Source of the DNA: Glaciecola sp.
GTDB lineage: Bacteria; Pseudomonadota; Gammaproteobacteria; Enterobacterales; Alteromonadaceae
Direction of reading: 5' to 3'
Assembly (NCBI GenBank): GCA_029246415.1
Contig: JAQWNF010000030.1
Coordinates: forward strand, 1 to 64,000
DNA length: 64,000 nt
Shown here: one piece after another, positions 1 to 64,000 of the stretch
How the letters are laid out: each line of letters opens with the position of its first letter
Numbering within the stretch: position 1 is the stretch's first letter
Made by a program: the position numbers and the translations under genes
The notes under the pieces: model-generated
Seen by the model: the letters and a program-made list of their open reading frames with translations, nothing else
What the model was told of the DNA's origin: nothing
Databases searched by the model: none

Positions 1-1763
1 TTGTTTCTGCTAACCCAGAAATCCCAACTGATATTATCTCATTAATCGGTACGTCTGCTGCATTAGCGATTTCTGGTATGCCATTTGGTGGTCCAGTTGG
101 CGCGGCGCGTGTTGGTTATACTGACGGTGAATATGTATTAAACACTCGTACGTCAGAACAAGAAGCTAGTCAATTAGACCTAGTTGTTGCTGGTACTGAA
201 TCTGCGGTATTAATGGTTGAATCTGAAGCAGACATTCTTTCTGAAGAAGTGATGCTAGGTGCCGTTGTTTTCGGTCATGAGCAATCACAAGCGGTTGTTA
301 GCAATATTGCTGAGTTTGCAGCGAATGTAAACACGCCTAAGTGGGATTGGACTGCTGTAGCTGAAAACACCGAATTGAAAGCGAAAGTTGCTGCTCACGC
401 ACAAGGCGGCATGACTGCTGCGTATCAGATTTCTGATAAACTAGCGCGTAAAACTGCTGTTGACACCGTAACTGAAGAAGCACTAGCTGCTATTGTCGCT
501 GCTGATGATTCAGTCGATGCAAAAGAAGTGTCAGAATTACTTCATGACTTAGAGTCTGACGTTGTTCGTTCACGCATTCTTGCTGGTGAGCCGCGTATTG
601 ATGGTCGTGATCCTGCGATGATCCGTGCACTTGACGTAGCTACTGGCGTATTGCCACGTACTCACGGTTCTGCTGTGTTTACACGTGGTGAAACTCAAGC
701 ACTTGTTGCCGCGACTCTTGGTACTGAGCGTGATGCACAGATGTTAGATGAACTCGGTGGCATGGCTACTTCGCGTTTCATGTTACATTATAACTTCCCT
801 CCATATTCAGTAGGGGAAACTGGTTTTATCGGTTCTCCAAAGCGTCGTGAAATTGGTCACGGTCGTCTTGCTAAACGTGGTATGCAAGCAGTTATGCCAA
901 GTGAAACTGAATTCCCGTACGTTGTACGTGTAGTATCAGAAATCACTGAATCTAACGGTTCTTCTTCAATGGCTTCTGTATGTGGTACATCTCTTGCGCT
1001 TATGGATGCAGGTGTGCCAATTAAAGCTTCTGTTGCGGGTATCGCGATGGGTCTAGTTAAGTCTGATGAAAACTTCGTAGTTTTATCTGACATATTAGGT
1101 GATGAAGATCACTTAGGCGACATGGACTTTAAAGTAGCGGGAACGACTAACGGTATTACTGCTTTACAAATGGATATTAAAATCGAAGGTATCACCCAAG
1201 AAATCATGCAAATTGCGCTTAAACAAGCAAAAGAAGCACGTATTCATATCTTAGGTGTGATGGACCAAGCAATTAATGGCCATCGTGATGAGTTATCTGA
1301 ATTTGCACCACGTATCTACACAATGAAAGTTGATCAAGATAAAATTCGTGATGTAATCGGTAAAGGCGGCGCGATGATCCGTGCTATTACTGAAGCTTCT
1401 GATACCAATATCGAAATCGAAGATGATTGTACAATCAAAATCTTTGCTACTGAAAAAGCAAAAGCGACGATTGCGATTGAAAAAATCAAGCAAGTAACTG
1501 CAGAAATCGAAGTTGGTAAAGTCTACACTGGTAAAGTATCACGCATTGCAGATTTTGGTGCATTCGTTGAAGTGCTTCCTGGTAAAGATGGCCTTGTTCA
1601 TATTTCTCAAATTGCACATGAACGTGTTGCTAAAGTAACTGATTACCTTAAAGAAGGTCAAGAAGTTCAGGTTAAGGTCATGGAAATTGATCGTCAAAAC
1701 CGTGTCCGTTTAAGCATGAAAGAACTTATTGAAAAACCTGCTCAGGAATCTGACGCAGAATAA
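1..1763 (+). CDS. pnp: Polyribonucleotide nucleotidyltransferase (PNPase), 5' end outside the window
   Basis: 3'-to-5' phosphorolytic exoribonuclease of the RNA degradosome. The frame is open from base 3, so the gene enters from the left; comparison with the roughly 711-residue E. coli protein suggests about 105-110 N-terminal residues are missing. Visible in order: the end of the first RNase PH domain, the helical linker, the second RNase PH domain with the phosphate-site motif [10 protein letters not shown] and the catalytic motif [12 protein letters not shown], a KH domain with GKGG, and a C-terminal S1 domain ([15 protein letters not shown]). The first ATG in the window (78) is internal. 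A strong terminator follows the stop. nlpI is next, as in many gammaproteobacteria. Confidence 0.97.
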
Positions 1764-1780
1764 TCACTAAGTTGATGTAG

Positions 1781-1806
1781 AAAGGAGCCTATGGCTCCTT
1801 TTTTTA
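1781..1806 (+). terminator. Rho-independent terminator of pnp
   Basis: Stem AAGGAGCC / GGCTCCTT with a three-base loop, followed by a run of seven Ts, 18 bp after the pnp stop. Confidence 0.9.
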
Positions 1807-1910
1807 TGTCCAAAATACACATACGTCTGTTGTCATAGTGTAATTCATGTTAAATTTTAACATTGGGCAAAGCCATTCCAGCTATCATTTCATCAATAAG
1901 GATCCCAGAT

Positions 1911-2855
1911 TTGCGCGCTATTCAATGTTTACTTCTCACCATGAGTCTTACCTTAAGTGGTTGCTCATTGTTTTCCATCGATCAAACTAATCACGCACAA
2001 CGTGCCGGCGCTGTTGATACCAGTAATAGTATGGCTAATTTAATTATTCCTGAGCCAGTAGAAGCATCGGGCCGAGCGCAACAAGCGTTAGCCAAGTTTA
2101 ATATGATTGTCATGAGTCCAGAACTCAGTGATGATGAGCGTGCACAGTTTTTATTTCGTCGAGGGTTATTATTCGATAGTGTTGGGCTTTCGAGTCTTGC
2201 GTTTTATGATTTTCAGCAATCTTTACGATTCGACCCGCGTTTACATGAAGCTTATAACTCTATTGGCATTCACCATACGGTTCGTAAAGAGTACATAGAA
2301 GCTTATGAAGCCTTTGATGCTGTTATTGAAATGGTTGAAGATTATGAGTTTGCGTATTTAAACCGTGGCGTAGCGCTTTACTATGCCGGTCGTTCGGATT
2401 TAGCCTTGGCTGATATACAACGCTATTACGACAATGATCGACAAGATGCATATCGTTTGTTGTGGTTGTATCTGGCAAAATCTGAAGTTGATCCTGAAGC
2501 TGCAATGACACTGCTCAAAGATGGACAGACTCAGCTCACTAATAATCAATGGTCGGACAATATTGTGGCGTTTTATACGGGCAAAATATCCCAACAAACT
2601 TTGTTAGATTCTGTCATCGTTGGCATTAATACTCGTAATCAAATGAACGAACGTTTGTGTGAAGCGTATTTTTACTTAGGTAAATATTTTAGACAGCTAG
2701 GTAAAGATAAAATAGCGACTAACTTTTTTAAACTGGCGCTGAGCACCAATGTGTATGAGTTTGTTGAGCACCGTTTTGCTAGAGTAGAATTAGCTTTGAT
2801 CCGCGATAAAAATGTACAAGTTGATGCAACCAATCGTTTACCCGATTCAGAGTAA
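1911..2855 (+). CDS. nlpI: Lipoprotein NlpI (TPR protein)
   Basis: Outer-membrane-anchored TPR lipoprotein. In E. coli NlpI acts as an adaptor for peptidoglycan hydrolases and the Prc protease. The protein has a signal peptide ending in the lipobox LSGC, then TPR-like helices (FLFRRGLLFDSVGLSSLAFYDF and AYNSIGIHH regions) and the conserved segment AYLNRGVALYYAGR. I chose the TTG at 1911 because AAGGA lies 8 bp upstream and the signal peptide then begins directly; it gives 314 aa, near the usual length of about 295. The longer frame opens with TTG at 1863 and adds 16 unlikely residues. Genomic position after pnp is conserved. Confidence 0.92.
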   Translation: MRAIQCLLLTMSLTLSGCSLFSIDQTNHAQRAGAVDTSNSMANLIIPEPVEASGRAQQALAKFNMIVMSPELSDDERAQFLFRRGLLFDSVGLSSLAFYDFQQSLRFDPRLHEAYNSIGIHHTVRKEYIEAYEAFDAVIEMVEDYEFAYLNRGVALYYAGRSDLALADIQRYYDNDRQDAYRLLWLYLAKSEVDPEAAMTLLKDGQTQLTNNQWSDNIVAFYTGKISQQTLLDSVIVGINTRNQMNERLCEAYFYLGKYFRQLGKDKIATNFFKLALSTNVYEFVEHRFARVELALIRDKNVQVDATNRLPDSE

Positions 2856-3645
2856 TCTTGTTAGGGTGATGCTTGCTTTTGGGTGCTTGATATTAAGTAC
2901 ACAAACATTTGCGTCCAAGTATATTTACCCGCAATTATCCCCTAAAATAACAGCCAACATATCAGTGACACCTTTTACACACTGTGTCGATCATGTCGCC
3001 TTGATTGCGCATAACCTCAATGATTATGCTTACTTAATGGGATTGTACGACGACTTTGTATTTGACCAAACGATGCGTTTTTTGCCAGTTTGTTTGTTGC
3101 CTCCAATGATAGTCGCCGAAGATAGAAATGACCCGCTAAGTACAGTGGCGACCTCGTCTTCAAAAATAAAAACAGCTCAACTAGTTCAGGTTCAAGCTCA
3201 GGGTAACGCGTTTGTATCTGATGCTGTAATGCAGCTTGCGCATTCTGATACTTATCAAGTTTTTATACATGAATTGGCGCATTTTGCGGGGTTTTTAGAT
3301 GAATATCCAATGAGTGCGGCAGCGGCACGTTTTCAATGTAATATTGTGCGCCAAGCGCCGAATGTGATTCATGCATCACAATTGAATGAGAACACCAGCC
3401 AACCGCATCCTTATGTAGATATTTTTGTAGCACAGCTAAATCTTCGCCCATCCAAAAGTCGTAATGAATACATTGGTTGCGGCGACCATGAACAGCACAT
3501 ACAAAGGTATTTACTGCACCCCAATGACTTTAACTTTTTACGTTTTTTTGACGTGCCTTACATCCCGTATTTATATCAGTACTTGTGGCAACAACAAGTA
3601 TTGCAGGGGCGTACCAGTCAGATAATAACTGGTAAATCTTCTTAG
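2812..3645 (+). CDS. Putative secreted zinc metallopeptidase (HExxHxxGxxDEY, M64-like)
   Basis: Hydrophobic N-terminal segment (MLAFGCLILSTQTFAS) consistent with a signal peptide, then a domain containing HELAHFAGFLDEYP. This matches the zinc-binding HExxHxxGxxDEY arrangement of M64-type and related metzincin-like peptidases: two His ligands, a catalytic Glu and a trailing Asp-Glu-Tyr. Paired cysteines downstream suggest an exported protein. The start is uncertain: ATG at 2812 overlaps nlpI by 44 bp, while ATG 2869 (or GTG 2866), just after the nlpI stop, would shorten the n-region. The closeness suggests co-transcription with nlpI. The substrate is unknown, and the family assignment rests on the motif only. 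Confidence 0.7.
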   Translation: MYKLMQPIVYPIQSNLVRVMLAFGCLILSTQTFASKYIYPQLSPKITANISVTPFTHCVDHVALIAHNLNDYAYLMGLYDDFVFDQTMRFLPVCLLPPMIVAEDRNDPLSTVATSSSKIKTAQLVQVQAQGNAFVSDAVMQLAHSDTYQVFIHELAHFAGFLDEYPMSAAAARFQCNIVRQAPNVIHASQLNENTSQPHPYVDIFVAQLNLRPSKSRNEYIGCGDHEQHIQRYLLHPNDFNFLRFFDVPYIPYLYQYLWQQQVLQGRTSQIITGKSS

Positions 3646-3665
3646 CATTATATAACGGTATAGGG

Positions 3666-4412
3666 CTATGCTGTATGCTCAGATTTAAACTTATCGACCC
3701 ACATTGCTGTCGCGCCACAAATAGCCACGGGCATAACAATGAAATTCACAATGGGAATCAAGGCAAATAAGCTTGTAATAATACCAAAACCAAACGTTAA
3801 CGATTTACGTTGGTTTAATTGATGACGCATTGCAGGGAAAGATATTTTATGATTATCAAACGGATAATCGGCATATTGAATTGCCATCATCCAGCCGTTA
3901 AACAAAAACCATAACACTTGACCAATCACCGGCAGAATAAAAAATAATAACAAAAAGCCGATTGCGCGTGGAATGTAGTACATGAGTTTGGTTAGTTCGC
4001 GCCCTAATGTGCGCGGTAAGTCTTTTAGAATGTCGCCAAGACCGCTGGGATCAACGGTTTGTCCTGTGAGATGCTGTTCAACTTTTTCTGCTAATAACCC
4101 GTTAAAAGGCGCAGCTATCCAGTTGGCCAAGGTACCAAAAATGAGTGCGAAAATTAGTAATACGCTCAGTACGGCAATGGGCCACAAGATATAAATCAAA
4201 CCGTCTTTAAGCCATCCCAGCCAATCAGGGATGAAATTAATAACAGCTTGGATACCCAATGCGATTTCGCCAAAAAGAAAATAAAACGCGCCAGCAAATA
4301 GGGCGATATTAATAATTAATGGGACGAAGACAAAACGTTTGAGGCCCTTCACCTTAATGAGTGAAAACCCTTGAAAAAAATAGCTCATTCCTGAGCGTTG
4401 CTGCGTAGACAT
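3666..4412 (-). CDS. cysZ: CysZ-family sulfate transporter
   Basis: Inner-membrane protein of the CysZ/EI24 family, which takes up sulfate for cysteine synthesis. The sequence has the family N-terminus (GMSYFFQGFSLIKVKGLKRFVFVPL), several long hydrophobic segments, the conserved FGTLANWIAAPFNGLLAE stretch and a GWMMAIQYADYPFDNH region near residue 170. Length 248 aa is typical. It converges on the protease gene and diverges from smc with a 226-bp gap that probably carries both promoters. Confidence 0.92.
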   Translation of the reverse strand: MSTQQRSGMSYFFQGFSLIKVKGLKRFVFVPLIINIALFAGAFYFLFGEIALGIQAVINFIPDWLGWLKDGLIYILWPIAVLSVLLIFALIFGTLANWIAAPFNGLLAEKVEQHLTGQTVDPSGLGDILKDLPRTLGRELTKLMYYIPRAIGFLLLFFILPVIGQVLWFLFNGWMMAIQYADYPFDNHKISFPAMRHQLNQRKSLTFGFGIITSLFALIPIVNFIVMPVAICGATAMWVDKFKSEHTA

Positions 4413-4638
4413 AGAAAAACTCGCTGTATTAAGTTAACTCATTATAAGGTGTTTAGTGTCAGGATTGTATGAAGAAATGTTACTAATTTTTTCCAATTTA
4501 AATCAGCTGCAGGATAATTGCGTAAACACACTAAATTCGTACCTATATCCTGGTTAATTCTCTGATTCTGTTTGCACCTATTAGGTATTATTGTTACATT
4601 TCTATGCATAATTATAATTTCAAAAATAGCACAGGTTC

Positions 4639-7600
4639 ATGCGTCTTAAACGGATAAAGTTAGCTGGATTTAAATCTTTTGTCGAGCCAACGACTATTCC
4701 TTTTGACGGAGCTATGACAGCTATCGTCGGTCCTAACGGCTGTGGAAAATCCAACGTTATTGATGCGGTGCGTTGGGTATTAGGTGAGTCAAACGCCAAA
4801 AATTTACGCGGCGATGCCATGACCGATGTTATTTTCAATGGTTCTGCATCGCGTAAACCGGTTGGGCAATGTTCTGTCGAATTAGTGTTTGATAATAGTG
4901 CCGGACGTATAGCAGGAGAATACGCCAGTTACTCAGAACTATCAGTTAAGCGCCTAGTTACTCGCGATGCCCAATCCTTTTATTATCTTAATGGCGCAAA
5001 ATGCCGTCGTCGTGATGTCACGGATTTGTTTTTAGGAACCGGTTTAGGACCGCGTAGTTATGCCATCATAGAGCAGGGCATGATCTCTAAATTAATTGAG
5101 TCAAAACCCCAAGAGCTGCGTATTTTTATTGAAGAAGCCGCTGGTGTGTCTAAGTATAAAGAAAGACGCAAAGATACCGTCACTCGGATCAAGCATACTC
5201 ATGAAAACTTAATTCGCTTGGATGACGTGCGCAGCGAGCTGGGTCAACAAATTGATAAACTTCAAGAACAAGCACAAACCGCTCAACGTTATACTGAATT
5301 AAAAGCCGAGCAAAGAAAACTGCAAGGGCAAATTACAGCATTAAAATGGCTGGTCGAGGCCGATAAGATTGCCTCAGCAGAAAAAGCTATTGTGCAATTA
5401 ACTAATCAACTGGCCGAGTTACAAACCAATCAGCAAGGTGACGAAACCCAATTAGTGGCATTGCATGTTCAGCAAGAATACCTAAATGAAGAAATTGCCA
5501 CAGAACAAGCCACGAAATATCAGTTAGCGACGAATATAACCAAGTTAGAACAAGAGCAAAAATATAATCAAACCAGAAAGGCTCAGATCCAGCAAGAATT
5601 ACAAGATACTAAAGCGCAATGTATTGCACACGAGCAAGCGTTAAATAGTTTTGATTCACAAGTGGTTGATGCGCAAATGATTGTGAGTGCATTGGAGCCT
5701 GATTATGCTCATCAAACGCAGCAGCAACAACAACTCACATCACAATTAACCGAGGCGCAGTTAGCGTTGAAGGAGTTTTCTGCCAAAACTGCTGCCCAGG
5801 CGACGGCATATCAACAATGTAAAGCTCAATCTGAGCGCTGTCAAAGCCAAATCCAAGCCTTGCATAGTGTCTGTCAAAAATCGCAATCGAGTGTCGATCA
5901 AGTCAGCCAACGCTTATCTGAACTATCACTCGAAACGCAAGATTTAGCGGGGCAAGTAATGCTCCAAGAATCGGCTGTGGATACGCAAATTCTCTTGGTA
6001 AATGAACAACTCAAAAATCTGGCTGAGCTTCAAGCTGATGAAACCATAATAAAAGATGAATTAGCACAAATACTCACTGAGCAAGCACAGATCAATCAGC
6101 AAATTGCACAAGATGAAGTGGCGTTAACAGCCTTAGAAACCTTACAAAACGCGCAAACCATTACTCGCAGTTGCGCATTTCCGACGCAGCCTTTATGGCG
6201 TTGGTTATCTATTGCACCCCAAGATACGCATTGGTTTGAGCCTGTACTATTGTGGGCGCAGCAACCAGATGTTACGGATTGTGCCAGCGATAGGGTATTA
6301 CAAGCACTTGCTAATGAGCCTGATAGTCCTGTACATACTTGGCTCGAAACCTCTTTTACCGCCTCCAAGCTAGAAGGTACGTTAGCTGAAAAATGTCAAA
6401 ACGAACGAGTACCTGCTTGGTTTAATACGATTCATCTACTATCTGATACAAGCGTGACTCAAGCACTTCAGTTGCTTGATTCTTTGGCGAGTGACGCTAG
6501 TGTATTGTTAGATAATGGTATCTGGTTACAGCATGGCATGGTCTATCACACTGGCCAATTTAATACTGTGGATAATGCTGCGGATCTTGCAGCTCAAGGT
6601 CTAGTGCTTCGCTCTCAACAAATTGATAAGCTAGCGTTGGATATAGCATCAGGGCAACAGCAATCTCAAGAGTTACACGTTAAAATAGAGTGTAAAAAAC
6701 AAACCTTACTCAATAAACAAGATGATCTTAATTTAGCGCTTAAGGCCAATGAACAGAGCAAACAAGCCTTACAAGTCTTGCAACAAACTCAGCGCGAGTT
6801 AGCTTTTCAGCAGCAACAAAATCAGTCGCAACAGGCCAAGCTCAATAGCGAAAAGAGTCATTTGTTACATACATTAGCAGATGAAATGAATGCATTAAAT
6901 GAGTTAAAAGAAACATTGGCAGAATACTCAATAGAATTAACTCAGCTAACCGAACTGCAAAACGGGAAGATAGCCCAAGAAACCCAACTAAGTGAAACAG
7001 TAAGTCGATTGCAGCACAAAGTTCAAGCAACCCAATCTACAATTCATCAGTCTGAGTTAGCATTACAAAAAGCCCGTTCTTCTTATTCATTTGTTGTACA
7101 AAATAAATCTAATCAAGCAAAACAGCTTGCTGATATACAGATGAAAATAAGGTTGCTTGAAGACCAAATACAAGCAGTCGATACACCTTATGTAGAACAA
7201 CAAGGGCAATTATTGAGGTTACTGGAGCAGCAAGTCGCCTTGGATGCGACGATTCAATCTTTGCAGATAAAAGCGGCTGAACTCTTGCAGACCATTAAAC
7301 AAACCGAAGCGGGACAACAGGGTAACCAGCAGCAAGTTGAGACACTCAAGACTAAAATACAGTCTCATGAGCTAGGGTTGCAAGGGCATCGGGTTCGCGC
7401 TGCGGGCATTGTTGAACAACTTGAACAAATCGATCTACAATTATCTTCTATTTTACCTGATTTACCCAAAGATGCTGATGCGCTTATATTACAACGAGAG
7501 TTAGAAGCGGTTACCGATAATATAACGCAATTAGGTGCGGTTAATTTAGCTGCAATTGCTGAGTACGAAGTTCAATTTCAGCGAAAAGCGCATTTAGATC

Positions 7601-8145
7601 AACAAAATACTGATTTATGTTCGGCACTGAATACACTAGAAAGTGCGATGAAAAAAATTGATAATGAGACCAAAGCACGCTTTAAAGCAACGTATGACCA
7701 AGTGAATAGTGATCTTAAAAGCTTATTCCCAAAAGTGTTTGGTGGTGGAACAGCCTATCTTGAACTCACTGGTGATGATATGCTCGACACTGGCGTTACA
7801 ATTATGGCGCGACCACCGGGTAAGAAAAATAGTACAATTCATTTATTATCAGGTGGAGAAAAAGCATTAACCGCATTATCATTGGTGTTTGCTATTTTTC
7901 GTTTAAACCCAGCACCATTTTGTTTGCTGGATGAGGTTGACGCACCATTAGATGATGCCAATGTCGGCCGCTTTTGTAAATTAGTCAGTGAAATGTCGAA
8001 GACGGTTCAGTTTATATACATTTCTCATAATAAAATTGCGATGGAGATGGCGAGTCATTTAACAGGTGTTACAATGGCCGAACCGGGGGTATCAAGAATG
8101 GTAGCCGTCGACATCGATGAAGCAGTAGCCATAACTCAGGCATGA
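4639..8145 (+). CDS. smc: Chromosome segregation ATPase SMC
   Basis: Condensin-type ATPase that organises and segregates the chromosome with ScpA/ScpB. N-terminal Walker A GPNGCGKSN (residues about 32-40), long Gln-rich coiled coils, a hinge region around residues 505-655, then the C-terminal ABC signature LLSGGEKALTALSL and Walker B CLLDEVDAPLDDAN. Length 1168 aa is normal. This is the SMC type rather than the enterobacterial MukB. It heads the conserved smc-zipA-ligA cluster, with zipA starting 10 bp after its stop. Confidence 0.97.
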   Translation: MRLKRIKLAGFKSFVEPTTIPFDGAMTAIVGPNGCGKSNVIDAVRWVLGESNAKNLRGDAMTDVIFNGSASRKPVGQCSVELVFDNSAGRIAGEYASYSELSVKRLVTRDAQSFYYLNGAKCRRRDVTDLFLGTGLGPRSYAIIEQGMISKLIESKPQELRIFIEEAAGVSKYKERRKDTVTRIKHTHENLIRLDDVRSELGQQIDKLQEQAQTAQRYTELKAEQRKLQGQITALKWLVEADKIASAEKAIVQLTNQLAELQTNQQGDETQLVALHVQQEYLNEEIATEQATKYQLATNITKLEQEQKYNQTRKAQIQQELQDTKAQCIAHEQALNSFDSQVVDAQMIVSALEPDYAHQTQQQQQLTSQLTEAQLALKEFSAKTAAQATAYQQCKAQSERCQSQIQALHSVCQKSQSSVDQVSQRLSELSLETQDLAGQVMLQESAVDTQILLVNEQLKNLAELQADETIIKDELAQILTEQAQINQQIAQDEVALTALETLQNAQTITRSCAFPTQPLWRWLSIAPQDTHWFEPVLLWAQQPDVTDCASDRVLQALANEPDSPVHTWLETSFTASKLEGTLAEKCQNERVPAWFNTIHLLSDTSVTQALQLLDSLASDASVLLDNGIWLQHGMVYHTGQFNTVDNAADLAAQGLVLRSQQIDKLALDIASGQQQSQELHVKIECKKQTLLNKQDDLNLALKANEQSKQALQVLQQTQRELAFQQQQNQSQQAKLNSEKSHLLHTLADEMNALNELKETLAEYSIELTQLTELQNGKIAQETQLSETVSRLQHKVQATQSTIHQSELALQKARSSYSFVVQNKSNQAKQLADIQMKIRLLEDQIQAVDTPYVEQQGQLLRLLEQQVALDATIQSLQIKAAELLQTIKQTEAGQQGNQQQVETLKTKIQSHELGLQGHRVRAAGIVEQLEQIDLQLSSILPDLPKDADALILQRELEAVTDNITQLGAVNLAAIAEYEVQFQRKAHLDQQNTDLCSALNTLESAMKKIDNETKARFKATYDQVNSDLKSLFPKVFGGGTAYLELTGDDMLDTGVTIMARPPGKKNSTIHLLSGGEKALTALSLVFAIFRLNPAPFCLLDEVDAPLDDANVGRFCKLVSEMSKTVQFIYISHNKIAMEMASHLTGVTMAEPGVSRMVAVDIDEAVAITQA

Positions 8146-8155
8146 AGGATTTTTG

Positions 8156-9550
8156 ATGGACTTACAACTTACGCTAATTATACTCGGCTCAATTTCTATT
8201 ATTGGCCTGCTCATTCATGGTTTATGGGTGAGTCGAAAAAACAATACTCCTCAAGAGCACTGGAGTAAAGATGATATTGATTTTGATGCGCCTAACATCG
8301 GCCTAGAGAGTGAAACAGACGCTCAAGAAAACAGCCAGCAAGGTGCATCGATAAATGCGAATAGTTTCGCAGAAAATATTGATTTACCAGACCCGTATGA
8401 TGAAGTAAGTGATTTTGATGAATACGGTATAGGTAAAGTGAGCACTGTTGCATCAGCGAAACAACTCGACCCATCAAGTGTTACGAATGATGCAGCTACA
8501 GCACTCGACGATATTCCTACTTTTGATGCAGAAACTCCTGTCGCAAAACCTTCTCCTGAGAAGGATATCAAAGATGAGCCTAAGGTTTATGCGTCAGTGG
8601 TCACCAATCCTAAACCAGCAATGACACCCGTATCCGTTAGTCATGACCCTAGTGGCGAGGCTGGGCAAGGCACTGCTGACTTAGATGATTTTCCATTACC
8701 ACCAAAACATTTTTTACAGAACGCTCCAGTGGATAATCAAGAGGTAACCGCTGAGCAACCTGCACCTGAGCAAACCTCTGAACCCGAGCTTGAAAGCAAC
8801 TCACCAAGCAGTAATCAGCCTACACCAGCTTCAACACCTGACACAACGGTAAGTGCTGAGCTAGATAGAGATGTTCCTTTGTATTCTGCACCGGATGTCA
8901 CACCTCCTGCGATTGAGCCAGAGCCTGAAGTGAAAAAGCCATCACTGACAGAACAAGCTAAAAACTTAGTGATCCGCAAACAACGCCGTTCACCTGTGCG
9001 CACTGAACCTAAAATTAACGACGATCAAATGCGCATTGACTTTGATACTGTCGATCCTGTTATTAATGAAAATAAAGCAGCGGCGCAGGCGCAATCAACT
9101 ACTGCACCTTCTCATACTGTAGAGCCTGAATTTTTATCATTGAACGTCAAAGTCAGTAAAGATAATCCAATCCCTGGGGCGCAGTTAATCGCGTCTTTGT
9201 TAACATTGGGCTTTAAGTTTGGTGAATCTGATATTTTCCATCGACATGTCAATTCGAATGGCAAAGGACCTATTTTATTTAGCCTTGCGAGTATGTTTAA
9301 GCCAGGTGTATTTGATGTGGAACATATGGAAACGCAACAGTATTATGGCTTAAGTTTATTTATGTCATTGCCTATCGAAGGGGATGCACATCAAGTATTT
9401 AATATGATGCACAATGCGGCGCGTAAGTTAGCCGATGAGTTTGGTGCACAAGTCTTAGACGAACACCGCAGTGGGTTAACTCAGCAAGGCTTACAACACT
9501 ACGTTGAACGGATCCGAGAGTTTGAACGTCGTCGTTTATTCGGGCAATAA
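8156..9550 (+). CDS. zipA: Cell division protein ZipA
   Basis: Bitopic inner-membrane protein that tethers FtsZ to the membrane. An N-terminal membrane helix (residues about 3-22) is followed by a long acidic, Pro-rich linker (P/Q-type, roughly residues 40-320) and the C-terminal FtsZ-binding domain (from about residue 325: FLSLNVKVSKDNPIPGAQL, then GIFHRH-like and SLFMSLPIEGD segments). I chose ATG 8156, which has AAGGA 6 bp upstream, over the in-frame TTG at 8153. It lies between smc and the ligase gene, as in related genomes. Confidence 0.95.
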   Translation: MDLQLTLIILGSISIIGLLIHGLWVSRKNNTPQEHWSKDDIDFDAPNIGLESETDAQENSQQGASINANSFAENIDLPDPYDEVSDFDEYGIGKVSTVASAKQLDPSSVTNDAATALDDIPTFDAETPVAKPSPEKDIKDEPKVYASVVTNPKPAMTPVSVSHDPSGEAGQGTADLDDFPLPPKHFLQNAPVDNQEVTAEQPAPEQTSEPELESNSPSSNQPTPASTPDTTVSAELDRDVPLYSAPDVTPPAIEPEPEVKKPSLTEQAKNLVIRKQRRSPVRTEPKINDDQMRIDFDTVDPVINENKAAAQAQSTTAPSHTVEPEFLSLNVKVSKDNPIPGAQLIASLLTLGFKFGESDIFHRHVNSNGKGPILFSLASMFKPGVFDVEHMETQQYYGLSLFMSLPIEGDAHQVFNMMHNAARKLADEFGAQVLDEHRSGLTQQGLQHYVERIREFERRRLFGQ

Positions 9551-9555
9551 ATTTT

Positions 9556-11496
9556 ATGCACAATATATCTCCACAACAACGCAATATTATTGATTCGTTG
9601 GCTCTTGAGCTGAGCGCAGATGATGTGGTTCAAGCGCTTGGTATAGCTGAAGTTAGTGAAATGAGTAACACTCAGTTATTGGCAATATTACATGCCGCTA
9701 ATGCTTGCTATCGCGCTGGTTTTCCTATTATTGATGATGCCACCTACGACCATCAATATTTGTCTGAGTTACAACAACGCGACCCTGCACATGAGTTTTT
9801 AAGTCATGTAGAGCCAGAAGTGGCGACAGGTAAAACCGTTACCTTACCGCAAAAAATGTTGTCGACCGACAAAGCGTATTCAGTGACTGAAATTGAAAAG
9901 TGGATTGAACGTATTCGCAAAGCCGCACAAGAAATAAATGTGCCGGAAAGTGACATTCAGATCCGAATTACTCCAAAGCTTGATGGCTATGCTGCTTTTG
10001 ATGACGGTGAGCGTTTATATACGCGTGGTGATGGTGTGCGAGGTCAAGATATTACTCGTGCTTTTACCCGTGGAATGGCTGTGGCACAACAAGGCGAACG
10101 TGGTTTAGGACCCGGTGAAATTGTTATTTCGAAAAGTTATTTCAGCACACACTTAGCTGAGCAATTTGAAAACTCTCGAAATATCCAAGCTGCAATTATC
10201 GCAGAAAAGAACGTTGAGCCAGCAGTGAAACAAGCAATCAAGGAACAGGCTTGTGTTTTCTATCCTTTTGCGTTACTGCCTAATTGGACCGGCGACTTTG
10301 ATGAGGTGTTAACCGATTTTACAGCATTACTTGAGCCTATTTGGGAAGCTGTGGATTATGATATTGATGGTGTTATTTTAGAAACTACACATCCAGATAT
10401 CAAAACTCACATGGGCGCAACACGCCATCATCACCGTTGGCAAATTGCCTTCAAAGTAAATGATGAGTCAGCAGAAGTCGAAGTGTTGAAAGTGACACCA
10501 CAAACGTCTCGTACAGGGCGCATTTCTCCTGTTGCAGAGTTGGTCCCGACAAAGTTAAGTGGGGCGACAATCAGCCGTGCGACAGTGCATCATTATAATA
10601 TGGTGAAAACTAACGGAGTAGGGCCAGGAGCCGTGGTTCAGTTGGTGCGAAGTGGTTTGGTGATCCCAAAAATTGAAAAAGTATTACAAGCAGTTACTCC
10701 ACAATTACCGGAGTCTTGTCCTAGTTGTGGTTCGCATATTATTTGGGAAGCAGATCATTTAATTTGTCCCAATAAGACTGATTGTTCGGCTCAAACAGAA
10801 AACACTTTGGTGCATTTTTTCAAATCATTAGGGAATAATGATGGCTTTGGTCCTAAGGTGATTGAAAAGTTACACCAACAAGGGCTCAAGCGGATACACG
10901 AAATTTATGCTCTGTCACAAAATCAGTTACTCGGTTATGGATTTGGTGAAAAGACAGCTTTTAATCTCGTTGAACAGTTAAATGTCAGTCGCACCGTTGC
11001 AATCGAGGATTGGCGCTTTTTAGCGGCATTTGGGGTGAGCCGTTTAGCGGGTGGTAATTGTGAAAAGTTACTGCAACACCATACGTTACCTGAGTTATTT
11101 TCACTTAGCGTAGATGATATGGTGACGATTGATGGCTTTGCACAAGTCAGTGCAGAAGCGATTGTTGAGGGATTAGAAAATGTCAAAGATGAGTTTTTTA
11201 AAGTATATGAACTCGGCTTTAACCTAACCCAAACACCTAAGTTAAGTGATAGTGATTTAGCCGATTCCGTATTGTTTGGAAAGCAAGTTGTGTTTACGGG
11301 GTCAATGGCCTCTGGTTCGCGTCCAGATATGGAAAAACATGCTAAATCATTAGGTGCTAAAGTAGGGAAATCCGTATCGGGTAATACTACTTATTTGATC
11401 ACGGGTGATAAAGTTGGGGCGAATAAAATAAAGGCGGCTCAAGATAAAGGCGTTACTGTCTTATCCGAGGCTGAATACTTAGCTATGCTGCAGTAA
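9556..11496 (+). CDS. ligA: NAD-dependent DNA ligase, divergent LigA-type
   Basis: Domain order matches LigA: an Ia-like segment (IDDATYD), adenylation domain with active-site KLDG (residues about 138-141) and YTRGDGVRGQDIT, OB fold (SRTGRISPVAELVP), Cys4 zinc finger (CPSC...CPNKTDC), helix-hairpin-helix region and C-terminal BRCT domain (VVFTGSMASGSRPDMEKHAKSLG). It stands directly after zipA, the usual ligA position. Several normally invariant motifs differ: SLDNAF reads STDKAY, the RGE motif reads ISK, and DGVVIK reads DGVILE, which replaces a conserved lysine. At 646 aa it is slightly short. It may be a fast-evolving essential ligase or a paralogue with the main ligA elsewhere. Confidence 0.8.
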   Translation: MHNISPQQRNIIDSLALELSADDVVQALGIAEVSEMSNTQLLAILHAANACYRAGFPIIDDATYDHQYLSELQQRDPAHEFLSHVEPEVATGKTVTLPQKMLSTDKAYSVTEIEKWIERIRKAAQEINVPESDIQIRITPKLDGYAAFDDGERLYTRGDGVRGQDITRAFTRGMAVAQQGERGLGPGEIVISKSYFSTHLAEQFENSRNIQAAIIAEKNVEPAVKQAIKEQACVFYPFALLPNWTGDFDEVLTDFTALLEPIWEAVDYDIDGVILETTHPDIKTHMGATRHHHRWQIAFKVNDESAEVEVLKVTPQTSRTGRISPVAELVPTKLSGATISRATVHHYNMVKTNGVGPGAVVQLVRSGLVIPKIEKVLQAVTPQLPESCPSCGSHIIWEADHLICPNKTDCSAQTENTLVHFFKSLGNNDGFGPKVIEKLHQQGLKRIHEIYALSQNQLLGYGFGEKTAFNLVEQLNVSRTVAIEDWRFLAAFGVSRLAGGNCEKLLQHHTLPELFSLSVDDMVTIDGFAQVSAEAIVEGLENVKDEFFKVYELGFNLTQTPKLSDSDLADSVLFGKQVVFTGSMASGSRPDMEKHAKSLGAKVGKSVSGNTTYLITGDKVGANKIKAAQDKGVTVLSEAEYLAMLQ

Positions 11497-11513
11497 CTTC
11501 GGTTACTTGCAGC
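11487..11513. terminator. Hairpin between convergent ligase and DUF2062 genes
   Basis: Stem GCTGCA-GTAAC / GTTAC-T-TGCAGC with a TTCG tetraloop, overlapping the ligase stop codon. There is no strong T-run on either side, so its role as a bidirectional terminator is only probable. Confidence 0.45.
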
Positions 11514-11522
11514 TATTGCTAA

Positions 11523-12044
11523 TTAATGGCATTGACGTTTGGCACGGCGTGCTTGCCAAGATTTCATCACGGAGCGGCGCCATAAAAAGTTCATACTCGC
11601 ATAACCTAGCGAGCCAAATACCACAGAACAAATCAAACATCCCACTAATAATGCAGGGCCAATAGTATTGACACTGCCCATTAACCATTCCCAAGATAAT
11701 TGAAACTCAAATTCCGTCGCCTTAGTTCCTAAGGCCCAAGTTCCGACTTTGTATGCCCCATAAAATATCGGCGGCATGGTAAATGGGTTGGTCAGCCATA
11801 CCGTAGCAATGGAAAGTGGCAGATTTACCCGTAGTGGAATCGCCGCAAATGCAGATAGCCACATTTGAAATGGTACAGGCCAAAACGCAAAAAACAATCC
11901 TATCCCAAATGCCCCTGACGCTGAATGACGATTCAAATGCCATAAATTAGGGTCTTGAAACATACTTCCGAACAGTTTTAGGAACTTTTGTTCCTTGATA
12001 GTCTTGTGCTCAGGCAGAAACTTATTAATAAACTTTTTAGGCAT
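11523..12044 (-). CDS. DUF2062 membrane protein
   Basis: 173-aa protein of the DUF2062 family. The region NRHSASGAFGIGLFFAFWPVPFQMW followed by PLSIATVWLTNPFTMPPIFYGAYKVG is the family hallmark, with further hydrophobic helices near residues 115-145 and a basic C-terminus. Function unknown; the family is often next to comEC. Its start codon overlaps that of comEC on the other strand (shared CATG at 12042-12045), so the two promoters must lie inside each other's coding sequence. Confidence 0.88.
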   Translation of the reverse strand: MPKKFINKFLPEHKTIKEQKFLKLFGSMFQDPNLWHLNRHSASGAFGIGLFFAFWPVPFQMWLSAFAAIPLRVNLPLSIATVWLTNPFTMPPIFYGAYKVGTWALGTKATEFEFQLSWEWLMGSVNTIGPALLVGCLICSVVFGSLGYASMNFLWRRSVMKSWQARRAKRQCH

Positions 12045-14574
12045 GATAAATAAACGACTCGGTTCCTACGCGCTACACATTATACATATTTGCAATCCAG
12101 CATTTTGTGCTGGCATCGTTGTATGTATGGTTTCGTTTGCTTGGTGGCCAATCTTGCCGTTAGTACAAGTATTAACCAATCCATTTTCAATGTTTAGTTT
12201 GATAGCCATCTTCGCCATGAGTGGCGCAATAATCGCAATCACAATTTGGAGCTTACGGTTCACTAAACACGAACAACATAAATATAAAGTACTACACAAA
12301 TTTGGATATTTTATTACAGGTGCAATAATAGCATGTGTCTATTGTAATTGGATAGGACATCAGTATATCTATGCAATAAATAGTATTGAGTTTGATACGC
12401 CAATGTGGGTGCAGGGTGAGGTAACGACATTGCAAAACACGGATTACCGTGCCACTAAAAAAAGTACTATAGTGCTGCGCGTGTCACACATTAATACCTC
12501 AGCGGTTAGCCCTATGCTAATTCGTTTGAATTGGTATTACCCTCAGTCTGATTTACGTCAAGGACAGCATGGGCGATTATTGGTGAAACTCAAGCCTGCA
12601 CGAGGTTTAGCTAATCAAGCCGGTTTTGATTATCAACGCTACTTAATTGGCCAGCACATTGTTGCTTCAGGTTACATCAAGCCCCATGCTAACAATCAGT
12701 TGTCGAATGCGAAAATAACCTTAGCCCAGCATTTAAGCTTACAGCTCGAAAATAGCGATACATTGCATCATCCTTGGATAAATGCCTTGATGCTTGGGCA
12801 TAAACACGCATTGAGCGCTAAGGATAAACAGTTAATTAGAGAAACTGGGACTGCGCATTTGTTTGTTATTTCCGGTATGCATATAGGTGTGGTGGCGGCG
12901 TGGATCACGCTGATCTGCCATTTGTTAGTCAATATCGGGGCATTAATATTGCGTCGCTGTGGAATTAATGTAGCACGCAGTATGCAAGTTGTAACGCTTT
13001 GTATGATCTTGGTGGGCACATTTGCCTATTGTGCGTTATTGGGATTTACGATCCCTATGTTACGTGCATTTACTGTGATCAGTATGTGGTTATTACTCAA
13101 TTATTGGCAAGTGAAAATCAGCTTTATGCATAAATATTTGCTGTGTTTAGTCGTAGTGTGTGTCGTATTTCCCATGAGTGGTTTTAATCTGGGCTTTTGG
13201 CTTAGTTTTGCTGCTGTTTCGGCGATTGTACTGGTGTGCCATACGATAGTATTTAATACGCAAACATGGGGCCAAAAAATGCGTGCATTTATCGTTTTGC
13301 AAATTGCGCTGTCTATTTTACTGATCCCTATTAATGTGCTGTTTTTTCAACAATGGTTACCAGCAAGTATATTTGCAAATTTATGGGCGATCCCGTGGGT
13401 CACTCTTATATTAGTTCCTTTGTGTATGCTGACTTTACTGTTCAGCATATTAGCCTCGATATTACCTGATAGTTTATCCATTTTGGATTTTGCTTATCAA
13501 GTAGGAATTGCGGTACTGGATCATAGTTTTGCGATACTCGTTACAGGGTTAAAGGTATTCTCTAACACCGAACTTATGACGACTTTGTTTGCACCTGTTC
13601 CGATTTCTCTTAGTTTTGCGGCGTGTGTGCTATTGCTCATTGTCAGCGGAATAGGTTTGTTGCTACACCGACAGTGGTATGCACAAATAATGCTCATCTT
13701 GGTGGTAATTACGGCTATATTCGTCATACCGCCACACAAAGAACAAATTAGCCACGAGCTAGCGAGGTGGTTGACTGGTAAGCCCTCTAGTTCAGTAGCA
13801 ATGTCTTTGCATGTTATGGACGTTGGTCAAGGTAGTGCTGCGCTATTGATTGCAGACAATGAAGCGCTAGTTTTTGATGTCGGAGATGACTTTGGTGATC
13901 ACTTTAATATGGTCGATAGTGTGCTCAAACCATTTTTGCAGCAATCTGACATTTTGGATATTCGTACCACTTATATCAGTCATGATGATAAAGATCATGT
14001 CGGTGGGATAGATCGTCTAGTCTATGCCTATCCACTGATGCATGTAGTGAATGAACAAAATGGCTGTGTGCATGGGTATCAACACACTTTTCATGCTGCA
14101 CAATTAACCGTGTTATGGCCGCCACGCAATACAACAATCCAAAAAAGTAATGAGCGTTCTTGCGTGATCCAAATAACGATTGGCACTCAGCGTATTTTAT
14201 TTACTGGTGATATTGAACAATTTGCTGAATCTCAGCTAGTTAATGCTCATGAGCGAGGTTTAATTAATTTACATAGTGAGGTGTTAATAGTGCCTCATCA
14301 TGGCAGTGCGAGCTCGTCAAGTCTTGCATTTTTACAACGAGTTAACCCCCAGCATGCATTGATTTCAGCGGGATTTATGAATCGCTATCAACTGCCAAAT
14401 AAACGCATAATACAACGCTACCAAGACGCGCAGATTGAGGTGCTTAATACTGCTCAAGTTGGACAAATCTCCGTTCAGTTTAGTAACGATAACCGCCTGC
14501 CTTATACAATAACCACTAAACGAGGCTCATCATACACTGATATGTGGGCGCATCGTTGGTATCAATTTGATTAG
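12043..14574 (+). CDS. comEC: DNA internalization protein ComEC/Rec2
   Basis: Inner-membrane channel for uptake of transforming single-stranded DNA. N-terminal hydrophobic and DUF4131-like region, central Competence domain (HLFVISGMHIGVVAAW, typical of the family, near residue 275) with many membrane helices, then a C-terminal metallo-beta-lactamase-like domain with SHDDKDHVGG and PHHGSASSS. I chose the ATG at 12043 (843 aa) over the upstream in-frame start at 11995, which would run through the start of the opposite gene. It precedes msbA, as in other gammaproteobacteria. Confidence 0.94.
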   Translation: MINKRLGSYALHIIHICNPAFCAGIVVCMVSFAWWPILPLVQVLTNPFSMFSLIAIFAMSGAIIAITIWSLRFTKHEQHKYKVLHKFGYFITGAIIACVYCNWIGHQYIYAINSIEFDTPMWVQGEVTTLQNTDYRATKKSTIVLRVSHINTSAVSPMLIRLNWYYPQSDLRQGQHGRLLVKLKPARGLANQAGFDYQRYLIGQHIVASGYIKPHANNQLSNAKITLAQHLSLQLENSDTLHHPWINALMLGHKHALSAKDKQLIRETGTAHLFVISGMHIGVVAAWITLICHLLVNIGALILRRCGINVARSMQVVTLCMILVGTFAYCALLGFTIPMLRAFTVISMWLLLNYWQVKISFMHKYLLCLVVVCVVFPMSGFNLGFWLSFAAVSAIVLVCHTIVFNTQTWGQKMRAFIVLQIALSILLIPINVLFFQQWLPASIFANLWAIPWVTLILVPLCMLTLLFSILASILPDSLSILDFAYQVGIAVLDHSFAILVTGLKVFSNTELMTTLFAPVPISLSFAACVLLLIVSGIGLLLHRQWYAQIMLILVVITAIFVIPPHKEQISHELARWLTGKPSSSVAMSLHVMDVGQGSAALLIADNEALVFDVGDDFGDHFNMVDSVLKPFLQQSDILDIRTTYISHDDKDHVGGIDRLVYAYPLMHVVNEQNGCVHGYQHTFHAAQLTVLWPPRNTTIQKSNERSCVIQITIGTQRILFTGDIEQFAESQLVNAHERGLINLHSEVLIVPHHGSASSSSLAFLQRVNPQHALISAGFMNRYQLPNKRIIQRYQDAQIEVLNTAQVGQISVQFSNDNRLPYTITTKRGSSYTDMWAHRWYQFD

Positions 14575-14629
14575 TATTATTTGGGTTATCAGCTGTTTAC
14601 AGGTACAATAACCATTCAAAAACTAAGCC

Positions 14630-16399
14630 TTGAAAGTGAGTGAAAGCTTGTCGAAAACTTTACCTATTAGCAAAGACCAACCGGTATTTAAGCGTTTTTT
14701 ATCCTATTTGACGGCTTATAAATTTTTCTTTGCGATTGCCATTGTTGGTATGATTGGCTACTCAGCAATTGATGCCTTTGTCATTGCGCAGTTACAACCC
14801 CTGATCGATGAATCTTTAGGCCAGGGCGATTTTGAATTTTTACGAATTGCGGCTTATTTAATTATTCCGATGTTTATTTTACGTGGGATCTTTAATTTTA
14901 TGGGCACGTATACGCTCGACTGGATCAGTGGCAAAGTCGTCATGAACATGCGCCAATCTTTGTTCCAGCATTATATTAATTTACCAGTGAGTTTTCATGA
15001 CCAACACTCCACAGGTTTACTAATTTCAAAACTCACCTTCGATACCGAACAAGTCGCTCAAGCGGCGGGTAAAGCGTTATTAACTTTAGTGAGAGAAGGC
15101 GCGTTAGTTATCGGTTTGTTATGTGTCATGTTTTATTATTCGTGGCAGTTATCTTCTATTTTTCTCTTGATTGCGCCTGTAGTTGCCGTTGTTGTTTCTG
15201 TCGTGAGTAAGCGCTTTAGAACCGTTTCCAAACGTATCCAAGATGCGATGGGCAATCTAACCACAGCTGTTGAGCAAGTTGTGAAAGGGCATAAAGTCGT
15301 ATTAATGTTTGGTGGTGCAGAGTTAGAATCAAAACGTTTTTATCAAAAAAATAATGAAAACCGCCATCAAATTTTAAAGCTATCTGTGGCCCGAATTTTG
15401 AGTGTTTCCACGATCCAAATTATTGCTTCGATTGCACTGGCCGTTGTTTTATTTATAGCCAGTGTGCCTGGATTGGTAGAAAACCTAACCCCAGGGATAT
15501 TTACTCAGGTAGTAGTATGTATGACCATGTTACTTAAACCACTAAAGCAAATTACAACGGTGAATAATGATTTTCAGCGCGGTATGGCAGCTTGTCATAG
15601 TATTTTTGCCGTTTTGGATGAGCAGCTTGAACCAAATACGGGCTTGCAAAAAATAGCCCGTACCTCGGGTAAAATTGAGTTTAATCAAGTGACATTTGCG
15701 TACCCAACCAAAGAATCCAATGCCCTTACCAATGTCTCGTTTAAGGTTGAGCCTGGACAAACTGTGGCGTTAGTAGGTCGTTCTGGTTCAGGTAAATCAA
15801 CGATATCAAGTTTACTTACTCGTTTTTATCAGCCTCAACAGGGGCGTATTTTACTAGAAGATCAGGATCTCAACGACATTGAACTGACTTCATTACGCAG
15901 TCAGTTTGCATTGGTTTCACAGCACGTTACTTTATTTAACGATACGATTGCAAACAATATCGCCTATGGCACTCAAGCTGAAATTGATTTTGAAGCTGTA
16001 TTAAATGCAGCAAATATTGCTCATGTTACCGAGTTTGTTAATCAGCTCGATGATGGATTTGATACCATTATTGGCGAAAACGGCTTAATGCTCTCTGGCG
16101 GACAGCGTCAGCGGATTGCTATTGCTCGCGCGATTTTACAAAACGCGCCTATTTTGATTTTAGATGAAGCGACCTCGGCATTGGATACTGAGTCTGAGCG
16201 ATTAATTCAAGATGCACTTCACCAACTTCAAGCGCAATGTACCAGTATTGTTGTGGCGCACCGATTGTCCACGATTGAATCAGCGGATTTGATCTTGGTG
16301 ATTGATCAAGGACGCATTGTTGAACAAGGTACGCATCAGGGATTACTTGAAAAATCCGGAGTGTATGCGCAATTACACACGATGCAATTTAGTGAATAG
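14630..16399 (+). CDS. msbA: Lipid A export ABC transporter MsbA
   Basis: Homodimeric flippase moving lipid A-core across the inner membrane. An N-terminal six-helix transmembrane domain is followed by the nucleotide-binding domain: Walker A GRSGSGKST (about residue 380), signature LSGGQRQRIAIARAIL, Walker B ILILDEATSALD and the H-loop AHRLST. 589 aa is typical. The start is TTG at 14630, with GTG 14636 as an alternative; neither has a clear ribosome binding site. lpxK follows after 2 bp, so the genes are co-transcribed. Confidence 0.95.
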   Translation: MKVSESLSKTLPISKDQPVFKRFLSYLTAYKFFFAIAIVGMIGYSAIDAFVIAQLQPLIDESLGQGDFEFLRIAAYLIIPMFILRGIFNFMGTYTLDWISGKVVMNMRQSLFQHYINLPVSFHDQHSTGLLISKLTFDTEQVAQAAGKALLTLVREGALVIGLLCVMFYYSWQLSSIFLLIAPVVAVVVSVVSKRFRTVSKRIQDAMGNLTTAVEQVVKGHKVVLMFGGAELESKRFYQKNNENRHQILKLSVARILSVSTIQIIASIALAVVLFIASVPGLVENLTPGIFTQVVVCMTMLLKPLKQITTVNNDFQRGMAACHSIFAVLDEQLEPNTGLQKIARTSGKIEFNQVTFAYPTKESNALTNVSFKVEPGQTVALVGRSGSGKSTISSLLTRFYQPQQGRILLEDQDLNDIELTSLRSQFALVSQHVTLFNDTIANNIAYGTQAEIDFEAVLNAANIAHVTEFVNQLDDGFDTIIGENGLMLSGGQRQRIAIARAILQNAPILILDEATSALDTESERLIQDALHQLQAQCTSIVVAHRLSTIESADLILVIDQGRIVEQGTHQGLLEKSGVYAQLHTMQFSE

Positions 16400-16401
16400 C
16401 C

Positions 16402-17391
16402 ATGACTTTGATTGAAAAAGCATGGAAGAAGCACTCATTATGGTTGTATCTCCTAGCACCATTGAGTCTATTATTTTGGCTGTTAAGTTCGTTGCGCAGG
16501 ATCTTATTTAGTCTAGGTATCAAAACCACACATCGCTTACCTGTGCCGGTTGTGGTGGTAGGGAATATCAGTGTTGGTGGTAACGGCAAAACGCCAACTG
16601 TGCTTGCTATTGTCGAGCACTTACAATCTCAAGGCTATGCACCTGGGATCTTATCGCGCGGCTATGGTGCCCAATGTAAAGACTTTCCCTATCACGTTCA
16701 ATGCACTGATAGCGCAACTTGGGCGGGTGATGAGCCGCTACTGATGGCGCAACAATCATTAGTGCCTGTTGTTATCGATCCTAATCGCGTGCGTGGAGGG
16801 CAATATTTGGCGCAGCACTGTGATGTGGTTATTTGTGACGATGGTTTGCAGCATTATGCATTACATCGCGATATTGAAATCGTTGTGATGGATGAGCGCA
16901 GAGTAGGGAATGGCTGGTTATTGCCTGTTGGTAATTTACGTGAATTACCAGGACGCTTAAGTACTGTTGATTTTATTATCATTAATTCAGCATCAACAGA
17001 ACATCAACATGAAATCCAGATGGAATTAGTCCCACAAGCACTAAGTCTGGTTAATCCAGAAAGTACAGATAAATACGCTAAGCCTCCGGCCGAGTTTGAT
17101 TATTTAATGACGGGGATTGGTAATCCTCAACGTTTTGAAGATACCTGTGCTAGTTTAAATATTGTTTATCATAATACGCTTTTTTATCCCGATCATTTTC
17201 ATTATACCCCTAAGGATGTGCCAGCAGGTGCAGTCATAATGACGCAAAAAGATGCAGTAAAATGTTATGGCTTTGCTTTAGACGATTGGTACTATTTACC
17301 GGTAAAAGCGACCTTTTCTGAACATTTTTTATCAGATTTAACTACACTGCTTAATAACAGAACTCCGGTAAAACATACTAATGGCTTTTGA
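16402..17391 (+). CDS. lpxK: Tetraacyldisaccharide 4'-kinase LpxK
   Basis: Membrane-associated kinase that phosphorylates the lipid A disaccharide at the 4' position. Contains an N-terminal hydrophobic helix, the P-loop VGNISVGGNGKTP (about residues 53-65), GYAPGILSRGYG and the CDDGLQHYALHRDIEIVVMD motif. Length 329 aa is standard. It overlaps the next gene by 11 bp, in the order msbA-lpxK-ycaR-kdsB, and so belongs to one lipopolysaccharide operon. Confidence 0.95.
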   Translation: MTLIEKAWKKHSLWLYLLAPLSLLFWLLSSLRRILFSLGIKTTHRLPVPVVVVGNISVGGNGKTPTVLAIVEHLQSQGYAPGILSRGYGAQCKDFPYHVQCTDSATWAGDEPLLMAQQSLVPVVIDPNRVRGGQYLAQHCDVVICDDGLQHYALHRDIEIVVMDERRVGNGWLLPVGNLRELPGRLSTVDFIIINSASTEHQHEIQMELVPQALSLVNPESTDKYAKPPAEFDYLMTGIGNPQRFEDTCASLNIVYHNTLFYPDHFHYTPKDVPAGAVIMTQKDAVKCYGFALDDWYYLPVKATFSEHFLSDLTTLLNNRTPVKHTNGF

Positions 17392-17587
17392 TAAACTCTT
17401 ACTACAAGTATTAGCATGCCCCGTCTGTAAAGGGGCACTAGTGGCTCATACTCATCCCGATACGCATGAGGATGAGCTAGTCTGCAAATTTGATCGCTTA
17501 GCGTTTCCTATGCTAGGTGATGTTCCGATATTAATTGAACATAAAGCAAGAACCCTGTTACTTGCTGAATATGAACAGGTAAAGTAA
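17381..17587 (+). CDS. ycaR: Trm112/YcaR family protein
   Basis: 68-aa Trm112-like protein. It has the N-terminal LLLQVLACPVCKGAL motif with a Cys-X2-Cys pair and the DRLAFPMLGDVPILI segment of the family. The start overlaps the end of lpxK, and kdsB begins immediately after the stop, a conserved arrangement. Biochemical function is not established in bacteria. Confidence 0.93.
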   Translation: MAFDKLLLQVLACPVCKGALVAHTHPDTHEDELVCKFDRLAFPMLGDVPILIEHKARTLLLAEYEQVK

Positions 17588-18355
17588 ATGGCATTTATTG
17601 TAATTATTCCCGCACGATATGGTTCGACTCGTTTTGAGGGGAAGCCCTTAGCCGATATCGATGGCAAACCTATGGTACAACACGTTGTTGAGCGGGCATT
17701 GTCTGCGCAACCTTCAGCAGTGTATGTTGCGACGGACGACCAACGCATTGCTGGTGTGGTACGTGATTTTGGTGGTGAAGCAATCATGACTTCACCTGAG
17801 CATCAATCAGGGACAGAACGTTTGGCAGAAGTTGTCGATACGTTAGCACTACCAGCAGATATGATTGTTGTTAATGTCCAAGGCGATGAGCCGCATATAC
17901 CTGTTGAAATTATTGCTCAGGTGGCAAATAATTTAGCTGAGAATCCGGATGCAGTGATGTCTACCTTAGCTTGCAAAATTACTACTGCGGAAGAGTTAAT
18001 GAACCCGAATGCAGTAAAAGTCGTGATGGATAAGCAAGGGATGGCGTTGTACTTTTCACGCGCACCATTGCCCTATGTCCGTGATGATTTTATGCAGGGA
18101 AGTGCTACCAAAGCGACGACAGATATTACGTCCCCTTTAACTCATGAACATTATCGCCACATCGGTGTGTATGCATATCGAGCGGGGTTTATTAAACAAT
18201 ACATTGAGCTTGATCCGAGTGCTTTAGAGCAGGTTGAATCATTGGAGCAGTTACGCGTGTTGTATCATGGTTTTAAAATTCACGTGGCAGAAGCATTGAG
18301 CACGCCTCCACCAGGAATAGATACGCCAGAAGACTTAGCTAACTTACTAGGCTAG
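17588..18355 (+). CDS. kdsB: CMP-KDO synthetase (3-deoxy-manno-octulosonate cytidylyltransferase)
   Basis: Activates KDO with CTP for lipopolysaccharide core synthesis. N-terminal nucleotide-binding motif [15 protein letters not shown], then [19 protein letters not shown] and the C-terminal [10 protein letters not shown]. 255 aa is typical. It is the last gene of the lipid A/KDO block. Its stop overlaps that of rimO on the other strand by 4 bp. Confidence 0.96.
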
Positions 18356-19905
18356 TCTTCTGTATTATTGATGTTACCAGCGATCTTACCAGCGGTGTCA
18401 TCACCGTCGTCATCATCTACTAACGCACCCCAGATGTCATGTTCATCGGTGTGGATGATTTCAGCCCATACACGGCTACCGATTTCAACATCAAATACGC
18501 CATTTAAGTGAACCACCCCATCAACTTCAGGTGCATCGGCATAACATCGTCCGACTGCACCTTCTGAGGTAACTTCGTCGATAACAATTTGATACTCTTT
18601 GCCAATGCGTGTTTTTAAGCGTTCGGCACTGATTTGACTTTGTACTGCCATAAAGCGTTGTAAACGATCTTCTTTCACTTCTTCAGGAATATGATCAGGC
18701 AATGCGTTAGCCGTGGCGCCTTCTACTGGTGAATATTTAAAGCAACCCACGCGATCGATTTGTGCTTCTTGTAAAAACGCCAGCAACTCTTCAAATTCTT
18801 CTTCTGTTTCACCAGGGAAACCGACAATAAACGTGGAACGAATAATGAGTTCTGGGCAAATTTCACGCCATTTTTGAATACGTTCAATCGTACGATCGGC
18901 AGAGCCAGGACGCTTCATCAAACGTAAAATACGTTTAGAGGCATGTTGGAACGGAATATCCAAATACGGTAACACTTTACCCTCATTCATTAATGGGATG
19001 AGGTTATCAACGTGTGGGTAAGGGTAAACATAGTGCAAACGCACCCACATATCCATAGTGCCAAGCTGCTCACATAACTGTTGCATGTGGGTCTTGACTG
19101 GCACGCCATCCCAAAAATCAGTCTTGTATTTTACATCTACGCCATAGGCACTGGTATCTTGCGAAATAACTAATAATTCATTAACGCCTGCTGCTTTAAG
19201 ACGTTTGGCTTCATTGAGTACTTCACCGACTGGACGAGAGACCAAATCACCACGCATCGACGGAATAATACAAAAAGTACAACGGTGATTACAACCTTCC
19301 GATATTTTAAGGTAAGCGTAATGTTTTGGCGTTAATTTAACACCGTGATCAGGTACTAAATTCAAATAAGGGTTATGCGCAGGTTTAGGTAAGTGTTCGT
19401 GGACTTGCTCTACCACTGCCTCATAGGCATGAGGGCCGGTTATTGACAGGACGTTAGGGTGTATTTGGCGGATTTCGTCTTCTTTTACACCTAAACAGCC
19501 TGTTACTATGACTTTACCATTTTCGGCTAAGGCTTCACCGATAGTATCGAGTGACTCTTCTACCGCGGAATCTATAAAACCACAGGTATTAACGATCACT
19601 AAATCAGCATCATTATAGGTCGAGACCACATCATAACCTTCGGTGCGTAATTGCGTTAAAATACGCTCGGAGTCCACTAGGTTTTTAGGGCAACCCAAAG
19701 ATACAAAACCAATTCGTCCTGCATCAGCTGCTATTTGCGTCACATCAATAGAATCTTCGGATGCTGGGAATGCCAAGTCATCAATCACCTTTTTAGGATT
19801 TGACAAAGTGGTGGTCGTTTTGGCAATACCCTCATTTGCTTTAGAAGCGGATGATGATGATTGTTGAGGGTCAAATTTTTCTACGGTCACTTTTTCTACT
19901 GTCAT
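18352..19905 (-). CDS. rimO: Ribosomal protein S12 methylthiotransferase RimO
   Basis: Radical-SAM enzyme that methylthiolates an aspartate of ribosomal protein S12. It has the N-terminal MTTase domain ([37 protein letters not shown]), the radical-SAM cluster motif CNHRCTFC and a C-terminal TRAM domain. I chose ATG 19905 (517 aa); the frame is open to a GTG at 19968 but without support. Even so, there is an N-terminal extension of about 65 residues rich in Ser, Thr and Lys before the first conserved motif, absent from the 441-aa E. coli enzyme. Confidence 0.95.
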
Positions 19906-20047
19906 AGTTCGCTCTGCTGCCTTTGGTTTTATGCGCGGTATTATACAGGAATGTCGGAAAGCGTGCACGATATTAGACTGTTGGGATGATTGAGTGAATA
20001 TTGATGCTATATCACTTATAATATGTAAAATTTCAGAGAACCATAAT

Positions 20048-21316
20048 ATGTCGTTTAATACCTTAGGGCTAGGTAAAGCATTAGTTGAAAACGTAACAAA
20101 GCAAGGCTATGTTTCGCCAACAGATATTCAGTCGCGCGCGATCCCTGTTGTCCTCAAACAACAAGATGTCGTTGCCATAGCTCATACGGGCACCGGTAAA
20201 ACCGCTAGTTTTACGCTACCTATTATAGAGCTTTTGAGTAACAATGAACCTGAGTCAGCCTTGGCTGCTGGACAAATCAGAGCGCTGATTATTGCACCTA
20301 CCCGAGAGCTTGCCGCTCAAGTATTAGCCAATATCGACACATACCAACAACATATCAATCTGCGCAGCGTTGCAGTCTATGGTGGAGTACGTATCGAACC
20401 GCAATTGGAAGCGTTAACGAATGGGGTGGATATATTAGTGGCAACACCTGGTCGATTAATTGACCTGTATAACCGCCAAGCTATTAATTTTGATGCGCTA
20501 CAAATACTGGTGTTGGATGAAGCTGATCGCATGTTAGATCTAGGTTTTATTGATGATATTAAGCATATTCAAACCTGTCTTCCGAAAAAACGACAAACGT
20601 TAATGTTTTCGGCTACTTTTTCTAAAGCCATAAAAGCCCTTGCTCAAACCATGTTGCACCAACCCACATTTATTGACGTCGCTACAGGGCAAAACCCCAC
20701 CAAAAATATCAAACAACAACTTTATGTAGTCGATAAAGCACGTAAACATGAAATGTTACTGTATTTACTCAAACATAATAATTGGCGACAAGTGTTAGTG
20801 TTTTGTCGGACCAAACGAGGTGCAGACAATTTAGTGCTCGAACTTGCTCAAGCTAATATTAAAGCAGAGTCGATACATGCTAATCGATCTCAACATGCCA
20901 GAACGATGGCGTTAGATGGGTTTAGAGATGGCTCTTTGAGGGTGTTAGTCGCGACTGATATTGCGGCTAGGGGGATTGATATTGATGATTTACCTTGTGT
21001 GATTAATGTCGATTTGCCGTATGTTGCTGCTGATTATGTGCACCGTATTGGTCGCACGGGTAGAGCGGGTTCACAAGGAATTGCGATCTCATTTTTCAGT
21101 GAGGACGAGATTAAGCCGTTAACTGCCATTGAGCGTCTTATCAGTAAGACGTTTAAGCGAGAAACACTGACAGGCTTTTCACTCACCCCTTCAAGTAAAG
21201 TGAAAGATGACGATGATGAGTATGGTAATTTTGAGCCTCATCCAGTTACTAAACCTGTTACTAAACCTCGTCGCCGCAGCTTATCAGATAGACCGCCCAA
21301 ACGCAGACGCAAATAA
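20048..21316 (+). CDS. DEAD-box ATP-dependent RNA helicase, RhlE-like
   Basis: RNA helicase core: Q-motif ([14 protein letters not shown]), Walker [38 protein letters not shown], then the C-terminal [10 protein letters not shown] and HRIGRTGR motifs. The basic C-terminal tail ([16 protein letters not shown]) probably binds RNA. Start ATG 20048 gives a normal N-terminus ([12 protein letters not shown]); the upstream in-frame extension to 19994 looks non-coding. Sequence and tail resemble RhlE, but SrmB/DbpA-like relatives cannot be fully excluded. Confidence 0.9.
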
Positions 21317-21395
21317 ATCATCCACAGACAATCTAACCATTAAGATTGCCTTTGCTAGTGATTGATAATTTGGTGGTGTGGGCTAGTAATTTGAG

Positions 21396-21788
21396 CTACT
21401 GGCCTAAGCTACCCAAAAACGCAATAAGGTAATCTTGTTCAGCTTTATCTTTTATTTCCACATGACGCATGCGTGTGCCAGGCACATATAGATCATTACC
21501 CGCTACCCATTTACGTAAATTAGCTTCAGTCCACACGATATTAGATTGTTTTAACGCGTCCGAATAGGCATAGCGTGGCATTGAACCTGCTTTGCGTCCG
21601 ACGACGCCAATTAAACTTGGTCCAAATGCATTTTTACTTGAATCTTTGGAGTGACAAGCGGTGCATTTTTCAAAAATTTGTTCGCCAGCAGCGACCATCA
21701 TTGCTTGCTCTTCTGCTACAACGCTTGCCGACAATGTGGTGCTTGCAGTAAACACCGTAGTAACTAACAGGGCTAGTGCTCGTTTCAT
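21396..21788 (-). CDS. Periplasmic c-type cytochrome
   Basis: 130-aa secreted class I cytochrome c. A signal peptide (residues about 1-25) is followed by the haem attachment motif CTACHS and a probable axial Met in YVPGTRMRH. The segment FGPSLIGVVGRKAGSMPRYAYSDAL resembles cytochrome c2/mitochondrial types, which shuttle electrons to oxidases. GGAG lies before the start. The partner is unknown. Confidence 0.9.
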   Translation of the reverse strand: MKRALALLVTTVFTASTTLSASVVAEEQAMMVAAGEQIFEKCTACHSKDSSKNAFGPSLIGVVGRKAGSMPRYAYSDALKQSNIVWTEANLRKWVAGNDLYVPGTRMRHVEIKDKAEQDYLIAFLGSLGQ

Positions 21789-21900
21789 AATAAACTCCAG
21801 ATAAAATAGAATAGGTTTAAAATGATTATGTATGCAGGGTTGGCATGTTGAATTGATCTAAAACAAGGTTTAACAGGGATCATACTGAGGTAGGAGTAAA

Positions 21901-22566
21901 TTAGTTCTGTTGGACGGGAAGCAATGATAGGTGATCATTCAACCATTGTTCTAATTGCAATTTATCATGCACAATAATGGCTCCATAAGATGAAGAAACT
22001 AAGTTAATGTCGGTTAATTTTTTTAATGCCTTGTGACTACTTAATACGGTGACTGCGAGTAATTCTGCACAATCGCTTTGGCGCATTTTAATGTGATTAA
22101 GAGTTGGCTTCGTGCATTGATTATACAGTAACTTGGCTAATCTAACATGCGTAGGTAAGCGACGATGATCATCCATCATTTCTAAAGCCATATTGAGTTT
22201 GATCGCTAATGACGTCAATAAATACTGATTAAACTCAGGGACGTTAGCATTCATCCAATTAAATGAAGTGCGGTTGAGATGGGTTAATACAACATCTGTA
22301 TTCGCTTCAGAGTGGTGAGTGCGAGGTTGGTTGACGATTAGTGTGACTTCACCAAAGCTATCGCCTCTATTTAAATAAGAGGTCAGCTGATATTGCCCAT
22401 CTAAGCCGTAATTGCCAACTTTGACTTGTCCAGATTGAACAATGTTTAAACCCGGCCGTGAATCACCTCGTTGATGGATTAACTGTCCTTGGGAAAATAG
22501 CTTGCGGTCGCCATGCTGTGCACATAACGCGAGTAGCTCCTCGTTCATTGTTCTAGAATATTTCAT
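21901..22566 (-). CDS. Crp/Fnr-family transcriptional regulator
   Basis: 221 aa with an N-terminal cyclic-nucleotide-binding-type beta-roll (LFSQGQLIHQRGDSRPGLNIVQSGQVKV, GDSFGEVTLI) and a C-terminal winged helix (VRLAKLLYNQ; MRQSDCAELLAVTVLSSHKALKKL). It lacks the cysteine cluster of FNR, so it is unlikely to be an iron-sulfur sensor; the effector is unknown. It diverges from the sterol-desaturase-type gene across about 100 bp and may regulate it. Confidence 0.88.
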   Translation of the reverse strand: MKYSRTMNEELLALCAQHGDRKLFSQGQLIHQRGDSRPGLNIVQSGQVKVGNYGLDGQYQLTSYLNRGDSFGEVTLIVNQPRTHHSEANTDVVLTHLNRTSFNWMNANVPEFNQYLLTSLAIKLNMALEMMDDHRRLPTHVRLAKLLYNQCTKPTLNHIKMRQSDCAELLAVTVLSSHKALKKLTDINLVSSSYGAIIVHDKLQLEQWLNDHLSLLPVQQN

Positions 22567-22667
22567 TTTACGATTTTAATACAAAATAATCACAAATGTA
22601 TATAGGTATATTTTTTGATTTATGGCCGAGGGGTATGCTGTGTTGGTAGATTAACGAGAGGTAAATT

Positions 22668-23513
22668 ATGACCTATCAATATGCGATATTAGCTGTCTTT
22701 GCAATGTTTGCGATTGCAGAAGCGCGCAACGGTAAATTATTTAAGAAAACCACCGAGGTTAAAAGTGATGGGGTGGTTGAACTCATCAGTACGCTTGTTT
22801 TATTTATATTTACCCAGCCGGTAATTTTATTTTCATCTGGTTTTTTGGGGGCGTTAATGTTCCCACAATATGCCGGTGTGTTAGCTGATACTTCAATTTG
22901 GTTACAAATCGGCTTATTACTTGTCTTTGATGATATGCTGCAATATTGGTGGCATCGAGCGTCACACAATTCTCGGTTTTTATATTTTTTACATCGCGCC
23001 CATCACAACGCCAAGTATATGAGTGTCCGTATTGTTTATCGTAATAACTTCTTTTATTACTTGTTCATGCCGTCACTTTGGTGTTCTGGTGTGTTAATTT
23101 ATTTGGGTTTAGGCTGGGTATATGCCGGTTATTTAGTGGTTAAACTGACCGTGATCACCGGTGCGCATTCAGAATGGCAATGGGATCGGGGAATGTATAA
23201 ACTCGCAGCTCAATACCCGATATTAGAACCGATTGTCTGGGTAGTGGAACGGACTATTTCTACGCCTTCGACACATAGTGCTCATCATGGGTTAACTATG
23301 GAAGACGGCGTGACGAACTACAAAGGAAACTACGGCAATTTATTATTCTTTTGGGATGTATTGTTTGGGACTGCGCGTATTACTCGCCGTTACCCGAACC
23401 AATATGGGATTGAAGGCATGCGCAAAGCTGAATGGGCTGAACAGTTATTTTGGCCGATTATCAAATCTAAGAAAAAAGCCAAGCCAGTGGCAACAGCCCC
23501 TATAACTGAATAA
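22668..23513 (+). CDS. Sterol desaturase/fatty acid hydroxylase family protein
   Basis: Integral membrane di-iron enzyme family. The histidine clusters are visible: WWHRASH, FLHRAHHN and STHSAHHG, spaced as in the fatty-acid-hydroxylase superfamily, between hydrophobic helices. A ribosome binding site (GAGAGG) precedes the ATG. The substrate is unknown; bacterial members hydroxylate or desaturate lipids or carotenoids. 281 aa. Divergent from a Crp-like regulator. Confidence 0.9.
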   Translation: MTYQYAILAVFAMFAIAEARNGKLFKKTTEVKSDGVVELISTLVLFIFTQPVILFSSGFLGALMFPQYAGVLADTSIWLQIGLLLVFDDMLQYWWHRASHNSRFLYFLHRAHHNAKYMSVRIVYRNNFFYYLFMPSLWCSGVLIYLGLGWVYAGYLVVKLTVITGAHSEWQWDRGMYKLAAQYPILEPIVWVVERTISTPSTHSAHHGLTMEDGVTNYKGNYGNLLFFWDVLFGTARITRRYPNQYGIEGMRKAEWAEQLFWPIIKSKKKAKPVATAPITE

Positions 23514-23554
23514 CACGCTGTTAGTTTATTTCAATTACAGTATAATCGGGTCAT

Positions 23555-24022
23555 ATGACTCGATTACCCCTTCATTTACACTGTTACGATGATGCTGGAC
23601 GGATAGTTCCGCCTCGCCCGTTTTGGTGGAGCTTAGTTTTTTTAGCTAAAAGCTGGCTGATACTTATTGGCTCAGTGACTATTCGTGGTAAAGAAAGCGA
23701 AATCCTTGCTTTTTGGTACCCACATAAATTCGACTTATACCTTGCTCTAGGCTTGGGTTTACCCGCAGTCATAGCAATGTTGTTATGTAGTAATCGGGAG
23801 CGGTTATGGCTGCGTGAGTATAAACGTTGGGTGTACGTGTTAATCGCCTGTTTAGCACTGGCTTGTTTTGGGCAGTTAACCCATTACGGCTTACGTTTAA
23901 TAAATACTCACTTTGTTTACGATCATGCCACCGCTATGGGTTTAGTCGGGGTGTTTGGCGTAATAGGCTACACATTACGAAGTCGCTATTTACGCTTGAT
24001 GTACCGCGATTGGATGGCTTAA
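23555..24022 (+). CDS. DUF2919 (YfeZ-like) inner membrane protein
   Basis: 155 aa with about four hydrophobic helices. The N-terminal pattern PLHLHCYDDAGRIVPPRPFWWSLVFLAKSW and the later FWYPHKFDLYLALGLGLPA segment are typical of the DUF2919 family. Function unknown. It lies 41 bp after the hydroxylase gene and could be co-transcribed with it. It converges on the operon that follows. Confidence 0.82.
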   Translation: MTRLPLHLHCYDDAGRIVPPRPFWWSLVFLAKSWLILIGSVTIRGKESEILAFWYPHKFDLYLALGLGLPAVIAMLLCSNRERLWLREYKRWVYVLIACLALACFGQLTHYGLRLINTHFVYDHATAMGLVGVFGVIGYTLRSRYLRLMYRDWMA

Positions 24023-24025
24023 TAC

Positions 24026-24436
24026 CTAAGATTGGCAGTTTTTGATAGCTTGCAAGAGATATTGGTGGACACTTAATGTGTTATCAACCGCTAGACGTTC
24101 GTAACAAATACCGGTAAATGCAAATGATTTGTCCTGAAAAATCACCATGACGATTTCTTGGTTGTCTTCTTGTCTAAACTCCCAGTCACCACCGACAACT
24201 TTTCTAAACACTTCTCCGACATACGCCCCATAGATATTGCATAGTGTAAACAGAGCTTGATCTTCCAGCGCTTGATCTGCATATCGGTCTACAAACCCTG
24301 ATAATAGATCATCAATTAGCGCCACACTTTCAACACTTTTATCAAGGTTGATATTAAACTCTTCAAGTGAAACTAGAACAGCGTCTGCAGCACCTTGTTC
24401 CATTAGCTCGGTGATTTCTTGGTTGGTTAATGACAT
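24026..24436 (-). CDS. Conserved hypothetical protein, possibly DUF3806-like
   Basis: 136-aa soluble, acidic protein without a signal peptide or membrane helix. The segment LCNIYGAYVGEVFRKVVGGDWEFRQ resembles the core of DUF3806-like proteins, but I am not certain. It is the last gene of a tight three-gene minus-strand operon, beginning 2 bp after the end of the LysR gene. Confidence 0.75.
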   Translation of the reverse strand: MSLTNQEITELMEQGAADAVLVSLEEFNINLDKSVESVALIDDLLSGFVDRYADQALEDQALFTLCNIYGAYVGEVFRKVVGGDWEFRQEDNQEIVMVIFQDKSFAFTGICYERLAVDNTLSVHQYLLQAIKNCQS

Positions 24437-24438
24437 AG

Positions 24439-25350
24439 TTAATCCTTTGTGTCTGGAGCGAGCGATATGACGCGATGCTGTAAAATTAGGTCGGCTAATA
24501 ACTGCGAACTGGGTCCTATATTATCAGGTTGCGGAATAATTAGAAACGATGTGAAGCGCTTGTGGGTCGATCCATTGATGTTTAATAGTTGTAACTCACC
24601 CGAGCTGATATGGTCTGCAACTAAATACTCAGGTAACCAACAAAAGCCTATTTTACGCAGCAACAAATCTATAGCAGTTGAAAACTGCGATACCGTCCAA
24701 CGATTTTCAGATTTTAACCAACCAGCATTTTCTTTTGGTTGTTTAGAGGTATCTTTTATAACGAGTTGTAAATGACGTGATAATGCTTCGGGATCGATAG
24801 GCGATGGAATATGTGTAATTGGATGCTGATGGTGGCACACTGCTACAAACGTCACTTCAGCAAAAGGTTCGCCCAAAAAACCTTTCGGAATTTGATGGGC
24901 AATTGCCAAATCAACTTTGTGTTGAGTGATAGCGTCGTCTGTTCCAGTTATAACAGTGTCTAGCATGGTAAGGCGCGAACCACGACATTCAGGTAAAAAC
25001 TCTTCAAGGGCAGGGTAAAGCAAACGTTTGTCAAAGGCTAAATCAATTGCTAGAGTGATTTCAGGCTCCCACGCCTGGTTAATATTGACGGCGAGTGATT
25101 CCAAGGCTTCAACATTGTCGGTTAGATTACGTGAACGACGTAACATGACTTCGCCCGCTGGGGTCAAAAAAGCTTTACGGCCTTTAACTTCTAGAAGCTG
25201 CACATCGAGTAAATTTTGCAGTTTTGCAACTGCGTGATTTAACGAAGATTGGCTTTTATTTAAGTAAACGGCAGCTTTAGCATAGCCACCATGATCAACG
25301 ACAGCTTGTAATATTCGCCATTGCTCTAACGTTGTTTTAGGTCGATACAT
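24439..25350 (-). CDS. LysR-family transcriptional regulator
   Basis: 303 aa. N-terminal winged HTH (LEQWRILQAVVDHGGYAKAAVYLNKSQSSLNHAVAKLQNLL) and a C-terminal substrate-binding domain. It is unusual in being within an operon (4 bp after the membrane protein gene, 2 bp before the hypothetical gene) rather than divergent from its target, which suggests autoregulation of the set. Effector unknown. Confidence 0.92.
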   Translation of the reverse strand: MYRPKTTLEQWRILQAVVDHGGYAKAAVYLNKSQSSLNHAVAKLQNLLDVQLLEVKGRKAFLTPAGEVMLRRSRNLTDNVEALESLAVNINQAWEPEITLAIDLAFDKRLLYPALEEFLPECRGSRLTMLDTVITGTDDAITQHKVDLAIAHQIPKGFLGEPFAEVTFVAVCHHQHPITHIPSPIDPEALSRHLQLVIKDTSKQPKENAGWLKSENRWTVSQFSTAIDLLLRKIGFCWLPEYLVADHISSGELQLLNINGSTHKRFTSFLIIPQPDNIGPSSQLLADLILQHRVISLAPDTKD

Positions 25351-25354
25351 AGTA

Positions 25355-26020
25355 TTATTGGGATTGATGTTTACGATAGTCCAATATTAACGCAATTATT
25401 AACCAAATACATACAGCCACCATTAAAAAGGTAGTATTTTCTGCAAGTTGCATGACTTCTTCACTCAATGCTGCGGTAGCGAAGATGAGCGCAAGATAGT
25501 AAGGCAGATTGAGCAAGCCTGCTAAACCTATAATTTTACGACTGCGTTTTAATGCTCCTTGGGTCACCATGAAAAAGGCTAATGAGTTAATGTGGATCAT
25601 GGCGATAAGTAATGATTTAATACTTATTGAAGGTAACACTGTTGCTGGATTATTGGCAGCAACAGTGTTACCTGGTAAATCGATTTTGCTAGCTCGTCGT
25701 CCAATTTCATAATTGATGAACGAGCCTAATGTCGCTCCAACCACCATGGCAATCGTAAGCTTGATAATGTCGCTCGCTGACGGGTTAGCACCGACCACTA
25801 ATAACACTGCGAAAAACTGCCCGGGGAAATAAAATCCTACATAGACAATGGATTCAAGCAAAATAATCAACAGTATCAATGTATAAAAATATTCGCCTGC
25901 AGTGTCTTTAAGCATGGTTAATAGCGCCATGCCAGGCGGGACTATATCGAAGTTGATCAGCGTTTGTAACACGATCAGTGCTATCAACGCAGTAATGGGT
26001 AAAGACGAATAATATTTCAA
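25355..26020 (-). CDS. DedA-like integral membrane protein
   Basis: 221 aa with four to six hydrophobic helices. The segment ESIVYVGFYFPGQFFAVLLVVGA followed by VVGATLGSFINYEIGRRAS resembles the DedA/VTT core (FxPGE-type loop and Gly-rich helix). The family handles lipid scrambling and membrane homeostasis. First gene of the operon with LysR and the hypothetical protein. The family call is by pattern only. Confidence 0.75.
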   Translation of the reverse strand: MKYYSSLPITALIALIVLQTLINFDIVPPGMALLTMLKDTAGEYFYTLILLIILLESIVYVGFYFPGQFFAVLLVVGANPSASDIIKLTIAMVVGATLGSFINYEIGRRASKIDLPGNTVAANNPATVLPSISIKSLLIAMIHINSLAFFMVTQGALKRSRKIIGLAGLLNLPYYLALIFATAALSEEVMQLAENTTFLMVAVCIWLIIALILDYRKHQSQ

Positions 26021-26113
26021 AGAAAACTCAATATTCTATAGATACTTAGTACACATTATTACGTGATCGGGTCTGAAGGGATCATCTAGCCATGGACTTG
26101 ATATTTTCGCAAG

Positions 26114-26902
26114 TTACCCTTTTACCCCTAGAAATTTATTCATTGCTTGTGCCACAGCGACAAAACCAAATGTAGCTGTGACTGCGACGCTGGCACCAAA
26201 ACCGGTTTCACAATCTAATTTAACCGCACCTTCGGAGATGGGCTTTTGTTTATCAACGGTACCATCACCTTGTGGGTATCTCAGTTGTTCGGTTGAGTAT
26301 ATACATTCAATTCCGAATCTACGTTGGGTGTTTTTACTAAAATTATAATCACGGCGTAAAACCGAACGAAGTTTAGCTGCAAGTGGATCTTGTGTGGTTT
26401 TAGCTAAATCACCTGAGGTCACTTGGCGCGGGTCAATTTGACCACCAGCACCACCGATAGTAATAATTCTGATTTTGTTGCGTTTACAATACGCAATCAT
26501 CGCCGCTTTGGCAGAAATACTATCTGTCGCATCAATAATGATGTCCATATCGGGCGTAATATAAGTTGCTACATTATCAGGTAGTACAAAGTCTTCGATA
26601 GGGTTAACCACACAATCAGGGTTGATTTGTTTGATCCGTTGCGCCATCGCCTCTACCTTTGCTTGACCAATGGTATCTTGCAGGGCATGTGCCTGGCGGT
26701 TAGTGTTAGTAATACAAATATCATCTATATCGATTAATGTAATTTTACCTATACCACTGCGGGCAAATCCTTCAGCAACCCAAGTTCCGACACCACCAAT
26801 ACCGACAACGCAAAAATGCGCCTGTGCTAATTTGGTTAATCCAGAGGCTTCATATAATCGTTCTACGCCACCAAAGCGGCCACCAAAGCGTTGTTTATTC
26901 AT
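26114..26902 (-). CDS. tcdA: tRNA threonylcarbamoyladenosine dehydratase TcdA
   Basis: E1-like ATP-dependent enzyme that cyclises t6A37 of tRNA. N-terminal Rossmann/ThiF motif VVGIGGVGTWVAEGFARSGIGKITLID, NTNRQAHAL, the DATDSISAKAAMI segment and SGDLAKTTQDPLAAKLRSVLRRDY are characteristic. 262 aa is typical. Divergent from the pirin gene. Confidence 0.94.
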   Translation of the reverse strand: MNKQRFGGRFGGVERLYEASGLTKLAQAHFCVVGIGGVGTWVAEGFARSGIGKITLIDIDDICITNTNRQAHALQDTIGQAKVEAMAQRIKQINPDCVVNPIEDFVLPDNVATYITPDMDIIIDATDSISAKAAMIAYCKRNKIRIITIGGAGGQIDPRQVTSGDLAKTTQDPLAAKLRSVLRRDYNFSKNTQRRFGIECIYSTEQLRYPQGDGTVDKQKPISEGAVKLDCETGFGASVAVTATFGFVAVAQAMNKFLGVKG

Positions 26903-27005
26903 TTATAGTTCTATTTTATTGAATTAAATAAGCGTAATTTTGCAAGTTACGTTCGATTAAAGATGTGATTTAATAGCTATTATACTTTTTCTTAATTGGC
27001 TTGTC

Positions 27006-27869
27006 ATGACTAACCTCGACTCAACAACACATTCAACTGCATCTACCACAACAGTCAAAAAACTGTATCGCGGCCAAGCGACACAAGACGGCGCGGGTGT
27101 CTCATTAACTCGTATTATCGGCCAAGGCAGTCTAGCTCGTTTAGATCCATTTTTGATGCTTGATGAATTTGGCTCAGATCAACCTCAAGATTATTTGGCG
27201 GGTTTTCCTCCACACCCCCATCGTGGTTTTCAAACGGTAACTTATATGCTGCAGGGCAAAATGGGACACAAGGATTCGGTGGGTAATACTGGATTGATCG
27301 AAGACGGCGGTTTGCAATGGATGAATGCTGGTAAAGGGATTATTCATGAAGAAATGCCACAGCAAACACATGGCGTTTTACGTGGATTTCAGTTGTGGGT
27401 CAACCTTCCTGCAGCTGAAAAATTATCTGCCCCCGCTTATTACGATATCCCTAGTTGCGAAGTACCTGAGGTAGAGTTTTCAGGTGGACTATTGCGTGTT
27501 TTAGCTGGTAAATACAAAGGAATTAACGGAGCTGTGGTTGCACAGGCCGTTAAACCGCAATTTTATGATATACATTTTTCTTCAACAACGGCATTAACCG
27601 TCGATACAATATCTAAGCATAATGGATTTATATTTGTTTATGAAGGTCAGGTTGAAGTACAAGAGCACACTATCGAAAAAGGTCAATTAGCGCTGTTAGA
27701 TATGCAGTCATCGTTAGTGGTCCTTGGCCAAGCTGGTGCACGTGCGATATTTGTGTCGGGTGAACCCATCAATGAGCCTGTATTTCAATACGGGCCGTTT
27801 GTTATGAATACCAAAGACGAAATTGATCAAGCGATGCGTGATTATCGTGATGGGGTCTTAACTGATTAA
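27006..27869 (+). CDS. Pirin family protein
   Basis: Bicupin of the pirin family. Metal-binding histidines are present in HPHRGFQTVTYMLQGKMGHKDS, with MNAGKGIIHEEMP as the second part of the cupin. Bacterial pirins include quercetinases and redox-sensing regulators; the role here is unknown. 287 aa. It follows a divergent promoter shared with tcdA. Confidence 0.93.
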   Translation: MTNLDSTTHSTASTTTVKKLYRGQATQDGAGVSLTRIIGQGSLARLDPFLMLDEFGSDQPQDYLAGFPPHPHRGFQTVTYMLQGKMGHKDSVGNTGLIEDGGLQWMNAGKGIIHEEMPQQTHGVLRGFQLWVNLPAAEKLSAPAYYDIPSCEVPEVEFSGGLLRVLAGKYKGINGAVVAQAVKPQFYDIHFSSTTALTVDTISKHNGFIFVYEGQVEVQEHTIEKGQLALLDMQSSLVVLGQAGARAIFVSGEPINEPVFQYGPFVMNTKDEIDQAMRDYRDGVLTD

Positions 27870-27955
27870 GCGATATAATCCATTTATTTTAGACAGAGTC
27901 AGGCAAACTATGCTTTACTTATTATGACTCTTTTTATGTAAAGGATTACTAATTA

Positions 27956-29374
27956 ATGAAGCCAATTATTCTTGCTGGTGGCACTGGTAGCCGTTTGTGG
28001 CCAAAATCTCGTGTCGCTATGCCCAAGCAATTTCTAGCCCTTACCTCTGATAACTCGATGTTGCAGGACACTATAACTCGTTTAAATGGTTCTGGTGCTC
28101 AAGCTCCGATGATTATTTGTAACGAAGCACATCGTTTTTTAGTGGCAGAGCAACTGCGACAGCAAGACATTCAGCATTCGGGGATTTTATTAGAGCCTGT
28201 CGGACGAAATACAGCCCCAGCTATTGCACTTGCTGCATTAAAAGCTCAAGAAAGCGGGTCAGATCCAATTTTATTGATTTTGGCGGCTGATCATTTAATT
28301 CAAAATCACTCAGCTTTTCATACGGGTCTTGCTCGTGCTCAACAATTAGCTGAACAAGGTAAGTTAGTGACTTTTGGTATAGTTCCACAAATGCCACATA
28401 CCGGTTATGGCTATATAAAAAGTGGTGCGTCATTGTCTAACAACGGCTTAAATGTAGGATTTAATGTTGCTGCCTTTGTTGAAAAGCCTGACTTAGCTAC
28501 TGCGCAAGATTATGTCAGTACCGGCGATTATTTTTGGAACTCAGGGATGTTTATGTTTAAAGCCAGCGCTTATTTGACTGCATTAGCTGAATTTGCACCT
28601 GAGATTTTATCCATATGCCAACAATCCTTAGCCGGACAAACCCAAGATATGGACTTTACGCGCATTAATGCCGAAATATTTGCGACTTGCCCTGATGATT
28701 CTATTGATTATGCGGTGATGGAGCATACTAAAGATGCGGCAATGGTACCGTTAGATGCCGGTTGGTCAGATGTGGGTAGTTGGTCATCGTTATGGGAAAC
28801 AGCGGATAAAGATGCTCAAGGTAACGCAACTGTCGGTGACGTGATGTTACATGATACGACCAACAGTTATGTAAACGCCGAAGGGAAACTTGTCAGTGTG
28901 ATTGGGTTAGATAATATCGTGGTGGTCGAGACCAAAGATGCAGTGATGGTTGCTCATAAAGATAAAGTACAAGAAATCAAACATGTCGTTAATCAGCTTA
29001 AAGCACAACAACGACCTGAGTTTGAATTTCATCGAGAAGTATTTCGTCCTTGGGGCAGTTATGATTCGATTGATAATGGCGAGCGCTTTCAGGTTAAACG
29101 TATCAGTGTTAAACCAGGAGAGAAACTTTCCGTACAGATGCATCACCATCGAGCAGAGCATTGGATTGTTGTATCGGGGACTGCCAATGTGACAATAGGG
29201 GATAACACTATGATTGTTTCTGAAAATGAATCGACCTACATTCCTATTGGAGAAGTTCATGCACTAGAAAATCCAGGTAAAATTCCTCTAGAATTAATAG
29301 AAGTTCAATCGGGAAGTTATCTTGGCGAAGACGATATTGTGCGATTTAGTGATAGATATGGACGAAGTGATTAA
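27956..29374 (+). CDS. manC: Mannose-1-phosphate guanylyltransferase / mannose-6-phosphate isomerase
   Basis: Bifunctional type II enzyme making GDP-mannose for exopolysaccharide and glycoconjugates. N-terminal GT-A nucleotidyltransferase (ILAGGTGSRLWPKSRVAMPKQF), FVEKPD and YFWNSGMFMF, and a C-terminal cupin isomerase domain (PGEKLSVQMHHHRAEHWIVV). 472 aa is standard. AAGGA lies 10 bp before the ATG. It stands alone here, outside any polysaccharide cluster. Confidence 0.95.
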   Translation: MKPIILAGGTGSRLWPKSRVAMPKQFLALTSDNSMLQDTITRLNGSGAQAPMIICNEAHRFLVAEQLRQQDIQHSGILLEPVGRNTAPAIALAALKAQESGSDPILLILAADHLIQNHSAFHTGLARAQQLAEQGKLVTFGIVPQMPHTGYGYIKSGASLSNNGLNVGFNVAAFVEKPDLATAQDYVSTGDYFWNSGMFMFKASAYLTALAEFAPEILSICQQSLAGQTQDMDFTRINAEIFATCPDDSIDYAVMEHTKDAAMVPLDAGWSDVGSWSSLWETADKDAQGNATVGDVMLHDTTNSYVNAEGKLVSVIGLDNIVVVETKDAVMVAHKDKVQEIKHVVNQLKAQQRPEFEFHREVFRPWGSYDSIDNGERFQVKRISVKPGEKLSVQMHHHRAEHWIVVSGTANVTIGDNTMIVSENESTYIPIGEVHALENPGKIPLELIEVQSGSYLGEDDIVRFSDRYGRSD

Positions 29375-29410
29375 GCTAAATACTGAAAGGTAGTAACAAT
29401 TCATTTACAT

Positions 29411-29447
29411 ATAAAAGCATCAGCCATTTAGGTTGATGCTTTTATAT
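29411..29447. terminator. Bidirectional terminator between manC and the DUF3429 gene
   Basis: A 12-bp stem, ATAAAAGCATCA pairing with TGATGCTTTTAT, with an A/T-rich flank on each side, between two convergent genes. Confidence 0.82.
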
Positions 29448-29484
29448 TTTCTGGTTAACCAAAAAAAGGTTAATAACTGACCAT

Positions 29485-29910
29485 TTAGATTGAGATGAGT
29501 AAACCAAAATGACATAAAATTACCACTGTTGTTAATACCAATCTCATTTTGGTATATTCGATGATGATAGTTTTAGGTAACGACAAGGTAAATTTATCAT
29601 ACATTAGTATTAACAAATAACTAACAGATAGGACAAATAATGTTATTTTTATGTCAAATAGGAATAAACTAGACCAAGCTACTATACTTGGCAGCATAGC
29701 GACGTATATTTGGTGGTTATTTTTTGGCTCGCATAGTGCTTGATACCAATGTACTCCACCAAAAAAAGACAAAATGATGGCAGAATATTGGATAAAACCC
29801 ATACTCGCTTGCATAGAAGTAAGTAAATTGAGACTGAGTAGCTCGTGTAATGCGAAAAAGATAAACGGGATAAGCCCTAAATAACCTAATATTTTAGCGT
29901 TTATTGGCAT
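29485..29910 (-). CDS. DUF3429 membrane protein
   Basis: 141 aa with four to five hydrophobic helices and the family motif IILSFFGGVHWYQAL in the second helix. Function unknown. It is transcribed in the same direction as gltA and lies downstream of its terminator. Confidence 0.85.
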   Translation of the reverse strand: MPINAKILGYLGLIPFIFFALHELLSLNLLTSMQASMGFIQYSAIILSFFGGVHWYQALCEPKNNHQIYVAMLPSIVAWSSLFLFDIKITLFVLSVSYLLILMYDKFTLSLPKTIIIEYTKMRLVLTTVVILCHFGLLISI

Positions 29911-29948
29911 GATTTATACTCGGTATTAATAATATGAATGATAAATAT

Positions 29949-29972
29949 AAAAAAAGCACCCGAAGGTGCTTT
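29949..29972 (-). terminator. Rho-independent terminator of gltA
   Basis: Stem AAAGCACC / GGTGCTTT with a CGAA loop; read on the minus strand it ends in a T-run, 23 bp after the gltA stop. Confidence 0.9.
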
Positions 29973-29994
29973 AAAATAGATTAAATTTTAACTA

Positions 29995-31275
29995 CTATTT
30001 TTCAATTGGCTCGTACTTACGCTCAGTATGACCTGTGTAAAGTTGACGAGGACGACCAATTTTTTGACCTGGTTGGCTCATCATCTCATGCCAATGTGAA
30101 ATCCAACCTACTGTACGTGCTAGTGCAAAGATACACGTAAACATATTAGTTGGAATACCAATCGCTTTAAGCACGATACCTGAGTAGAAATCTACGTTAG
30201 GGAACAATTTCTTATCGGCAAAATATGGGTCAGAAAGTGCAACACGTTCTAATTCCATTGCTACGTCTAATAATGGATCGTCTAACTTAAGTTCAGCTAA
30301 TACTTCATGACAGCTTTCGCGCATTACCTTGGCACGTGGATCTGTGTTTTTGTAAACACGATGACCGAAGCCCATTAAACGATATGAATCATTTTTGTCT
30401 TTTGCACGCGCAATAAACTCTGGAATACGGTCAACGGTACCAATTTCTTCAAGCATTTTTAAACATGCTTCATTCGCGCCGCCATGTGCAGGCCCCCACA
30501 AAGACGCAACACCAGCTGCGATACACGCATATGGGTTAGCGCCAGAAGAACCAGCTAAACGCACTGTTGACGTCGATGCATTTTGTTCATGATCAGCATG
30601 TAAAATAAAGATACGATCCATCGCTTTTTCAACAGCAGGGCTGATGAAATAGTCTTCTGTAGGAACGGAGAACATCATGTTTAAGAAGTTACCAGCATAG
30701 GATAAATCATTCTTAGGATACACAAATGGCTGACCTACGCTGTACTTATATGCCATTGCAATCAAAGTCGGCATTTTGGCAATTAAGCGATGTGCTGAGC
30801 GAATGCGTTGAGCAGGGTTAGTCACATCTAAATCACTGTGATAGAACGACGATAATGCGCCGACTGTACCGCATAGCATCGCCATAGGATGCGAATCATT
30901 TCTGAAGCCATGGAAGAACATGTTAATTTGTTCATGGACCATCGTATGGTTAGTGATAGTGTCTTTAAACTCTGCGTATTGTTCTGCAGTTGGCTGGTCG
31001 CCATGTAGAAGCATATAACATACTTCTAAATAATCAGAATCTTGGGCTAGTTCACCAATTGGGAAACCACGATGTAACAATACACCTTCTGCGCCGTCGA
31101 TATAAGTGATTGAAGATTCACAAGAACCAGTCGCCATAAATCCAGGGTCGTAAGTAAAGTAACCAGTTGCGCCTAACGTGCGAACGTCAATAACGTCTTG
31201 TCCAGCGGTTCCTTGCAAGATAGGAAGTTCAACTTCTTTACCGTCAACTTTTAAGATGGCCTTTTTGTCTGCCAT
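29995..31275 (-). CDS. gltA: Citrate synthase (type II)
   Basis: Condenses oxaloacetate and acetyl-CoA at the entry of the TCA cycle. Catalytic regions [36 protein letters not shown] and [16 protein letters not shown] are present. 426 aa matches the hexameric NADH-sensitive type II enzyme of gammaproteobacteria. It is divergent from sdhC across a 463-bp regulatory gap, the usual arrangement. Confidence 0.97.
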
Positions 31276-31738
31276 GTGTGGTTCTCCTCAGTATTCATAT
31301 TTGCATTATTATTCATAATAGCATCTTTGCATAGAGTGCAAGTAATTGCGTTATATGCAGTATGTAACTATTTTTGCCTTTTGAAAAGGGGGCATAGTTG
31401 TACGTCTAAACTAGCAGTAAGTCAATTTTTATGACAATTTCCTTAATAAATAACGTAAATTTCTGATTATGATGAGGAAGTGCAAAAAACAATTTACTAC
31501 CAATGTCTTAATTCCGAACAAAAAATTGTAATTCGATACTGCTATATATATACTTCGCAGTGCTTTTTATATCGGCAGGATATGCTGATATTTAAATGAC
31601 TAAATATTCACAAATGATTAACATTTGCTGAATTTGGCACGAAACCGTTATTTGTGAACTTTTATATTAGTTGAACTATATAAAGGGCACAATTATTAGG
31701 GGCGAATCCCCACGAATGAGAAAATAGGCTAACGTATT
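31276..31738. promoter_or_regulatory. gltA-sdhC divergent intergenic region
   Basis: 463 bp with no gene, AT-rich throughout, placed to carry the gltA and sdh promoters. The only clear structure is a 13-nt hairpin GGGGCGAATCCCC at 31699-31711, 27 bp upstream of the sdhC start, which would lie in the sdh leader. No specific regulator site could be named with confidence. Confidence 0.6.
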
Positions 31739-32113
31739 GTGAAAAAGCAAAGACCAGTTAATTTGGATTTAAACACCATTAAATTCCCACCTTCTGCAAT
31801 TTCTTCAATTTTGCACCGTGTAACCGGCGTAGCAATGTTTTTCGCATTGTTGTTCGTGATTTGGGCTTGGGCAGTATCGCTAAGTTCAGAACAAGGCTTC
31901 AATGACGTGCAAGCTATTATGGACGGGTTTATTGGGAAGTTTGTAGCAATAGGCACAGTATCAGCCTTAACCTATCACATCCTTGGCGGTATTCGTCACG
32001 GCATCATGGATATGGGCTATTGGGAAGAACTTGAATCAGGTAATCTGAGTGCAAACATCATCATCGGTATCTGGATTGTATTAACCTTAATCTTAGGGGT
32101 GGCATTGTGGTAA
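31739..32113 (+). CDS. sdhC: Succinate dehydrogenase cytochrome b556 subunit
   Basis: Haem b and quinone-binding membrane anchor of complex II. N-terminal RPVNLDLNTIKFPPSAISSILHRVTG is the family signature, followed by three helices with the haem-ligand region YHILGGIRHGIMD. GTG start at 31739. 124 aa. It overlaps sdhD by 7 bp. Confidence 0.95.
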   Translation: MKKQRPVNLDLNTIKFPPSAISSILHRVTGVAMFFALLFVIWAWAVSLSSEQGFNDVQAIMDGFIGKFVAIGTVSALTYHILGGIRHGIMDMGYWEELESGNLSANIIIGIWIVLTLILGVALW

Positions 32114-32454
32114 CAAATCAAGCATCCATAAAACGTAACGGCATCCAAGATTGGGTATCGCTTCGTGCAACAGCATTAATTATTGCTCTTTATTCATTTT
32201 ATATCGCGTTTGTGTTTTTTACAGCACCGACGTTAACATATTCAATCTGGCAGGGTATTTTCGCCAGTTTGTTTATGAAAGTATTTACGTTTGCTGCATT
32301 AGTGTCAATTATGCTCCACGTGCGCATCGGTTTATGGCAAGTATTGACTGATTACGTTAAACCAGCTGGTTTACGTGCAGGTATTCAATATGTACTAAAC
32401 TTAATCGCCTTTGCTTATGTAGCAGTTGGCTTGTTCGTGTTGTGGGGAGTGTAA
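32107..32454 (+). CDS. sdhD: Succinate dehydrogenase hydrophobic anchor subunit
   Basis: Second membrane anchor of complex II: 115 aa with three helices and the HVRIGLWQVLTDYVK motif that carries quinone/haem-site residues. GTG start at 32107 inside the end of sdhC implies translational coupling. sdhA follows after 6 bp. Confidence 0.94.
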   Translation: MVTNQASIKRNGIQDWVSLRATALIIALYSFYIAFVFFTAPTLTYSIWQGIFASLFMKVFTFAALVSIMLHVRIGLWQVLTDYVKPAGLRAGIQYVLNLIAFAYVAVGLFVLWGV

Positions 32455-32460
32455 GGTATT

Positions 32461-34233
32461 ATGAGTATTCCAGTTCATGAGTTTGACGCAGTAGTAATTG
32501 GTGCAGGTGGCGCAGGTATGCGTGCTGCATTACAAATATCTGAATCAGGTAAAACCTGTGCGTTATTATCAAAAGTATTTCCAACCCGTTCTCATACCGT
32601 ATCCGCTCAGGGTGGTATTACCGTTGCATTAGGTAATTCACACGAAGATAACTGGGAATGGCACATGTACGATACCGTTAAAGGTTCTGATTATATCGGT
32701 GACCAAGACGCTATCGAATATATGTGTAAAACAGGTCCAGAAGCCATTATTGAAATGGAAAACATGGGACTACCATTTTCTCGTACAGAAGAAGGTAAAG
32801 TTTACCAACGTCCATTTGGTGGCCAATCTAAAAACTTCGGTGGCGAGCAAGCGGCACGAACTGCTGCAGCGGCTGACCGTACTGGTCATGCACTTTTACA
32901 TTTGTTGTATCAACAAAACGTAAAAAACAAAACTAAAGTCTTCTCTGAGTGGTATGCACTCGATTTAGTTAAAAACCAAGACGGTGATGTTGTCGGTTGT
33001 ACCGCAATTGATATCGAGTCTGGTGAAGTTGTTTATTTCAAGTCTAAGGCAGTTGTCTTAGCTACTGGTGGTGCTGGCCGTATTTACGCGTCGACTACCA
33101 ATGCACACATCAATACCGGTGATGGTGTTGGCATGGCACTTCGTGCTGGTGTTCCATTACAAGATATGGAAATGTGGCAGTTCCACCCAACGGGTATCGC
33201 AGGTGCGGGTACTTTGGTAACTGAAGGTTGCCGTGGTGAAGGTGGTTACTTACTAAATAAAGACGGCGAACGTTTCATGGAGCGTTATGCGCCAAATGCT
33301 AAAGATTTAGCCGGACGTGACGTTGTTGCTCGTTCGATGATGACTGAAATTCGTGAAGGTCGTGGTTGTGATGGTCCTTGGGGTCCTCATATTAAATTGA
33401 AACTCGATCACTTAGGTAAAGATGTATTAGAATCTCGTTTACCGGGTATTTTAGAGTTATCACGAACATTTGCTCACGTTGATCCAGTTAAAGAGCCAAT
33501 TCCAGTTATACCTACTTGTCACTATATGATGGGTGGTATTCCAACTAATGTTGATGGTCAGGTAATCACTATCGATGCTAATGGCGCTGAATCTAAAGTA
33601 AATGGTTTATTTGCTTGTGGTGAGATTGCTTGTGTATCTGTTCACGGTGCAAACCGCTTAGGTGGTAACTCGTTACTTGATTTGGTTGTATTTGGCCGTG
33701 CTACTGGCTTACACCTTGGTACTAAGCTTGACGAAATTGAAACATCACGCGAAGCATCATCTGATGATGTTGACGCAGCATTAGCGCGTTTCAATCGTTG
33801 GGAAAACAGCGAAGTAGGCAAAGGCGAAGATCCAGTTCAAATTAAGAAAGATATGCAGCAGTGCATGCAGTTAAACTTCTCGGTATTCCGTGAAGGTGAC
33901 TCTATGGCTGAAGGCCTAAAAGAACTAGCTGAAATCCGCGAACGTCTACAAAATGCAAGATTAGACGATAAGTCATCTGACTTTAACACTCAACGTATTG
34001 AGTGTTTAGAACTAGATAACTTAATGGAAACCGCTTACAGCACAGCTGTTGCAGCGAACTTCAGAACAGAGAGTCGTGGCGCACATAGCCGTTTCGATTT
34101 CCCAGAGCGTGATGATGACAACTGGTTATGCCATAGTGTTTATCTGCCTGAGTCTGAATCTATGCTTAAACGTGATGTTAATATGACACCAGTTCTGCGA
34201 GAAGCATTCCCGCCGAAAGCACGTACATATTAA
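32461..34233 (+). CDS. sdhA: Succinate dehydrogenase flavoprotein subunit
   Basis: Catalytic FAD subunit oxidising succinate to fumarate. N-terminal FAD-binding motif [13 protein letters not shown], the covalent flavin histidine in [16 protein letters not shown], the substrate region [11 protein letters not shown] and [19 protein letters not shown] near residue 400. 590 aa is typical. Confidence 0.97.
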
Positions 34234-34245
34234 GGAGAAAATACA

Positions 34246-34956
34246 ATGCAACTTAATTTTTCTATATATCGTTACAATCCAGATATTGATGATGCTCCGC
34301 GTATGCAAGAGTACTCATTAGAAGTCGAAGAAGGTCAAGACATGATGGTGCTTGATGCACTGATTGCCTTAAAAGAGACTGATCCGACATTATCTTTCCG
34401 TCGCTCATGCCGTGAAGGTGTGTGTGGTTCTGACGGTATGAACATGAATGGCAAAAATGGCTTAGCATGTATCACACCTTTATCAGCACTAGGCAAGGGT
34501 AAAATTGTTGTACGTCCATTACCTGGCTTACCAGTTGTACGTGATTTAGTTGTGGACATGACTCAGTTCTACACACAATATGAGAAAATTAAACCTTTCT
34601 TGATCAATGACGATAACCATCCACCATCACGTGAACATATTCAGATGCCTGAAGATCGTGCAAAACTTGATGGTTTATATGAGTGTATCTTGTGTGCATG
34701 TTGTTCAACATCATGCCCATCATTCTGGTGGAACCCTGATAAATTTATCGGTCCTGCTGGTTTGTTACATGCATACCGTTTCTTGATTGATAGTCGTGAT
34801 ACTGCGACTGAAGAACGATTGAATGATCTTGACGATGCGTTTAGTGTATTCAGATGCCACGGTATCATGAATTGTGTAAGCGTATGTCCAAAAGGATTGA
34901 ATCCGACTAAAGCAATTGGTCAGATAAAATCCATGCTCTTACAACGAGCTGTTTAG
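34246..34956 (+). CDS. sdhB: Succinate dehydrogenase iron-sulfur subunit
   Basis: Electron-transfer subunit with [2Fe-2S] (CREGVCGSDGMN), [4Fe-4S] (CILCACCSTSC) and [3Fe-4S] (CHGIMNCVSVCPKG) cysteine motifs in the expected order. 236 aa. AAGGAG lies 8 bp before the ATG. Two hairpins follow the stop before sucA. Confidence 0.97.
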   Translation: MQLNFSIYRYNPDIDDAPRMQEYSLEVEEGQDMMVLDALIALKETDPTLSFRRSCREGVCGSDGMNMNGKNGLACITPLSALGKGKIVVRPLPGLPVVRDLVVDMTQFYTQYEKIKPFLINDDNHPPSREHIQMPEDRAKLDGLYECILCACCSTSCPSFWWNPDKFIGPAGLLHAYRFLIDSRDTATEERLNDLDDAFSVFRCHGIMNCVSVCPKGLNPTKAIGQIKSMLLQRAV

Positions 34957-34962
34957 TGATTA

Positions 34963-34982
34963 TGGGCGGTTTTACCGCCCAA
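34963..34982 (+). terminator. First hairpin after sdhB
   Basis: Stem TGGGCGGT / ACCGCCCA with a TTT loop, right after the sdhB stop. No long T-run follows, so it may stabilise the 3' end or attenuate rather than terminate fully. Confidence 0.55.
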
Positions 34983-34995
34983 ATATTAGTTTCTA

Positions 34996-35028
34996 AATAG
35001 CTATCTGTGGTACAGATGGCTATTTTTT
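34996..35028 (+). terminator. Rho-independent terminator between sdhB and sucA
   Basis: Imperfect stem AAATAGC.ATCTGT / ACAGAT.GCTATTT followed by seven Ts, 68 bp before sucA. It separates the sdh and suc transcription units at least partly. Confidence 0.8.
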
Positions 35029-35096
35029 TGAGTTAAAGTTAGTGGTGAGTCAATGATGAGCTCACATGATATTAAATTTGTAGACAGGGCATAATA

Positions 35097-37922
35097 ATGC
35101 AAGATAGCGCAATGAAAGCATGGTGGGAATCTTCTCACATGGCTGGTGCGAATGCGGCATACGTAGAGGAATTGTATGAAGCATATCTCGAGGACCCGCA
35201 AAGCGTCCCATCGACTTGGCAACAAGTCTTTGAAACATTACCAAAGGTAGATGGAGTCGAGATTGATTCTAATCATACCCAAATTCGCGACCAGTTTAGA
35301 AAACTAGCAGCGTTAGGTCCAATGGCTCGAGTCGGCACAACTGCCGCGCCTGCTGTCGGTGCCGCTGGTGATGAAAAACAAGTTAAAGTTTTACAGTTAA
35401 TAAATGCCTTCCGTTTCCGTGGTCATCAACATGCAAATCTAGACCCATTAGGTCTTTGGAAACAAGAGCGTGTTCGCGATTTAGAATTATCTCACCACAA
35501 CTTAACTGACAAAGATTTTGATACTCAATTTAACCTTGGATCATATGCGTTAGGTAAAGAAAAATTACCTCTTGGCGAATTATTCAAATCATTGAATCGC
35601 ACGTACTGTGGCTCAATTGGTGCAGAGTACATGCACATTACTGACACCGAACAAAAACGTTGGTTACAACAACGTATTGAGTCAGTAGAGTCAAAGCCAG
35701 TCATTAGCCGTGAAGAAAAGATTAAAATCCTCAAAGGATTAATCGCAGCTGATGGTATGGAAAAATACTTAGGTGCTAAATTCCCAGGTGCTAAGCGTTT
35801 CTCGCTTGAAGGTGGTGACAGTTTAGTGCCAATGCTCAAAGGCCTGATTAGTGAAGCGGGTAAAGCAGGTACTAAAGAAGTCGTAGTGGGCATGGCTCAC
35901 CGTGGTCGCTTAAACGTACTAGTCAACGTATTAGGTAAAAACCCTTCGGTGTTATTTGACGAGTTTGCTGGTAAGCACGATGATTCCTTGGGTGCGGGTG
36001 ATGTTAAATATCACGCCGGTTTCTCATCAGATTTTGCTACTGAAGGTGGTAACGTCCATTTAGCATTAGCGTTCAACCCGTCTCACCTTGAGATTGTTAA
36101 CCCAGTTGTTATGGGGTCTGTACGTGCTCGATTATCTCGTCGTGATTCAGATGATGGTGCTAAAGTGTTACCTATCACAATTCATGGTGATTCTGCGATT
36201 GCGGGTCAAGGTGTTGTACAAGAAACCTTTAACATGTCGCAAACACGTGGTTTTGCGGTAGGTGGTACAGTTCGTATCGTGGTTAACAACCAAGTTGGCT
36301 TTACCACATCTAAAACAGAAGATACGCGTTCTACTCAATACTGTACCGATATTGCTAAAATGGTACAGGCGCCAATTTTCCATGTAAATGGTGATGATCC
36401 TGAAGCCGTTATGTTTGTGACTAAACTCGCTTTAGATTATCGCAATAAATTCAAACGCGATGTGGTGATTGATTTAGTTTGTTACCGTCGTCACGGCCAT
36501 AACGAAGCTGATGAGCCTAATGCCACGCAGCCGTTAATGTACCAAAAAGTTAAAAAGCACCCTGTGCCACGTCAACTTTATGCTGATCAATTAACCGCTG
36601 AAGGTACAATTGATGAACACGAAGTTGAAAAATTGATTGCTGAGTACCGTGCAGCACTTGATCATGGCGCTTGTGTAGTTGAAGAATGGCGTCCAATGAC
36701 GGAGCATTCAGTTGATTGGACTCCATATATTGGTCATGATTGGGATGTTGCTTATGATGCCGCTACTTCAGTCGAAAAGTTAACTGAACTTGGTCAACGT
36801 CTAATTGATTTCCCTGAAGACCAAAAGTTGCAGTCACGAGTAAATAAGCTTTATGTTGATCGTAAATCAATGGTTGAAGGTGAGCGTTTATTAGATTGGG
36901 GTATGGCTGAGAACTTAGCGTATGCCAATATCTTAGACCGTCAATATGATATTCGTATTACTGGACAAGACTCAGGCCGTGGCACATTCTTCCATCGTCA
37001 TGCAGTATTGCATAATCAAACTGACGGCTCTACCTACATGCCGTTACAAAACTTGAACGCTGAGCAAGGTAACATTGAACTATATGATTCAGTATTATCA
37101 GAAGAAGCCGTATTAGCATTTGAGTATGGGTTTGCAACTGCTGAGCCGCGAACGTTAACGATTTGGGAAGCGCAATTTGGTGATTTCGCCAACGGTGCAC
37201 AAGTTGTATTTGATCAGTTCTTATGTTCGGGTGAAGCAAAGTGGGGCCGTTTATGTGGCTTGACTATGCTGTTACCGCACGGGTACGAAGGTCAAGGTCC
37301 TGAGCATAGCTCAGCGCGTCTTGAGCGTTTCTTACAATTATGTGCAGATCATAACTGGCAAGTGTGTGTTCCATCTACGCCTGCGCAAGTGTATAATATG
37401 TTACTTCGCCAAGCGGTTCGTCCGATGCGTCGTCCACTAGTTGTGATGTCTCCTAAATCATTGTTACGTCATCCTCTAGCGGTTTCTTCATTAGAAGAAT
37501 TATCCACTGGTGTATTTAAAAATATCATTGGCGAAATTGACGAAATCGCTCCTAAGCAGGTCAAACGCGTCGTCATGTGTTCAGGTAAAGTGTATTACGA
37601 TTTACTCGAAAAACGTCGTGAGAATAAACAAACTGATGTGGCTATTATCCGCATCGAGCAGTTATATCCATTCCCGATTGATGAAATCAATGCTGAGCTT
37701 GCACAATATGGGCATGTTACAGATTGGGTTTGGTGTCAAGAAGAGCCTATGAACCAAGGCGCCTGGTACTGTTCACAACATCGTTTTTATGCGTCCATCC
37801 CGCAAGGAGCGACATTAACTTATGCCGGTCGTGATGCATCAGCTTCACCAGCGGTAGGCTATATTTCTGTTCACAACCAACAACAAAAACAATTGGTTGA
37901 TGACGCACTAACAATTAAATAA
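35097..37922 (+). CDS. sucA: 2-oxoglutarate dehydrogenase E1 component
   Basis: Thiamine-diphosphate-dependent decarboxylase of the 2-oxoglutarate dehydrogenase complex. N-terminal segment ANAAYVEELYEAYLEDPQSVP binds the rest of the complex. GMAHRGRLNVLVNVLGK, HGDSAIAGQGVVQET and GFTTSKTEDTRSTQYCTDIAKM form the cofactor site; YEGQGPEHSSARLERFLQL is in the C-terminal half. 941 aa is standard. sucB follows after 9 bp. The E3 gene (lpd) is not in this window. Confidence 0.97.
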   Translation: MQDSAMKAWWESSHMAGANAAYVEELYEAYLEDPQSVPSTWQQVFETLPKVDGVEIDSNHTQIRDQFRKLAALGPMARVGTTAAPAVGAAGDEKQVKVLQLINAFRFRGHQHANLDPLGLWKQERVRDLELSHHNLTDKDFDTQFNLGSYALGKEKLPLGELFKSLNRTYCGSIGAEYMHITDTEQKRWLQQRIESVESKPVISREEKIKILKGLIAADGMEKYLGAKFPGAKRFSLEGGDSLVPMLKGLISEAGKAGTKEVVVGMAHRGRLNVLVNVLGKNPSVLFDEFAGKHDDSLGAGDVKYHAGFSSDFATEGGNVHLALAFNPSHLEIVNPVVMGSVRARLSRRDSDDGAKVLPITIHGDSAIAGQGVVQETFNMSQTRGFAVGGTVRIVVNNQVGFTTSKTEDTRSTQYCTDIAKMVQAPIFHVNGDDPEAVMFVTKLALDYRNKFKRDVVIDLVCYRRHGHNEADEPNATQPLMYQKVKKHPVPRQLYADQLTAEGTIDEHEVEKLIAEYRAALDHGACVVEEWRPMTEHSVDWTPYIGHDWDVAYDAATSVEKLTELGQRLIDFPEDQKLQSRVNKLYVDRKSMVEGERLLDWGMAENLAYANILDRQYDIRITGQDSGRGTFFHRHAVLHNQTDGSTYMPLQNLNAEQGNIELYDSVLSEEAVLAFEYGFATAEPRTLTIWEAQFGDFANGAQVVFDQFLCSGEAKWGRLCGLTMLLPHGYEGQGPEHSSARLERFLQLCADHNWQVCVPSTPAQVYNMLLRQAVRPMRRPLVVMSPKSLLRHPLAVSSLEELSTGVFKNIIGEIDEIAPKQVKRVVMCSGKVYYDLLEKRRENKQTDVAIIRIEQLYPFPIDEINAELAQYGHVTDWVWCQEEPMNQGAWYCSQHRFYASIPQGATLTYAGRDASASPAVGYISVHNQQQKQLVDDALTIK

Positions 37923-37931
37923 GGATCTCAA

Positions 37932-39407
37932 ATGACTACTGAAATTAAAGTTCCGGTGTTACCAGAATCGGTAGCAGATGCAACGATTGCAACTTGGCAT
38001 GTAAAAGCGGGTGACACTGTGTCTCGCGACCAAAATCTTGTTGATATCGAAACCGACAAAGTGGTACTTGAAGTAGTAGCACCTGAAGATGGCGTTATTT
38101 CTGAGATCTTATTTCAAGAAGGTGACACTGTATTAGGCGAGCAATTGATTGCTCATCTAAGTGCTGGTGGCGCAGCCGCAGCACCAGCTGCTAAAGCCGC
38201 TCCAGCAGCCGTAGCTGCACCAGCTGCTGCAGGCCCTGCAACTGATATCAAAGTTCCTGTATTACCAGAGTCGGTAGCAGATGCGACTATCGCGACTTGG
38301 CATGTGAAAGTTGGTGAAGCAGTTGAGCAGGATCAAAACCTTGTCGATATCGAAACTGATAAAGTGGTTCTAGAAGTCGTAGCACCAAGTGCTGGCGCCT
38401 TATCTGAAATTATATTTGAAGAAGGTGCGACTGTTACAGCTGAGCAAGCAATTGCTAAATTTGTAGCTGGAGCCGGTGCAGCCGCTGCTCCTGTAGCAGC
38501 ACCTGTAGATAGTGCTTCAGAATCAGACGCGTTAAGTCCTTCTGTACGTCGTCTATTAGCAGAAAAAGGTCTTGATGCTGCTAGTATCAAAGGCACTGGT
38601 AAAGGTGGCCGAGTAACTAAAGAAGACGTCGAAAAATCATTACAATCTGCTCCAGCAGCAAAAGCAGCGAGCACAACTACAGAGGCACCGGCAGTTCCTA
38701 TGGGCGAACGTACTGAAAAACGTGTTCCGATGACACGCTTACGCAAAACTATTGCTAACCGTTTATTAGAAGCGAAAAACTCAACAGCAATGTTAACGAC
38801 TTTCAACGAAATCAACATGAAACCAATCATGGATTTACGTAAGCAATACCAAGAAAGCTTTGAAAAGCGTCATGGTATTCGTTTAGGTTTCATGTCGTTT
38901 TATGTAAAAGCGGTCACTGAAGCGTTGAAACGTTTCCCAGAGGTCAATGCGTCGATTGACGGTGATGATATTGTTTATCATAACTATTTTGATATTTCGA
39001 TTGCGGTTTCTACGCCACGTGGTCTAGTGACTCCTGTATTGAAAGATACAGATACATTAGGTATGGCTGGCATTGAATCAGGTATTAAAACCTTAGCACT
39101 CAAAGGTCGCGACGGTAAATTGTCTCTTGATGAATTACAAGGTGGTAATTTCACAATAACTAATGGTGGTGTATTTGGTTCGTTGTTATCAACGCCAATC
39201 ATCAACCCACCGCAAAGTGCAATCTTAGGTATGCATAAAATCCAAGACCGCCCAATGGCTGTTAATGGTAAAGTAGAAATCTTACCTATGATGTACTTAG
39301 CATTGTCTTACGATCACAGAATTGTTGATGGTAAAGAATCAGTAGGTTTCCTAGTAACAGTAAAAGAAATGCTAGAAGATCCAACACGTCTATTATTAGA
39401 TGTGTAA
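37932..39407 (+). CDS. sucB: Dihydrolipoyllysine succinyltransferase (E2) with two lipoyl domains
   Basis: Core acyltransferase of the 2-oxoglutarate dehydrogenase complex. Two lipoyl domains (about residues 2-76 and 106-180), each with the lipoylation motif [11 protein letters not shown], are followed by Ala/Pro linkers, a peripheral subunit-binding domain ([32 protein letters not shown] region) and the catalytic domain ending with the His motif [12 protein letters not shown]. coli SucB has one lipoyl domain and about 405 aa; the second one here explains the 491 aa. AAGGA lies before the ATG. The spacer to sucC is long and structured. Confidence 0.96.
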
Positions 39408-39439
39408 TTAATTTTAAGACATTAGTCTTGAATAAATTG

Positions 39440-39528
39440 AGAAAGATGATGTGTGATGTATCATCTTTCTTATTATAGACGTTGGAGTAACGTCTACTAT
39501 AAATACAGTCGGGATATCGACTTTTTTT
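39440..39528 (+). promoter_or_regulatory. Three consecutive hairpins in the sucB-sucC gap
   Basis: Perfect 11-bp stem AGAAAGATGAT / ATCATCTTTCT (39440-39470), perfect 8-bp stem TAGACGTT / AACGTCTA (39476-39496), then AGTCG / CGACT followed by seven Ts (39507-39528), the last looking like a terminator. They fill the 150 bp before sucC and suggest termination, attenuation or mRNA processing between sucAB and sucCD. Confidence 0.7.
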
Positions 39529-39557
39529 AAATTTACTAAAGCGGATAGAATATAACC

Positions 39558-40724
39558 ATGAATTTGCATGAATATCAGGGTAAACAGCTTTTCAAAGAAT
39601 ACGGTTTACCTGTATCTGAAGGATTTGCTGCCGGTACTCCTCAAGAAGCTGCTGACGCGGCAGATCGCATTGGCGGTGAAGAGTGGGTAGTTAAATGTCA
39701 AGTACACGCTGGTGGTCGCGGTAAGGCTGGCGGTGTTAAACTAGTTAAGACGAAAGAAGAAATTACAGCTTTCGCGGAAAACTGGTTAGGCAAAAACTTG
39801 GTTACATATCAAACAGACGAAGCGGGTCAGCCAGTTACTAAGATTTTAGTTGAGTCTTGTACTGACATCGATCAAGAATTGTACTTAGGTGCAGTTGTTG
39901 ACCGTGCAACACGTAGTATCGTTTTCATGGCATCTACTGAAGGTGGTGTTGAAATCGAAACAGTTGCAGAAGAGACGCCTGAAAAAATCTTGAAAGCGGC
40001 TATCGATCCACTAGTCGGTGCACAACCTTACCAAGCTCGCGAAATCGCGTTTGCTTTAGGTCTTAAAGGTGTGCAAATCCGTCAGTTCACTACGATCTTC
40101 ATGGGTCTAGCGAAAATGTTCGAAGAATTAGACGTTGCACTAATCGAAATCAACCCTCTAGTAATTAAAGCTGATGGTGATTTACACTGTCTAGATGCTA
40201 AAGTTGCTATCGATGGTAACGCGATGTATCGCCAGCCTAAGCTTCAAGAAATGCACGATCCTTCACAAGAAGACGCGCGTGAAGCACAAGCAGCGGCTTG
40301 GGAATTAAACTACGTTGCCCTAGACGGTAATGTTGGTTGTATGGTTAACGGTGCTGGCCTTGCAATGGGTACGATGGATATCGTTAATTTGCACGGCGGT
40401 AGCCCAGCGAACTTCCTAGATGTTGGTGGTGGCGCGACGAAAGAACGTGTTGCAGAAGCATTCAAAATTATCTTGTCTGATGACAATGTTAAAGCTGTTT
40501 TAGTTAACATTTTTGGTGGTATCGTACGTTGTGACATGATCGCTGAAGGCATCATTGGCGCAGTGAAAGAAGTTGGCGTAAACGTACCAGTAGTGGTTCG
40601 TTTAGAAGGTACTAACGCACTATTAGGTCGTGAAGTATTAGCTAATTCTGGTCTTGATATTATCGCTGCAGAGTCGCTTACAGATGCTGCACAAAAAGTT
40701 GTAGCTGCTGCGGAGGGCAAATAA
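39558..40724 (+). CDS. sucC: Succinyl-CoA synthetase beta subunit
   Basis: Nucleotide-binding ATP-grasp subunit of succinyl-CoA synthetase. N-terminal [19 protein letters not shown], the grasp-domain segment [17 protein letters not shown], and the C-terminal [16 protein letters not shown] and [14 protein letters not shown] motifs. 388 aa is typical. Its stop overlaps the sucD start by one base. Confidence 0.97.
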
Positions 40725-41596
40725 TGTCAGTATTAATCAATAAAGATACTAAAGTAATCTGCCAAGGTTTTACTGGTGGTCAAGGTACATTCCATTCAGA
40801 ACAAGCTATCGAATACGGTACGCAAATGGTTGGTGGTGTTACTCCTGGTAAAGGCGGTACAACGCATTTAGGTCTTCCTGTATTCAATACAGTTAAAGAT
40901 GCTGTTGCAGAAACGGGTGCTACTGCGTCAGTTATCTATGTACCAGCTGCTTTTTGTAAAGATTCAATCATTGAAGCTGCTGATGCAGGTATTCAATTGA
41001 TTGTATGTATTACCGAAGGTATTCCAACTGTAGACATGATTTATGTGAAAGAATATGTTTCACAGAAGGGCGTGACTATGATCGGTCCAAACTGCCCAGG
41101 TGTTATTACTCCTGGAGAGTGTAAGATTGGTATCATGCCTGGTCATATCCACAAGCCTGGTAAAGTAGGTGTTGTTTCTCGTTCTGGTACGTTGACGTAC
41201 GAAGCGGTTAAGCAAACTACTGACGAAGGTTTTGGTCAGTCTACTTGTGTTGGTATCGGTGGTGATCCAATTCCTGGTTCTAACTTCATTGATATCTTAA
41301 CTTTGTTCCAAAACGACCCACAAACTGAAGCAATCGTAATGATTGGTGAAATCGGTGGAACTGCGGAAGAAGAAGCTGCTGAATTCATCAAAGCTAACGT
41401 GACTAAGCCTGTCGTTTCTTACATTGCTGGTGTTACTGCACCTGCTGGTAAGCGTATGGGTCATGCTGGTGCGATTATCTCTGGTGGTAAAGGTACTGCT
41501 GATGAGAAATTTGCAGCGTTAGAAGCAGCGGGCGTTAAAACAGTACGTTCACTTGCTGATATCGGTAAAGCATTACGTGAAATCACTGGTTGGTAA
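40724..41596 (+). CDS. sucD: Succinyl-CoA synthetase alpha subunit
   Basis: CoA-binding subunit carrying the phosphohistidine. CoA-site motif [28 protein letters not shown] and the active-site His in [16 protein letters not shown]. 290 aa. Last gene of the TCA block; a strong terminator follows. Confidence 0.97.
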
Positions 41597-41632
41597 TCCC
41601 TGCCATATTTCATTGTTAAATGATTATAAAAG

Positions 41633-41657
41633 ACCGCATCCATGATGCGGTTTTTTT
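41633..41657 (+). terminator. Rho-independent terminator of sucCD
   Basis: Stem ACCGCATC / GATGCGGT with a CAT loop followed by a run of Ts, 36 bp after the sucD stop. Confidence 0.92.
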
Positions 41658-41707
41658 ATAACCAAATTTCAATATTAGTTCAATATGAGTTCAGTGTTAG
41701 TTCAATG

Positions 41708-41923
41708 TTAATTCATAGCATTAAATTTACTGGCATAGCCAGTATGTTTACGACTGGTGACACTGTTCACATGCTGATCATTTCTCCACGGCTGATAGTG
41801 CAGGGTTTGTTGATCGTAGTGCTGGGGTTGTGGTGCTTCTAAAATACCCCCTTTTACTAAGCTTAACTCTTGATTAGTCAGCTCATTTTGCTTGGTTTTT
41901 GTAAGTTGTGAATGAATGTTCAT
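41708..41923 (-). CDS. Putative double-glycine leader peptide (secreted peptide precursor)
   Basis: 71-aa small protein. Residues about 1-26 end in NELTNQELSLVKGG, fitting the double-glycine leader pattern (LSxxEL-x2-V-x-GG) processed by C39 peptidase ABC exporters. The remaining 45 residues form a polar core rich in Gln, His, Tyr and Asn with no cysteine. I chose ATG 41923 because AAGGA lies 8 bp upstream; an in-frame ATG at 41941 adds six residues. No exporter or modification enzyme is adjacent. The gene is divergent from the starch-type TonB receptor across a 378-bp gap with repeats, so the two may be co-regulated. Function unknown. Confidence 0.68.
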   Translation of the reverse strand: MNIHSQLTKTKQNELTNQELSLVKGGILEAPQPQHYDQQTLHYQPWRNDQHVNSVTSRKHTGYASKFNAMN

Positions 41924-42101
41924 TATTGTTTTCCTTTTCATTTAGTAGTTAGTTTTACGTTCTCAATACTATGTACTTAGGTACCAAATCAGTATACGTA
42001 CTTAGCTTTTTTCTTCACCTGACTGAACGTCTAGTTTTACAAGATAAATACATTTAATTTTAAAATTGTTGATTTATTGTTATGTAAATGTATGCATTTA
42101 T

Positions 42102-42167
42102 GCATGAATACGTATGCACTTCGTTGTGCAAGTTGTATGAATACGTATGCACTTTGTTGTTCAAGTT
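42102..42167. repeat. 33-bp tandem repeat with two LacI-type operator-like palindromes
   Basis: Two adjacent 33-bp copies (42102-42134 and 42135-42167) differing at only three positions. Each contains TGAATACGTATGCA (42105-42118 and 42138-42151), nearly palindromic around ACGT as in LacI/MalR-family operators. Two centres 33 bp apart (about three helical turns) would let two dimers bind on one DNA face. They lie 135 bp upstream of the TonB receptor start. The regulator gene is not in the window. Confidence 0.65.
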
Positions 42168-42301
42168 CATAGAGTTAAATATAGTGTAAGTTGATAAATG
42201 CAGATGATGTGTGCGTTGTAACAACAATACTAATAATTGAGTTCAAGTACGAACAACACTGCACACACTCATCTATAACTCAACGGGGAATGGGACAATA
42301 T

Positions 42302-45238
42302 ATGACTAAATTCAGACCCAGTTTGATCACTGCAGCACTTGTCGCAAGTGGCGTATCTTTGGCTATGCCAATTTATGCTCAAGAGGCTAACGAAACTACA
42401 AAAATAGAAGATGAAGTTGAAGTTATTGAAGTCAAAGGCTTTTCTACTAGCTTGATTAAATCTTTAAATCAAAAACGTTTCGGTGACACGGTATCAGAAC
42501 AATTATCTGCAGATGACCTAGGTGGTTTGCCAGATGTTTCAATGGCAGACGCATTAACACGTTTACCAGGTATTTCAGCCGTCCGTACTGGCGGACAAGC
42601 AGCTGAGATTAATATTCGTGGTTTATCTGGAGATTTCGTGTTCTCGACTTTAAACGGCCGTGAGCAAGTATCCACTTCAGGTAACCGATCAATTGAATTC
42701 GATCAATATCCTTCTGAGTTGATTAACTCAGCTGCGGTATACAAATCGCCAAAAGCATCACTAATTGAAGGTGGTGTAGCGGGTACGGTTGAACTAGAAA
42801 CGGCTAGTCCGTTATCTAATACTCAACAGCATACCTTTGGTGCTAATCTTCGCGGTATGTTTAATGACCGTGCGTCTGAAGTTTCCGATGCAGAAGAGTA
42901 CGGTAACCGTATTAGCTTTTCTTACCAAGGTAAGTTTGCTGATGATACTTTAGGCTTAGCGTTAGGTTATGCACGTTTATTTCAACCTTCGGTAGCAACC
43001 CAATACATTGGTTTAGCACCGGGTGGTTTATTAAGCGGTACGGATTTTATTCCTAGCGAAGGATTTGAGATCCAGCACAAAGGTGGTGAAGAAACTAGAA
43101 ACGGTTATATGGCTGCCATTGAATGGGCTCCTACTGATAACTTCCGCTTAAAAGCTGATGGTTTCTTATCGCGTTTTGATTCTAAAGAATTTGCACGTGG
43201 TTACCGTGTTAAATTAGAGTCTAATCAATCAGATTACGCGAATTTAACAACTAACCCTGCTGGCAATATTATTGGTGGTACTTTTTATCGTAACGATAGT
43301 AGCTCGACGCGAGTTGAATTAGTTAACGATGATAATCAAGATTTTGATGAAGTCGCCAGTTATGGTTTAAAAGGTGAGTGGGATATATCAGATAACTGGT
43401 CTATGTCATTTGATGCTTCTTATTCATCTGCTGAGTCTAACTTCCGTAATGGCTTATTGTGGTCATTGGTTGCAGAAGACGCAACGGTTGCTAACCCTGT
43501 GATTGATCAAAATGTTTCAATAAGCTATTTGAACAATGGATTAAACTTACCTAATGTTGGGTTCAGTCAGGCTGAAGCATTTAGTGATATTAACCGTGTA
43601 ATGGTCAGCAAATACGGTATTTATCCGTTCCAAAATGAAGATGAAATCGAAGCATTCCGTCTTGATTTTAAATATCAGTTAGATAACAACTATATCTCGT
43701 CTATTGAATTTGGTGCGCGTTATTCCGACAGAACCTATGCCAATGAACGTTCGGTGTTTGAATATGGTTCTGATTCGGGCTTTCCAAATTCGGCTCCGCC
43801 ATTGCGTTTAACACAAGATATGGTTCAAGTAGTTGATTGGCAGGGTGATTTTGCTTATTTCCCAAGCTACTTATCAATTGATTTAGATAAAGCATTAAAC
43901 GCATGGTTCCCATCGGGTATTCCACAGCCGGTGCAATCATGGGGTACAGCTAATCCAGGTGTTATTAATAGCCCAACACCAGGTCTAGGTCCTAATACAG
44001 CATGGTCTGTGACCGAATCAGGCTCGGTATTTGAAGAAGTTACTTCTGCATATTTAATGGCAAATATTGACACTGAACTGGGTGATATACCTGTAAGCGG
44101 TAACTTTGGTGTGCGTATGGTTGATACCAATCAATCCTCTACGGTATTACAAGATGTACAAGGCGATCCAGAGCAGGGCGCTCAGTACATTACCGATGAA
44201 GCTGGTTTGATCAACGATCAATTTGCTGCCAAAATTATTGGTGACACGTACACAGACTATCTACCATCACTAAATCTAAACTTCAAACTTACTGATAACG
44301 ATCAAATTCGTTTTGCTGCAGCTAAAGTCATGGGTCGTCCACCGATCAATCGCTTGTTTGCCAATGCTAACGTGCGTGTGTCTGATGTGTTTGGTTCAAT
44401 CGATGAAGATACGGGTGATATTGTATTAACTAGTCCTACTGCGGAAATTAATGGTTCGAGTACTAACTCGCCGTTCTTACGTCCGTTTTATGCTAATCAA
44501 TACGATTTATCTTACGAGCGTTATTTTGATGAAACCGATGGTGCATTAGTCGTTGCTTTGTTTTATAAAGAGATTAAATCTTTTATTGATACAACCGCAA
44601 CGCGTCCATATGATTTTGCTGCGAACGGTTTTGATGTACCGACTGAAGTGGTTGTGACAGTCACCAACGAAGATGGCTTACCTGAGCTTGATAGCAATGC
44701 TGATCCGATCACTGTGACTATTCCTACAGTCAATGGCACTTACACAACTGCCCAAAATAACTCTGAAGGGGGTTATATTCGTGGTATTGAATTAGCCTAC
44801 ACTGAAATTTACAGTATGTTACCTGGCTTGTGGTCTGGCTTAGGCGTTAATGCGAGTTATTCATACACTGAATCAGAAATTCAACGTACTACAGGAAACG
44901 GTGTTTACACTGGTAACTTACCTGGGTTATCTGAGCAAGTGGCGAGTGTGACTTTGTTTTGGGAATATGAAGGTTTTGAGAGTCGTGTCAGCACGCGCTA
45001 TCGTAATCCATTTGTATCCAAACAAGTCGGTGTCAATGAGCAAACGGTTAATTACGACGGTGAAACTGTTGTCGATTTCCAAGCCTCATATGCCATTAAT
45101 GATAATTTAAGCGTGTTATTTCAAGCTAATAACGTAACCGATGCCCCAACGAAGAGTTACTTTGGTGACGAATCATTGACCGGCACGATTCAGTACTTTG
45201 GAACGCAATACTTCCTTGGTATGACGTATTCGTTATGA
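42302..45238 (+). CDS. TonB-dependent receptor, probably for malto-oligosaccharides
   Basis: Outer-membrane active transporter. Signal peptide ending ...SLAMPIYAQ, a TonB-box-like stretch (EVEVIEVKGF), the plug domain (LPDVSMADALTRLPGISAVR, AEINIRGLSGDFVFSTLNGRE) and a long beta-barrel ending in YFLGMTYSL. The plug sequence is of the large TonB-dependent subfamily common in marine gammaproteobacteria and Caulobacter/Xanthomonas. ATG 42302 (978 aa) has TGGGA 6 bp upstream and gives a clean signal peptide; the frame is open to 42191. The pullulanase downstream suggests a starch or glycogen breakdown product as substrate, which is inference from context. Confidence 0.9.
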   Translation: MTKFRPSLITAALVASGVSLAMPIYAQEANETTKIEDEVEVIEVKGFSTSLIKSLNQKRFGDTVSEQLSADDLGGLPDVSMADALTRLPGISAVRTGGQAAEINIRGLSGDFVFSTLNGREQVSTSGNRSIEFDQYPSELINSAAVYKSPKASLIEGGVAGTVELETASPLSNTQQHTFGANLRGMFNDRASEVSDAEEYGNRISFSYQGKFADDTLGLALGYARLFQPSVATQYIGLAPGGLLSGTDFIPSEGFEIQHKGGEETRNGYMAAIEWAPTDNFRLKADGFLSRFDSKEFARGYRVKLESNQSDYANLTTNPAGNIIGGTFYRNDSSSTRVELVNDDNQDFDEVASYGLKGEWDISDNWSMSFDASYSSAESNFRNGLLWSLVAEDATVANPVIDQNVSISYLNNGLNLPNVGFSQAEAFSDINRVMVSKYGIYPFQNEDEIEAFRLDFKYQLDNNYISSIEFGARYSDRTYANERSVFEYGSDSGFPNSAPPLRLTQDMVQVVDWQGDFAYFPSYLSIDLDKALNAWFPSGIPQPVQSWGTANPGVINSPTPGLGPNTAWSVTESGSVFEEVTSAYLMANIDTELGDIPVSGNFGVRMVDTNQSSTVLQDVQGDPEQGAQYITDEAGLINDQFAAKIIGDTYTDYLPSLNLNFKLTDNDQIRFAAAKVMGRPPINRLFANANVRVSDVFGSIDEDTGDIVLTSPTAEINGSSTNSPFLRPFYANQYDLSYERYFDETDGALVVALFYKEIKSFIDTTATRPYDFAANGFDVPTEVVVTVTNEDGLPELDSNADPITVTIPTVNGTYTTAQNNSEGGYIRGIELAYTEIYSMLPGLWSGLGVNASYSYTESEIQRTTGNGVYTGNLPGLSEQVASVTLFWEYEGFESRVSTRYRNPFVSKQVGVNEQTVNYDGETVVDFQASYAINDNLSVLFQANNVTDAPTKSYFGDESLTGTIQYFGTQYFLGMTYSL

Positions 45239-45276
45239 GATTTTTAACTAGTTTAATAACATCGGAGCAACAACCT

Positions 45277-48200
45277 ATGTTTAATTCAATCAAAAAACTA
45301 GGTGCAGTCGTTGTAGTACTGACTTCACTTGGTTTAGCAGGGTGTGGTGGCTCAGACGTATCGTCTGGTGTAGCTATTAAATCTTGTACTTTGCCGCAGA
45401 TCCCTGATGCTGCTGGTACTTCTTGTGTGGCACCGCCACCGTTAAGTTGTGCAGCCCCATTAGTCCCTGCTGCAGACAATCAAAGTTGTGTAATTGGTGC
45501 TGATCCAACATTACCAACTCCTTCTGTTTTTCCAAGTGCTACGCAAGCAGTGGTTTACTATAACCGTGCTTTAGTTGATGCAACTAATGAGCCTGGTGAC
45601 AGCGCTTATGAAGGGTATCGTTTACACACTTGGAATAATGAAGCGTGTGACTCATTAGCCCCTGATTCTATTGCTGCATCTTGGGATAATGGTTTAGTGC
45701 ATACTGGTATTGATCCAAATTATGGTGCGTATTGGTTACTGAACCTAAAAGAAGGGTTTGGTACGTGTCATAACTTCATTATTCACATTGGTACTGACGA
45801 TGCGGGTAAAGAAATGGGCGGCGGTGACTTTAGAGCATCACTAGACCAAGAAGATGATACCTATCAACGTGTTAACTTCACGTTATCAGGTGAACCAACT
45901 GTTTTCGATTACCCTTTATTATCATTGGGCGAGCGTCCGGTTCAAATCGAAGGTTTAGCAGCACATTGGTTAGATACAAACACCTTAGTGTGGGATGCAC
46001 CTGATGCGGTGTCTAGCGTTAAGCTACATTACTCTGCAACGGCAGGTATTGAAGCAGATCTTGAAACTGGCCTTAATGGTACTGCGTTAGATCTTATGGA
46101 TGCGACGTTAACTGATGAACAAGTTGCCATTGCACCACATTTAGCTAGCATGTCGGCATTTGCCGGTGAGTGGGATGCTGATGCCGCTAAGTCGGTATTA
46201 AAAACTCAAGCTGTACTAGGTGGTTATAACGATGAAGGTAAACTTGTCGCGGCAACCGGTATTCAAATCGCTAATGCATTGGATTCATTATATACAATGG
46301 GTGATGCGGATGCTGATGAAAGTACGATTGGCTTAGTCTATGACGCAGACATGATCACATCCAACGTATGGGCGCCAACTGCGCAAAACGTCGTGTTAAA
46401 TGTCTATGGCGCTGATAAGCGTCTCGCTGCTAGCCACCAAATGACTGAAGATCCAATGACGGGTATCTGGAGCTATTCAGGTACAGGTATGGATCGTATG
46501 TTCTATCGTTTTGGCGTGACTGTTTTCCATCCAGTATCGGGTGAAATACACACGTTTGACGTGACAGACCCTTATTCAGTTGGCTTAGGTGTAAATGGTC
46601 GTTTCTCTCAGTTTGTTAATTTGGCTGATGATGATCTTAAACCTGCAGGTTGGGATGACACAGTTGCACCGACGATTACTAACCCTGAAGATGCAGTGAT
46701 TTATGAAGGGCATGTACGTGATTTCTCAGCGTTAGATATGTCTACTTCTGCTGAAAACCGTGGTAAATACCTCGCTTTCACTGAAGAAAACACAGCACCG
46801 GTAAACCATTTATTGGATTTAGTTGATGCGGGTATTACACATTTCCATGTGTTACCGGTTAACGACATCGCGACTATCGAAGAGCGCCCAGAGCGCACGG
46901 TTGATATGTTTGATACTGTGTTTGATTTATGTTTATTAAATCGTGATGCGGCTATTTGTGAAGATGAAGCGCCAACGACTGTATTAAAAGACTTGTTTGA
47001 AAGTTATGACCCATTCTTACAGCCAACTAAGGCTCAAGAATTAGCGCAGATGATGCGTAATGTTGATGATTTCAACTGGGGTTATGATCCTAAGCATTTC
47101 AATGCACCAGAAGGTAGTTATGCCACTGATCCAGATGGTGTCGCACGTATTTTAGAAATGCGTTCTATGGTCCAAGCATTACATGAAATGGGCTTACGCG
47201 TTGCTATCGATGTGGTGTATAACCATACGAATGCTTCTGGTCTGAATGATAATTCAGTCTTGGATAAAGTGGTCCCAGGTTATTATCATCGTTACACGGT
47301 AGATGTCGGTAATATTACACGTAATACATGTTGTGATGATACTGAAGATCGCAATCGTATGATGGCTAAACTAATGGAAGATTCATTAGTTATGTGGGCA
47401 ACAGAGTACAAGTACGATGCATTCCGTTTTGATTTAATGGGTCATCATTCTAAAGATGTTGTACTTGAGCTAGAGGCTGCAGTTAAAGCGGTAGATAGTG
47501 ATACTTACTTCTATGGAGAAGGCTGGACTGCACCGGATCGTGGTGTGACGCAAGCTGACCAGATCAATCTGGCCGGTTCACAAATCGGTACGTTCAATGA
47601 CCGTATCCGTGAAGCCATTCGTGGCGGTGCGTTCTTTAATGGTCTAGGTGACGGCGATCAACTCTATGCTGGGGATCGTATTAAAGCTGGTCTTGCTGGC
47701 ACATTAAATAACTACATCTTACAAGATAGTAACGGCGTGACGTCGACTACTAGCTCGTTAGGTGGTTATGCAGCTGATCCTGCTGATATTATTAACTATG
47801 TGTCTAAACATGATAATGAAACGTTATGGGATAAGTTCAACTACGAACTTCCTGGTGATTTGTCATTAGCACAACGCGTGCGTGCACAAAATATCGGTCT
47901 TGGTTTGCCATTAATGGCTCAAGGTATTCCATTCTTGCAAATGGGTGGTGATTTATTACGCTCTAAGTCAATGGATCGCAATACCTATGATGCCGGTGAT
48001 TGGTTCAACAAAGTTGATTTCACTAAATCGAGCAATAACTTCAATGTCGGCTTACCGGTCGCTCAAGATAACCAAGGGGCATGGGAAACTATTGGCTCTT
48101 TTGCGTATTCTCCAGAGCGTGCGGCAAGTATGTCTGAGATTGAGTTTGCTGGTGAAGTGTTCCAAGAGTTGCTATCAATCCGCTCAGATTCAGCGTTATT

Positions 48201-49593
48201 CCGTTTAACCACGGGTGAAGATATCTTAGCACGTGTTGGCTTCCATAACATTGGTCGTAGTCAAGCTGCTGGTGTCATTGCGATGAGCATTGATGACGGT
48301 ACTGGCTTAACCGATATTGACCCATTGAACGATGCATTAATGGTTATCGTTAACGCAAGTTACGATGAACAGTCGGTACGTGTTAATACAGCAACAGGCT
48401 TTGCATTACATGCGACTCAAGCATCCTCGATTGATGCGGTAGTACGCGGTGCAAGCTTTGCTGAAGGCGTTGATGATGATGCTGGTAACGGCTTATTCAC
48501 TGTCCCAGCGCAGACTATTGCTGTTTTTGTTAAAGCCCAAGGTACTGAGCAAGGTGCTGGTCTATCAGCATTTGCGACCGCCGGTGCACCTGATGTGGTT
48601 CCTTACGGTTCAACAACGGTTTACCTACGTGGCAGCATGAATGACTGGGGTACGGCAACTGCATTTAACTATGAAGGCGACGGTATTTATCGTACGACTT
48701 ATACATTAGAAGCAGGGACTGAGTACAACTTCAAAGTAGCCAATGCCGATTGGGATAATCCAAATCTAGGTGGTCAAGCGGGTCAAACTGCTGTTACTGA
48801 AGCTGTGACTTATAGCCTAGATGGTGGTGAGAACTTACAGTTTACTCCAGCTGATACAGCGCTATATGAGTTCATCTTTGATGCAGCAGATCTAGATAAT
48901 CAAACTTTATTGATTAGCAAAGATAACCCATTCTTTGGTACACAAGTGTATCTTCGTGGTGGCATGAACGACTGGGGAACCGCAAACGAGATGACTTATG
49001 TTGGTGACAAAGTATTCACGGCATATATCGATGTGGCTGCGGGTGACTATGAGTTCAAAGTAGCTTCAGAAGATTGGTCAACAGTAGACTTTGGGGCACC
49101 AGAAAACACTGATGAGGCGCGCAATATGGTGCCTGGTGATGTGTTTGATACTAGCACTGGTGGTGGTGATAACTTCCGTCTAGCGATTACTGATGCCGAA
49201 GAGTATGCGTTTATCTTTGATACATCTGGTATGACGAACACGATTGCCGTGTTTAAATCTCAGTTCTTTGGTACTACACCAGTCTATCTGCGTGGTGGTA
49301 TGAATGGTTGGGGCGCGACGGATGTATTTACCTATGCACAAGGTGAGTACTCGTTAACGCTAGACATTACTGAAGGTAACGTTGAGTTTAAAGTTGCTGA
49401 TGCGGATTGGGCTGATATTAATATTGGTGCAGTCGATGGTGATAACAAAACCGTTACACTCGGCTCTCCGTTATTAATGTTGCAAGGTAGTAACGACAAC
49501 TTGGTGTTTGATGCACCTGCTACTGGCTCTTATACCTTCACGGTAAAAGGTCCAAATCCACTATCACCAACGGTGACAGTGACACAAAACTAA
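45277..49593 (+). CDS. Pullulanase-like GH13 lipoprotein with three C-terminal repeat modules
   Basis: Large secreted starch-debranching-type enzyme, 1438 aa from ATG 45277 (GGAG upstream; the frame also opens at 45235, overlapping the receptor stop). Lipoprotein signal with lipobox LAGC; a starch-binding/N-terminal region; a CBM48-like segment (TSNVWAPTAQNVVLNVYG, about residue 365); and the GH13 barrel with RVAIDVVYNHTN (about 640), nucleophile Asp in FRFDLMGHH (about 716), acid Glu in YGEGW (about 745) and Asp in SKHDNET (about 842). Three related modules start with VYLRGSMNDWG, VYLRGGMNDWG and VYLRGGMNGWG (about 1114, 1223 and 1334) and are probably carbohydrate-binding. Paired with the upstream receptor. 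Confidence 0.92.
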   Translation: MFNSIKKLGAVVVVLTSLGLAGCGGSDVSSGVAIKSCTLPQIPDAAGTSCVAPPPLSCAAPLVPAADNQSCVIGADPTLPTPSVFPSATQAVVYYNRALVDATNEPGDSAYEGYRLHTWNNEACDSLAPDSIAASWDNGLVHTGIDPNYGAYWLLNLKEGFGTCHNFIIHIGTDDAGKEMGGGDFRASLDQEDDTYQRVNFTLSGEPTVFDYPLLSLGERPVQIEGLAAHWLDTNTLVWDAPDAVSSVKLHYSATAGIEADLETGLNGTALDLMDATLTDEQVAIAPHLASMSAFAGEWDADAAKSVLKTQAVLGGYNDEGKLVAATGIQIANALDSLYTMGDADADESTIGLVYDADMITSNVWAPTAQNVVLNVYGADKRLAASHQMTEDPMTGIWSYSGTGMDRMFYRFGVTVFHPVSGEIHTFDVTDPYSVGLGVNGRFSQFVNLADDDLKPAGWDDTVAPTITNPEDAVIYEGHVRDFSALDMSTSAENRGKYLAFTEENTAPVNHLLDLVDAGITHFHVLPVNDIATIEERPERTVDMFDTVFDLCLLNRDAAICEDEAPTTVLKDLFESYDPFLQPTKAQELAQMMRNVDDFNWGYDPKHFNAPEGSYATDPDGVARILEMRSMVQALHEMGLRVAIDVVYNHTNASGLNDNSVLDKVVPGYYHRYTVDVGNITRNTCCDDTEDRNRMMAKLMEDSLVMWATEYKYDAFRFDLMGHHSKDVVLELEAAVKAVDSDTYFYGEGWTAPDRGVTQADQINLAGSQIGTFNDRIREAIRGGAFFNGLGDGDQLYAGDRIKAGLAGTLNNYILQDSNGVTSTTSSLGGYAADPADIINYVSKHDNETLWDKFNYELPGDLSLAQRVRAQNIGLGLPLMAQGIPFLQMGGDLLRSKSMDRNTYDAGDWFNKVDFTKSSNNFNVGLPVAQDNQGAWETIGSFAYSPERAASMSEIEFAGEVFQELLSIRSDSALFRLTTGEDILARVGFHNIGRSQAAGVIAMSIDDGTGLTDIDPLNDALMVIVNASYDEQSVRVNTATGFALHATQASSIDAVVRGASFAEGVDDDAGNGLFTVPAQTIAVFVKAQGTEQGAGLSAFATAGAPDVVPYGSTTVYLRGSMNDWGTATAFNYEGDGIYRTTYTLEAGTEYNFKVANADWDNPNLGGQAGQTAVTEAVTYSLDGGENLQFTPADTALYEFIFDAADLDNQTLLISKDNPFFGTQVYLRGGMNDWGTANEMTYVGDKVFTAYIDVAAGDYEFKVASEDWSTVDFGAPENTDEARNMVPGDVFDTSTGGGDNFRLAITDAEEYAFIFDTSGMTNTIAVFKSQFFGTTPVYLRGGMNGWGATDVFTYAQGEYSLTLDITEGNVEFKVADADWADINIGAVDGDNKTVTLGSPLLMLQGSNDNLVFDAPATGSYTFTVKGPNPLSPTVTVTQN

Positions 49594-49651
49594 TTGTGTA
49601 TGTAAAGAGAGGTTAATGTCACAATATTAACCTTTCTAATTAGTAGTCAAG

Positions 49652-49688
49652 CCGCTCCATGTGTAATGCATGTGAGCGGTTTTTTTTA
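49652..49688 (+). terminator. Rho-independent terminator of the pullulanase gene
   Basis: Stem CCGCTC..CATG / CATGTGAGCGG followed by eight Ts. A second hairpin (GAGGTTAAT / ATTAACCTT, about 49609-49634) lies just upstream. Confidence 0.87.
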
Positions 49689-49774
49689 CAAAAATCATGG
49701 AAAAGGGCAGGGTTGATGTTAGACAAATTGTAATCCCCCCGAAAAACAAAAACGGATATTTATCTACTGGTTCT

Positions 49775-50607
49775 TCAATCAATGTCAAATGGGCTTAACA
49801 CGCCTGATGAATGTTGACCAATCACATGTGTATATATTTGGGTTGTCCTCAAATCGTTGTGCCCCAGTAATTCTTGAACAGTGCGAATGTCTGCACCACT
49901 AATCAGAAGTTGAGTCGCAAAGGAGTGTCTAAAGGTATGGGCAGTAACATGCTTTGTCACGCCAGAGCTATTAACAGCACGCTTCAACTCTCTTTCTAGC
50001 TAAACTTGGCGGTAGACTCGTTATACCAGAACCCTCAGCAATATCCTGTTGACACTTTTTCTATTTGATTTTTTAATGGTTCAATGAGCTTTGAAGGCAA
50101 CATTGTGGTGCGATCTTTACCACCTTTCCCTCGAAATAAAAAGACGGTCTTAGCCTCAAAATCGATATCTTTAACACGCAATTTAAGTAACTCCGCTTTG
50201 CGCAAACCGCTGCCATATAACAGCGAGAACATAAGTTTATATTTGGGCTTCATTAGCCCGATTATTGACAGTGCTTCTTTGTGTGAAAGTACAGTTGGAA
50301 CTCTGGTGGGTGCTCGCGCCCTGACCGCATCTGGTAAAAGCGTTAATTCTCGTTCAAATATATGCTTGTACATGAATACAATGGAGCATAGTGCAAGGTT
50401 TTGGGTGGATGACGTGACTTCTCGGTTTACCGCGAGGTGAGTCAGAAACTTTGTTACCTCTTGATAGCCAAGGTCTTTAGGATGTTTTTTTTGATTAAAT
50501 AAAATGAATCTTTTTATCCACAAAAGATACGTTTTCTCGGTTTGTATTGAATAGTGTTTTGTTCTCATGACATACCGAATACTTTCTAAAAATGGTGAAT
50601 TAGCCAT
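49775..50607 (-). pseudogene. intI: Integron integrase IntI, inactivated by frameshift and internal deletion
   Basis: Tyrosine recombinase of the integron type. The 5' part (50035-50607) has the N-terminal SAM-like domain (RYVMRTKHYSIQTEKTYLLWI), LSHKEAL and box I with the catalytic Arg in GSGLRKAELLKLRV, then stops. Just before that stop a second frame continues the family sequence (CQQDIAEGSG...SLPPSLARK), and a third frame resumes at [23 protein letters not shown] with HxxR, LLGHND and the catalytic Tyr in QIYTHV (49775-49987). About 40 residues normally between SLARKYP and LKRAV, including the IntI-specific insertion, are gone. It is transcribed away from the cassette array, as in integrons. 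Confidence 0.92.
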
Positions 50608-50669
50608 TTTACAAAAGAGACAATTGATCTATAGGCCAGATGACCTCTGTACTTAGGAATAGATGTCAT

Positions 50670-50703
50670 GGCGTTGTTAAAATGCGCGCATTGTAACAAC
50701 GCC
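50670..50703. repeat. 34-bp near-perfect palindrome in the presumed attI region
   Basis: Outer arms GGCGTTGTTA (50670-50679) and TAACAACGCC (50694-50703) flank the perfect 12-bp palindrome AATGCGCGCATT; one base pair in the whole 34 bp breaks the symmetry. The arms contain GTTGTTA/TAACAAC, resembling integron core sites. It lies 63 bp from the integrase start, in the 364 bp between intI and the first cassette gene, which otherwise holds no gene. Confidence 0.75.
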
Positions 50704-50921
50704 AATTTAGAGGGGAAATTATATTAGGTTGTTGTTTTATATAAATAATGATTAGAACAGCATGTGCGTTTACTATGCATAGAAAATACACATAAAACGT
50801 TAGAAATAACCATCAAAAACAAGATAAACTACTGATAGTGATAAAATTTGAGGGCTTATTAAAATGACAATATCTAGTGGTTACAATGCCGTCTTCATAA
50901 TAAGTTGTTAGCAGTGCAATA

Positions 50922-50951
50922 TTGACATGGCGTGCGTTTAAGCGTACGCTT
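50922..50951 (+). promoter_or_regulatory. Promoter and operator of the YefM/YoeB cassette
   Basis: TTGACA (50922-50927), 17-bp spacer, TACGCT (50945-50950). The -10 is embedded in the perfect 12-bp palindrome AAGCGTACGCTT (50940-50951), a good candidate for autorepression by the antitoxin complex. Confidence 0.7.
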
Positions 50952-50971
50952 TAGGCTTGGAGGTATTTCTT

Positions 50972-51214
50972 ATGACTACATTGACAGCTACAGAAGCGCG
51001 CGCAAACTTATACCGAGTTATTGATGAAACTGCAGAATCTCATGTTCCTGTAAGGATCACGAGTAAACGTAATAATGCAGTTCTATTATCTGAAAAAGAC
51101 TGGGATGCTATACAGGAAACACTATATTTGTTATCTGTGCCAGGGATGCGTGAATCAATAAAGACTGGTTTAGAAACTGATGTAATTGATTGCGCGGAGG
51201 AATTAGACTGGTGA
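50972..51214 (+). CDS. yefM: Antitoxin YefM/Phd family
   Basis: 80-aa Phd/YefM-type antitoxin that binds DNA and neutralises the adjacent toxin. It has the typical TTLTATEARANLYRVIDE N-terminus, VRITSKRNNAVLLSEKDWDAIQETLYLL and a toxin-binding acidic C-terminus. ATG 50972 has GGAGG 8 bp upstream. The GTG of the toxin overlaps the TGA stop. First cassette of the array. Confidence 0.93.
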   Translation: MTTLTATEARANLYRVIDETAESHVPVRITSKRNNAVLLSEKDWDAIQETLYLLSVPGMRESIKTGLETDVIDCAEELDW

Positions 51215-51474
51215 CATGGAAAGTTGTCTATACTAAGCAAGCACAAAAGGATGCCAAAAAGCTTGCTAGTAGTGGGTTGAAAACAAAAGCTAAAACTCTA
51301 ATCGATATTCTTAAAGATGATCCGTATTCCTCCCCGCCAGCTTTTGAAAAACTAATTGGCGATCTCTCAGGGGCATATTCTCGAAGAATTAATATCCAAC
51401 ATAGATTAGTGTATCAAATCTTAGAATCGGAAAAGGTAGTCAAAGTACTGAGGCTTTGGAGCCACTATGAGTGA
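51211..51474 (+). CDS. yoeB: Toxin YoeB (Txe/YoeB family)
   Basis: 87-aa RelE-superfamily ribosome-dependent mRNA interferase. Core WKVVYTKQAQKDAKKL, KTLIDILKDDPYSSPPAFEKL and the C-terminal SRRINIQHRLVYQI...VVKVLRLWSHYE with the Arg, His and Tyr residues of the active site. GTG 51211 overlaps the antitoxin stop and has GGAGGA 9 bp upstream; a longer in-frame start at 51190 is not needed. Intact. Confidence 0.93.
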   Translation: MTWKVVYTKQAQKDAKKLASSGLKTKAKTLIDILKDDPYSSPPAFEKLIGDLSGAYSRRINIQHRLVYQILESEKVVKVLRLWSHYE

Positions 51475-51480
51475 TTTGAC

Positions 51481-51545
51481 TACTAACAAAGCAAATGAAG
51501 ACGGACGTCAAGAGTGGTATTCCGCCGCTTATTTCAGTGTTATAG
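51481..51545 (+). other. attC site of cassette 1
   Basis: Begins TACTAACAAAG and ends GTGTTATAG. The left half (AAATGAAGACGGACG) and the reverse complement of the right half (AAATAAGCGGCGG) align with the small bulges expected of an attC stem. About 65 bp. Confidence 0.75.
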
Positions 51546-51562
51546 CTCTAGTTAACGATTAA

Positions 51563-51591
51563 TTGACGGTACTACTATTTAGTACTATCAT
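51563..51591 (+). promoter_or_regulatory. Promoter of the HicA/HicB cassette
   Basis: TTGACG (51563-51568), 17-bp spacer, TATCAT (51586-51591), then 6 bp to the hicA ATG. The inverted repeat GTACT-N7-AGTAC in the spacer is a candidate HicB operator. The predicted transcription start coincides with the ATG. Confidence 0.7.
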
Positions 51592-51597
51592 TATCAA

Positions 51598-51852
51598 ATG
51601 AAAAGAAAACACCAAAAGACTTTAGCTCTTATTTTCTCCCGCCCAGTCAGTGGTAATGTCAAATGGAAAGATATCGAGCAGCTATTTATCGAGCTGGGAG
51701 CTGAGATAACCGAGGCCGAAGGTTCTAGAATTGGTGTAAGACTTTTTGGTGACAGACGCGTTTTCCACAGACCACATCCGTCTCCTGATACTGACAAGGG
51801 AGCGGTAAGTAGCGTCAGACGATGGTTAGAGTCAAATGGGGTAAAACCATGA
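51598..51852 (+). CDS. hicA: Toxin HicA
   Basis: 84-aa dsRNA-binding-fold mRNA interferase. The segment WKDIEQLFIELGAEITEAEGSRIGVRLFG and the catalytic His region RVFHRPHPSPDTDKGAV are clear. There is no ribosome binding site, and the promoter lies so close that the mRNA is probably leaderless. ATGA overlap with hicB. Second cassette. Confidence 0.92.
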   Translation: MKRKHQKTLALIFSRPVSGNVKWKDIEQLFIELGAEITEAEGSRIGVRLFGDRRVFHRPHPSPDTDKGAVSSVRRWLESNGVKP

Positions 51853-52190
51853 AAAATATAATGAACATAAATGGATACGATGCGGTTATAACGTACGACC
51901 CTGAAATAGAGATGTTCAGAGGTGAGTTTATTAACTTGAATGGCGGCGCTGATTTTTATGCTGCTGATATTAAAGGTTTGCATGAAGAGGGTTCAACCTC
52001 ATTAGAAGTATTTCTAAAAATGTGTGAAGAAGATGGTGTAGCACCCAAGAAAAACTATTCAGGTAAATTTAATGTTCGCGTAGGTCCAAAGCTTCATGAG
52101 CATCTCGTTTTACAATCTTCTGCAACTGGAAAAAGTATAAATCAAATTGTCGTGGAATCGCTATCAAGCAGCGTAGGTGTTGAGCTATAA
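51849..52190 (+). CDS. hicB: Antitoxin HicB
   Basis: 113-aa antitoxin. N-terminal degraded-RNase-H-like domain (GYDAVITYDPEIEMFRGEFINL, DIKGLHEEGSTSLEVF) and a C-terminal ribbon-helix-helix DNA-binding domain (FNVRVGPKLHEHLVLQSSATGKSINQIVVESL). ATG 51849 overlaps the hicA stop; the frame is open to 51822 inside hicA. The toxin-first order is usual for hicAB. Confidence 0.92.
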   Translation: MKNIMNINGYDAVITYDPEIEMFRGEFINLNGGADFYAADIKGLHEEGSTSLEVFLKMCEEDGVAPKKNYSGKFNVRVGPKLHEHLVLQSSATGKSINQIVVESLSSSVGVEL

Positions 52191-52252
52191 CAAAACGATG
52201 AAGTCGGACGTAATACAAGGGCGGTATTCCACCACTTACTTAAGTGTTATCT
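52184..52252 (+). other. attC site of cassette 2
   Basis: Begins CTATAACAAAACGATGAAGTCGGACG, overlapping the hicB stop, and ends TTAAGTGTTATCT. The outer ATAACA pairs with TGTTAT. About 69 bp. Confidence 0.75.
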
Positions 52253-52258
52253 CTCAAT

Positions 52259-52292
52259 TTGACTAAATGGTATTTTGTACATACGCTGTACA
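52259..52292 (+). promoter_or_regulatory. Promoter and operator of the BrnT/BrnA cassette
   Basis: TTGACT (52259-52264), 17-bp spacer, TACGCT (52282-52287), 6 bp to the ATG at 52294. Two TGTACA boxes (52276-52281 and 52287-52292) flank the -10, a candidate BrnA operator. Confidence 0.7.
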
Positions 52293-52293
52293 T

Positions 52294-52578
52294 ATGGTTA
52301 AGTTCGAGTGGGACGAAGCTTAATCAGCTCCGAATATAGTTAAGCATGGAGTTTCTTTTCAAGAGGCTAAGTCTGCATTCCATGACGAAAGTGCCTTACA
52401 ATTTTACGATGAAACCAACTCAATGTTAGAGGAAGATCGGTTTCTTCTTTTAGGCATTAGTAATTCATCTAAACTTCTCCTTATATGCCACTGTGAACGC
52501 AAGGATGGTCAACTCATACGAATAATTTCAGCACGGAAGGCTACTAAATCGGAATCAAAACTATATGGTGACTCATGA
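52294..52578 (+). pseudogene. brnT: Toxin BrnT with a premature stop codon
   Basis: The frame starts MVKFEWDEA and then meets TAA at 52321-52323, where the family normally has Lys. The same frame continues SAPNIVKHGVSFQEAKSAFHD, FLLLGISNSSKLLLICHCERK and IRIISARKATKSES, the BrnT signature, to TGA at 52576-52578, which overlaps the brnA ATG. No in-frame start just after the stop could rescue it. A single A-to-T change (AAA to TAA) would explain the loss, so the toxin is probably inactive. Confidence 0.88.
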
Positions 52579-52808
52579 GAGCTGAATATGATCTTACGAA
52601 ACTCCAATCACGCAAAAATCCATATGCGAATAAATTGAAGAAGTCCGTCACGATAAGACTGGGAGAGGACATCATCGGCTACTTCAAGGGCATGTCGGAA
52701 GAGACGGGTGTGCCGTATCAAAGTCTTATAAATTTGTATTTAAAAGACTGTGTTCAACAACACCGCAAGGTTGATATTAGTTGGCGGTCTGAGATAACAA
52801 AAACATGA
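52575..52808 (+). CDS. brnA: Antitoxin BrnA
   Basis: 77-aa ribbon-helix-helix antitoxin: KLKKSVTIRLGEDIIGYFKGMSEETGVPYQSLINLYLKDC. ATG overlaps the brnT stop. Intact although its toxin is broken, so it survives as an orphan antitoxin or as a repressor of the cassette promoter. Third cassette. Confidence 0.9.
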   Translation: MRAEYDLTKLQSRKNPYANKLKKSVTIRLGEDIIGYFKGMSEETGVPYQSLINLYLKDCVQQHRKVDISWRSEITKT

Positions 52809-52860
52809 ATACGGACGATTCAAAGGAGCTTTGAATTGTCGCTTATTGTAAGTGTTATAT
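52793..52860 (+). other. attC site of cassette 3
   Basis: Begins GATAACAAAAACATGAATACGG, overlaps the end of brnA, and ends GTAAGTGTTATAT. ATAACA pairs with TGTTAT. A central hairpin CAAAG..CTTTG gives the loop. About 68 bp. Confidence 0.75.
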
Positions 52861-52866
52861 TCCCAC

Positions 52867-52895
52867 TAGACACTTGTTGCGCAACACGCTACACT
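52867..52895 (+). promoter_or_regulatory. Promoter and operator of the HigB/HigA cassette
   Basis: TAGACA (52867-52872), 17-bp spacer, TACACT (52890-52895), 6 bp to the higB ATG. The spacer holds the perfect 12-bp palindrome TGTTGCGCAACA (52875-52886), a candidate HigA operator. Confidence 0.7.
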
Positions 52896-52901
52896 AAATT
52901 A

Positions 52902-53180
52902 ATGATTAAATCATTTAAACATAAAGGGCTGAAGAAGTTCTTTGAGTCTGGCAGTAAAGCTGGTATCCAAGCTAAACACGAGCGTCGACTCAGAATGCAA
53001 CTTGCCGCGATAGACACCGCCACCGTTATTGACGATGTTGATTTACCTGGCTTCAAGTTACCCCCTTTAAAAGGAAATCGTGTCGACATTTGGTCAATTA
53101 CCGTTAATGGCAACTGGAGAGTTACTTTTGAATTTAGAGAGGGTAACGCTTTTATTTTAAATTATGAGGATTATCACTAG
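52902..53180 (+). CDS. higB: Toxin HigB (RelE superfamily)
   Basis: 92-aa HigB-type mRNA interferase: SFKHKGLKKFFESGSKAGIQ, LHxL-like LPPLKGNRVDIWSITVNGNWRVTFEF and the terminal EDYH. I chose ATG 52902, which fits the family N-terminus and the promoter spacing; the frame opens earlier at 52836 within attC3. No ribosome binding site, probably leaderless. Fourth cassette, toxin first as usual for higBA. Confidence 0.92.
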   Translation: MIKSFKHKGLKKFFESGSKAGIQAKHERRLRMQLAAIDTATVIDDVDLPGFKLPPLKGNRVDIWSITVNGNWRVTFEFREGNAFILNYEDYH

Positions 53181-53473
53181 TGAAAATGCATAATCCACCG
53201 CATCCGGGTGAGTTTATTTCCGATGTATACATGGAACCCTTTAGCTATAGCTGCCGTTTCGTAGCTAAACAATTAGATGTTTCACCTTCGACCTTGAGTC
53301 GTATTTTGAAATCGCAAAGTGCAGTAACTCCTGAAATGGCATTGCGACTGTCTAAAGCGTTAGGCCGCACCCCTGAAAGTTGGCTAGCAATGCAAGATAA
53401 TTATGATCTTTGGCAAGCAAAACATAATGTTGATCTTGCAAAAGTACACCAGATTAACTTTGCAATTGCATAA
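53180..53473 (+). CDS. higA: Antitoxin HigA (XRE family)
   Basis: 97-aa HTH antitoxin: MHNPPHPGEFISDVYMEP, then the helix-turn-helix VAKQLDVSPSTLSRILKSQSAVTPEMALRLSKALG and SWLAMQDNYDLWQAK. GTG start at 53180 shares a base with the higB stop and has AGGA 9 bp upstream; ATG 53186 is an alternative. Intact. Confidence 0.93.
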   Translation: MKMHNPPHPGEFISDVYMEPFSYSCRFVAKQLDVSPSTLSRILKSQSAVTPEMALRLSKALGRTPESWLAMQDNYDLWQAKHNVDLAKVHQINFAIA

Positions 53474-53477
53474 AGGA

Positions 53478-53589
53478 ATATAACAAGCCAATTAAGTCAG
53501 ACGGCCTCAACTTCGGCCTCATTTAATGCAAAAAGAAACGACGCATAAATGCGTCCCAAATTGGTTCGCTGCTTATGCAGACGTTATAT
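53478..53589 (+). other. attC site of cassette 4
   Basis: Longest of the set, about 112 bp. Ends ATATAAC and GTTATAT pair perfectly. It contains two inner hairpins, GGCCTCAACTTCGGCC-type near 53504 and GACGCAT-AA-ATGCGTC at 53540-53555. Confidence 0.75.
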
Positions 53590-53607
53590 AACTACACGGA
53601 GAGTCAA

Positions 53608-53859
53608 ATGATTAGAAATATAAGTAACAAAAAGCTATTCTTAATCTGGGCTGCAAGTATACTTTTATACTTGTTTTACGTTTTGGCCTCGGATGTTTCG
53701 TTTAATATTCTTATGATAAGTGGGCTTACAAACATCTGTCTGCTTCCTCTTATATTGAGGAGAAATGCCCCACTGCAAATTGACAACCCTATTGAATATA
53801 TCAAATTTAACAAAGGCAATTTCCTATGGGCCAGATCACTTCTTTCAAAAGTTACCTGA
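53608..53859 (+). CDS. Small hypothetical membrane protein of cassette 5
   Basis: 83 aa. Two hydrophobic segments (about residues 8-27, LFLIWAASILLYLFYVLA, and 30-50, SFNILMISGLTNICLLPLIL) separated by a short loop, then a polar C-terminus. ATG 53608 has GGAGAG upstream; a longer in-frame start at 53575 lies within attC4. No recognised family. It is the only cassette without a recognised toxin-antitoxin pair. Confidence 0.65.
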   Translation: MIRNISNKKLFLIWAASILLYLFYVLASDVSFNILMISGLTNICLLPLILRRNAPLQIDNPIEYIKFNKGNFLWARSLLSKVT

Positions 53860-53889
53860 ATGAAAATATCAAAGGAGTCGAGTTCGTCA

Positions 53890-53957
53890 CATAACAAAAA
53901 CATGAACACTGATAATTCACAAGATAGGTGAATCAACGCTTAATCAGAACAATTACC
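53890..53957 (+). other. Degenerate terminal attC site of cassette 5
   Basis: The left half (ATAACAAAAACATGAACACTGATAATTC region) closely matches attC3. The right end should read GTGTTAT but reads AACAATTACC, so the outer core site is lost. It marks the end of the array next to the convergent S41 peptidase gene. Confidence 0.55.
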
Positions 53958-53981
53958 CGTGTGCCTAATCAAAACTAACCT

Positions 53982-55793
53982 CTAAAGGTTGTTAATCCTT
54001 TCAACCAATTGTTCCAATACACCATCTTTTTGTTGTTGAATATCATTTACTTGCAATGGCATAAGAATGTCAGGCGTCAAACCTTGATTTGAAATTGATT
54101 GTAGCTCTGTTGCCTCTACGCCAGTTGGTAGGTATTTGAAAATCGGTATATCAATTTCAATTTGTGTATTTGGCAGAGTTAAAAAGAACATACCACCACC
54201 GTTAATACCGCGTAAATTGCCGCCCGTCGGTTGACCTACAATTGTGGCAATACCGGCATCTTGATAGTGTTTAGCTAGCATAAAGGTTGCCGATGCATTC
54301 GCCCCATCGACTAACAACCACACCTTACCCGTAAACGTTTGTGCCACCGGCTCTAACGTTGGCATAGCCATTGAGGTCTGCGTATACAGTCTTTGATCCC
54401 AAGTCTTTAGATATGGCTTGATTGCTTCAGGTATGTTTGCGAATGGACGCATAGGAGTAAAGGGTAACGATTGATTCACCGTTGACGACAAGTACTGACC
54501 TAATTGCAACATAGGCAAATCCAAACCGCCTCCGTTGCCTCTAATATCAATAATTAAATGCTCTACTGATTGGCTGTTAAAGCGCTCAAACGCTTGGGCA
54601 TAAAACTCGCTCCAATCAAAATCAATATTGTAAGTCGCAAACGTTCCAATTTTAAGATAACCAATTGGATTATTTTGTAGTGTGCTAAATTGTAAGCTAT
54701 TGCGCGCATCGGCTAGTTCGGGCTGCTGTTGATACAGTACATTTTGGCGTTGCTTCAACGTAAGGCCATCGACATCGACAATCAGCTGTCTGCCACTATT
54801 GGGTAAGCGTAAGGTAAGTTTATAGCTGGTATTGCCGCTGTCTTGACCGGCTTTCTCTGGTCCTAACAATAATGGAAAATACGCATCAAATAGCTGTCGG
54901 CTACTCGTGGGTAACAACTGAGTTAAATAACGTTTACGGGCATCGTTATCGCCATCCACACTCCAATATGGGTCTAGTTGCGCGTTTATCGTAGCGACTT
55001 CAATATTGTTTATCGCAATGATTTCTGTGCCCGGACTAATAATTGATTTATCCGATAAGTTATGCGTGATGTACCAACGGTCTTGAATATTTTGAAACAA
55101 CAATGGCAGTTTATTAGCTGGGGCAAGGGTAAGCTGGTCAATAAAAGCACTTTGGTTGTACATACCTGTATGCGTGTGGCCACATCGTAGACCTGCTGCG
55201 AGTTTACTGAAGCTTAAGTAAGCATCTTTTACCGATAACGCTTTGGCAAACTCTTGCTTGGTTTGCGAAAACAACTGAGCCAGTTGGGTATCATCCAAAT
55301 ATCGCGTTGCGCCAGCATGTACTTGAGTAAATGCGGTATTAACAATAGCTAAATCGGCTTGCAGTTGTGCAGGAGTGAATTTATCTACTTGATCAAAGTT
55401 AATTGTATCAGGTACACCAAACGTATGTGTCGCTTGGGTATGAGAGCCGCTAAGCTTAGTCTGTCTAAAACCCTGTATTGGTTCGTGCACGATGTCTGGC
55501 GCTTGTCCAAGTTGAGTGGCAGGTTGATTAGCGGTGTTGAGCGTGACTAATTGATAACGAATTGTTTGGCCTGTTTGTGTACTAGGCAGCCATAAGGATA
55601 GTTGATAGTTATCACCGCGACGCATTAACTCAATAGGCGAGTCCATGCTTAGTGGGGGAGTGTGTCCGATAATGTACAGACCGCTTTGATCGGGAGAATG
55701 CACCTTGATACTTAATGTGTTTGCACTGAGCGATGAGGTAAACAATGCACAAAAACACACACAAATACAGACAGCCACTGCTTTCATTTTCAA
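53982..55793 (-). CDS. S41 family (tail-specific type) peptidase
   Basis: 603 aa exported protein with an N-terminal signal peptide (VAVCICVCFCALFTSSLSA). The C-terminal S41 domain shows HLIIDIRGNGGGLDLPMLQLG, VWLLVDGANASATFMLAKHYQDAG with the probable catalytic Ser, and VGQPTGGNLRGINGGG. An N-terminal helical domain (residues about 130-200) precedes it. Related to bacterial S41 proteins of unknown physiological substrate. Confidence 0.88.
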   Translation of the reverse strand: MKMKAVAVCICVCFCALFTSSLSANTLSIKVHSPDQSGLYIIGHTPPLSMDSPIELMRRGDNYQLSLWLPSTQTGQTIRYQLVTLNTANQPATQLGQAPDIVHEPIQGFRQTKLSGSHTQATHTFGVPDTINFDQVDKFTPAQLQADLAIVNTAFTQVHAGATRYLDDTQLAQLFSQTKQEFAKALSVKDAYLSFSKLAAGLRCGHTHTGMYNQSAFIDQLTLAPANKLPLLFQNIQDRWYITHNLSDKSIISPGTEIIAINNIEVATINAQLDPYWSVDGDNDARKRYLTQLLPTSSRQLFDAYFPLLLGPEKAGQDSGNTSYKLTLRLPNSGRQLIVDVDGLTLKQRQNVLYQQQPELADARNSLQFSTLQNNPIGYLKIGTFATYNIDFDWSEFYAQAFERFNSQSVEHLIIDIRGNGGGLDLPMLQLGQYLSSTVNQSLPFTPMRPFANIPEAIKPYLKTWDQRLYTQTSMAMPTLEPVAQTFTGKVWLLVDGANASATFMLAKHYQDAGIATIVGQPTGGNLRGINGGGMFFLTLPNTQIEIDIPIFKYLPTGVEATELQSISNQGLTPDILMPLQVNDIQQQKDGVLEQLVERINNL

Positions 55794-55879
55794 TATCCTT
55801 ATATGACAAGCCTAGTAATATAGCATAACTATAATACTAGGCTAGCGGATCTTTACTAATGGATTAGGTCAAGTGTGAA

Positions 55880-57115
55880 CTAGAATTTAGTGGCTAACCA
55901 AATCCATACTTTTTGCGCATCGACTTTGATATCTTTTGCGTTGTAGTCTGCATATTTAATGCCTAATGCATATTTTCCAGCAAGTTTAGTCGTATATTGC
56001 ACGTTAATTTCTGAACCTAAATCATCAACTGTCGAGCTTGACTCATCCGCAGAATAATCATGATATACCGCTAAGATATTCCCGCCTGCAACTTTACTGC
56101 TTAGTGTAAAGCTGGCATCGACAAGCCCTTGTGCTGGAGTCGCTAAAAATTGATCCGACCAACCATTAAATTTATGTAAGGTTGCTAATGGCGTCGTAAA
56201 CGCACTATTACCATCATCTGAGCCTAATACTTCATAACCCAATTTTGCATTAATACCCGAAATCGATGTACTGACTTCAGCTGCCAAATAAGAAGTATCA
56301 TACTCTGTCATGCCGTTTTCATTAGATTGAGTTGCGTACTCTAAGGCATATTTAATTCCTAAATCATTGATTTTGGATGAACCGTTAAAACTAACACCAT
56401 AGGTGTCGAGCGCATTGTTTGTCGTGTTATCCACCTCTAATAAATACGCGTAGCCTGTAAATTTACCGATTGACGTCGAGTAAGAGATATTGAGTAAGTG
56501 ATCATTACTGTCTAAATCCGCTGCCTCAGCAAAGATGCGATTGCGCTGCATAATGTGGCTATATTGAGCTTTGAGTTGTTTACTTGGCGCATAGATGACC
56601 GTTGCAGCATCAAATGTTTGGCGATCTTGACGCCAACCTACATGACCCACAAAGCGATGATTATCTAATGTGATGACCTGTCGACCTACTTTAAGAGTTA
56701 ATGCTTGGTTTTTGTATTGTACAAACCCTTGGTCGAGTTCGGTAAACTCAGGATCGGCAATGACTGAATACACCCCTGGGTTAAAACCAGTCGGGCCAAC
56801 AGTATAATCGCCTTGTCCTAATACAACGCGGTTATCTTCCATTTCTACCGTAAAAGAAAAGCCTTCATAGGCACCTGACGTGTATCCAAGGCGCGTTCTA
56901 AATGTTAACGCATCAGCATCTTTTGCTGCATTGTCTTGGCTAACGCCTTCATAACGTAATCTAACGTCAGTAGTGACAGTGCCTGCTGAGAGAGCATCAT
57001 GAATGGTATCTGCATGCGCGGTATTTGCAGAGCCTAGCGTGCCGGCCATTATGGATGCACTGATTGAAAGCGCTAAAAGGTTAGGTGAAAAAGCAGAGTG
57101 TGATGCAAATTTCAT
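55880..57115 (-). CDS. Outer-membrane porin, alginate-export/OprD-like family
   Basis: 411 aa with a signal peptide (to about residue 35, ...TAHAD) and many alternating beta strands; the C-terminal residue is Phe (ATKF), typical of outer-membrane barrels. The start of the mature protein (VTTDVRLRYEGVSQDNAAKDADALTFRTRLGY) and LKVGRQVITLDNHRFVGHVGWRQDRQTFDA match alginate-export-type porins common in Alteromonadales. The substrate is not evident. Confidence 0.85.
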   Translation of the reverse strand: MKFASHSAFSPNLLALSISASIMAGTLGSANTAHADTIHDALSAGTVTTDVRLRYEGVSQDNAAKDADALTFRTRLGYTSGAYEGFSFTVEMEDNRVVLGQGDYTVGPTGFNPGVYSVIADPEFTELDQGFVQYKNQALTLKVGRQVITLDNHRFVGHVGWRQDRQTFDAATVIYAPSKQLKAQYSHIMQRNRIFAEAADLDSNDHLLNISYSTSIGKFTGYAYLLEVDNTTNNALDTYGVSFNGSSKINDLGIKYALEYATQSNENGMTEYDTSYLAAEVSTSISGINAKLGYEVLGSDDGNSAFTTPLATLHKFNGWSDQFLATPAQGLVDASFTLSSKVAGGNILAVYHDYSADESSSTVDDLGSEINVQYTTKLAGKYALGIKYADYNAKDIKVDAQKVWIWLATKF

Positions 57116-57162
57116 AAGGTGTTTTCCTGTGTAAGTACATTAATGGCATTAAAATTTTAAGC

Positions 57163-57209
57163 AAAAAAAAACCTACTCCACACCACTCGTGAAAGTGATA
57201 TGGGGTAGG
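57163..57209 (-). terminator. Rho-independent terminator downstream of the SGNH genes
   Basis: Read on the minus strand: stem CCTACCCCA / TGGAGTAGG around an inner CACTTTCACGAGTG hairpin, followed by a nine-T run. It lies 180 bp after the second SGNH stop and 48 bp before the porin start. Confidence 0.75.
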
Positions 57210-57390
57210 CTTCGTCGCCGATATGTTTTATCTAAACGTGTTACTTGATTGCATTAAATATATAGCAGGTTTAATGCCAATAATTTAAGACTTTTAAATC
57301 AATGACTTAACATTAATTTCACACTCGCAAATGGTTTTCATCAGTGCATTTCGCACCAATTCAGTTCGCATTATGCTATTTCGCACCAAC

Positions 57391-59190
57391 TCATTTTTTA
57401 CTTAAACGGCCAATGTGGCTTTCTAAATTCATCCCACCGGCACGTTGTGCTCGTTGATAGTAGTACAGGGCTTCGATGTTACGTTGGCGTTTTTCTAGCA
57501 TCTTTGCCGCTTGCAAATTCATATAGCCATCATGGGGCATGGCATCAGCAAGAATCACTGTAATTTTTATCACCATGTCGATGTCTTTATTTTTCTTATA
57601 GCGTGCCAATGCAGTATTCATCATCTCCAACCAACTGACTTGTTGCAGATGCGCAGCTTTACCTAACGCTGTCTCCCAATTATGTGGAGTCGGCAACGTA
57701 ATAGGTTGGGGGATTTCCGTAAATGGGTAATCTGCCATTAAGGTTAGTACATCAGCAAAGCCTTGATACTCTTCACTTGGCAGAATGGGACGACGTTGCC
57801 AAGCGGTATTAGCGTTAATAAAATACTGAGCCTGTTGCTTAGAGGCTAGCAAATCTAATTGCCACAAACGATCATAAAACGCATTAGCAATGACAAAGTA
57901 ACCACTTACGTTAGGGTGTAAATGCTCTAACATCAGGTTGCGTCCAATTATCTTGTTGGGGCTGCGTTGTCTTAGCGCAGCTTGCGCATCAACGAGTGCG
58001 ACATGGGTAAACTCTGCAGACAATTCTCGGATAATATCATTGATCACGCTAGGTGCTCTAAAACGTAATAAGTCATGCTCGGTCGCGAGTGCAAACTGAG
58101 TTTGCGCACATGCTATCAACTGGCGTGCGATACAATATTGTCCCAACTGATAGTGCAGCTGTGCACTTGGCTGAGTGAGTGCACCTGCTGCAGTAACTAG
58201 ATGCGCTAGCTGTGTTTTAACCTGTGCTAAATCGCGCTGAGATTGCAGTTGTTGTAATTTGTCCAATAGCTCAGTTGGGATCGGGTTACTCTCAAAAGGA
58301 GGATGGTCTTGCTCATTACTCGCAACAGTCGATATGAGTACTGGAATATTGGCATCACCATAACGACTTAATAATGCGTGCATATTATGGCGAAATTGCG
58401 CTACCCCTGCTGCAAAAATAGCTGATTCGGTTGCGATCTGTTTATGCTTTGCTACTTTGGACATTAATGTGCGTGATGATCGTTCGCTAGCGTCGCTTCG
58501 TGAGTTGCTTGCCGAGTTGCTAGGCGAATTACTTGCCGAATTAGTCGCCGAATTAGTTGGCAATTTATTTGACGTTATACGGTTAAGTGTATTTTGTATC
58601 AATTGAAATACGCGCCAGTTCCGCAGTGCTAAAAACCATCGTGTAGACGTACTTGAGCCAGCCACTACAAAGTTTGATCCCACACCTAAGATCCCCAAAA
58701 ACTCATTATGCCCGGCGTAAATAAGTACGCCGTCTGGTTGTTGCTCAATAATTTCATCAGCAAAATCTAACAACGTATATGAATTCACCGCTGACATAGC
58801 AGTATTGATTACTTCAACATAATGACCCGGTTTAGAGGCACGCACGCGACTTTCGAGCATTCCCGCCAAAGAGGCACCTAAACCATAGGGATAGCCCGCA
58901 GCCGTTGAGCCACCTTGTACAAATAAACGAAAGCCATTATCGGGTTTGTCTTTAAGTAAAAAATTGGCTTCCATGCTTACAGGCGGCACTGAGCTGTTTT
59001 GAGCAAAGTAGCGTTTGATAATATCCGGTCTGGGTAATTGATATTCCGAATGGGAGGGGTTATCAATAAAGAGTGGATAATCTTGGCCATAATTACCCAA
59101 GCGCAATGCCATTTCTAATAACAAAAAGAACAGGATCGGTAAGCTAATTGCAATCCCGTACATCAGCCAAATGGGAGGAGATTTTTTCAT
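57391..59190 (-). CDS. SGNH/GDSL hydrolase-like membrane protein (second of a tandem pair)
   Basis: 599 aa. One N-terminal membrane helix (about residues 8-28), then an SGNH fold: catalytic Ser in FVQGGSTAAGYPYG, the GHNEFLG block and the Asp/Glu-His block LEHLHPNVSGY, followed by helical, TPR-like repeats. A low-complexity stretch near residues 212-235 (NSATNSASNSPSNSASNS) interrupts the domain and is encoded by imperfect 12-bp repeats. It overlaps its paralogue by 4 bp (translational coupling). Probable esterase or acetyl-transfer role in cell-envelope modification. Confidence 0.82.
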   Translation of the reverse strand: MKKSPPIWLMYGIAISLPILFFLLLEMALRLGNYGQDYPLFIDNPSHSEYQLPRPDIIKRYFAQNSSVPPVSMEANFLLKDKPDNGFRLFVQGGSTAAGYPYGLGASLAGMLESRVRASKPGHYVEVINTAMSAVNSYTLLDFADEIIEQQPDGVLIYAGHNEFLGILGVGSNFVVAGSSTSTRWFLALRNWRVFQLIQNTLNRITSNKLPTNSATNSASNSPSNSASNSRSDASERSSRTLMSKVAKHKQIATESAIFAAGVAQFRHNMHALLSRYGDANIPVLISTVASNEQDHPPFESNPIPTELLDKLQQLQSQRDLAQVKTQLAHLVTAAGALTQPSAQLHYQLGQYCIARQLIACAQTQFALATEHDLLRFRAPSVINDIIRELSAEFTHVALVDAQAALRQRSPNKIIGRNLMLEHLHPNVSGYFVIANAFYDRLWQLDLLASKQQAQYFINANTAWQRRPILPSEEYQGFADVLTLMADYPFTEIPQPITLPTPHNWETALGKAAHLQQVSWLEMMNTALARYKKNKDIDMVIKITVILADAMPHDGYMNLQAAKMLEKRQRNIEALYYYQRAQRAGGMNLESHIGRLSKK

Positions 59191-61019
59191 GACGTACTGC
59201 TCATATGTTGCTGGATTTGTTTCAGGTATTGTTGCGCTTGGGGATGATTAGGCTGCAATGTCAGCACGGTTTGTAATGATGTGATAGCTTGCTCATATAA
59301 GCGTTTGTTGAACTGGATTTGCGCCAGGCTCAAACGCATATTGACATCACTTGGGGCAAGCTCTATTGCATGTAACGCATAATAATGGGCGTAATCAAAA
59401 CTACCTGCTCGGCGATACAAGTTGGCTGCACCAATAGCATATTGAGGGTTGAAGGGCAGGCCATCGGCTAAGGTACTGGCGGCATTAGCGGCTAACAACC
59501 ATTGTTGCGTGTTTTGATAATGATTAACCAATAACGTTTGTTGTTTTAGGTAGTCATTCTCATTGATGCGAGCTAGACCAATCTGTTCAGCTGGCTCGGT
59601 CGCAATCAGCGTCGGTACCGGTTGCGGGGATGCGGTAAAAGGGTAATCTGATGTCAGGTTATTGATTTTATGTTGCGCAAAAATAATATCTGCAGCACTG
59701 ATTTGACTATGTTGCTGTGCAATCGCTTGGGTTTGTGTATAAGGAGCTTGTGGCAAGAAACCTCGCTCAATCATCGCTTTCAGTGCGCTATGTGCCAATA
59801 ATGTATAGCCCTTAGCATTGGGATGTAAATGCTCCAACATCAACTCATTACCTATAACACCATCCGTACTCGCCTCGATTAATGCCTCTTTACCTGCAAC
59901 CAAGTGAACATTCGGGTGTTGTTGTGCGATATCCGTAATAATCGCATTGAAGTGTTCGGGTGCACGAAAACGCAAGCCATCGAGGTTGCGTGCTGTGGTC
60001 AAATATTGTTTCGCTTTGGTCAGGTTAGTGGATTGTTGTAGGGGTAGTGTGTTGAGTAATGCCTGTCCATAGCGATAATTGACCAGTGCGTGATAACTAT
60101 GTTGCTGATACAGGGATTGAAGTTGTGTCAGTGAGGTAGCATCCGAATCTAACTCGTTTGCTGCAGCAGTAGGAAGTGTATAAGAGCTGTTAAACGGGAC
60201 TTGGTCACGGTCATTACTGGCTATAGTCGATAAAAATACGGGTAAGCCTGCAGAGTCAAACTGCGTCACAATATGCTTTAGGTTATCACTAAACTGATTG
60301 ATACCGGCCATATATGCAGGTGACTCAAACGCAATGGATTGATTTTTAGCGATACTCGCCATGACGGTTCTTGTATTGGCTGTGGCTGATTCGTGTGCTT
60401 GATTATCTAACAGTGCTAATATTACGGCCTGCATTAACTGTACTATGCGCCATTCTTTTAATGATAAATACAGTAAGTTAAGGCCATGACTGCCTAACCC
60501 TTGATAACTAGAGCCAACTCCCATTACACCTAGGTACTCATTATGCCCAGCATAGATATAAATCGCATCGGGTTGAATGTCTAATACCTCATCGACAAAA
60601 TCACGCAGCATATAGGTATTAATCGAAGACATAGACACATTAATCACTTCGATTTTTTGTTCGGGGTATAAACCTTTTAGACGATGTTGCAAGATCCCAG
60701 CTGGCGCACCGAAACGACCATACGGAAAACCTGCTGCACTTGATCCTCCCATAGCAACAATGCGCAACGTATTTTGTGGTTTTTGTGCGAGGAAAAACTG
60801 CGTATCGATAGCGACATTGGGCGCGGCTTCTGGAGAGGGGAAATAGCGCTGAATAACATCAGGGTTAGGTTGAATGTAAGCCGGTTGATTGGGCACGGGT
60901 ATAAATAAGTCGTGGCTGCTGCCGTACCCACTGATGCGCAATATCCCTTCTATACCTATTAAGACGATGATGGGAATCACAAGCGCGATGGCATAAAACC
61001 AAGTTTGGGCTTTTTTCAT
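59187..61019 (-). CDS. SGNH/GDSL hydrolase-like protein with C-terminal TPR (first of a tandem pair)
   Basis: 610 aa from ATG 61019 (MKKAQTWFY); the in-frame TTG at 61037 adds six residues. One N-terminal membrane helix, SGNH blocks (AMGGSSAAGFPYG, AGHNEYLGVMG, LEHLHPNAKGY) and clear TPRs at the C-terminus (YAIGAANLYRRAGSFDYAHYYALHAIELAP; LYEQAITSLQTVLTLQPNHPQA). Paralogue of the next gene with the same layout. A carbamoyltransferase gene lies nearby on the other side of the AFG1-like gene; SGNH proteins and carbamoyltransferases are often neighbours. Confidence 0.84.
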   Translation of the reverse strand: MKKAQTWFYAIALVIPIIVLIGIEGILRISGYGSSHDLFIPVPNQPAYIQPNPDVIQRYFPSPEAAPNVAIDTQFFLAQKPQNTLRIVAMGGSSAAGFPYGRFGAPAGILQHRLKGLYPEQKIEVINVSMSSINTYMLRDFVDEVLDIQPDAIYIYAGHNEYLGVMGVGSSYQGLGSHGLNLLYLSLKEWRIVQLMQAVILALLDNQAHESATANTRTVMASIAKNQSIAFESPAYMAGINQFSDNLKHIVTQFDSAGLPVFLSTIASNDRDQVPFNSSYTLPTAAANELDSDATSLTQLQSLYQQHSYHALVNYRYGQALLNTLPLQQSTNLTKAKQYLTTARNLDGLRFRAPEHFNAIITDIAQQHPNVHLVAGKEALIEASTDGVIGNELMLEHLHPNAKGYTLLAHSALKAMIERGFLPQAPYTQTQAIAQQHSQISAADIIFAQHKINNLTSDYPFTASPQPVPTLIATEPAEQIGLARINENDYLKQQTLLVNHYQNTQQWLLAANAASTLADGLPFNPQYAIGAANLYRRAGSFDYAHYYALHAIELAPSDVNMRLSLAQIQFNKRLYEQAITSLQTVLTLQPNHPQAQQYLKQIQQHMSSTS

Positions 61020-61175
61020 TATTATTAGTGTCCGCAAAAATGATGAATATTGTTAATGAATTGAGTATATCTTGTTTCATCCTAAGTGAACAACCCCGTG
61101 ACATCGCTATGCTCTCAAGCCTATGCGTTGCCACATTTTGATCCCCATACAGAATTCTAGTGTACATACCATCAT

Positions 61176-62672
61176 GTGGATAAATTCATCAGCTCCATGA
61201 TGAAGGCGATGATAAAGATGAATATGAAAACGATGATAGCACAACATCGCGTCGCTCGGCGTGACTTATCGAAAGGCCCCGTGGCAGCGGCTTATGAACT
61301 CAAGGTGGACGCGGGGGAGGTGCGACGAGATAACGCGCAAGTCGCTCTGGCGGCAAAATTCGATGCCCTGCACGAGTCTCTTGCTTCGCTCCCACCAGTT
61401 CACGTATGCACCGACTATGCGACAGAGAGTAGCAGTACAAGCAGCAGTCCACTGTTACTGGCGCGATCGCTGGCATCCGCCCAGTCCTTTCTTCGAAAGA
61501 AGTTACATCCGAGGTCTTATGCTCCATCACCGCGAGGCATGTACATTTATGGACCGGTCGGGGTCGGCAAGAGCTTTCTAATGGATCTCTTTTACGCGTC
61601 GGTTTCTGTTCCTGACGAGGGTTCTTGCGGTGATAATGACAGTCACAAACACGCAAAGATTACCAAACGCAGAGTCCACTTCCATGAATTCATGCTAGAT
61701 GTCCATCATCGAATCTTTGTCATCAAACAGAAGCACCCACGAGATGATGCGATTCCCATCATTGCGCAACAATTGGCACGAGAAGCCCAACTCCTGTGTT
61801 TCGATGAATTTCAAGTGACAGATATTGCCGATGCCGTGATTTTAAAGCGACTGTTTTTATTATTATTGGATTTGAATGTCGTGGTGGTGGCCACCTCGAA
61901 TCGAGCCCCAGATGCCTTGTATGAGGGAGGCATTAACCGCTCCCTATTCTTGCCATTCATCGACATGTTGAAACAGACGTCCGACATTATTTCCATGGAG
62001 GCTTCCTGCAAGGATTATCGACTCGAAAATCGAGCGGGCGGTCAATCCTACTTTTGGTCTAATTCAGATGTTCATGGCGATATTAATAACAATATACAGG
62101 CGCAGTTAGAAGCAATATTTGGTGGCACAGCATCCGTAACTGAGGCAGAAAGCATTTCCGTCCTCTTTGGTCGTGCCGTCCGATTGAATGATCGGTGCGC
62201 CTGGTTTGACTTTTCCGAGTTGTGTTTCCAACCGCTCGGAGCGGCCGATTATATTTCCCTCTGCAATCGATTTCCGATCCTCATTATGGATCGCGTTCCT
62301 CAATTGGACGCCAATTACCTCAACGAAGCGCGACGGTTTGTGACCCTCATTGACGCTTGTTATGAATCTCGAACCCGCTTGGTGCTGTCGGCACAAGTCC
62401 CACTCGACGAGTTGTTTGTCGATTTTGAAGCGCAAGTCGTAAGCAGTGATGGAGATGAAGAGTTATTTGTGAGTGACAAGGGGGGAAATTCGAGTTCGTT
62501 TGCGACGACCATGATCCGTAACAAAGATGGGGAATATTGGGAGTGGTCGGCGACCGGTCGAATTGACGTGTCACTGGCACAATTATCGTCCGCCAATGAT
62601 CTCTCCTTTTCTTTTCGACGAGCCGCGTCTCGATTGGCAGAAATGGGTGGAAAAGAATGGGGACGGCAATGA
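61176..62672 (+). CDS. AFG1-type AAA ATPase of eukaryotic (plant/algal/stramenopile) appearance
   Basis: 498 aa. Walker A YGPVGVGKSFLMDLFY, VHFHEFMLDVHHRI, Walker B LLCFDEFQVTDIADAVILKRLF, VVVATSNRAPDALY and RRFVTLIDACYE are AFG1/ZapE motifs. HFHEFMLDVHHRIFVIKQKHP is closer to mitochondrial AFG1 than to ZapE, and the C-terminal WSATGR-x5-SLAQLSSANDLSFSFRRAASRLAEM block with its insertion is a plant/algal-type AFG1 signature absent from E. coli ZapE (375 aa). Codon use differs sharply from neighbours: CGA is about 20 of 33 Arg codons by hand count, and GC is higher. GTG 61176 opens the frame, with several ATGs near 61197-61233 as alternatives; no clear ribosome binding site. The frame is intact and intronless. 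Native ZapE would be elsewhere. Confidence 0.85.
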   Translation: MDKFISSMMKAMIKMNMKTMIAQHRVARRDLSKGPVAAAYELKVDAGEVRRDNAQVALAAKFDALHESLASLPPVHVCTDYATESSSTSSSPLLLARSLASAQSFLRKKLHPRSYAPSPRGMYIYGPVGVGKSFLMDLFYASVSVPDEGSCGDNDSHKHAKITKRRVHFHEFMLDVHHRIFVIKQKHPRDDAIPIIAQQLAREAQLLCFDEFQVTDIADAVILKRLFLLLLDLNVVVVATSNRAPDALYEGGINRSLFLPFIDMLKQTSDIISMEASCKDYRLENRAGGQSYFWSNSDVHGDINNNIQAQLEAIFGGTASVTEAESISVLFGRAVRLNDRCAWFDFSELCFQPLGAADYISLCNRFPILIMDRVPQLDANYLNEARRFVTLIDACYESRTRLVLSAQVPLDELFVDFEAQVVSSDGDEELFVSDKGGNSSSFATTMIRNKDGEYWEWSATGRIDVSLAQLSSANDLSFSFRRAASRLAEMGGKEWGRQ

Positions 62673-62929
62673 CGAAAGGTCTTTACCTTACCAACTATTG
62701 CATCCATTCATACCAAATATTCCTTAGCGGCCGAAATACGTACATAAGAGACTGTCAGCTTTGGTCGTATTCTGTTTTTGAAAATGTCAGACTAAATGAT
62801 GACGAATCCAGTGCAAGAACAAGGGGAGCGATTCATCCCAGCGACGTCACTGTCGTTGCAATCACGGGTTTTCTCGCTAAAGATCTATAAAAATTTCACC
62901 AGTAATATATTAACTATGGACGGATAATT
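62673..62929. other. Gap between the AFG1-like gene and the lipoprotein gene
   Basis: 257 bp with no supportable gene. An open frame at 62657-62890 matches nothing recognisable. Base composition shifts from mixed to AT-rich near 62880, close to the likely boundary between the foreign segment and resident sequence. Confidence 0.5.
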
Positions 62930-63304
62930 ATGAAAACAACACACCCCTTCAATGCATCATCATTGAAACTACCTTTACTCTCGCTGGTTGTATTGGGTAC
63001 TTTAGGTTTAAGCGCTTGCTCAGATCAGTCTGCAAAAGACAAAGAGGCGGCGGCAAATAAAGAAACGACCGTTGTAGATACCATGAAGAAAAATGCAACA
63101 GATGCGAAAAATGCATCCGCCGATATGCTTGATAAAACCAAAAACAAAGACAAAGCCACAGCTTATGGCACTGAAGTAGCTGATAAAGCTGCAGCAGATA
63201 AAGCCGCTGAGTACAAAGACGCAGCAATAGATAAATTAACAGCAGGCAAAGATAAACTATCCGATATGAAAGCTAAGGCGATGGATAAAAAATCTGATGC
63301 TTAA
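62930..63304 (+). CDS. Small Lys/Ala-rich lipoprotein
   Basis: 124 aa. Signal peptide with lipobox LSAC (Cys about residue 30), then a highly charged, Ala/Lys/Asp-rich helical region (TMKKNATDAKNASADMLDKTK; ADKAAADKAAEYKDAAIDKL). ACGGATAA lies before the ATG. The stop TAA at 63302 is followed in the same frame by 17 further codons (EMLEKAKEKVTDGDGGH) to a second TAA at 63356-63358, so the gene may be recently shortened. Function unknown; the composition resembles small stress-type lipoproteins. Confidence 0.75.
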   Translation: MKTTHPFNASSLKLPLLSLVVLGTLGLSACSDQSAKDKEAAANKETTVVDTMKKNATDAKNASADMLDKTKNKDKATAYGTEVADKAAADKAAEYKDAAIDKLTAGKDKLSDMKAKAMDKKSDA

Positions 63305-63494
63305 GAAATGTTAGAAAAAGCCAAAGAAAAAGTAACAGATGGCGATGGTGGCCATTAATATCTTTGTAGTTCAACACTCAAACTTATAGTTAGTATTCAC
63401 GTGAAGGTTAACAAATTATTAACGTTCACGTGAGTTTTATGGCACTATTAAAAATATAAAGAATAGTTACATAGAACATTGCATAATAATTATA

Positions 63495-64000
63495 ATGACT
63501 AAGCAATACATTTTAGGGATCTCTGCGCTATACCACGACAGCGCTGCAGCACTCATCATTGATGGCAATATTATTGCTGCCGCACAAGAAGAACGATTTA
63601 CTCGGATCAAACACGATCCAAGCTTTCCCCATAATGCCATCGAATATTGTTTAAATACTGCACAAATAGAACTCGAAGACATCGATGCGATTGTTTTTTA
63701 TGATAAACCATTATTAAAGTTTGAACGTTTATTGGAAACGTATTTGGCTCATAGCCCGAGAGGGTTTAGATCGTTTGCTAGAGCGATGCCTATTTGGCTC
63801 AAAGAGAAATTGTATTTTAAACCGTTACTCCGACGAGAATGCCGTGCGCTAGTGCATCGTCGTCGTGCTCACACTGACAATACCAGCATTGAAGCACAAA
63901 TCGCAAAAGAAAAAACACCTGTCATTCCCGTATTAGGATTTAGCGAGCACCATCTGTCGCATGCGGCATCTGCGTTTTATCCATCGCCATTTCAACGAGC
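63495..64000 (+). CDS. Carbamoyltransferase (NodU/CmcH type), 3' end outside the window
   Basis: N-terminal domain of a carbamoyltransferase: ILGISALYHDSAAALIIDGNIIAAAQEERFTRIKHD, VFYDKPLLKFERLLETYLA and GFSEHHLSHAASAFYPSPF, with the conserved metal/substrate histidines. About 168 residues are visible of an expected 570-610. Such genes often sit with SxtJ-like and SGNH genes in envelope or secondary-metabolite clusters; the partner genes would lie to the right of the window. Confidence 0.92.
   Translation, partial: MTKQYILGISALYHDSAAALIIDGNIIAAAQEERFTRIKHDPSFPHNAIEYCLNTAQIELEDIDAIVFYDKPLLKFERLLETYLAHSPRGFRSFARAMPIWLKEKLYFKPLLRRECRALVHRRRAHTDNTSIEAQIAKEKTPVIPVLGFSEHHLSHAASAFYPSPFQR

Follow-up and report, generated by a model that had tools for sequence, protein, structure and literature searches.

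An AFG1-type AAA+ ATPase gene of probable eukaryotic ancestry circulating among marine Gammaproteobacteria

Few genes are known to have passed from eukaryotes into free-living bacteria, and fewer still have been shown to be under selection inside the bacteria. The closest described relatives of the gene presented here are AFG1, which works with Oxa1 in mitochondria, and ZapE, which acts in bacterial division (PMC7314023). In the published tree, the eukaryotic ZapE/AFG1 proteins group with alphaproteobacterial ZapE (PMC7314023). A literature search covering titles and the openings of abstracts returned nothing about an AFG1-type gene in marine bacteria.

The gene lies in a window of 64,000 nucleotides, the whole stretch of Glaciecola sp. 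DNA that was analyzed, and is a xenologue: an extra AFG1-type AAA+ ATPase gene that circulates among marine Gammaproteobacteria. Like eukaryotic AFG1 (LACE1), the proteins of this clade have the AFG1_ATPase core, and a basic N-terminal leader and extra residues before the last helix may be further points of likeness; unlike the eukaryotic genes, those of the clade sit in bacterial chromosomes and are intronless. The native gammaproteobacterial ZapE, encoded at C25 of the same genome, belongs to the same family as the window protein and differs from it in sequence (about 33% identity), in a spacing of 34 residues between two conserved C-terminal blocks, and in its place in the other half of the family tree. 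The features of the locus are collected in Table 1.

Table 1. Coordinates of the AFG1-type locus in the window
Feature	Position	Strand	Remarks
AFG1-type AAA+ ATPase gene	61176..62672	+	498 codons as called, from open reading frame and profile matches
Basic leader, mitochondrial-presequence-like	61197..61274	+	Immediately ahead of GPV..AYELKV, the conserved motif that opens the AFG1 core
Walker A, GPVGVGKS	61551..61574	+	Residues 126-133; G126, V128, G129, G131, K132 and S133 invariant in 46 sequences
Walker B, CFDEF	61797..61811	+	Residues 208-212; C208, F209, D210 and E211 invariant in 46 sequences
57-residue C-terminal insertion	62421..62591 (ends approximate)	+	Before the FSFRRAASRLAEM helix
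DNA block common to other copies	61137..62702	+	Match starts at 61137/61138 in 18 and ends at 62665-62702 in 29 of 30 other loci
Left intergenic junction, GDSL gene to shared block	61038..61136	.	Empty-site match in G002 ends at 61077
Right junction, to lipoprotein-like gene	62703..62929	.	Empty-site match in G004 resumes at 62905

The open reading frame is called from a GTG and has no internal stop, and the preliminary description was right to report an intact frame of 498 codons among bacterial genes. The protein scores 264 bits against the Pfam AFG1_ATPase model (PF03969; curated cut-off 27) and 305 bits against NCBIfam ZapE (cut-off 140), and with intact Walker A and B motifs it belongs to the AFG1_ATPase family. 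The two blocks that the preliminary description likened to plant, algal, and stramenopile AFG1, HFHEFMLDVHHRI and WSATGR...SLAQLSSANDLSFSFRRAASRLAEM, are present. An AlphaFold2 model (mean pLDDT 74.9, pTM 0.67) supports an AAA+ core, and a fold search of the PDB with this model returned general AAA+ matches (IstB, DnaA, DnaC and others); a sequence search of PDB chains at E 0.01 gave no match to the window protein. The C-terminal insertion is not resolved in the model, since residues 418-465 lie mostly below a pLDDT of 50. In the copy of G011 (L014 5990-7594), a variable loop carries a His-Lys tandem expansion (NHNHKHKHKHKHKHKHKHAK) that is longer than in nine other aligned copies.

The preliminary description had also singled out the composition of the gene, and the measured values bear this out. 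Its GC content is 0.493 versus 0.409-0.443 in five neighboring genes, one of which is cut by the end of the window. CGA accounts for 20 of its 34 arginine codons (about 20 of 33 had been estimated), as against 12 of 76 in the five neighbors pooled, where CGC (27) and CGT (25) are the main codons. The share of CGA among arginine codons exceeds that of native zapE in all 29 hosts compared. Two GDSL-type genes lie to the left; to the right, a small lipoprotein-like gene that matches no Pfam family is followed by a carbamoyltransferase gene. The two adjoining GDSL-lipase-like genes (57391-61037), the right one with weak TPR matches, have similar pairs in several congeners. The lipoprotein-like gene (62930-63304) stops about 20 codons before its counterpart L186 in G004, and sequence resembling the end of that counterpart continues past the stop.

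The gene had been described as foreign and unlike bacterial ZapE, and the presence of a separate zapE in the genome agrees with this: in a Pfam search of the whole genome the native gene scores 507 bits and the window gene 249. An additional, better family match, the native ZapE, was found in all 19 carriers searched through their loci. In the family tree the gene does not group with the native ZapE of its host class, as a gammaproteobacterial orthologue would, and lies in the opposite half (support 100). Several related genomes hold a second ZapE-like paralogue (L016-L021, L122 and L123; 369-424 residues in L016-L021) that forms a tree group of its own with support 87. In G005 (L009, C112), an AFG1-like gene lies about 1 kb from native zapE, which is probably a coincidence.

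At least 46 distinct copies, the window's included, were found in marine Gammaproteobacteria of several families and many genera; these 46 correspond to 47 distinct translations of open reading frames, and two more were added later: the second of two copies in one Glaciecola genome and, in G296, a copy truncated by the end of its contig. A Pfam-model search of 40 relatives found the gene in seven of nine congeners, where the preliminary description had proposed to look for it, and in two genomes of other genera, at 73.5-84.7% identity by BLAST. The genus thus has eight carriers among 10 genomes, the window's own included. A scan of GTDB genomes gave, among the best 80 matches, at least 21 loci at 72-84% identity (two of them in genomes already counted as G001 and G019), followed by a sharp drop to alphaproteobacterial and Nitrosomonas proteins at 36-45%. 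These carriers belong to Glaciecola, Alteromonas, Marinomonas, Marinobacter, Nitrincola, Rheinheimera, Opacimonas, Marinobacterium, Thalassolituus, and uncultured bacteria. Sampling found the gene in 31 of 395 genomes of the family (partial copies included), four of 398 of the phylum, and two of 369 of the class; each of these counts includes the genome that holds the window. Some copies are decayed: the matches in G318 and G272 are split between frames (the latter also at a contig end), that in G199 comprises residues 256-498 only, and that of L041 stops at residue 413, 128 bases short of the contig end. Three scans of viral contigs gave no confirmed relative, and the 52 plasmid and five phage records that match are all below 60% identity and include no clade member. 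The genus holds phycosphere bacteria: one carrier, G001, is Opacimonas viscosa, and another species of Opacimonas, O. immobilis, was obtained from a culture of a diatom (PMC12844025).

The copies occupy different chromosomal places. The window's site is empty in all six relatives inspected, four of which hold the gene on another contig. In G004, the GDSL, lipoprotein, and carbamoyltransferase genes follow one another as in the window with the AFG1-type gene absent, and in G001, G002, G003, G005, and G009 the GDSL and carbamoyltransferase genes are 150-220 bases apart at this site. A single transfer into one genome, as first envisaged, is not supported by this spread: eight of the 10 genomes in the genus and 31 of the 395 in the family carry the gene, further families have it too, and the copies sit at different sites. 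The copy of G005 shows what was inserted elsewhere, with about 1.9 kb replacing some 60-80 bases of the site that is empty in G002 (surroundings 96% identical) and G000. Comparison of the first and last 150 bases of this insert found no exact repeat of 9 bases or more, and neither terminal nor target repeats were found. The empty site in G003 corresponding to the G009 copy was also considered, but its downstream flank matches, at 74%, only from query base 659 on, and it gives no exact junction.

In the loci examined, the AFG1-type unit showed none of the marks of a transposon or integron cassette, such as terminal repeats, a target duplication, a recombinase of its own, or an element listed in Rfam. 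Among 30 neighboring proteins scanned with Pfam, out of 51 neighboring open reading frames found, 24 have a family, including one phage integrase and one resolvase, and six have none; no mobility gene of the unit's own was found among the 30. An Rfam search of the window and 17 loci returned one tRNA and nothing else. Noncoding flank pieces of up to about 400 bases are common to copies in different hosts in a mosaic fashion, and therefore somewhat more than the gene itself can travel. Right of the gene, a noncoding piece (62814-62893), perhaps a dispersed repeat, has matches of 79-83% identity in G003 and, twice, in G001. A motif close to CGACCTAAAGCTGACGTT occurs in the outer flanks of a few copies (L022, L023, L027, and L014); with five matches in 53 kb near copies and three in 129 kb far from them, the counts are too few to support it as the mark of a mobile element.

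The divergence of the copies does not follow that of their hosts, which is the basis for horizontal movement. Over 29 hosts (406 pairs), the median identity of the copies is 0.81 versus 0.61 for native ZapE, the copies are more identical in 355 pairs, and the two identities correlate at a Spearman coefficient of -0.10. Median identity at four-fold sites is 0.77 for the copies and 0.29 for native zapE. Conversely, the AFG1-type copies of G007 and G009 are only 73% identical in hosts with 99% identical native ZapE, and the two copies of one Glaciecola genome share 84% identity. The 29 copies are those left after L037 and L039, repeats of G001 and G019, were excluded from the dN/dS, flank, host-divergence, leader, star-tree, and third-position GC sets; the later-found copies L134-L162, L243, and L246 stand outside these counts.

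The AFG1-type gene is under purifying selection in its bacterial hosts. The median pairwise dN/dS is 0.29 (406 pairs), and omega lies at 0.14-0.29 in nine of the 11 close or flank-sharing pairs tried, among them the Alteromonas pair L023/L027 with 2.8 kb of shared upstream sequence (0.23, from 52 synonymous and 42 nonsynonymous changes) and G006/G008, with a 1 kb piece common to their upstream regions (0.14). Values for Marinobacter pairs range over 0.27-0.55, some on few changes, and L025/L041 give 0.48. The tree of the 29 copies is star-like, with inner branches summing to 0.344 and end branches to 1.640. Host groups do not cluster on it, five groups requiring 12 changes where 4 would be the minimum, except that the four Marinobacter copies stay together. 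Third-position GC (GC3) has a mean of 0.535 among the 30% of copies closest to the star center and declines with distance from the center where the host has a lower GC3 (19 hosts, rho -0.79); the 10 other hosts show no clear trend (-0.35, p 0.32). The star shape and the GC3 trend, both from tests picked after the data had been seen and on copies that are not independent, are consistent with a single source of arrival and later drift within the hosts.

Two ordinary explanations can be weighed against these data. An assembly chimera or eukaryotic contamination with two junctions within about 2 kb, which the preliminary description had held out as the alternative, would explain the foreign GC content and codon use. 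It is scarcely credible in the face of the copies' differences in sequence and context, three carriers that are single-contig genomes (G011, G302, and G318, the last with a frame-broken copy), the empty sites in relatives, and the drift of GC3 with distance from the star center in low-GC3 hosts. The other explanation takes the gene for an ordinary duplicate of native zapE, consistent with membership of the same protein family and a score above the NCBIfam ZapE cut-off. Its probability is negligible, as the two proteins share only about a third of their residues, a fully supported branch separates the gene from both native and paralogous gammaproteobacterial ZapE, and its divergence does not track the hosts.

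The origin of the gene is less straightforward, and two features of the protein bear on it. The distance from the conserved RRF..LID to SRLxEM is 91 residues in all 41 measurable copies, six of the 47 clade rows not being measurable. Among 85 measured alpha-, beta-, and gammaproteobacterial rows it is 34 in 84 and 36 in one, the 34 gammaproteobacterial rows including eight paralogues and the fragment L132 of row L009. Spacings of 91 and 34 therefore indicate an insertion of 57 residues, and the clade departs from the value of about 34 expected of alphaproteobacterial ZapE/AFG1. Approximate sequences of human and yeast AFG1 give spacings of 66 and 81, which makes the comparison with eukaryotes a lead. 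The insertion was absent from all 51 measured alphaproteobacterial and Nitrosomonas rows of the scan (seven of the 58 were not measurable). Among 385 genomes from the class of an Azospirillum, 59 match the clade profile at E 1e-70 and none of the 59 reaches its end; in G1010, the match extends to position 456 of 499 and runs through a TGA. A profile of the insertion alone, searched against ten genomes of scan rows, found no match better than E 0.019.

The second feature is the leader, which is rich in K, R, and M. Its last 20 residues before GPV are free of D and E in 27 of 29 copies, the exceptions being one D in the window copy and one E in L042, versus one of 18 comparable scan rows (the start motif was seen in 36 of the 58 rows, and 18 of those 36 have at least 8 residues ahead of it). 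In many copies the leader ends in R-(C/S)-(F/L)-(S/P)-T, which we take to resemble the R-3 type of presequence cleavage site. The leader varies by indels among copies and is the least constrained block of the gene: its mean dN/dS ratio is about 0.55, and the other blocks range over 0.12-0.46. Such relaxation would be expected of a segment that has lost its former role. Translation probably does not begin at the GTG, since the window copy has lost one base in the upstream leader relative to other copies and in-frame ATGs follow; one of those at about 61197-61235 is the likely bacterial start, judging by the sequence. A crude scan for Shine-Dalgarno-like matches found them in five of 29 copies and nine of 29 native zapE genes, counts that are uninformative because the start codons are uncertain.

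In the main family tree, for which the clade was thinned from 42 to 10 rows, it lies in the alphaproteobacterial half, apart from native ZapE and the second gammaproteobacterial paralogue; the preliminary description had asked for such a tree with native ZapE included, and the gene is set apart there by a branch of support 100. The clade's stem measures 1.3 changes per site, and because it is so long any placement is weak. The position fits either a eukaryotic or an alphaproteobacterial source, since eukaryotic ZapE/AFG1 groups in this half in the tree of PMC7314023. A quick tree that included the approximate human and yeast sequences, and from which the gammaproteobacterial row L120 was left out, put the clade among alphaproteobacteria (71) and the human and yeast pair outside (95). 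A more careful tree was built from 40 of 58 scan rows, eight of 25 gammaproteobacterial rows, five of 42 clade rows, the approximate human sequence only, and no paralogues. In this tree, a sister relationship of the clade and the approximate human AFG1 is not rejected (AU p 0.457). By BLAST, the window protein is 40-42% identical to alphaproteobacterial proteins over about 400 positions, the best of them reaching only residue 414, and 33% identical over 478 positions to the approximate human AFG1, reaching residue 495; the yeast sequence, likewise approximate, is 30% identical.

A eukaryotic donor would account for the leader that resembles a presequence, for the C-terminal insertion, and for the codon bias, and on these features a eukaryotic origin is likely by a modest margin; the tree sides with neither source. 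The competing account is purely bacterial: a fast-evolving alphaproteobacterial ZapE/AFG1 would have acquired both the insertion and the leader within bacteria and dispersed through marine Gammaproteobacteria. We regard it as the weaker account, though a possibility that has real weight. The nearest real sequences compared are alphaproteobacterial, mostly at 38-45% identity over the core among the best matches kept, and in the careful tree the clade groups with Azospirillum and Tagaea (97/85). Such a transfer would have a precedent, as Nitrosomonas and two methanotrophs are reported to have received an alphaproteobacterial-type ZapE (PMC7314023), and Nitrosomonas rows sit among the alphaproteobacteria in our family tree. 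The scan rows were themselves picked as best matches to the clade, which may favor their joining it, and the AU test does not reject a topology that unites all alphaproteobacteria to the exclusion of the clade (p 0.39). Moreover, no alphaproteobacterial match runs through the insertion to the end of the protein, either in the measurable scan rows or in the matching genomes of the class, and the leader type is missing from 17 of the 18 comparable rows. The leader could instead mark an effector targeted to mitochondria in a partner alga, in keeping with its lack of acidic residues in nearly all copies and with a genus from the phycosphere. This is very improbable, for the leader is the least constrained part of the gene, with indels and a lost base in the window, and no secretion gene was named among the 30 scanned neighbors, six of them without a family.

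The history toward which we lean, with some reserve, is that the gene is a xenologue descended from eukaryotic mitochondrial AFG1, spread by DNA uptake and recombination, and now serving as an inner-membrane ATPase chaperone. Its ancestor would be the nuclear gene that encodes mitochondrial AFG1 in a eukaryote, a gene that in turn descends from alphaproteobacteria, and the donor would probably have been a phytoplankton cell sharing the phycosphere. The bacterial gene would have kept traces of the presequence and the C-terminal insertion as relics. Spread may have proceeded through uptake of free DNA followed by non-homologous or flank-assisted recombination, leaving the gene in unrelated chromosomal places beside the native zapE that accompanies it in the carriers examined. 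By analogy with AFG1 and Oxa1, the protein is perhaps an inner-membrane ATPase that acts on membrane proteins with YidC; its substrates would be membrane-inserted subunits of the respiratory chain, and it might work in addition to native ZapE or in competition with it. Since the star-shaped tree and the fall of GC3 in lower-GC3 hosts fit repeated arrivals at different times from one source, a more specific version can be put forward, though we hold it doubtful: phycosphere bacteria would have taken up a marine alga's nuclear gene for a mitochondrial AAA+ ATPase again and again, each time from the same slowly changing source, and domesticated it.

With at least 46 copies, culturable carriers such as Alteromonas genovensis, empty sites, a signal of constraint, and a native paralogue for comparison, this gene family offers a testable case of transfer. 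Genes that score as ZapE in marine bacteria can have two quite different origins. If the donor was eukaryotic, a mitochondrial gene would have returned to bacteria and been reused there, and these carriers would provide a bacterial system for studying what AFG1 does with Oxa1/YidC.
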